32,172 nt of DNA from a virus. The stretch spans positions 1 through 32,172 of IMG/VR virus record IMGVR_UViG_3300042868_003826; one strand, 5' to 3'. A program made the translations under genes and the position numbers. The stretch's first letter is position 1, and each line of letters begins with the position of its first letter. Shown here in pieces: positions 1 through 32,172 of the stretch. The notes under the pieces are model-generated. The model searched no databases, was not told the origin of the DNA, and saw only the letters and a list, made by a program, of their open reading frames with translations.

Positions 1-3000
1 GCTACCCAGATATCGGTTGCTACATTGATACTGTCGATGCTGGCATTTATTTCAGCAGTGTTTGCAATATCAAATACAGTGATATCAACATCATCAAAGT
101 TCACATAACCAGCACTGGGCAATGCTGAATCTGCTATGGGCAGGATTATTGTGGTTAATATGTCTGGACTAGTTATCTTATAACTGGTTTTCCACAAGTT
201 GCTCACCAGCACTGTTTGTTCAGCCAAACTAGATTCGTTGGGCAGCACAACTTGAATAGTGCTGGGATTAGAAGTAAGTAATGCTTCGTTTAGTTGTAGT
301 TCGTAAAAGCTGCGATTTGCATTGGCACCGTATACTCCACGAAGTATAGCCCAGTTTTCATAAATTTGATACTGTGTCGGGCCGCGCCCTATGTCAGCAA
401 ACGAGAATATGTCAGCAGCACGCAAGGTACCTTTGGTGCCTAAAAATTGTTGATACAAACTAACTTGACTGGTACTATCTAATTCTAGATTTACCATGTA
501 CTGTCGAGGCTTCCATCCAATCAATGCATACGAGAACAAATCTTGATTGAGTTCAAGATTAGCAGTGTAGATATTGTAGCTGTTGGCCAACTGGTTACTC
601 TTGTTAGCCAAGTTAGGTAACAATCCTTGTTGAATGGATGTGTAGTTGGAGACTCTCCAGTTGTTGATATCAAAGTCTACAGATGGCTGTACTATGTCAA
701 TGGCACTGTAATAGGTATTTTTCCATTTTACAATTTCACCACGAGCATATTTCTTCAATGGATTCCAAGCATTGACATTATCTTGATTCAAGATAAATCC
801 TTGAGCATTCAATTGCCCATTCCATTCGGTGGTATTCCATCCCACTAGTCTGATACGACTTTGTCTTGCACCAGTTATAGGATCATAGATCAAGTCAGCA
901 AAAATACTAGTGTTATCCAACACAATCATGTTTTCGTAACTGGTAAACTTGATATTGAGGAAGTTGATAGTCTCTGTGGTCAAGCTGGTAATAGTGAAAG
1001 TATTATCTAGTCGTTCGATTACCAAGTCTCTTGCATTGAATGGTACACGGTCAGCATTCAGAACCATGTTCTCTGTAGTTTGCACTGCAATGCTATCAAC
1101 AATTGCCCCTGCACGCTCTACAATCAATTTAGTTGCGCCTGGGTTCAAGTTGATAATACTACCAGTATCCCACCCTTGATTACTCCAGTACAAGAATTCA
1201 CTAACCATTTGATTCCAGTCCAACACATACCCATTTTCTAATGTATCAAATACCAGACCTTGTGATTGTAGTAGGGCGCCGTAGCTTAACAAAAAGTCAG
1301 CTACTAATGTTTGATTAGTAAACACGTAACCATATGGAATTTGTACTACATTATCAGTATATGTTACCGGAACACGCACTGTGCTACTGCCAGCTGATAT
1401 AGTGCCCAAATTACCATTGATCTTGCTTTGCAATATGTTAAAATATGGTTGACTCATATTGTAACCATACACTGCCCAGCCGGTAGAAGTGCTTTGCACA
1501 ATTACGCTTGAGTAGGTAAGTTGCGCAAATGGTACATTTTTGTAGAACAGTAGATTGTAACTGTCGTCGGGCAATAACAAACTGGAGTTTAAACTGTTGG
1601 GACTAGATTTTTCAGTATACAGTTCCAGTAGATTTTTGCCAGTGAACGATGCCATTCTATAGCATAATCTCACGTCAAGATTCTTAAGGTCGGCAGTAAG
1701 TGCAGCAGTTGAGTTGATACCACTCACTCGGTTAAAGTCTACTATCCAGTCAATGTAGCTGGCTTTACTAGTACCGTCGCCATATACTTCAACACCATTG
1801 GCATCAAGTCTATAACGATTGTTGTACAGATACTGATCATAATCTGTGTCAAACTTGTACAGATCTCTGTCAGCAAATAATGAGAAGAATTCAGCAGGGC
1901 GAGTCAATGCCAACAATCTCATAATGGCAAATGGATATGCGCTGCTGGTACGCCATGCATTTTCTACGGGGCCGTCGTCGCCGGCTATCCAGCTCTTGCG
2001 GAAGTCAGCTGAGTTGAAGTTTCCTACTACCACTTGTTGTGGACTCAACAATACACCTTCGCTGTCAACCGGGATCACTTGCAATAATTCAGGACGAATG
2101 TATTCAGGGCGAACATAAGGAGCCACTGGATCTCTCACTAGACCCGCAGCTAGATCGCCCCATAACACCAAGTTACCCGAAGTGTACGGCGCTGGGCCAT
2201 ATTGATTTTCCCACCAAACTGGACGCTCACTAAATCCCAGCAATTCCCAAGGACGTGTGGCTGGATAGATAGTATCGTAAAAGTAATTGTAGATGCCACG
2301 CCAGGCGCCAATCAATAATGGATCACGATTGAGTTTGTTTGATGCTGTGCTGTAATTCCAAGTAAACTCATTAGTTGGAATGTAATCTTGTGTTTTGTAA
2401 TCAAGTTTGTTCCATCCTACCCAAGTCAAAAAGTCTTGGTTTAAGATATCTTGAATTTCTACTAAACTATAATCAGTAGTACGGAATTGCCCTGGGATAA
2501 CTTCTGCGGCAGTCAGCGGCACAGGATTGCCATCCAGTTTCAAGTTGTTGTAAATTCTTGTTTCAAATTCCAACAACAACTGATCACGGAAATCACTGAA
2601 TGCTCTGGTAATAGATCCGTCGTGTCCACGAATAACAAATGTAGGTGTTACGTAAGTGTCATCTAAGAATATTTCAGGCACATACGCTGGATACAATCCT
2701 AATTTAGTAGGAGTGTTGGGAACATAACTACCAAAAGTAGCTTCGTACTCTTGAATGGTCACAACATCACCCACGGCCAATGGTAGCAAGATTGTGATAA
2801 TAGGTGCATCAGTGCTGACCACATATTCAACATTTCTGGTTAGCAATCGATCGTTGACATATACCAGCAATGCTTGATAATTAGCAGAAGTGTAATTGTA
2901 CACTTGAGTGAGATCAAACACTTGCCCAGTGATTGGAGTCACAGTGGTCTGCAATTGAGTGTACACTGTGCCAGTAGGCAACATGTCTGACCAATAGAAT

Positions 3001-6000
3001 GGATTTGAACTGGTACGACCTGTGTTGATTTCAGAAAATACTGCATTTAGTATTTCTGCCACTGTCATGTTTGTGTAGTCACCCTGCACTGCTGTGTTCA
3101 AGAACTGCGCTTTGAATTTTTCGTATTCTCTAGAATTGAATGCCAATGAAGAAAAGATATCGTAATCAGGTTTGCGCAAGAAGTATCCGGCCAGTGTCAT
3201 TGGTGAGCTTTGTTGCAAAATGCTCAAGCCATAAGGTACAATGTTGCCCAGATCTCTTGTGTTGTTGGCACCATTTACAGCGCCAGTGAGATTGACTAAA
3301 TTTTGTGCAATGGTATCATAATGTGTTCTTATGGTACCCAATGTAAAGAATGGATTGTTGCCGTTCAACGGATTATTTTCCAAGTTAACAGGCACTTGAT
3401 AGAAACCAACAGCACTTATCTGATCGCTTAGAACTAATACTTCAATGATGTCTCCCAACACTATTTTTGTTGTGGGGTTGAATCTAATAATTGTGGTATT
3501 GTCTGTGGTGGTAACTGTATAATTGCCCGGGTCTTGAAACAAACTACTATAGTTTTGACTCACGCTGGTAGCATAGACTTTGACACTGGGTATTAACCCA
3601 GTTGGAACTGCTGCTACATCTAGAATCAATGGTGTTGTTGCTGTGATAATTTTTGACAGTACAGTTTGTGATGGGGTAATAGTATACGTCCCTACGCCGC
3701 CGGTGCCAGTAATTAATCCTGTAATTTGGGTACCTGGAACAACTCCGTTACCAGCTAGGGTTTGTCCAATTAATAGTGAACCAGTAGCCGGCCCTTGTGT
3801 CACAGTTAGTGTTGTACCCGAGATAGATCCTGTTATGGGAGTGGTACTGTATGTGAAGTTAAACTGTTGGTAAACTTGACTCTTGGCCACAGCTTTTTGC
3901 CAGCCAAGTTCTTTGACATATACAGTACGATCTTCATATTGTCGAACATGTCCTATACTGATATGTTCAGTTTGTTGTATGTTGTCCTTGACATAGATAA
4001 AGGTGTCTGCATAAAGATTGTTATCAAACACAATATCGCCGATGTTGTTCAAGCTGAGATATCTCAGCGGAAATCCCAACACTGTATCTGCTACCGTTCC
4101 TGGTCCAATGGCATAGCTAAACAATGGGCTGCCGCCTACTACAGTACCAAGATTGTTTTTGGTATTTGGAAAAGTTGAGCTTGGATACACCACACGATTG
4201 CCAAGACTATATCCTGCTTGGTCGTACACATCAAACATGGGATTCTGATTCACAACTGTTTTTTGCTGTGCTCGAATCCATTGTATACCATCATAATAAA
4301 AAGTCACGCCTTGCAGTGTGTTACCACTTAAACAAACCACACACTGCTCTGCCAGGGCCACAGCATCATCTGCAGGCACTAGATTAATAATAGGTTGTTC
4401 AACTAAGGAACTATCGGGCAATGGTACAGAAGCTGGACTAATAAAGTCTACCACATAGATCTTATCACGCACTGCTAGGTCGTCATCACGTGCAAAAATA
4501 ACTCTGCTGCCTTGCTGTAGCAGATACCCGTCTACATAATACTCAGTGGCACCATTAACATTAGATAATGCATCAGTTTGATTTAGATCAATTATGTTTA
4601 CTGGATCTTTGGACTGTGTGCCCATGTTATACAAACGTGTACCGCCTCGGAATTCAATGATAGGGCGCTTGGCACGGAATGTGTTATCCAACACTGCAAT
4701 TGTGTTATTGTACGCAGCCGATGCGTTGATTACATCAATATGGAACCAACGATTTGATCGTGTCCAAGCATTGAGGTCAGGACTATCTAACGCTATTGTA
4801 ATGTAGTCAGGATCCAATGGTTGATTTAATGTTCCGTCCCAGTTGGCAGAATCCCATGGAACAAAATCCCAAGGAGTGCTAGCAGTGCGTATAATTTCTG
4901 GAGTAATATAGTCAGTTTCCAACAACAACTGTATGGCTGTACCTACACCTGCCACATAGTAAGTTTGGGTTTGATAGCTTGTGGGAACTACTGCGCCTTC
5001 AAATGTGATTTTTAAATTGTTTGTAAACACCACACCATTGGGCGAAGTATAATTTTTCTCACCAAGTATGTCAGTGATCACATTGATAGTTGCAGCTTGA
5101 GTTTGATCTACTAGTCTAATCTGTCCAAAAATTTCTGGATTGGTGCCGTCTTGATACCATAGTAGATCTTGTACAGCAGTCAGTAAAGGTATTTGTTCAA
5201 AATAGCCAGACGCATTAAGATACCACTGTGTGGTGCTCCACTCAGCACCAAACATAATAGTGAATTTGTTTAGGCCAGGTACAGATAGCACTGGAATTAA
5301 TTGTATAGTCTGCCCGGCGCCGGTACCTATGTATTGAATTTGATATACATCAGTAGGTGCTGTGGTATTGTCGAATACCACAGTGCGATTTTGAAGATTG
5401 GTTATGCCATCTATGCCCGAAGGATAGTTGGCAAAAAATGTAGATACCAACGCTCCATTGATTTGATTGTAATCAATGTCAGTTAACAAATCAACCTGCC
5501 CAGCTGTAGGAACTGTAGGGGCCAATGTCAGATCGTAATAAAACTGTTGAGCAGTCTTGTAAGGTACACTGAAAGTAATTGTACCCGAATCTTCGCCGTT
5601 GTTGGTAACACCTAGTACATTTCTAGAGCTAATGTTAGGAGCATAAGACAGCCGCCCAGCGACACCAGGGTCGGCTTGTATCCAAAAAGCATTAGGTGCT
5701 TGATTAACTACAAATTCATATGTGCCGCCGCGTACTAACGTAATTACTGGATTCTCGCCTTTGATGCTGGAGAATTCATAATATGTGTTTGCTCTAGTCA
5801 CACCATATGTGGCTGTGGTAGGAATAGTTGTTCCGCTTACACCCACAGATATAGGACCGCCAGGCAACCAGTAATACTGGCTGTAATTTGTAAACTTATC
5901 AAAGTTTATAAACGGATCCCAGGTGTAATAATCGCTGGTATAAAGTCTTGATGCGTTATTGGTAAATCCGCCTTGACGTCCTATTGCATCGGTGATACCT

Positions 6001-6272
6001 GGATAAGTTACTGCATCAGCAATGGTATCGGTATCTGGTACCAAACTTATCACACCTGGTTCCAGCTGATAGTTTGATCGAGCCGCTGTGGGTTCAATCA
6101 CATAATAGTCGTTGGGATTTACTCCAGGGCCTATATGACGTCCAACAAACCCTTGTGTTTTTTTGAATTCAGGTTCCTGAACCAGTTGATCTAATGTAGC
6201 TGATAAGAATTGCTTGTTAGTGCTGGTTTGGAATATCGGTGGTAGAAAATCTACCGACTTTGTTGTGGCCAT
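1..6272 (-). CDS. Giant virion (baseplate/tail) protein, 3' end beyond the left edge
   Basis: An uninterrupted minus-strand frame of 2,090 codons plus two bases starts at an ATG that overlaps the gp6 stop codon (TAATG) and is still open at base 1. The N-terminus reads [17 protein letters not shown]. Residues about 154-250 resemble a cupredoxin-like beta domain often seen in phage structural proteins ([11 protein letters not shown], then FWIQADPG, then [14 protein letters not shown]). Residues about 805-870 form a Gly/Thr-rich phage repeat-type domain ([22 protein letters not shown]). Much of the rest is Asn/Tyr/Thr-rich beta-type sequence with no membrane segment. The position directly after gp6 is that of T4 gp7 (1,032 aa), so a role as a peripheral baseplate wedge or fibre-connecting protein is an inference from position, not from recognised gp7 homology. 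The plus-strand ORFs in this stretch are shadows. Confidence 0.9.
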
Positions 6273-9200
6273 TAAATTACTCCGCTGCCTGGTGCAGTTC
6301 TGATGTTAGTTGAAGTCAAGGAAGTTATCACCTCTACTGAGCTTACGCCAGCACCATTGACAAATATTTCATTTGGTGCTGAATTTATTTCATATAAGTC
6401 GCCAAAATATTTCAATGGATCCAATGGTACCAAGACCACTGAACTTACAATGCCGCCCATATTTCTGTGTATGTAAGCAGCTAGTTCTGAGAAATAAAAC
6501 GTATCGCCAAAATTCCAATTGGTAATACTAAAATATTCATTCAAATTGGCTACTACTAGTGTTTTAATTTCACTTTCGCTAGCAGTAGAATTGGCAGCAC
6601 GTATTACCTTGATAGTTGCACGTAGATTTTCAGCTGCTTTGGGACCAAACAATGGCTTGAATGATACTGAATTTAATACTATATTGTCAGATATCATTTT
6701 GTAAGAATCAAGTCCTTGATATGCAGTGCTGAGCTCATTGATTGTGGGAACATCTGGTTTGGGCACTGTGTTTGTTGAATCTCTAATCCAGTTTTGATAA
6801 GATGTGTAATAGGCCTGTGTGACCACATACAAATCAATAATGTTAGTAGTTCCAGGATCAATACGATCTGTCAGAGGAGCATTGTGTCTGTATTGGAAAT
6901 ACATTCCTGAACGGCCAACTCTGGCCAACCACTCTTCTGTTACATCTAACAAGATTTTTGTTCCATTGGTACTGATTGTCAATTGATAAAACGCACCCAC
7001 TTTCCCTGCTAACGGGCCTACTGTTATTGTTTGAGAATATGCATAAAAGATCTGTCCCACAACGTATTGAGCTTTTACAGCTTCGATATCATTCATAGTA
7101 GCATAGTCATAGTTGACGATGCCCGGGGCAATTAACAAATAGCGTTGTAGATTGTCAAAGTCCACAGTCTTTTGGAAGAATACATATTTTGTATTTGGAT
7201 TCACTTCGGGTGCAACAATTTCATTGAAGAAATCAGGATCATCCGTAACACCGTCATTATTGCGATCTTCATAGCTAACAATAACTTGGAAGTCGTTAAC
7301 TAGGCCATCAGACTCCACAGGCTGTCCAGTTATCTTGAGATAGATGTCGCCTGGTTGAGGGCTGTTTGAATCAGGTAAACTGTTGACCTTGAGTACATTG
7401 ATATAGTCGCTGACAATGTTACCCAGGCGAGGATCATAAATGCGATTGCCGTTTTCAAAGAAGAATCTAGTTTGCAATACTGATCCCCAGTTGTATACCA
7501 ACGCACGACTGGTCACTGTGTATTGTGTTCCATTGGTCACTGCTTGTATCATCCAGCTGGCATCTTGATTTGTACCAGATGTGCTACCTGCGTTTGCTAG
7601 ACTAAATGTGGCATCAATGTCTATATTGTTGGAATTGATTAGATACCAAGTGTAAGGAGTGCCTGTGATTGAGCCTGTGTTGTCATACCCTAGACCAAAA
7701 TTTCTATACAGCAAAATTTGCTGTGTGATTTCTGTAATCAAACTGCTGGGTAAACTGGTAATCAACAATGGAATCACTTGCACAGGTATAGCACCAGTGG
7801 GTACAAACACATTCAATGCCACTGGGCCAGTTCCGTCCACAAAGTCTCCTTGCCCTTGATTGGTTCCGTCTAGATAGATACTTAACGGGCTGGCCCAGAA
7901 ATACAAGCGTTCATCAGCTAGTGTGGGTATACCTAACTTTAGACGATTGCTAGCAGTAAAGAAATAACCAGCAGGTGCTGCAAATTTAATCAAACTACCC
8001 ACAGTGATAAACTTTGAATTAGAACTGCTGTATGTACCAATAGATGCCGGATTACCAGCAGCATTTACAAAGTATCCTGTGGTTTCGTTGGCTAAAGTTG
8101 TGCTCTGATTCCACGTTAAATTCAATACTGCTAGATCTGGTCTAAGGAAGTTAGCATAATAAAACTGCACAAATGCATTGTTTGATAATAGTGGTTGCAC
8201 TTGATTAACTAGCACGTCGGCAATATCATTATTGGTCAGCCAAGTAAACAAAAATGTAGGTAGTTGATTGTCTTCCCATATGGCACCGTCAGACGCAAAA
8301 ATATTTGTAGAACTGTACTTGCCTGTGTTGTCCACTAGATCAAGATATCGACTGGTACCAATGCTAGCACGATTTAATGCATAACTCTTGATGATAGAAT
8401 TGTATTCAGTGAATGGAAAGTTAGTGTAATCTTCACCGTTGACCATACGATTCTGTGTGTAGTATCTAGCAGGCGCACGTTGTTTGATTTCATCAAGAGT
8501 TTCTCTAGCTTGAGCATTGCTCACTGGAGTTGTGATACCACAAGTGAATGTGATAGTTTCCAACTGTCCTGATCTGCTGATATAGCTGATGGGCAATACC
8601 ACACTTTGCATTTCTTCAGGATTGATAATGTATTGCAATCCATTTGATGCACGTACATACGAACGGAACAATCCTGTGGGTATGGCCGAAAATACGCCGT
8701 CTCCGAATGTCAATGTGATTTGATCATTGGCCCTGGATGTTACTGAAAACAAACTACGTTGATCTGGAGCCAATTGTTCAGCTGCTGCGGCATATACTGA
8801 CTGCACATACTGCCATTGGCGGGTCACTGTGCCGGTGTTGTCTAACTGGAACAACCAACGATCTTCGTTGTTTACTCCGTCAACATTAATATTCACAGTT
8901 CGGTTGGGAATACGTTCAGCTAGGTTGAAATCTTGATTCTGTAATACACCTTGCTTGAAGTAGAAAAAGTATCCTGTATTGGCTGCTGCATAACCCAGTG
9001 AATCATTACGGAACAACATGTTAAAAATGCCGCTGGGTTGTGGCGCTGGCTCAAATATAAACGGTGATGTTGCTGGTGTTCCTACTGATGTGGCGTTCAC
9101 TGCTTCAAATGGCATGTTAACCCCATCCACCGTGGCTGTGTAAGGCAGCACTGGTAAAAATCCAGGAACCAAGTTGATTGAATATTCAGACGTATCCACA

Positions 9201-9742
9201 CCCACAATAGTTTCGCGATTGCCTGGGCGACCAACTCTTTGTGTATCCACTAATGCTGCATTGATAATAGCTGTGAACTGCTCTAACCAGTTAAAATTAG
9301 TAGGATCGTTCCAGTTGATTGTGACATTAGCTAAATCTATACCATTGAAATCTGTAACATTTTCTGTAGTTTGCACAGAAAATACCTTGAGATAGCCGCT
9401 GGCAGCGGTGTTTCTTTTGGGTGTGTAACTTACTAGATTGGCCAGTCGAACCACACTGTCTCTACGCTCGGCTGTGTCTATGTAGTTTTCTCTGGTGTTA
9501 AGATCATTACGAAAGCTCATGGCCTGTCCCATGAATGCTATTACATCTAGTAGTGCAATGAATTCTGAACTTTCAATGTAATCATTAAAGGTCTCAGGGT
9601 AATACTGGCGCAGATAGTCTACAAAACTTTTGCGTAAGGTTTCAAAGTCGTAACTTTGGAAATCCGCTTCTCTGTAGGTCTCGTAGATGCGTTTCCAATC
9701 TTCTACTCCGAATATAACTGTTTGTCTAGTAGTGGTTGCCAT
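6272..9742 (-). CDS. gp6: Baseplate wedge subunit gp6 (Baseplate J-like)
   Basis: This 1,156-aa protein is recognised as the T4 gp6 family, the wedge protein that forms the inner ring of the baseplate. The N-terminal 120 residues show the family layout: an acidic/aromatic helical start, then [40 protein letters not shown] and [18 protein letters not shown]. This compares with the T4 gp6 segment in which a LLAYN stretch is followed by an LRSSVVQAAQ-type segment. The C-terminus carries the J-like core, including [20 protein letters not shown]. It is almost twice the length of T4 gp6 (660 aa); the extra is mid-protein beta-rich sequence, as in distant T4 relatives. The start ATG lies about 20 nt downstream of a late-promoter-like GGTAAATAA. 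Its stop overlaps the start of the giant downstream ORF by one base, which suggests coupled translation. Confidence 0.88.
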
Positions 9743-9761
9743 GATCGTCCGTTGTTATTTG

Positions 9762-9770
9762 TTATTTACC
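9762..9770 (-). promoter_or_regulatory. Late-promoter-like element upstream of gp6
   Basis: The minus strand reads GGTAAATAA about 20 nt before the gp6 ATG. It matches the core of the T4 late promoter (TATAAATA) at the TAAATA positions. The same GGTAAATAA occurs in front of the 506-aa gene at 17977-17985. Promoter activity is inferred. Confidence 0.5.
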
Positions 9771-9775
9771 GAATA

Positions 9776-9795
9776 TATAAACGGCTACGTTTATA
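9776..9795 (-). repeat. Perfect inverted repeat / hairpin at the gp25-gp6 junction
   Basis: TATAAACG and CGTTTATA (8 bp each) flank a 4-nt spacer. The hairpin includes the gp25 stop codon (9791-9793) and ends 5 nt before the GGTAAATAA element on the minus strand. It could attenuate read-through from gp25 or be part of the promoter. The related hairpin at 17992-18009 has the same arms, TATAAAC and GTTTAT. Confidence 0.6.
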
Positions 9796-10165
9796 CAAAC
9801 GAAGCTCTACGTTGTTGTTGATCAAAGAACACACTCAGCAATTGAGAATCAGTATTAGGAACAAACTGCACTTCAATTTCGATCAACACGCCATTTTCTT
9901 GTGGGAATAAATTTATATCTGTGACTGCCACTCTGGGATCGCCGCCAGCCACACGCTGCACTTCTCGCAAGATAGCAGCCATAGTAGTTTGATCTTGGCT
10001 TTCAAACAAAAAATCCCAAAGTATAGTACCGTATGCAGGACGCCCCGGCAGTTGGCCTTGCCAGATGTTAAAAGCGTTTAAGAGGTCACGCTTGATTAAC
10101 TCTTGGTCTACTAGAGTAAACTTCTTGTATTGATCTTGTGTGTTGAATCCAATGAATGTAGGCAT
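9791..10165 (-). CDS. gp25: Baseplate wedge subunit gp25
   Basis: At 124 aa this is close to T4 gp25 (132 aa) and belongs to the GPW/gp25 family. These small wedge proteins are conserved across contractile injection systems and help start sheath assembly. The central family block is visible at residues about 36-55 (LPGRPAYGTILWDFLFE), followed by a helical segment (ILREVQRVAGGDPRVAV) and beta strands that end the fold (VLIEIEVQFVPNTD). It sits in the baseplate operon between the 398-aa protein and gp6, as expected for a gp25-gp6 pair. A GATAAATA sequence at 10171-10178 lies only about 5 nt upstream of the ATG, and no clear Shine-Dalgarno sequence is seen, so expression probably depends on upstream transcripts. 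Confidence 0.88.
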   Translation of the reverse strand: MPTFIGFNTQDQYKKFTLVDQELIKRDLLNAFNIWQGQLPGRPAYGTILWDFLFESQDQTTMAAILREVQRVAGGDPRVAVTDINLFPQENGVLIEIEVQFVPNTDSQLLSVFFDQQQRRASFV

Positions 10166-10198
10166 GTTGATATTTATCCATTGGATTCCAGTAGAGAT

Positions 10199-11395
10199 TT
10201 ACGCTGCTGGTACAAAGTCCGGTACAGGTATTTTGCTATTGCCGATGATTGCGGATACTGCTTGATTTATAGTTTGTCTATTCACTGTGTTTGCAGCAGG
10301 TGTAGGTGTCACAGTGCCTGCTTCGAGAGGATTGCCGCCGCCACCTAAAAAAGAACTAGCAAAAGAAAAAACTTGTGCAAACTGTGCAGATTGTGCAAAA
10401 CCATCTATCACAGACGACAATCCTGGTACTGATGGTATTCCACCCGATAGCAAACTACCTGCACCACCCGATAACAAACTGCCTGCACCACCTGATAGCA
10501 AACTTCCTGCGCCACCTGATAGCAAACTTCCTGCGCCACCTGATAGCAAACTACCTGCACCACCCGATAACAAACTGCTCACATTGCTGCCTAACCCGCT
10601 GGTTATTGCACTTGTGATGCCCGATGCACCGGTGGCACTGGATAGCCATTCGGTAGCAGTTCCCGACCCAAACTTTGTTGCTACATTTACCAAAGGACCT
10701 AATTGTGTTGCTGATTCTAGTCCGGTGATTGTGCCCAGTTGTTTTAACTGATCAAAGTTTGTGCTCATCAATCCTTGTTGTACTGACGTTTGTAAACTGC
10801 TGCTGCCGAGAACAAAAGAAATATCTGTAGCTCCTAGTTTGCCTGTCCAACTGGTAGGGCTTGATAATATGCTGGTGAACTTTGATGGGTCTAAATTGAT
10901 TTGCTCAGCTAATCCTGGTTTGATCAACCCTGACAGTTGTAATTGATCAGCACTGAGTCCAAATTGTCCTAGTCCTTTGGAATTGGTAATTACATCCGTG
11001 GCCTGATTTACTGACGCAGCAGTTTGCGCTACCAAGCCTTGTATCTGTGTAGACCCAATGGATCCAATTGTTTGTGCGGCTGTTCTGGTATTAACAAAGT
11101 CGCTGGTGGTTATAGCATTAGGTACTGGTAAGCCAGTTAAATTTGGCAAATTGATGTAATTGCCTATTTGTTTTGTTAAACTTATGGCTTGAGGACCCAA
11201 CTGTGCCAACGCAGAACTTAGGCCTCCGGCTGATTGAGTCACTGCATTAACTAACCCGCCCACTGGTAATCCAGTCAGCCCACCTGTGGATGTTTGTTGA
11301 GAGAACACTGCTCGTGCTTGTTCAGCTGTGGCAGTAGAAGGACCTTGTACTTCATATATTGCTCCGTCGGGACCAGTGAATGTAAAGTTGCTCAT
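10199..11395 (-). CDS. Uncharacterised baseplate-operon protein with GGAGSLLS repeats
   Basis: This 398-aa protein is not assigned to a family with a known role. Residues 1-35 (FTFTGPDGAIYEVQGPSTAT, then AEQARAVFSQQ) match a short N-terminal module that I recognise from assorted phage proteins. The rest is rich in Gly, Ser, Leu, Gln and Ala, with amphipathic helical stretches and no aromatic core. Near the C-terminus there are five perfect 8-residue units (SLLSGGAG) and one partial unit, encoded by a 24-bp tandem repeat. The start overlaps the gp5 stop as ATGA, so translation is probably coupled to the spike gene and the product may belong to the hub or spike. A tape-measure-like, linker or chaperone role is possible; none is demonstrated. 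Confidence 0.8.
   Translation of the reverse strand: MSNFTFTGPDGAIYEVQGPSTATAEQARAVFSQQTSTGGLTGLPVGGLVNAVTQSAGGLSSALAQLGPQAISLTKQIGNYINLPNLTGLPVPNAITTSDFVNTRTAAQTIGSIGSTQIQGLVAQTAASVNQATDVITNSKGLGQFGLSADQLQLSGLIKPGLAEQINLDPSKFTSILSSPTSWTGKLGATDISFVLGSSSLQTSVQQGLMSTNFDQLKQLGTITGLESATQLGPLVNVATKFGSGTATEWLSSATGASGITSAITSGLGSNVSSLLSGGAGSLLSGGAGSLLSGGAGSLLSGGAGSLLSGGAGSLLSGGIPSVPGLSSVIDGFAQSAQFAQVFSFASSFLGGGGNPLEAGTVTPTPAANTVNRQTINQAVSAIIGNSKIPVPDFVPAA
10446..10583 (-). repeat. 24-bp tandem repeat within the 398-aa gene
   Basis: Starts of the unit gata(g/a)caaact recur exactly every 24 bp at 10446, 10470, 10494, 10518, 10542 and 10566 on the plus strand. On the coding strand each unit encodes SLLSGGAG. 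Copies differ only at a few silent positions, which suggests recent expansion by slippage or unequal recombination while the frame was kept. Confidence 0.92.
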
Positions 11396-12909
11396 GATTT
11401 TCTTATGATACTCCAGTTTGTAGGAACTGGTTCTGCTGCCGGCGGCGGAGTTGGTGCGCCAGACCCACCAAGATTCACGTCTACTGCCACACCTTTGTTA
11501 TGATACGGGTATGGCTCGTGAGTAGGAGCACGAGTAACAATACTTTCCAAAGACTTGGGTTTTACTTTCCAACCAGTTGAATTATTAAATTCAGTATCAT
11601 CCAATGTTGTTTTGGGATACAGTTTAGGAGTCTTGACTGACGTTGCCGGCAGTCCATTTAGATCTATTCTTGAACCTTTGAGTCTTAACGAAGCACCGCC
11701 GTCAAATGATCCTGTTGTTTTGCTTTGCAATGCTAATGATCCGTCGGCTTTTATGCCCACAGTTGATTGGCCATACAGTACCATTTCACCTTGACTGGCT
11801 ATGTTCATAGTGCCCACTGCACCTATATTAGTGTTCTTGTTTGATTTCATACTGAGATTGCCGCCAGCATACATATTGATGTCTTTGTCAGCATGCAAAT
11901 TGATTGTACCTTGTGTGCGAATATTTACAGAATTAGTAGAATAAACATCTACGGTGCCTTCTTCTCCAAACTCCAACCATGTCTGACCATTGGCATGAAT
12001 GATCTGAAAGAAGTTTTCTGAATCATTCATCATGATCTGATGGCCTTTGGATGTTCGCAATCTAAACAAAGCGTTCTTGTTTTCTAAGTCGCCGTCGTCC
12101 ATTACCAAAGTATGTCCACCTTTACGGCCAATCACTGTGACATCTTGAGGTTTAACTGCACCAGTGCTGAGTTGCTTGCGTATGGTGGCAGGATCTAATC
12201 CACCCTGATAAATTGGTTGCCCTGGCGTGGATATTCCGTATACTGTGCTTGGACTTTCTCGTTGTGCATTAGAGATAATAGGACCACGTTCAGTATCTTT
12301 GTCCAGCCCCTGCTGAAAAAATATAGCTGCTTGATAACTGTGTACAGGTTTAGGCTGATCAAAGAATCGTGGATTCTGATCAACTTCTTTGTTAGCTGTG
12401 TTGATTTCAGTAACTGGCAGTTGCGGTGCGTCAACAAAGTATGCATCTTGAGTTTTGTTTTGTGTTACATACTGGGCTTTGTTAGCAGCGCCAATGGCTG
12501 GTAACATGTGATTTAAACTGTTGTCAATCACACTGCCAACATAGTAGCCTTGATCAGGGTCGCCTTCGACAAAGAAACACATAACTGATGTTCCAATGTC
12601 TGGAGGAGTGAACCACATGCCATAACTTTGTTGATTGCCCGGATATGATCCTGCACCTGTACTGGTACTGTTTTTTTCTGTTACTCCATAAAATGGTGAA
12701 AGATATCGTACCCAACGCCAGGTTTCAGGATTGGTGCTGGGCTGACCTGTTGCAAATTGTTCAATGAACACTTGTAATCGACCGGTGCGAGTGGCATCAA
12801 TGTTGTTGACGATTCGGCCAATGAACGGGCCCATCTCAGCAGGTGTGCCTCCACGATCAAACTTGAAATTCTTTGTTCTGCCCGACGCTTGATTTGTATT
12901 AGTTGCCAT
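11392..12909 (-). CDS. gp5: gp5-like baseplate central spike (OB fold plus beta-helix, no lysozyme seen)
   Basis: This 505-aa protein is a gp5/VgrG-type spike. Residues about 25-140 form the N-terminal OB-fold region (GPFIGRIVNNIDATRTGRLQ, MWFTPPDIGTSVMCFFVEGD, QGYYVGSVID). Residues about 255-420 form the gp5 C-terminal type repetitive beta-helix (GGHTLVMDDGD, LRTSKGHQIMMND, VDVYSTNSVNIRTQG, then INLHADKDINMYAGG and GTMNIASQGEMVL), the needle that punctures the outer membrane. In T4 gp5 a lysozyme domain lies between these parts. Here the intervening ~110 residues show no lysozyme catalytic pattern. The tail after the helix is Pro-rich (PTPPPAAEPVP). The gene starts 15 nt after the 555-aa gene stop and an AAGGAAA sequence lies upstream of the ATG. 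The assignment of spike architecture is strong; the absence of lysozyme is from inspection. Confidence 0.85.
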   Translation of the reverse strand: MATNTNQASGRTKNFKFDRGGTPAEMGPFIGRIVNNIDATRTGRLQVFIEQFATGQPSTNPETWRWVRYLSPFYGVTEKNSTSTGAGSYPGNQQSYGMWFTPPDIGTSVMCFFVEGDPDQGYYVGSVIDNSLNHMLPAIGAANKAQYVTQNKTQDAYFVDAPQLPVTEINTANKEVDQNPRFFDQPKPVHSYQAAIFFQQGLDKDTERGPIISNAQRESPSTVYGISTPGQPIYQGGLDPATIRKQLSTGAVKPQDVTVIGRKGGHTLVMDDGDLENKNALFRLRTSKGHQIMMNDSENFFQIIHANGQTWLEFGEEGTVDVYSTNSVNIRTQGTINLHADKDINMYAGGNLSMKSNKNTNIGAVGTMNIASQGEMVLYGQSTVGIKADGSLALQSKTTGSFDGGASLRLKGSRIDLNGLPATSVKTPKLYPKTTLDDTEFNNSTGWKVKPKSLESIVTRAPTHEPYPYHNKGVAVDVNLGGSGAPTPPPAAEPVPTNWSIIRKS

Positions 12910-12924
12910 TACAACATATTTCCT

Positions 12925-14592
12925 TTATTGTGGTCCACCCTGATCATCATTCACAATACCCTGCGGCGGGTTTGAAGAAGCAACTGGAGTGTTGGCTCCG
13001 TTACCGTAAATGAACCCGCCGCCTAACACTGGTGGCGCTGGTACTGGATTTACAACTTGTACACCAACATCCACAGTAGACGGTTCGCTAGGTCTAAGTT
13101 CTGCATTGTTGATTGATGCAATTGAATTAGGAGCAGCCGACGATTCAATATTTACTGCTGATGGAGCACGGTCTTGAACATTGTTGATGCTGTATACTGA
13201 TGCTCCGGCTAGAAGTCCAGAAGATGCAACAGTTGCTGCCTGTGCAGGATCTTGAACATTATTAATACTGCCCACAGATGTTGTGTTGGTTGCTGGATCT
13301 GTTTTTCTACCTGTATCAGCAGCAGCCACTGCATTCTTGGCAGGAGTTTGTAACCAAGTACCTGTTAGTTCTTGACTGAACTTGCCGCCACGAAATTTAC
13401 TTTTTACTCCGGTAGCCTGATAAGATATTGCTTGTTGAGCAAGACCAGCTTTGCCAGCTGGCCGATTTGCACCAAAATTGTTTTGTCCCGGATCCATTAA
13501 TCCAGTGGTAGTGTTGTAATCTGTTGGCTTGTTCCAAGCAAATTCAAAATATGCTGCACTGGCTGTGGTGTTAATGCTGCCATCAGCAAAAAATGGTGAC
13601 GTACTGAATTGACCTGGCTGTATGTTGGTAGGTGGAGGAATCCATGCAGGATCTCCCAGTATGTTCAGTGCAATAGTAGCAGTGTCTACAGTGTAAAGAT
13701 AATCAGCAGCATTGGCACCTGGTTCAAATGTATTGCCGTCACTGCCTTGTCTGGCTTGATTGCTAGCAGGCATGTATCGTTTTTTCCATTGCTCTCTGCT
13801 GTTCACACGACTGGCAGTAGATTCATTGCCAGCTCTCACAGATGCATCGCTAGTTAATGCTTGCGTCCATGCATTGTTGTAATTTTGTTCAAACTGTGTG
13901 ACTTGAGAATTTTGCCCAGTGAACCAGTAATTGTAAACCTTATGCACACCTCTAAAAGAACTGTTATCAAAGTATTCACTCTGAACAGGAATTTGATACG
14001 GTGCAATGATGTAAGTCATTCTGTATGCAAAATCATTCTGCTTGGGATCATACTGCAATTGTTCAGCTTGACATGAAATATTAAACCACGCAAAGTTTTG
14101 TGCAGGTTTTCCGTTGTATTTCCATGAATTGGTTTTTACATTCCAAACTACTTTTTGCTGATCTGTAATGTAGTTGCTGTTACGCAATACTGTGTCAATG
14201 AACTGTATGATTTGCTGACCTGCCGTGGCGGATCGCTGGCGCACCGCTGGACTCATATTTTGTTTTTCACTCAGCAGCTCATCAGCAGCAGTAACCTGTA
14301 AAGATCCGCCGGCAAAACTTTTATCAAATGCCTCAGGTGGGACCACGCTGGCATTGCTCAACAATGGATCAACAAATTTGATTTCGTATATGTCAGGTAT
14401 TATTTTTTTAGATTTGGCTATGGCGCCCCAGTAAGCATTGAGTGCTGCAATCAATCCAGTACCTACTTGAGTGGCTCCAGGTTTAGGAGCAGCATCAGCT
14501 TTGGCTGGTGCAAGCCCTGCCGCTGCATTAGACATTGCATTTTCGTCGGGTTTGCCGCCAAATCGTGTTCCTGGTAGTAAATTATCAGCCAT
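12925..14592 (-). CDS. Uncharacterised virion protein of the baseplate operon (555 aa)
   Basis: The chosen start is the ATG at 14592 (MADNLLPGTRFGGKPD). It is preceded at ideal spacing by AGGAGG, placed at the stop of the upstream gene. A longer ORF begins 12 codons earlier but would overlap that gene and lose this ribosome site. Residues about 50-300 look folded and conserved in style (YEIKFVDPLL, QIIQFIDTVLRNSNYI, FAWFNISCQAEQLQYDPKQN, VHKVYNYWFTGQNSQV, then FEQNYNNAWTQAL). The last ~170 residues are low-complexity and hold three loose copies of a SINN(V/A) motif. I do not recognise the family. By position between gp53 and gp5 it may be a hub or tail-tube-end component (T4 gp27, gp48 and gp54 are otherwise unaccounted for), but that is inference. 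Confidence 0.85.
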   Translation of the reverse strand: MADNLLPGTRFGGKPDENAMSNAAAGLAPAKADAAPKPGATQVGTGLIAALNAYWGAIAKSKKIIPDIYEIKFVDPLLSNASVVPPEAFDKSFAGGSLQVTAADELLSEKQNMSPAVRQRSATAGQQIIQFIDTVLRNSNYITDQQKVVWNVKTNSWKYNGKPAQNFAWFNISCQAEQLQYDPKQNDFAYRMTYIIAPYQIPVQSEYFDNSSFRGVHKVYNYWFTGQNSQVTQFEQNYNNAWTQALTSDASVRAGNESTASRVNSREQWKKRYMPASNQARQGSDGNTFEPGANAADYLYTVDTATIALNILGDPAWIPPPTNIQPGQFSTSPFFADGSINTTASAAYFEFAWNKPTDYNTTTGLMDPGQNNFGANRPAGKAGLAQQAISYQATGVKSKFRGGKFSQELTGTWLQTPAKNAVAAADTGRKTDPATNTTSVGSINNVQDPAQAATVASSGLLAGASVYSINNVQDRAPSAVNIESSAAPNSIASINNAELRPSEPSTVDVGVQVVNPVPAPPVLGGGFIYGNGANTPVASSNPPQGIVNDDQGGPQ

Positions 14593-14593
14593 A

Positions 14594-16138
14594 TTATCCT
14601 CCTGCCCATCCATTGTTGCCAGTAGCATCTAGTATTGCTTGAGCTCGCTGTTGAGGATCTTGTATGTTGTTACTGCCCGGTGGAGATGTTTGTATAGGAA
14701 TACCATTTCTAACTTGATCGCCTGCGGCCTCACTGGCTGTTTGTTGTGCCACTGTACCAACCAAGATGTCCTTGACTGTGGTTCCTTGAAACTGGAAGTT
14801 TTGCGGAATACTGCCTCGATTGGTACTAAATCCTGTGGCGGTTCCCGGCACCACACCAGCAACTTGATATTCAACCAGCTTGTTGGCAACTTTAAAATCA
14901 ATGCTAGTGATAGTAAAAGGAATAAATTTTTCCACTGCTGCTTGATTGTCTGTGACCCCAGCTCGTCGTGCAATGGGTTGTACAAGATTGCCATCCACAT
15001 CGTACCCATAAAATCTTATTACCATCACATACATTGCAGCAGAGTAATTGGGTGTGGTGCCCGGTTTGACAATATTTTTCTTGCTGTACAAATCTGCCAC
15101 AGCACTGTACAAATTATCCAATAGTGTAATTCCATTGGGTTCACTTATGGTAAACGTCAAATCACTAAATGTGGCTGCACCATTTGTTGCTGTACCTGCA
15201 TAGGCCACATTGAATTCAAGATTGTCAATGTAATAGTCCAGTGGAAAAAATGGACTGCGTCCGTAACCTACTGTGCCTGATGTTTGTACAGTGGGATTAG
15301 TACCATTGTTTGCAGGCACCTGATTGTTGACCGGTGCTCCACCACTTTGTACCAGGAGATAATAACCTTCAAGATTTCTTTTTGGAGATTTGACCAACTT
15401 GTTATAAGTTTCAGGATCTATTAGATACCAACTGAGACTGTAGGTATAGCTGGAGTAAAAATCCAATATGTTATCTTGTGATACAATTTTGTTGGCTGCG
15501 CCACCGTACAGTTCATCCAGTCTATTTCGCACAGCATTGGTAGTAGGCTGTGCAGCATCATCACCTCGTGCTCCTACACCGCCTTGAGTGGCATTGTTGA
15601 CTGGAGCATAGCTAGGCAATGCTCCTTGAGTTTGCAAGCTGTTGAACTCTGCTCGTTGCTGAGGATCCAAAAATGGCGGTGCAGATAATGGCCCCGACGG
15701 CTCAGGAGATGCAATAGCTTGGGTATTGTTCAGTGTTCGTGTTTCGGCGTCGGTACCAAACTCTAAATTACCTGTAGCTGGGAGATTGGCATTGGTATCT
15801 GCTGACGGCAGTTTTTCTGTGATACGCCCATCAAAAGTTTCAACTTTCTGCTGCGGTTCTGTTGCTGTGGTATTAGACTGATCATCTCGTGCTGTTTGAG
15901 CTTGAAATGTGGTGTCACCTGAACTACTAGGCGCAGCATTGAATTGAGTTTGTAAATTGGACAGGACCGTTTGCAGTTGTAGTATCTGCGCATTGTAAAT
16001 TTCAATATCGGCAGCAGCCGCTGCTCGTCCCGAAGCTGATTTTGCATTTACCAGCAATGCCCGTGCTTCGGCTAGATTGATTTGATAATCAGCTATATTA
16101 GCCTGAACTTGTTTGATTTGATCAGCAATGGATGCCAT
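14594..16138 (-). CDS. Uncharacterised virion protein of the baseplate operon (514 aa)
   Basis: The ORF begins 2 nt after the gp53 stop, with a TAGGA sequence upstream. Residues about 3-70 are a strong coiled-coil candidate (IADQIKQVQANIADYQINLA, then ILQLQTVLSNLQTQF). Residues about 75-220 are low-complexity, rich in Gln, Asn, Thr and Pro. From about residue 225 a folded domain appears (ILDFYSSYTYSLSWYLIDPE, YIDNLEFNVAY, then FSDLTFTISEPNGITLLDNL and YVMVIRFYGYDVDG), which reads like a beta-rich tail or baseplate protein. The C-terminus NNIQDPQQRAQAILDATG shares a short motif with the low-complexity tail of the next gene. No named family is recognised. A structural role in the hub or tube end is inferred from the operon. 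Confidence 0.85.
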   Translation of the reverse strand: MASIADQIKQVQANIADYQINLAEARALLVNAKSASGRAAAAADIEIYNAQILQLQTVLSNLQTQFNAAPSSSGDTTFQAQTARDDQSNTTATEPQQKVETFDGRITEKLPSADTNANLPATGNLEFGTDAETRTLNNTQAIASPEPSGPLSAPPFLDPQQRAEFNSLQTQGALPSYAPVNNATQGGVGARGDDAAQPTTNAVRNRLDELYGGAANKIVSQDNILDFYSSYTYSLSWYLIDPETYNKLVKSPKRNLEGYYLLVQSGGAPVNNQVPANNGTNPTVQTSGTVGYGRSPFFPLDYYIDNLEFNVAYAGTATNGAATFSDLTFTISEPNGITLLDNLYSAVADLYSKKNIVKPGTTPNYSAAMYVMVIRFYGYDVDGNLVQPIARRAGVTDNQAAVEKFIPFTITSIDFKVANKLVEYQVAGVVPGTATGFSTNRGSIPQNFQFQGTTVKDILVGTVAQQTASEAAGDQVRNGIPIQTSPPGSNNIQDPQQRAQAILDATGNNGWAGG

Positions 16139-16140
16139 GC

Positions 16141-16440
16141 TTAGAATCCTAATACACTACGTAATGTGGTTATTTTGGGTAGATAAATCTGCACACCTGC
16201 TTTGAAATCCAATGGGGGTGCAGCGAGTGTGTTAGGGTTGCGTTGATAGAACACCCACCAAAGTCCAGGGTTGTCATACAAATCCAAGGCCAACAGATCA
16301 GGTCTATACTGATATGTTTGGTTGATTTGCATGAGTCGATCATCGCTTTCTTTGGGAATGGCACGGTTGGCCATTACGTCCAAGAAAAATTGACTATACC
16401 CTGTGGTATAGTATGCACTAGTTGAGTCGTATGTGGCCAT
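16141..16440 (-). CDS. gp53: Baseplate wedge subunit gp53-like
   Basis: A 99-aa protein with the gp53-type pattern: a short N-terminal strand region, then DRLMQINQTYQYRPDLLALD (residues about 35-54), LYDNPGLWWVFYQRNPN (about 56-72) and a C-terminal strand segment that in many relatives resembles a LysM fold (FKAGVQIYLPK). The RPDLLA and LWWVF blocks are the most diagnostic. T4 gp53 is longer (196 aa); short versions are usual in distant T4 relatives. gp53 is a wedge component that stabilises the baseplate rim. Its ATG overlaps the preceding stop (TAATG), and a GGAGG ribosome site lies inside the end of the upstream gene. Confidence 0.8.
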   Translation of the reverse strand: MATYDSTSAYYTTGYSQFFLDVMANRAIPKESDDRLMQINQTYQYRPDLLALDLYDNPGLWWVFYQRNPNTLAAPPLDFKAGVQIYLPKITTLRSVLGF

Positions 16441-17960
16441 TACCAGAATCCTCCTTTGATCAGGTCACCATTGGCAAAGCTCTTGAGACTGAACACTTGA
16501 CTGACCTGCGCCCGAGTTTGCATGGGCAATAGAGTTATTGTACAATCAATCTTGGTAGGCACATAAGTTGGTGAATTTTTGCCCAGAGTCGGCGGTGCCA
16601 ATGGGCTTGAGATAGCACCTTTGTTGATACCTTGACTGGAGAATAAGTTTTCTAATCGTTTGATAGCACCAGTTATGGGATTGGTTGGCAAGTCTTGTCG
16701 TATTCGTCGAGTAGTCAAGTTGGTACCATTAATGTTGGTACTGCCTGCACGAATGTAATCTACGTCGTTGGGCAAGTTGTATTGAAAACTACTTACCACA
16801 CAAGGATGTGCTGCGAACTGATATTCACCAAGTCCAGTTAGATATACCAGTGGTGGTGGAGCACCACGTTGCGCATCTTGACCATAGAACATTTTTGTCA
16901 CTGATCTAAAAAAGTGTATCACTGCCAACATATAATTGGCTTCGGCTGTGTCCTGTGCTGTGAATGTTGCAGTAAGATTCACAGCATCTGTATAGCTGCT
17001 TTTGTAAAAGTACCCTTTGTAATTTGAGTGTGTGAGTGAATATGAATCATAATCAGCTTTGTATGACACATCAATTTTAGGCATGTAGGGAAATATCACC
17101 CCTCCAGTTTGAGCCAATGGTTGTAATATACCAGGGCTGGATGCATTGTACAAATAGTCAGCACCAGCAGCAAGACTAAGGCGCACACGCCAGTCACCGT
17201 TATTGACCAATTTGCGTTGAGCTTCTAATACTGCTTGTCGCTGTGCCAATTGTGTGCCAACCACAGCTTGTGAATTTTTATCAATAAGCCTGTTTGTTTC
17301 AGCTGCTGATTGGTTAGGCGTGGCGTCTAGCTCTAATCTGGCTAGGCGAGCTGTTTCAGCATCACTTTGTTCTACGTTCTCTGCTGCGTTAGCAGCTACT
17401 CTAGCATCTACACCTGTGGCATCATCAACAAACGGAAATGGTTGTGCTGCTGCTGCATTAGCCTCCACCTGGGCATCTACACCTGTGGCATCATCAACAA
17501 ACGGAAATGGTTGTGCTGCTGCTGCGTTAGCCTCCACTTGGGCATCTACACCTGTGGCATCATCAACAAACGGAAATGGTTGTGCTGCTGCTGCGTTAGC
17601 CTCCACTTGGGCATCTACACCTGTGGCATCATCAACTAGCAGCGCAGCTGGCCCTAGTATAGGAGGCGGAGGTGTGCCTACAATTATACGTGGATCAACA
17701 ACTGGTACTGCCGTGGCTGATTGCAAAGGAGATTGTGAATCTAATGCAATACTAGGTTGTACATAAGATACTTGTGTCAGGCCCGACGGAGCAACATCCC
17801 CGCCGGCGCCAGGTATTATTGCACCTGCATTAGAATTTGTGCCTGATCCGTACGAAGCAGCATCAGCACTAACACTCGACTGAGCAGCAGCGTCAGCCAC
17901 TGATAGACCTTGTTGTATCAATTGATTGAATGTTGTTGCGTTACTTTTGATGTATGCCAT
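16440..17960 (-). CDS. Putative tail-tube/baseplate cap protein with 23-aa tandem repeats
   Basis: 506 aa, first gene of the minus-strand tail operon. Residues about 1-230 are Ala/Asp/Val/Pro-rich and include three 23-residue repeats plus a partial fourth (VDDATGVDAQVEANAAAAQP...). From about residue 245 a folded domain follows (DWRVRLSLAAGADYLYN; PYMPKIDVSYKADYDSYSLT; FYKSSYTDAVNLTATFTAQD; ANYMLAVIHFFRSVTKMFYG; then APPPLVYLTGLGEYQFAAHP). It ends with a family-like C-terminus (FSLKSFANGDLIKGGFW). This arrangement resembles proteins annotated in T4-like aquatic phages as tail-tube cap or initiator (gp48/gp54 position), but I cannot assign a specific T4 gene. The gene is preceded by a GGGTAAATAAA element and a hairpin at 17976-18009. 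Confidence 0.85.
   Translation of the reverse strand: MAYIKSNATTFNQLIQQGLSVADAAAQSSVSADAASYGSGTNSNAGAIIPGAGGDVAPSGLTQVSYVQPSIALDSQSPLQSATAVPVVDPRIIVGTPPPPILGPAALLVDDATGVDAQVEANAAAAQPFPFVDDATGVDAQVEANAAAAQPFPFVDDATGVDAQVEANAAAAQPFPFVDDATGVDARVAANAAENVEQSDAETARLARLELDATPNQSAAETNRLIDKNSQAVVGTQLAQRQAVLEAQRKLVNNGDWRVRLSLAAGADYLYNASSPGILQPLAQTGGVIFPYMPKIDVSYKADYDSYSLTHSNYKGYFYKSSYTDAVNLTATFTAQDTAEANYMLAVIHFFRSVTKMFYGQDAQRGAPPPLVYLTGLGEYQFAAHPCVVSSFQYNLPNDVDYIRAGSTNINGTNLTTRRIRQDLPTNPITGAIKRLENLFSSQGINKGAISSPLAPPTLGKNSPTYVPTKIDCTITLLPMQTRAQVSQVFSLKSFANGDLIKGGFW
17404..17637 (-). repeat. 69-bp tandem repeat within the 506-aa gene
   Basis: The sequence gcatctacacctgtggcatc starts at 17404, 17473, 17542 and 17611, exactly 69 bp apart. 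Three full copies and a partial fourth encode 23-residue units. The copies are nearly identical at DNA level (a few silent differences), so the array is young and its copy number is likely to vary between related phages. Confidence 0.93.
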
Positions 17961-17975
17961 GATAATTCCCTATCC

Positions 17976-17986
17976 TTTATTTACCC
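17976..17986 (-). promoter_or_regulatory. Late-promoter-like element for the tail operon
   Basis: The minus strand reads GGGTAAATAAA, about 15-25 nt before the ATG at 17960. Its TAAATA core matches T4-type late promoters, and GGTAAATAA is shared exactly with the gp6 upstream element. It is followed by AGGATAGGG, which may supply the ribosome site. Confidence 0.55.
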
Positions 17987-17991
17987 AAAAA

Positions 17992-18009
17992 ATAAACCGC
18001 GCAGTTTAT
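17992..18009 (-). repeat. Inverted repeat upstream of the tail-operon late promoter
   Basis: ATAAAC and GTTTAT arms (6 bp) flank a 6-nt GC-rich loop and are followed on the minus strand by TTTTT and then the GTAAATA element. No minus-strand gene lies upstream within the window's divergent spacer, so a plain terminator has no obvious job here. Similarity to the gp6 hairpin suggests a promoter-associated element. Confidence 0.5.
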
Positions 18010-18014
18010 AACCG

Positions 18015-18042
18015 TTGACAAACTGAAAAAATGTGCTATAAT
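18015..18042 (+). promoter_or_regulatory. Consensus sigma-70 promoter for gp55
   Basis: A perfect -35 TTGACA (18015-18020) and a perfect -10 TATAAT (18037-18042) are separated by 16 bp. An AATAAATA sequence (18043-18050), similar to the late-promoter core, overlaps the expected start region, so early and late use could both occur. The Shine-Dalgarno AAAGGA (18055-18060) precedes the gp55 ATG at 18071. Confidence 0.82.
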
Positions 18043-18070
18043 AAATAATATTTTAAAGGATCCTGCCCCA

Positions 18071-18970
18071 ATGGCAACCATTACAAGAGCAACACCAAAA
18101 ACCAACTATTTAAATAATCGCGATATTCTCAAGGAAATTCACCTTAGCAAAAAGAATTACTGTGCTTTTAGAGATCCTGCGCTGGATCATCAATACGATA
18201 TCATCCTGCCAAGTGTAAGCAAGATCAATCAAAAAAGCACAGCCGAAGCACGTAGAAACCGAGCAGATCGTATCAAACGTGAAACTGGTGAGATCATTGA
18301 TCCTAAAAAAATCCCCAACACAGACATTGTTTTTCGCATTATGACCTGGGAACACATACCCATGGCACCCAAAAAGATCACCAAAGCAGCAGCTAAAAAA
18401 CGCAAGTTAGAAGAGCTGTTGGAACTGGATGATCCTGTAGAGGAAGATCCACTAGCAGGACTTGTTGACGAACCTATGCTAGATCCTACACACATGCGGG
18501 TAAACTTCCCTCCGTTCTTTCATTATCGTGTGGATGAGAGCAAAGTTCCATTCTTGGTGGGCAAAAGTCACTGGAGGGGAGATCTTGAAACTGGAGAGTT
18601 TAGTAAAGATCACGGCGAGATGACTCGCACTCTGGCCAAGATGTTTATGAAACTGTGCGAAAGATATGCCACAAGGAGTAATTGGCGTGGATACACCTAC
18701 AACGAAGAAATGCGGGGGCAAGCCCTGTTGCAACTCAGTCAGATCGGATTGCAATTCGACGAATCAAAATCGCAGAACCCTTTTGCGTATTATACTGCCG
18801 CTATCACTAATAGCTTTACTCGTATCCTAAACATTGAAAAGAAGATGCAGAACATACGTGATGACATTTTAGAAATGAACGGACTAAATCCTTCTTGGAC
18901 TCGACAGAACGCTGGCAAACACAGCATGGAGGCCATGTCCGGACCGGTTGTAAGCTCGCTTGAAGAATAG
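18071..18970 (+). CDS. gp55: Late-transcription sigma factor gp55-like
   Basis: 299 aa against 185 aa in T4. gp55 replaces host sigma-70 on RNA polymerase to recognise TATAAATA late promoters. The match to T4 is at residues about 11-22 (TNYLNNRDILKEI; T4 has NYVNNKELLQAI) and about 198-262 (RYATRSNWRGYTYNEEMRGQ; LQFDESKSQNPFAYYTAAIT; NSFTRILNIEKK), equivalent to the region 2-like core of T4 gp55 (FSGYT...EMI, FDETKYKNPHAYIT). Between them lie about 170 residues, including a basic stretch (100-112) and an acidic stretch (114-135); this longer form is typical of distant T4 relatives. The hydrophobic C-terminal sliding-clamp-binding tail of T4 gp55 (SLDFLYE) is not evident; this protein ends SGPVVSSLEE. 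Confidence 0.85.
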   Translation: MATITRATPKTNYLNNRDILKEIHLSKKNYCAFRDPALDHQYDIILPSVSKINQKSTAEARRNRADRIKRETGEIIDPKKIPNTDIVFRIMTWEHIPMAPKKITKAAAKKRKLEELLELDDPVEEDPLAGLVDEPMLDPTHMRVNFPPFFHYRVDESKVPFLVGKSHWRGDLETGEFSKDHGEMTRTLAKMFMKLCERYATRSNWRGYTYNEEMRGQALLQLSQIGLQFDESKSQNPFAYYTAAITNSFTRILNIEKKMQNIRDDILEMNGLNPSWTRQNAGKHSMEAMSGPVVSSLEE

Positions 18971-18982
18971 TATAATCAAAGG

Positions 18983-19999
18983 ATGAGTAATCTATTTAAA
19001 AAAGCTGCGATCTTCACTGACATTCACTTTGGGCTCAAGAGCAACAGTACAGTTCACAATGAAGATTGTTTGAATTTTGTAAAATGGGCCACGGCCAAAG
19101 CAAAGGAGCAAGGTTGCGAAACAGCCATGTTTCTAGGCGATTGGCATAACAATCGAGCCAGTCTCAACATTGTCACACTGAATTACAGTCTGCGAGCACT
19201 AGAGCATTTGAATGATAACTTTTCTAGTGTTTATTTCATTCCTGGTAACCACGATTTATACTATCGCGATAAACGTGATATTCAAAGTGTTGAATGGGCT
19301 AAACATCTACCCAACGTTGAAATCTGTAATGATTGGGTCACAGTCGGTGACGTGGTCATTGCTCCTTGGCTTGTGGGTAATGATTATAAACGTATCCCAA
19401 AGCTAAAAGGCAAATACATGTTTGGACACTTTGAACTGCCCGGCTATCTCATGAACGCCATGGTAGAGATGCCCGATCATGGTGAGGTACGCAGAGAAGA
19501 CTTCAACAATTTCGAACATGTGTTTACTGGGCACTTTCACAAACGTCAAACCAAAAAGAATATCACTTACATTGGCAATGCGTTTCCGCACAACTACGCC
19601 GATGCTGGTGACGACGATCGCGGTCTTACCATCATAGAGTGGGGTAAAGATCCTGTGTATCATGCCTGGCCAGATCAACCACGATATCGTGTGTTAGGAT
19701 TAGCCAACATCATAGACAATGCAGCCACATTGCTTGCACCTCGCATGCATGTTCGTGTAAACTTAGACATTGAGATTTCATACGAAGAAGCTAACTTTAT
19801 CAAAGAAACATACATCCGTGATTTCAACCTGCGAGAGATGGCGCTGATTCCCAACAAGACCAGCTCTGTGGATGTGGATATGGCGCCGGGCGAAATCAAA
19901 TTTGAATCAGTGGATCAGATTGTAACTGATCAAATTACCAACATCGAATCAGAGTTTTACGACAACAAGTTACTGCTGAAAATCTACCAAAATTTATGA
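18983..19999 (+). CDS. gp47: Recombination endonuclease subunit gp47 (Mre11/SbcD-like)
   Basis: 338 aa, the same size as T4 gp47 (339 aa). All phosphoesterase motifs are visible in order: FTDIHFG (Asp13, His15), FLGDWHNNR, PGNHDLYY, the GHFELPG motif and FTGHFHKRQ. These residues coordinate two Mn ions for the exo/endonuclease activity. With gp46 it forms the SbcCD/Mre11-Rad50 type complex that resects DNA ends for recombination-dependent replication and helps degrade host DNA. The start follows gp55 by 12 nt with an AAAGGA ribosome site, and its stop overlaps the gp46 ATG by 4 nt (ATGA), giving coupled synthesis of the two subunits. Confidence 0.95.
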   Translation: MSNLFKKAAIFTDIHFGLKSNSTVHNEDCLNFVKWATAKAKEQGCETAMFLGDWHNNRASLNIVTLNYSLRALEHLNDNFSSVYFIPGNHDLYYRDKRDIQSVEWAKHLPNVEICNDWVTVGDVVIAPWLVGNDYKRIPKLKGKYMFGHFELPGYLMNAMVEMPDHGEVRREDFNNFEHVFTGHFHKRQTKKNITYIGNAFPHNYADAGDDDRGLTIIEWGKDPVYHAWPDQPRYRVLGLANIIDNAATLLAPRMHVRVNLDIEISYEEANFIKETYIRDFNLREMALIPNKTSSVDVDMAPGEIKFESVDQIVTDQITNIESEFYDNKLLLKIYQNL

Positions 20000-21756
20000 T
20001 CCACTTACGTGACCTTACAGTAAAAAACTTCATGAGTGTGGGGAACACCACACAAGCAATCAATTTTGATCGATCAGATCTAACTTTAGTGCTGGGCGAA
20101 AACTTAGACATGGGTGGTGACGGCTCACGTAATGGCACAGGTAAGACCACAATTATCAATGCCTTGAGCTATGCGCTGTATGGGCAAGCACTTTCAAACA
20201 TTCGCAAGGATAACCTAGTAAACAAAACCAACGCCAAACACATGTTGGTCAGCTTGGATTTTTCAGTAAGTGGACAAAATTATCGAATTGAGCGTGGGCG
20301 CAAACCCAATGTGCTTAAATTCTATGTGAATCAAGAAGACAAAAGTTCTGATGACGCTCAAGGTGATTCGAGAGAAACACAAGAAGCAATTGAACGTGTG
20401 CTAGGTATGAGTCACGATATGTTTCAACATATTGTTGCACTAAACACGTATACACCGCCGTTCCTGAGTCTCAAGGCCAATGAACAACGCACTATCATTG
20501 AACAATTGCTGGGTATCACACTGCTGAGTGAACGTGCTGATCGTATCAAAGAACTAAACAAAGCAACTAAAGATTCTATTCAATCTGAAGAACTGAGAAT
20601 TCGAGCAGTTCAAGAAGCAAACAAACGTATCGAAGAACAAATACAAAGTTTAGAAAAACGTCGCACACTATGGATACGCAAGCAAGCCGAAGATGTGGCT
20701 GCACTTGCTCAAGGCATTAGTGATCTTGAGCATATCAACATTGATGCTGAAGTGCAATCACATAGAGATCTTGAAGCGTATCATGTGCGTAAGAAATCTG
20801 CAGATGATGCAAATCGATGGATCAAGCAAATCAATGCAGACGATACAAAGTTACAAAAGCAAGTTGATCAAATTCGAAAAGATCTCGGACAAATTGCTTC
20901 TCACAAATGTTTTGCATGTGGTACTGAGATTCACGACACTAGCCTTGACAATGTAAAAGCACAGCGTGAAAAGAATCTGCAAGAACTAGCATTGCAGTTG
21001 CTGACCAATGATACACAACGACTGGAACATCAAGATCGATTGATATCTCTTGGTACCATTGGTTCTGCGCCGGTGGTATTTTATGACAATTTAGAGCAAG
21101 CACTCAATCACAAAAACACTGTGGATACCTTGCGCAAGGATCTTGCAGCAAGGTCTGCGGATACTGATCCATATGCAGAACAAATTGCTGATATGCAGCA
21201 TCAAGCATTGCAGCTGGTAAGTTACGATACATTAAACGAATTCACTAGAGTGCAAGAGCATCAGGAGTTTTTGTTAAAACTGCTAACCAGCAAAGACTCA
21301 TTTGTTCGTAAAAAAATCATCGATCAAAATCTAAGTTATCTCAACTCAAGGCTCACACACTATCTTGACCGTATTGGATTACCTCATACTGTGAAGTTTC
21401 AAAACGATCTTACTGTGAGTATTGAAGAGCTGGGTCGCGAGTTGGACTTTGATAATCTATCACGTGGCGAACGCAATCGACTGATCCTGAGCATGAGCTG
21501 GGCTTTTCGAGATGTGTGGGAAAGCCTGTATTGTCCTATCAATATCTTGTTTATCGATGAGATGATCGACTCGGGTCTAGATACACAAGGCGTAGAAAAT
21601 GCGCTGGCATTGCTGAAGAAGATGAGTCGTGAACGCCATAAGTCAATTTGGTTGGTAAGTCACAGAGATGAACTGACCAGCCGAGTAGAAAACATACTCA
21701 AGGTTGTAAAGGAAAATGGATTCACAAACTACAACACCGAGGTTGAACTTGTATGA
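19996..21756 (+). CDS. gp46: Recombination endonuclease subunit gp46 (Rad50/SbcC-like)
   Basis: 586 aa against 560 in T4. This is the SMC-like ATPase partner of gp47. Walker A is at residues 41-52 (GDGSRNGTGKTT, Lys50). Long coiled-coil arms run from about 175 to 300 and from about 310 to 430. The zinc hook CxxC is at Cys305/Cys308 (HKCFACGTE). The ABC signature is at 488-493 (LSRGER), Walker B at 517-522 (ILFIDE, Asp521) with a D-loop SGLD, and the switch His is at 556 (WLVSHRDE). All elements needed for ATP-driven clamping on DNA are present. The stop overlaps the next gene as ATGA. Confidence 0.95.
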   Translation: MIHLRDLTVKNFMSVGNTTQAINFDRSDLTLVLGENLDMGGDGSRNGTGKTTIINALSYALYGQALSNIRKDNLVNKTNAKHMLVSLDFSVSGQNYRIERGRKPNVLKFYVNQEDKSSDDAQGDSRETQEAIERVLGMSHDMFQHIVALNTYTPPFLSLKANEQRTIIEQLLGITLLSERADRIKELNKATKDSIQSEELRIRAVQEANKRIEEQIQSLEKRRTLWIRKQAEDVAALAQGISDLEHINIDAEVQSHRDLEAYHVRKKSADDANRWIKQINADDTKLQKQVDQIRKDLGQIASHKCFACGTEIHDTSLDNVKAQREKNLQELALQLLTNDTQRLEHQDRLISLGTIGSAPVVFYDNLEQALNHKNTVDTLRKDLAARSADTDPYAEQIADMQHQALQLVSYDTLNEFTRVQEHQEFLLKLLTSKDSFVRKKIIDQNLSYLNSRLTHYLDRIGLPHTVKFQNDLTVSIEELGRELDFDNLSRGERNRLILSMSWAFRDVWESLYCPINILFIDEMIDSGLDTQGVENALALLKKMSRERHKSIWLVSHRDELTSRVENILKVVKENGFTNYNTEVELV

Positions 21757-22766
21757 CTCTGGCAACCTGGCATTTTCATATTGAAATATCCAGCAAGTGT
21801 ACCTTGCGGTGCCCTAGGTGTGCTCGTCAAGAAGTTCCTGATGGTCTAGTCAACACAGAACTAGATCTAGAATTCTTCAAACGTAATTTTACGCCCGAGT
21901 TTGTGTTGGCAAACGTAGAGAAAATCACATTCTGCGGCGATGACGGTGACCCTATATACGCCCACGATCTAATACCTGTGATACAATATATCAAGAGTAT
22001 TAAGCCTGTAGAGATTGTGATTGTAACCAACGGTAGTCATAAAAAAGTATCCTGGTGGAATGAACTAGGATCATGTTTAGGCCCGTGTGACAGTGTACAC
22101 TTCAGCATCGACGGCTATGACAACGCCAGCAACAATCTTTATCGTGTGAACAGTAATTATGACAGTATAGTTGCAGGACTAACAGCACTTAGAGCCGCAA
22201 GCCAATGTCAAATAGTCTGGGCTGCAATTGCATTCAAGTTCAACGAGGATCACATTGACCGTATGCAGCAGTCTGCCCAGCAGCTGGGTGTGGATCAATT
22301 TCAGTTGACCAAGAGCACAAAGTTTGGCAGCGTGATTCCATCTTACGGCGTCATGGATCCGCTGGAACCCAGCAAGAAATACGTCAGCACTTCACATCGC
22401 TTTGAGCGTGAAACCACAGCATTTACAGATTCTGGAAAGTGGGAGCCAATTCCACTCATAAACAACACTTTGTTTAATCAAACCAAAAGTCGCAACGGCG
22501 TTACACCCTTGTGCGAGATAGGCAACAAGGGATTGTACATTGATGCTCGTGGCAGGCTATTCCCCTGCTGCTGGGTGGCCAATAGATACAATCACAATTC
22601 AGACTGGCAGCAAATAGCAAACAACTTTAATTTACATATCAGACCACTTGCAGATTCAATTGCAGATCCTTTTTGGACAGCTGAGTTCCAGTCATTTGAG
22701 TGGCAAGAATGCCAGACCAAATGCAAGAGCTCAGTAGTTGATAAAAAATATGCCACAACCTGGTGA
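21753..22766 (+). CDS. Radical SAM protein with SPASM-type C-terminal cysteines
   Basis: 337 aa. The N-terminus carries the radical SAM cluster motif Cx3Cx2C (Cys16, Cys20, Cys23 in SSKCTLRCPRCARQ). It is followed by features of the partial TIM barrel, including FCGDDGDP at the SAM-binding glycine-rich position, VEIVIVTNGS and a VHFSIDGYD strand. The C-terminal part has Cys254, Cys272, Cys273, Cys320 and Cys324 (LCEIGN, LFPCCWVANR, CQTKC), the arrangement of a SPASM or twitch domain that binds auxiliary iron-sulfur clusters. Such enzymes often modify peptides or proteins, sometimes other substrates. The target here is unknown and no obvious precursor peptide gene is adjacent. ATGA overlap with gp46 implies co-expression in the recombination operon. 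It is too long for QueE and shows no methyltransferase features. Confidence 0.85.
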   Translation: MTLATWHFHIEISSKCTLRCPRCARQEVPDGLVNTELDLEFFKRNFTPEFVLANVEKITFCGDDGDPIYAHDLIPVIQYIKSIKPVEIVIVTNGSHKKVSWWNELGSCLGPCDSVHFSIDGYDNASNNLYRVNSNYDSIVAGLTALRAASQCQIVWAAIAFKFNEDHIDRMQQSAQQLGVDQFQLTKSTKFGSVIPSYGVMDPLEPSKKYVSTSHRFERETTAFTDSGKWEPIPLINNTLFNQTKSRNGVTPLCEIGNKGLYIDARGRLFPCCWVANRYNHNSDWQQIANNFNLHIRPLADSIADPFWTAEFQSFEWQECQTKCKSSVVDKKYATTW

Positions 22767-22808
22767 AAGAGATAACTAAACTGCAAAGGTAATACAACAA
22801 ATTCTCGC

Positions 22809-23237
22809 ATGACATGGCATTATCAAAACACTCCAGTTGAGACACTGCCCGAAGAATGCATAGGATTTGTTTACCTGATCACCAATAATCTTTCTGGTCG
22901 CAAGTACATAGGCAAAAAACTAGCTAAATTTTCAAAAACCACATACAAAACAGTCAAGCAAAAAAACGGCATCAAGAAAAAAAAGAAAATTAGAACCAAA
23001 ATTGACAGTGATTGGCGCGAGTACTACGGTTCAAGCGAAAATCTTACTGTTGACGTAAACACCCTAGGCACCAAAAACTTCACCAGAGAAATACTTTACT
23101 ATTGCACTTCAAAAGCACAATGCAGTTACATTGAAGCTAGAGAACAGTTCGATCGCAAGGTATTAGAATCCACAGATTATTACAATGGCCATATCTCAGT
23201 CAGAGTACATGGCTCACACATCATAAACAAAATTTAA
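22809..23237 (+). CDS. GIY-YIG nuclease-family protein
   Basis: 142 aa. The GIY-YIG motif appears as GFVY (residues 19-22) and KYIGKK (32-37), at typical spacing. A very basic stretch (KQKNGIKKKKKIRTK, about 50-64) follows, then DWREYYGSS (68-76), and an acidic residue in the SYIEAREQF helix (106-114) could be the metal-binding glutamate. This compact form is recognised as one found in T4-like aquatic phages, where it stands free rather than inside an intron. It may be a homing-type or repair/recombination nuclease; which one is not decidable here. It lies 42 nt downstream of the radical SAM gene and is the last plus-strand gene before the convergent region. Confidence 0.8.
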   Translation: MTWHYQNTPVETLPEECIGFVYLITNNLSGRKYIGKKLAKFSKTTYKTVKQKNGIKKKKKIRTKIDSDWREYYGSSENLTVDVNTLGTKNFTREILYYCTSKAQCSYIEAREQFDRKVLESTDYYNGHISVRVHGSHIINKI

Positions 23238-23497
23238 CAGGCAACTAACGACTCTGTGTTGAGTGTTTGGCTCAACCCCATTGAGGAACGGTGCAATACC
23301 CGGTCCGGACTTGGGCGTCAAAGGCAATTGCTAACTTAAGGCAACAAATGGTTTGGGCTCTGTGAAATAGATACACCCCATGCTTATAGGACCTGGATTT
23401 GTTATCGGGTCACTAGGGTTCCGTTGATATGTGAAGCTAGAGTAAGGGGTACCGGTCAACCGCCTCTGCGTTGGAAACAACAATCTCTTTATAATAA
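23238..23497. other. Unexplained, apparently structured intergenic sequence (candidate RNA)
   Basis: No gene is supported in this 260-nt stretch, which looks more GC-rich than its neighbours. On the plus strand it offers a hairpin GTTGAG/CTCAAC (23258-23263 with 23271-23276), a closing helix GAGG..CGGT (23283-23292) with ACCGCCTC (23459-23466), an inner helix GGTCC (23302-23306) with GGACC (23389-23393), and a GAAA-tetraloop hairpin GTTG/CAAC (23470-23481). Pairings were found by eye and have no covariation support. It matches no tRNA, tmRNA, RNase P or riboswitch class that I recognise, and diagnostic group I intron pairing segments were not found. The strand of any transcript is unknown. 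Confidence 0.35.
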
Positions 23498-23527
23498 ATG
23501 ACTGCTGTCACTCAGATGATGCATTTT

Positions 23528-23549
23528 ATTCACCGTGCATACGGTGAAT
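23528..23549. repeat. Perfect 9-bp inverted repeat with GCAT loop
   Basis: ATTCACCGT and ACGGTGAAT flank GCAT in the convergent intergenic region. Neither side has a T-run, so it is a poor intrinsic terminator. It may still stop or stabilise transcripts from both directions, or be a nuclease or protein target site. Confidence 0.6.
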
Positions 23550-23619
23550 TATGACCACAGTATCTAGATGATATTAAGTTCAGTAACAAAGAAATCATTG
23601 ATGAGCACAGCGAATCAAT

Positions 23620-23638
23620 AGACTTGCTACGCAAGTCT
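23620..23638 (-). terminator. Hairpin directly after the HNH stop codon
   Basis: AGACTTGC and GCAAGTCT (8 bp) with a 3-nt loop lie immediately downstream of the HNH stop (23639-23641) on the minus strand, followed by ATTGATT rather than a clean T-run. The position suggests transcript end formation or 3' stabilisation; the weak T-tract lowers confidence. Confidence 0.45.
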
Positions 23639-24397
23639 CTAAACAGATGACTCACGTAATGCTTTATATTTTGCAATACGTGCTTCTGAAATTGCTTTCT
23701 TGTGCGCTTCTGATTTTGGTTTACGCATTTTTTGTTTAGTTTCTTCTGACTTAGGAATACCTTTATCTCTACCTGCCAATGACTTAGATAACTTCTCTTT
23801 ATGTGCGTCTGATTTTGCACCAGTAGATTTACCTTTTAGTGCTCGAGATAGTTTAAAAGCTATAGCCTCTTTTTCTGCTGGTGTTTTTTCCTTACGATTA
23901 AGCTGTGCTTTCTGCATTCGTTCTTTTTGTGCAGGTGTGCGTTTTTTACCTGTACACGATGTACGCCTCTTCTCGATGGTTTCTTGAGAACTTACTCTGC
24001 CACGCCCGGCTGCTGAAATCTTTGCTTTGTGATCCTCGGTGAGTTTACGTCCAGTTAATCTTTTTGAATGCATCTGACCAAATTGTTTTTTGATCATTTC
24101 ATAAAGTCTTGAATTTGGTATAAAACGCTCTTGATAATCTCTTGATACTTGTGACATCATGTTAGCAGCATATAACATTTTATGTCTGTGTACACCTGTA
24201 GTGAATTTGGTCAATAACACATGACAAATAAAATGTTCTCTAGCAGTAAGTGTGACTATATTTTCTATTAGGTCACTACCACTTAGACTACGTGGTAGGA
24301 TGTGATGATTTTCTGAATATGTGGATGTTAATGATCTTGATTGTGCTTTTTTAATAATAGCATCATACCATTTTTTGTACTTGTTTTGAATAAACAT
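23639..24397 (-). CDS. Free-standing HNH homing-type endonuclease with NUMOD3 repeats
   Basis: 252 aa. The HNH core is at the N-terminus: NHHILPRSLSG (residues 30-40, His31/His32), NIVTLTAREHFICHVLL (46-62) with a His in the expected metal-binding helix. From about residue 112 to the end there are several NUMOD3-type DNA-binding segments: GRKLTEDHKAKISAAGRG, GKKRTPAQKERMQKAQ, SDAHKEKLSKSLAGRDKG and a final copy around SEAHKKAISEARIAKYKA. This architecture is typical of mobile endonucleases in phages. The gene sits after gp51 on the same strand, has its own perfect late-promoter consensus and a CAGGAG ribosome site, and interrupts no recognisable gene. It is highly basic. Confidence 0.9.
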   Translation of the reverse strand: MFIQNKYKKWYDAIIKKAQSRSLTSTYSENHHILPRSLSGSDLIENIVTLTAREHFICHVLLTKFTTGVHRHKMLYAANMMSQVSRDYQERFIPNSRLYEMIKKQFGQMHSKRLTGRKLTEDHKAKISAAGRGRVSSQETIEKRRTSCTGKKRTPAQKERMQKAQLNRKEKTPAEKEAIAFKLSRALKGKSTGAKSDAHKEKLSKSLAGRDKGIPKSEETKQKMRKPKSEAHKKAISEARIAKYKALRESSV

Positions 24398-24416
24398 ATT
24401 TGTCTCCTGTTATGTT

Positions 24417-24424
24417 TATTTATA
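24417..24424 (-). promoter_or_regulatory. Perfect T4-type late promoter (TATAAATA) for the HNH gene
   Basis: The minus strand has an exact TATAAATA 20 nt upstream of the HNH ATG, with AGGAG in between at ribosome-site spacing. It is the best late-promoter match seen upstream of a gene in this window. Confidence 0.75.
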
Positions 24425-24449
24425 CTAACAAATGAAAGTTTCTGTTTTA

Positions 24450-24731
24450 CTAAAAAAATGGCAATCCACTTTTTTTGGTGGTCTCTAAATTGTCTTTGAT
24501 CAAGTTGTTTATAATTTCACGTTCTTGAACACCTAATGCCATGGCTTGATCATAAGTTAATCCACCTCTCATGAACCAACTCATCTTGATAGCCTCCTGG
24601 CGTATATTTTGACAGTCTTTTTCCATGTTGTCGACCAGTTTACTGATCTCCTCAGGATCTGAGGTCAGGAGGCGTTGGCGAAAAAACTTGATAGGTCCAG
24701 GGTGAAAGGTTGTGAATACTGATGTCCACAT
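24450..24731 (-). CDS. gp51: Baseplate hub assembly protein gp51-like (start uncertain)
   Basis: The conserved part is the C-terminal half: EAIKMSWFMRGGLTYDQAM, then a REIINNLIKDNLETTKKSG helix and the end LPFF. I recognise this pattern from small proteins that follow gp26 in T4-like aquatic phages and that are annotated as gp51, the catalyst of hub assembly. The first ATG (24731) would overlap gp26 by 67 nt and its N-terminus (MWTSVFTTFHPG) looks non-native. An internal ATG is at 24626. A CTG at 24668 overlaps the gp26 stop exactly as an ATGA junction would (CTGA), so a near-cognate start is conceivable. The upper coordinate should be taken as a limit. Confidence 0.65.
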   Translation of the reverse strand: MWTSVFTTFHPGPIKFFRQRLLTSDPEEISKLVDNMEKDCQNIRQEAIKMSWFMRGGLTYDQAMALGVQEREIINNLIKDNLETTKKSGLPFF

Positions 24732-25501
24732 TCCTTACATGTTAATGCCAATGGCTGCACGTCACTTTTTTGTTTGATTTCGATCACATGATCTCGTAAC
24801 TGGTTGAATATTTTACTATCACAATTGCGTAGATAGTCAATGATAAATTCAGTTTCACTTACTAATGCCTGTGGAGTTTTGATAGCAGAAATACTTTGTG
24901 CAATTGTTTTCAATGTGGTTTCATTGATCAACATCATGCTGCGATTCAATTGATCCAGTTTGGTTTTTTCATCCACATCACTCTCGAGCACACGCATGGC
25001 CTGTTGTTGCTCTATCTGCATCTGATTGTTGTCATTCACAAACTTGTATGGGATAGGACGGAACCAAAATTCCAAATCACCAATGCTCATTGAGTTTTCA
25101 TAGTCACCTATTTTTAATGTATCGTTGACTATGCGTAAATCAATACTAATTGACTCATCGGTGTTGCATGCTGGGCAGGTCACATCAAGATCCATAGCAT
25201 GCCCGTAACTGGCAATACGTATACCTACTAGTGCAGCATCAACGTCCGAAGCTGGCATTGCCCAAGGATCACGGATAGACGGAATGCAGCTTTTGATCAC
25301 GTTCACTGTGGCTGTGCCGTTAAACAGGGCATCAGGAGTTCTGTAGGTGATTTCATCCACACTGGTCATGGGTAGCACTGGTAATTCACCATTGGCTGGC
25401 ATGTTTAGTGTGCCCGGCGGATAGAATTTACCACCTGATGGCAGTCGAATGTAGATAGCTGGTTGTCGAAAATATTGTGTTAGGGGGTTGTTTGGTAGCA
25501 T
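24665..25501 (-). CDS. gp26: Baseplate hub assembly protein gp26-like
   Basis: 278 aa against 208 in T4. It belongs to the T4 base-plate protein family that acts in hub assembly. The typical N-terminus is present (YIRLPSGGKFYPPGTL; LPVLPMTSVDEITYRTPDAL; NVIKSCIPSIRDPW). Two CxxC pairs, Cys109/Cys112 (CPAC) and Cys255/Cys258 (CKEC), look like a zinc ribbon. The middle is helical and charged. The start is preceded by GAGGAAAA at 6-8 nt. It is transcribed opposite to the tape-measure gene across a 63-nt divergent spacer and is followed by gp51. Confidence 0.82.
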   Translation of the reverse strand: MLPNNPLTQYFRQPAIYIRLPSGGKFYPPGTLNMPANGELPVLPMTSVDEITYRTPDALFNGTATVNVIKSCIPSIRDPWAMPASDVDAALVGIRIASYGHAMDLDVTCPACNTDESISIDLRIVNDTLKIGDYENSMSIGDLEFWFRPIPYKFVNDNNQMQIEQQQAMRVLESDVDEKTKLDQLNRSMMLINETTLKTIAQSISAIKTPQALVSETEFIIDYLRNCDSKIFNQLRDHVIEIKQKSDVQPLALTCKECGHQYSQPFTLDLSSFFANAS

Positions 25502-25512
25502 GATTTTCCTCG

Positions 25513-25520
25513 CTAAATAT
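25513..25520 (+). promoter_or_regulatory. Late-promoter-like CTAAATAT upstream of the tape-measure candidate
   Basis: CTAAATAT shares TAAATA with the late-promoter core and lies 45 nt before the ATG at 25565. AAGGA precedes the ATG. The divergent gp26 gene shows no comparable minus-strand element in this spacer. Confidence 0.45.
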
Positions 25521-25564
25521 AATTATGATCAAATCGATCCTGGATAAAATTACAAGGACCACAT

Positions 25565-27478
25565 ATGGCAACCGCACCCACACCTGAAGCATTTGAAGCA
25601 TTAGAAGAAAAAGTAAGAGGCCTGACAGAGTCTCTTCAAGACGCTAATAAAAAAACAAGTGGTTTAGCTCAGGCTAGCAGCCAAGCTATGAAGCAACTCG
25701 GAACAGGAGTTACTGGATTTACCACAGCTATAGCTGACGGCAAACAAGGTGCCAGTGTATTCAACGGTGCAATCAATTCTAGTAAAGATGCACTGAACAC
25801 AATGTTCAAAGAACTAGGGCCATTGGGTCAAGCATTTAGTAAAGTTACTGATTTTGCCGCAGCATACATTGTTAAAGCTAATCAGCAAAGCGATGCGTTA
25901 TTCAAAAGTTTTCAAGATCTAAGTAGAGTTGGTGGTGCCGGTGCCGAAGGTATGTCTGGCGTGTTTGCTGACATGCAGAAGTTTGGTCTGACAATGAATC
26001 AATTGCCTGATTTTGGCGCAATGATTGCTCAGAACAGTGAAGCGTTAGCAGTAATGGGCGGCACAGTTAGTCAAGGTACCAAGGCATTTGCAGGGGTTGC
26101 TTCTAGCATACAACAGTCTGGGTTACAGTCTGAATTTGAACGCATGGGGTTGACTACCAAGAATATCAACGAAGGCACAGCAAATTACCTAAGAATACAA
26201 ACATTAACTAGTGCCGGTGCTGTTAAAACTCAAGCAGAACTCAATACTGGTGCAGCTGAATATATTCGGCAGCAAGATAAACTTAGTCGGCTTACAGGAA
26301 AATCAGCAGATGCACTAGCCAAACAAGAAGAAGCACAGCAGGCCAATGAAAGATATGCTGCGGTATCACTAGAGTTACAGATGAAAGCCGATGCTGCACG
26401 AGCAGCTGGTGATGAAGCTGGTGCCCAAGCAGCCGAAGACCAGATAAAACAAAATAAAGAATTATTAGCAAGAACACCCGAGGCATTGAAACAAGGTGTT
26501 ATGGATTTGATGAGCGGATTTGTAAATAGTCCAGAAGCCAAAAAAATGTATATCTCATTGCCTGAGATGTCTCAGTCAATTATAAGCCAAAACTTCAAAG
26601 CGTCGCAACTTATCGATAAAGGTGCCAAAGAAGCTGATGCAAATACTAAAAGAAATATAGGATTAGCTAAAGCAGGGTTAAACGATGCAACACAAGCTAG
26701 TTTTGCAGGACAACGAGCACTATCTAAGTTGAAAGGTGAGGAAGCTGAAAAAGAAGCTATTACACAAGCTACTACACTTGCCAAAGGTGGTGATGTAGAT
26801 GTTAACAATCAAGTGGCCATGCGACAAGCACAAACAGCAACTACCATGGCTATGGACAATCTAGTGAATAAAGGTGTAGGTCCTGTTACTGAAGGTCTGC
26901 GAAAATTATCCACAGGCATTGAAAATGTAATCACAGGACTTGACAAGAAATACATAGGTGAAAAAACATCAACCAGTGACACTGGTAGAGGAACAGCAAC
27001 TCCTGCTGCTGCTGGATATGACACCAAATTTAACCCAAAAGATCTAGCAAAATTTCTTGAAGAGTCAGCTGCTAAAGGATATCAAGCCATAGCAGGCCCG
27101 GGCGCGAGCAAGATAACCACTAAAGAAGGAGCTCACGAATATTTGTCTGGAAAATCAAAAAATATTACTGGTGCAACTCCTAAACCAACTGGACCAGTGA
27201 CAACTGGTGCACAGGCACACAGCATACTACAACAAGCAGCAGCCGCAGGGCCAAATACAACTTATCGCACAAATCTTGGAGACACTAGACCAACTACCGA
27301 GGCCGCAGGATCAACGACCCAAGAATCCTCTGCTGGAGGTGGTGCAGATTTAACTCAGGGCATTATGACATTGGCCAACAATATTGGCATGCAAACATCC
27401 AGCATGAACGAACTGGTGGATCTCATGCGCCGAAGCCTTGCAACACAAGGCAAGATACTGCAACAGTCTAGAAATTAA
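25565..27478 (+). CDS. Putative tail tape-measure-like virion protein
   Basis: 637 aa, mostly helical. The N-terminus FEALEEKVRGLTESLQDANK starts a coiled-coil-like region. Then come Gly/Ala-rich amphipathic segments (GTGVTGFTTAIADGKQGASV; ALNTMFKELGPLGQAFSKVT; LPDFGAMIAQNSEALAVMGG), a charged coiled coil at about 253-310 (QEEAQQANERYAAVSLELQM), and a Pro/Thr/Ala-rich low-complexity part from about 475 to 600. It ends with a helical C-terminus (MNELVDLMRRSLATQGKIL). T4 gp29, the tape measure, is 590 aa, so length and composition fit, but I see no decisive gp29 motif. It lies between hub-assembly genes and the portal. Confidence 0.75.
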   Translation: MATAPTPEAFEALEEKVRGLTESLQDANKKTSGLAQASSQAMKQLGTGVTGFTTAIADGKQGASVFNGAINSSKDALNTMFKELGPLGQAFSKVTDFAAAYIVKANQQSDALFKSFQDLSRVGGAGAEGMSGVFADMQKFGLTMNQLPDFGAMIAQNSEALAVMGGTVSQGTKAFAGVASSIQQSGLQSEFERMGLTTKNINEGTANYLRIQTLTSAGAVKTQAELNTGAAEYIRQQDKLSRLTGKSADALAKQEEAQQANERYAAVSLELQMKADAARAAGDEAGAQAAEDQIKQNKELLARTPEALKQGVMDLMSGFVNSPEAKKMYISLPEMSQSIISQNFKASQLIDKGAKEADANTKRNIGLAKAGLNDATQASFAGQRALSKLKGEEAEKEAITQATTLAKGGDVDVNNQVAMRQAQTATTMAMDNLVNKGVGPVTEGLRKLSTGIENVITGLDKKYIGEKTSTSDTGRGTATPAAAGYDTKFNPKDLAKFLEESAAKGYQAIAGPGASKITTKEGAHEYLSGKSKNITGATPKPTGPVTTGAQAHSILQQAAAAGPNTTYRTNLGDTRPTTEAAGSTTQESSAGGGADLTQGIMTLANNIGMQTSSMNELVDLMRRSLATQGKILQQSRN

Positions 27479-27479
27479 C

Positions 27480-27487
27480 AATAAATA
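27480..27487 (+). promoter_or_regulatory. Late-promoter-like AATAAATA upstream of the portal gene
   Basis: One mismatch from TATAAATA, 8 nt before the portal ATG. The spacing is short, so a transcript started here would have almost no leader; the portal gene may instead be read from the upstream promoter. No strong Shine-Dalgarno sequence is seen before this ATG. Confidence 0.35.
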
Positions 27488-27494
27488 ACTCACT

Positions 27495-29303
27495 ATGGCA
27501 GAACCAAAACAAGGCACCGGTTGGAAAAAATATTTCAAAGTCGCAGATTTATCTGGACAGATGAGCCCAATTGCGGGCGGACGAGATCAAGGATTACCCG
27601 GCTATCCTAAAAATGATGGACGTCGTAGCAATCAAGCAGATACTGATTTCAGCTTCCGTAACTATGCCAGCCGACTGCCAGAAGTTTACTCAGGGCATCC
27701 TAACCGTATTGAACGTTATAATCAGTACGAAAACATGGATGCGGACAGTGAAGTTAATGCATGTTTAGACATTATTTCTGAGTTCTCTACACAGCTAAAC
27801 GAACACAATGACACACCGTTTGACATAACATACAACGATGATCCAACTGATCACGAAATTGAAATTATCCGCAAACAGATGCAGCAATGGGTCAAGCTGA
27901 ACAAGCTGGATCAACGCATATTCAAACTGTTCCGCAACACAATCAAGTACGGTGATCAGATTTTTGTACGTGATCCAGAAACATTTGAAATGTACTGGGT
28001 GGACATGAGCAAAGTAGTGCGTGTGATCGTGAATGAAAACGAAGGCAAGCGCCCAGAACAATACATCATTCGTGACATTAATCCCAACTTCCAGAACTTA
28101 ACTGTGGCAGCTAAAACCACAACTGACTTCATGGTTAATCCAAGTTCCGGCGGCGCAGGCGGTATCGGCGGCAGCATGCAAGGCGGCGGCTATACCGCGC
28201 CTAGTTCAGCCATGAGCGGCGCCAGCAGATTCAATCGTGCCGTAAATGAAACTTGTATTGATGCCAAACACGTGGTGCATATGAGCTTGAACGAAGGTTT
28301 AGACACATTCTGGCCATTTGGTAAAAGCATCTTGGAAAACATTTTCAAAGTATTCAAACAAAAAGAACTGTTGGAAGATGCTATGTTGATCTATCGTGTG
28401 CAACGTGCGCCCGAGCGTCGTGTGTTCAAGATTGACGTGGGTAACATGCCCAGCCACATGGCCATGGCGTTTGTAGAGCGTGTGAAGAATGAAATGCATC
28501 AACGTCGTATTCCCACATACGGCGGCGGCGGCCAAAACATCATGGATAGCAGCTATAATCCACTCAGTATTAATGAAGATTTCTTCTTTCCAGTAGGAGT
28601 TGACGGTCGTGGCAGCTCAGTAGATGTATTGCCTGGCGGACAAAATCTTGGTGAAATTGACGATTTAAAGTATTTTAACAACAAAATGGCCCGTGGTTTG
28701 CGTGTGCCTAGCAGCTACTTACCCACAGGCCCAGACGATTCAGATCGTACAATGCAAGACGGTAAAGTGGGTACAGCACTGATTCAAGAGTACAGATTCA
28801 ATCAATATTGCGAACGACTGCAAGCATTGATCATGCAAAAACTAGACGATGAATTCAAAATGTTCCTGCGTTGGAGAGGGTTTAACATTGATGCTGGCCT
28901 GTTCCAGATCAAGTTTAATCCACCACAAAACTTTGCAAGTTATCGTCAAGCTGAACTAGATACATCTCGTATCACAGCGTTCACTAGCTTAGAAGCACTG
29001 CCTTACATGAGCAAAAGATTCTTGTTGGAACGTTTCTTGGGATTGACTGAAGACGAAATTCAGCAAAACTCCAAACTGTGGAAAGAAGAACGCAGCAAGC
29101 CTGAACTAGAAACATCACAAGGACAAGATTTGCGTTCAGTAGGTATCACTCCTGCTGGGTTAGAAAGCGATGTTTCAATGGGTCAAGAGATGGGCAATCT
29201 TGCAGCACCAGGACAAGAAGGCATGAATGCCGGCCCCGGCGGCACAATTGGAAATACGCCAGCAGCCCAACCACCGGCCGCCGCAGCCGCGCCTGGGGCA
29301 TAA
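27495..29303 (+). CDS. gp20: Portal vertex protein gp20
   Basis: 602 aa against 524 in T4. It forms the dodecameric ring at one head vertex through which DNA enters and leaves and on which the prohead starts. Recognisable T4-type blocks: LPEVYSGHPNRIERYNQYEN; DSEVNACLDIISEFSTQ; RNTIKYGDQIFVRDPETFEM; WPFGKSILENIFKVFKQKEL, then EDAMLIYRVQRAPERRVF; FFFPVGVDGRGSSVDVLPGG; and LGEIDDLKYFNNKMARGLRV. A glycine/serine-rich insert (GGAGGIGGSMQGGGY, about residues 217-231) and a Pro/Ala-rich C-terminal tail account for part of the extra length. It is followed after 7 nt by a small ORF and then the prohead genes. Confidence 0.93.
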   Translation: MAEPKQGTGWKKYFKVADLSGQMSPIAGGRDQGLPGYPKNDGRRSNQADTDFSFRNYASRLPEVYSGHPNRIERYNQYENMDADSEVNACLDIISEFSTQLNEHNDTPFDITYNDDPTDHEIEIIRKQMQQWVKLNKLDQRIFKLFRNTIKYGDQIFVRDPETFEMYWVDMSKVVRVIVNENEGKRPEQYIIRDINPNFQNLTVAAKTTTDFMVNPSSGGAGGIGGSMQGGGYTAPSSAMSGASRFNRAVNETCIDAKHVVHMSLNEGLDTFWPFGKSILENIFKVFKQKELLEDAMLIYRVQRAPERRVFKIDVGNMPSHMAMAFVERVKNEMHQRRIPTYGGGGQNIMDSSYNPLSINEDFFFPVGVDGRGSSVDVLPGGQNLGEIDDLKYFNNKMARGLRVPSSYLPTGPDDSDRTMQDGKVGTALIQEYRFNQYCERLQALIMQKLDDEFKMFLRWRGFNIDAGLFQIKFNPPQNFASYRQAELDTSRITAFTSLEALPYMSKRFLLERFLGLTEDEIQQNSKLWKEERSKPELETSQGQDLRSVGITPAGLESDVSMGQEMGNLAAPGQEGMNAGPGGTIGNTPAAQPPAAAAAPGA

Positions 29304-29310
29304 ATACTTC

Positions 29311-29529
29311 ATGATCCTTAACGAGCTTTACGAACGTAGTCCCAGTGCATATCAAGATGTAGCCGCTGATAATACTCAGCCTCATATTGGTCAATTACGT
29401 AAGACCAAGCTAACATTAATGCAGTTGAACAAATTGCGAAAAATGAATGATACCAGGACTTTTGAGTATAATGAAAAGCTAAAAGACATTAGAACTCAAT
29501 ATGCTCCACCAGCTGTGCCAGCTGCGTAA
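29311..29529 (+). CDS. Small hypothetical protein between portal and prohead core
   Basis: 72 aa, starting MILNELYERSPSAYQD. The chosen ATG is 7 nt after the portal stop; the same frame is open upstream but that part lies inside the portal gene and is a shadow. The protein is charged and helical (LRKTKLTLMQLNKLRKMNDT) and ends in a Pro/Ala tail (APPAVPAA). No family is assigned. Its place equals that of small prohead or head proteins after gp20 in T4-like phages, so a minor head or assembly role is an inference. A CATAAATA sequence overlaps the portal stop but is too close to the ATG for a normal promoter. Confidence 0.7.
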   Translation: MILNELYERSPSAYQDVAADNTQPHIGQLRKTKLTLMQLNKLRKMNDTRTFEYNEKLKDIRTQYAPPAVPAA

Positions 29530-29553
29530 TAATTGCGTCATAATTGACAAAAA

Positions 29554-29580
29554 ACCAGTCATAACTGGTATATTTTTCTC
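29554..29580 (+). terminator. Intrinsic terminator after the portal / 72-aa genes
   Basis: ACCAGT and ACTGGT (6 bp) with a CATA loop are followed by ATATTTTTCTC. It lies 25 nt after the 72-aa gene and directly upstream of a new late-promoter-like element, so it separates the portal and prohead-core transcripts. Confidence 0.68.
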
Positions 29581-29587
29581 TTAAATT

Positions 29588-29595
29588 GTAAATAT
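29588..29595 (+). promoter_or_regulatory. Late-promoter-like GTAAATAT for the prohead core operon
   Basis: GTAAATAT shares the TAAATA core and lies 57 nt before the ATG at 29652. A hairpin plus T-run immediately precedes it, as upstream of gp6 and the 506-aa gene. Confidence 0.5.
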
Positions 29596-29643
29596 AGATA
29601 TACATTTTGCCGGGTGGCAAGATTAACGAATATCTAATAGGAG
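29596..29643 (+). promoter_or_regulatory. Structured 5' leader of the prohead core gene
   Basis: An outer helix AGATAT (29596-29601) pairs with ATATCT (29630-29635). Inside it TTTTGCC (29605-29611) pairs with GGCAAGA (29616-29622) around a GGGT loop. The Shine-Dalgarno AGGAG (29639-29643) begins four bases after the outer helix and 8 nt before the ATG, so the fold could set ribosome access or RNA stability. Found by eye; no covariation evidence. Confidence 0.5.
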
Positions 29644-29651
29644 CCAGTTAA

Positions 29652-30491
29652 ATGAGTAAAAATCAGTTTGAAAAGTTGATTGAATATGTTATCAACGACG
29701 AAGATGCCAAAGCCAAAGAACTTTTTCATCAAATCGTAGTTTCCAAGAGTCGTCAGATCTATGAAAACATCATGCAAGATGAAGAAATAGAAGAAGACAA
29801 TGCCATGGGTGAAGAGCCAGTTGAAGTTGACACCGACATGAGTGAAAGCGACGAACTAGGCGGAAGCCAAAGCGGCGACATGATCGATGATGTAGAAACT
29901 GAAGAATCAGGCATGATGGAAACTGATGATGATTCAGAGTTTGATGACGGTGCAGAAGAAGCCGGCGACGACTTGACTCATGATCTTGAAGGCGAGCACG
30001 ACATGGGCGGCGAAGAAGCTGCTACCAAAGGCGACGTGATGGATCTAGCTGACAAGTTGGATGAACTCATGGCTGAATTTGAGCACATGATGGGCAGCGG
30101 CGACGACATGGGTGGAGATGACATGGGCGACGACGGCATGGGCGAAATTGAAGTTGATGCTGATGAATTTGAAACTGAAGGAATGATGGAAAACATCACC
30201 CTGAAGCAAGTACATCCTAAGACTACTACCCACGAAGAAGGTGACGGCAAAGCTGGTCCTGTAGCATTTAATGCTGGGCAAACTGGCATGGCTGGTCGTC
30301 CTGTAAAAGCTGGACAAGCAGAAGGCGGTCACCACGATACTGCTGCTTACAAGAACACTACAAAAGATCTAATTGGCAAAGTTGGTAACTCACCTGCGCA
30401 AGCCAAGCAAGATCTCAAGCCTGCAACCAAGCCACACTTGGGTCAAGCTACAGGTGTAAACACACGTACACCGTTCCCTAAAGGCAAGTAA
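29652..30491 (+). CDS. gp67: Prohead core protein, gp67/gp68-like, acidic
   Basis: 279 aa. The first ~50 residues (FEKLIEYVINDEDAKAKELF, then a KSRQIYENIM helix) correspond in pattern to the N-terminus of T4 gp67 (LIEAIKSNDLVAARKLFAEA), which is followed by a highly acidic tail. Here the acidic part is much longer (about residues 44-180, Asp/Glu/Met/Gly-rich), and a less acidic C-terminal region with HPKTTTHEEGDGKAGP and GVNTRTPFPKGK follows. T4 gp67 is 80 aa and gp68 is 141 aa; both are core proteins that are degraded by the gp21 protease during head maturation. The location immediately before gp21 agrees. Ribosome site AGGAG at 8 nt. Confidence 0.75.
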   Translation: MSKNQFEKLIEYVINDEDAKAKELFHQIVVSKSRQIYENIMQDEEIEEDNAMGEEPVEVDTDMSESDELGGSQSGDMIDDVETEESGMMETDDDSEFDDGAEEAGDDLTHDLEGEHDMGGEEAATKGDVMDLADKLDELMAEFEHMMGSGDDMGGDDMGDDGMGEIEVDADEFETEGMMENITLKQVHPKTTTHEEGDGKAGPVAFNAGQTGMAGRPVKAGQAEGGHHDTAAYKNTTKDLIGKVGNSPAQAKQDLKPATKPHLGQATGVNTRTPFPKGK

Positions 30492-30497
30492 TCAGCG

Positions 30498-31139
30498 ATG
30501 AAATACTTACAGGAACATCTCAACTTCAACCAAGCCAAGATTCGTGTCTTGCTTGAAGATGGTCCTGACGGCAAAGAAAAGACCCTGTACATGGAAGGTA
30601 TATGTATCGAAGGCGGAGTTAAAAACGCTAACGAACGTGTGTATCCTGTACAGGAGATTTCCAGAGCAGTACAATCCATCAATGAGCAATTGGTAAACGG
30701 TTATTCAGTGCTGGGTGAAGTAGATCACCCTGAAGATTTGAAAATCAACCTGGACAGAGTAAGTCATTGCATCGACAAGATGTGGATGGACGGACCTGCT
30801 GGGTATGGTAAGTTAAGAATATTACCCACACCTATGGGACAACTGGTTAAGACCATGTTGGATTCGGGTGTAAAACTCGGAGTTTCGAGCCGTGGTTCCG
30901 GTAACGTGAACGAAGGCAACGGACATGTCAGTGACTTTGAAATAGTCACTGTAGATATTGTTGCTCAGCCCAGTGCCCCGCATGCATATCCTCGTGCAAT
31001 TTATGAAGGACTTCGCAATATGAAGTACGGTCATAAAGTGTTAGAGATTGCCAAGGACGCAGGTCAGAACAGCAAGGTACAGAGATTTTTGCGTGAGGAA
31101 GTAAAACGCCTTATCAAAGATCTCAAAATTAAGGAGTAA
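30498..31139 (+). CDS. gp21: Prohead core protease gp21
   Basis: 213 aa, essentially the length of T4 gp21 (212 aa). This is a serine protease of the herpesvirus-assemblin-like type that is activated inside the prohead and cleaves core proteins and the capsid. Visible motifs: YMEGICIEGGVKNANERVYP near the N-terminus; GEVDHPE with His77, the likely catalytic histidine; GVSSRGSGN with Ser130/Ser131, the nucleophile region; and FEIVTVDIVAQPSAPHA, with Asp153 in the conserved segment. The gene starts 6 nt after the prohead core gene, and its end carries the ribosome site (AAGGAG) for the next gene. Confidence 0.93.
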   Translation: MKYLQEHLNFNQAKIRVLLEDGPDGKEKTLYMEGICIEGGVKNANERVYPVQEISRAVQSINEQLVNGYSVLGEVDHPEDLKINLDRVSHCIDKMWMDGPAGYGKLRILPTPMGQLVKTMLDSGVKLGVSSRGSGNVNEGNGHVSDFEIVTVDIVAQPSAPHAYPRAIYEGLRNMKYGHKVLEIAKDAGQNSKVQRFLREEVKRLIKDLKIKE

Positions 31140-31142
31140 AGC

Positions 31143-32172
31143 ATGCTAGATGCAATCAAACCATTGCTAGATAGCGGCCTGATCAACGAAGACGTCAGTC
31201 AAGAACTCAACGAAGCTTGGGAATCTAAACTGACAGAAGCACGTGAGCAGGTTCGAGTAGAACTACGTGAAGAGTTTGCTCAACGCTACGAGCACGATAA
31301 GACAGTGATGGTTGAAGCCTTAGACAAGATGATGACAGAAAGTCTCACCGGTGAACTCGCTGAGTTTGCTCAAGAGAAAGCTGCCCTGCGTGAAGATCGT
31401 GTGAAGTTTCAATCCAAGATGAAAGAAAGTGCTGTGAAGTTTAACAATTTCATGGTAACAAAATTATCTGAAGAAATCAGCGAATTACGCAAAGACCGCA
31501 AGCAGCACAATGAAGGACTAGAAAAACTAGAACACTTCATGGTGCATGCATTGGCTCGTGAGATCCAAGAATTTGCCCAAGACAAACGTGATGTAGTGGA
31601 AACTAAAGTACGTTTGGTGCGTGAAGCACGTGGTAAGTTAGAAAATCTCAAAGCACGCTTTGTAAAAGAAAGTGCTGAAAAAATGAGTCGAGCTGTTAGC
31701 CATCACTTGAAGGCTGAACTTAGTCAGTTACATGAAGACATCCAAGTTGCTCGCGAGAACAGCTTTGGTCGTCGTATTTTTGAAGCGTATGCTGCAGAAT
31801 TTGGTGCCACTCATCTCAATGAGAAAGCCGAAGTTCGCAAGTTGCAAAACACCATCGCTGCAAGAGAACATCAACTGTCCGAGGCCATTAAACTCAGTCA
31901 CAAGGCGAAAGTCTTGGTTGAGTCCAAGGAACGTGAAATACGTGTGATCCGTGAATCCAATGTGCGTCAAAACACATTAGACGATCTGCTTTCTCCTCTT
32001 AACGAAGAGAAGCGTGAAGTCATGCGTAATTTACTCGAAAGCGTGCAGACACCTCGTCTGAAAAACGCTTTTGAAAAGTATCTACCAGCAGTATTAGCTG
32101 AAGGCAAATCTGTAAAAGCCCGCCAGGTGATTTCAGAAAATGTGTCAGAAGTAACTGGTAATAAAACTGCTC
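31143..32172 (+). CDS. gp22: Prohead scaffold protein gp22-like, 3' end beyond the window
   Basis: Open from the ATG at 31143 to the edge (343 codons). AAGGAG at the gp21 stop gives the ribosome site. The protein starts MLDAIKPLLDSGLINEDVSQ and is almost wholly charged alpha helix with coiled-coil character (REQVRVELREEFAQRYEHDK; EEISELRKDRKQHNEGLEKL), with a more conserved C-terminal part (ENSFGRRIFEAYAAEFGATH; NAFEKYLPAVLAEGK). This fits gp22, the main internal scaffold of the T4 prohead (269 aa), which gp21 destroys at maturation. It is longer than T4 gp22, as in distant relatives. Position after gp21 agrees, and gp23 should follow. Confidence 0.88.
   Translation, partial: MLDAIKPLLDSGLINEDVSQELNEAWESKLTEAREQVRVELREEFAQRYEHDKTVMVEALDKMMTESLTGELAEFAQEKAALREDRVKFQSKMKESAVKFNNFMVTKLSEEISELRKDRKQHNEGLEKLEHFMVHALAREIQEFAQDKRDVVETKVRLVREARGKLENLKARFVKESAEKMSRAVSHHLKAELSQLHEDIQVARENSFGRRIFEAYAAEFGATHLNEKAEVRKLQNTIAAREHQLSEAIKLSHKAKVLVESKEREIRVIRESNVRQNTLDDLLSPLNEEKREVMRNLLESVQTPRLKNAFEKYLPAVLAEGKSVKARQVISENVSEVTGNKTA

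Follow-up and report, generated by a model that had tools for sequence, protein, structure and literature searches.

A conserved twitch-type radical SAM enzyme in a variable cargo slot beside gp46 of aquatic jumbo phages

We describe rSAM-A, a 337-aa radical SAM enzyme of the twitch type encoded at positions 21753–22766 (plus strand) of the window, the 32,172-nt stretch of viral DNA (IMG/VR record IMGVR_UViG_3300042868_003826) analyzed here. Its modeled fold contains a radical SAM barrel, the SAM-cluster motif and the twitch cysteines are conserved, and the gene is under purifying selection as judged by dN/dS. The interval in which it resides, between gp46 and a SegE-like gene, is a variable cargo slot in a large clade of aquatic jumbo phages. 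Tentatively, and with somewhat less than even confidence, we read rSAM-A as exchangeable auxiliary cargo, a two-cluster enzyme that would oxidize a sugar-like small molecule and have a role in connection with glycans.

The rSAM-A gene and its neighbors

The rSAM-A ORF begins with ATG. The Radical_SAM Pfam profile matches it with E = 1.8e-6 and 28.7 bits, slightly below the 29.5 cut-off for this single sequence, and PHROG 21308 (‘radical SAM’) matches at 3.8e-21. Relatives were found as 303 matching stretches across viral contigs, the best 80 of which are 72–100% identical; among cultured phages, 4 annotated records match, all at about 25%. The dN/dS of about 0.04–0.12 indicates purifying selection and, together with the 303 viral matches and the invariant cysteines, argues that rSAM-A is not a chance ORF. 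In one locus (L152) a frameshift or a sequencing error divides the gene into separate ORFs of 146 and 194 aa.

Gene order in the window is gp55-gp47-gp46-rSAM-A-endonuclease, all on the plus strand. The first three genes encode a gp55-like late sigma factor (18071–18970; PHROG 12791, 5e-77), a gp47-like (Mre11/SbcD) subunit (18983–19999; PHROG 100, 3.8e-59) and a gp46-like (Rad50/SbcC) subunit (19996–21756; PHROG 77, 4e-96). Downstream of rSAM-A lies the gene for a 142-aa SegE-like, homing-endonuclease-like protein (22809–23237; PHROG 447, PHROG 7363), which is GIY-YIG by reading of its sequence and a homing endonuclease by PHROG 7363; a SegE-like gene also follows rSAM-A in the loci of the first search. 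ORF calls were simple, and the start sites of some neighboring genes are approximate.

These results agree with an original prediction, made from the sequence alone, of a radical SAM gene at 21753–22766: the ORF, its relatives and the profile matches (Pfam and PHROG 21308) all point to the same gene. Its two observations on the junctions also hold. The stop of gp46, at 21756, and the start of rSAM-A share a 4-bp ATGA overlap (21753–21756, plus strand), and no precursor peptide gene lies between rSAM-A and its neighbors, the downstream spacer (22767–22808, plus strand, with GATAACTA at 22771) being 42 bp long. The identical 4-bp overlap is found at gp47/gp46 and at one further gene pair in the window, and is thus an ordinary feature of this genome. 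In automatic calls, 63 of 145 rSAM-A genes overlap gp46 by 4 bp; in many loci a second radical SAM gene, rSAM-B, which encodes about 285 aa, intervenes between gp46 and rSAM-A, and there rSAM-A keeps an overlap with rSAM-B.

Elsewhere in the window, a 506-aa protein (16440–17960) carries several copies of the repeat VDDATGVDAQVEANAAAAQPFPF, and a homing-endonuclease-like gene on the minus strand (23639–24397) looks recently inserted, being present in just one of the 81 loci from the first search. Within the clade, gp46 occurs in 587-aa and 693-aa forms (e.g., L023, L053, L202, L219), with ~106 aa extra.

Cysteine ligands and number of clusters

rSAM-A has the Cx3Cx2C motif of the radical SAM superfamily, for the SAM-binding [4Fe-4S] cluster (C16, C20, C23; 21798–21821, plus strand), and this motif is invariant in 60 diverse members. 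Across 81 sequences, C16, C20, C23, C254, C272, C273, C320 and C324 are all invariant, as are C61 and C152 in close relatives, and in the 60-sequence alignment C16, C20, C23, C272, C320 and C324 remain so down to 22% identity. C273 is replaced by serine in L093, a relative at 46% identity, and is therefore an unlikely ligand.

By sequence and model, C254-x12-G267-x4-C272 (22512–22568, plus strand), the first half of a SPASM/twitch motif, surrounds a predicted beta-hairpin (strands 261–263 and 268–270). The last two candidate ligands of an auxiliary cluster are C320-x3-C324 (22710–22724, plus strand), invariant in the 60 diverse members. The seven-cysteine SPASM motif reads CX9-15GX4C-gap-CX2CX5CX3C-gap-C (PMC6231123); rSAM-A has its first part, lacks the CX2CX5CX3C block and the last cysteine, and scores 15.1 bits against the SPASM profile PF13186 (cut-off 21.5). 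With C254 and C272 flanking the hairpin strands and C320 and C324 placed after helices, the layout is that of a twitch region, in agreement with SkfB and BtrN (PMC6231123). Because C-x12-G-x4-C ... C-x3-C supplies four ligands, the C-terminus fits a twitch region with four predicted ligands for one auxiliary cluster, and the SPASM assignment (two auxiliary clusters) was dropped on cysteine count.

The original prediction had called rSAM-A a SPASM enzyme with auxiliary sites, naming Cys16/20/23 and a second set at 254, 272, 273, 320 and 324. Every one of these positions is correct, and the radical SAM assignment stands, as does that of an auxiliary cluster site. What falls is the SPASM label, as the layout fits one auxiliary cluster, not two.

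Predicted structure and candidate substrates

An AlphaFold model built on the 60-sequence alignment (pLDDT 92.9, pTM 0.92) consists of a radical SAM barrel, beginning at residue 7, and a C-terminal twitch region. Absence of a barrel had been named at the outset as a finding that would weaken the idea of a conserved functional unit; the confident model has one, a partial TIM barrel with many radical SAM structures matching at Z above 15. The top VIA-align matches are SuiB, DesII, BlsE, SkfB, anSME and MoaA, with Z of 18.5 for SuiB, 18.1 for DesII (sugar), 17.7 for BlsE (sugar nucleotide) and 17.6 for SkfB (twitch); viperins reach 16 and BtrN 15.1 over 229 of 246 residues. Foldseek ranks viperins bound to CTP or UTP first, and the best PDB sequence-profile match is SkfB (E = 2e-8). 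The fold does not single out a substrate, since the nearest structures span peptide enzymes (SuiB, SkfB, anSME) and viperins; in the subfamily of SkfB, function is described as hard to predict from sequence (PMC6231123).

SkfB, the sactisynthase of B. subtilis (PDB 6efn), shares the twitch architecture with rSAM-A, and the C254-x17-C272 spacing equals that of SkfB Cys333-x17-Cys351, with the residues aligned (numbering of PMC6231123). At about 16% identity, rSAM-A differs in having no N-terminal peptide-binding domain and in its last ligand pair, which is C-x3-C rather than the C-x-C of SkfB. BtrN (2-deoxy-scyllo-inosamine dehydrogenase, PDB 4m7t) has one auxiliary cluster in its twitch region, as predicted for rSAM-A; the alignment spans nearly all of BtrN at 14% identity, a likeness of fold only.

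That rSAM-A modifies a peptide or protein, either as a RiPP-type maturase or by acting on some protein of the host or virion, strikes us as unlikely but deserving of weight. SPASM/twitch enzymes often have such substrates, a sactisynthase is the best profile match, SuiB and anSME are among the top fold matches, and NCBIfam peptide-maturase models match weakly. However, no curated NCBIfam maturase model comes near its cut-off, the 42 bp to the next gene hold no precursor, and the start of the barrel at residue 7 accords with the lack of the N-terminal peptide-binding (RRE) domain that SkfB, SuiB and CteB each possess (PMC6231123).

We consider it improbable that the substrate is a nucleotide, DNA or RNA, whether the product be a viperin-like antimetabolite, a hypermodified base or a modified tRNA. 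The Foldseek ranking points in this direction, as do carbamoyltransferases, which occur in the same phages and can act on modified bases as well. Yet the viperin model (NF038283) gives 24.8 bits where 180 are required, MoaA (TIGR02666) gives 32.4 where 284.05 are required, several SPASM/twitch enzymes outrank viperins in VIA-align, and to our knowledge viperins do not have the four twitch cysteines. A base hydroxymethylase of the thymidylate-synthase type (PF00303) is absent from seven phage contigs of the clade, which weakens DNA hypermodification by that route.

A variable cargo slot between gp46 and the SegE-like gene

Searches anchored on rSAM-A, over 47–100% identity, place gp46 upstream in almost every contig that extends far enough, and this adjacency counts against reading the gene as cargo. 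The impression that rSAM-A is always next to gp46 is partly an artifact of such queries, and some relatives sit elsewhere: the phage-like contig L231, which was binned as Pacearchaeota, encodes a 47% relative with no gp46 neighbor, and L234 has a 65% fragment adjoining N-twitch and B12-type radical SAM genes. In Bdellovibrio-like bacteria, cellular members of the broader family adjoin other radical SAM genes, and one (L233) adjoins a dehydrogenase-like gene (both by reading).

Loci picked by gp46, not by rSAM-A, provided 72 complete gp46-to-nuclease intervals, counted as contigs without dereplication and tallied by tblastn, which overlooked a dehydrogenase-like gene in four loci. rSAM-A is present in 22 of these intervals and 18 contain nothing; the cargo of the remaining 32 consists for the most part of radical SAM families other than rSAM-A; some radical SAM gene occurs in 47 of the 72. 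Empty slots retain 37–78 bp in the junctions read, with one of 202 bp. Further cargo includes B12-type radical SAM, dehydrogenase-like, amidinotransferase-like and SGNH-like genes (labels partly by sequence reading), and at some further loci the SegE-like endonuclease is replaced by a PDDEXK_15/RusA-like protein. Distances for gp46 and rSAM-A are only moderately correlated (Spearman 0.41), and loci whose gp46 is 90% identical to that of the window nevertheless carry different cargo (L155–L157, L228). This variation among gp46-anchored intervals and the moderate correlation identify a cargo slot with gp46 as its left border and the SegE-like gene as its right. The gp47-gp46 and gp55-gp47 intervals are variable too, with cargo that includes TctC receptor, AMP-binding enzyme and sulfotransferase-like genes. 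PA5oct, Phosso and Atu_ph07, the cultured phages with the nearest gp46, have no radical SAM gene after it.

The spacer at 22767–22808, from GATAACTA onward, resembles spacers at empty and differently filled slots of other phages, as if the endonuclease gene kept its own leader. In more distant phages (L102, L101, L022, L030), slots near gp46 contain transporter genes, a TctC receptor by Pfam and an ABC-type set by reading.

A functional unit of rSAM-A with the gp47/gp46 nuclease, in which it would modify, for example, the nuclease or its DNA substrate, is very unlikely: the overlap with gp46 in 63 of 145 genes and the presence of another nuclease gene next in line (SegE-like or PDDEXK_15/RusA-like) speak for it, but 50 of the 72 gp46 loci have no rSAM-A in the interval (18 being empty), the cultured relatives lack it, the overlap persists with rSAM-B upstream, and relatives occur away from gp46. 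The neighborhood comparison suggested with the original prediction recovers gp46 upstream in rSAM-A-anchored loci, whereas the proposed functional tie to gp47/gp46 finds no support in the gp46-anchored sample, where 22 of 72 intervals contain the gene.

Gene partners and radical SAM content of the clade

Within the slot, radical SAM genes of another kind (rSAM-C) always adjoin, or are fused to, a short-chain-dehydrogenase-like gene, and a 366-aa subtype of rSAM-A follows such a gene in 6 of 6 loci (L093, L168–L170, L222, L225). Both pairings hint at a small-molecule substrate. Small proteins of 128–198 aa, beta-rich by eye, adjoin B12-type/N-twitch radical SAM genes in L036, L064, L093, L219 and L227, a pairing that recurs; where tested, they have no Pfam or PHROG match.

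Long contigs of the clade (130–350 kb; L023, L030, L055, L092, L225, L226, L227) encode 9–21 Radical_SAM genes each (PF04055), compared with 0 in PA5oct, 4 in Phosso and 4 in Atu_ph07. Many belong to N_Twi_rSAM (NF033640), a common radical SAM family of these genomes; its twitch region is N-terminal, in contrast to the C-terminal one of rSAM-A, and NF033640 does not match rSAM-A at E up to 1. A cluster common to these genomes combines radical SAM genes with a carbamoyltransferase (1.5e-48) and an amidinotransferase-like protein, the latter matching L-arginine:glycine and inosamine-phosphate amidinotransferases, with StrB1 (1bwd) at 8e-12. Another region encodes two DegT/StrS aminotransferases (5e-97, 5e-58) and an NDP-sugar epimerase (1e-44). 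Such a set typically serves the chemistry of amino sugars or aminocyclitols; what ties these clusters to rSAM-A is that they co-occur in the genomes.

Phages rich in radical SAM genes have been reported before. Campylobacter phages CP220 and CPt10, described in 2010, have 11–12 each, with amidinotransferases in interchangeable modules (PMC2853527), and the CP220 array contains the annotated phage protein most similar to rSAM-A (25%); they differ in belonging to another phage group and in carrying their arrays outside the gp46-SegE slot. The T4-like marine virus TARA_ERS488813_N000010 has 12 radical SAM genes (PMC5332604), and pelagimyophages have gained radical SAM cassettes in the host recognition cluster, adjoining LPS genes (PMC7029224). 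The rSAM-A subfamily and the gp46-SegE slot, of which we found no description in the open-licence literature, appear to be undescribed.

Proposed role of rSAM-A

The variable slot, the relatives away from gp46 and the radical-SAM-rich sugar-gene clusters argue for auxiliary metabolism as the role of rSAM-A. Its C16/C20/C23 cluster would cleave SAM, the resulting 5'-deoxyadenosyl radical would abstract hydrogen from a C-H bond of the substrate, and the electron would pass to the single auxiliary cluster, for a net oxidation as in BtrN. Judging from neighboring genes, the substrate may be a small molecule, with a sugar, amino-sugar or cyclitol as the likeliest candidates. It could serve a surface or virion glycan, which the phage would gain from altering in infection. 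The sugar-like substrate and the glycan role are speculative, and are the least certain steps. The overlap with gp46 would couple rSAM-A translationally to an operon that is expressed rather than link it to recombination. Against a sugar, the 337-aa form has only gp46 and the endonuclease gene beside it in the window, and the sugar clusters, located in other parts of the genome, mainly involve the different family NF033640.

A broader scheme, which we consider doubtful, is that the clade carries a distributed, partly exchangeable radical-SAM pathway for making or tailoring, in infection, an unusual product that resembles a sugar or aminocyclitol; rSAM-A would be one of its tailoring enzymes, exchanged between phages via the gp46-SegE slot. 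The parts of the pathway would be the many radical SAM enzymes and the homologues of a sugar aminotransferase, an epimerase, a carbamoyltransferase and an inosamine-type amidinotransferase.

Phages rich in radical SAM genes have been noted since 2010. The idea that rSAM-A serves recombination is corrected here, and gene partners to express and assay are identified, namely the short-chain dehydrogenase with rSAM-C or with the longer rSAM-A subtype, and the small protein beside a B12-type radical SAM enzyme. The analysis also defines a member of the two-cluster type that is both compact and highly conserved, along with a slot through which phages exchange enzymes of this kind.
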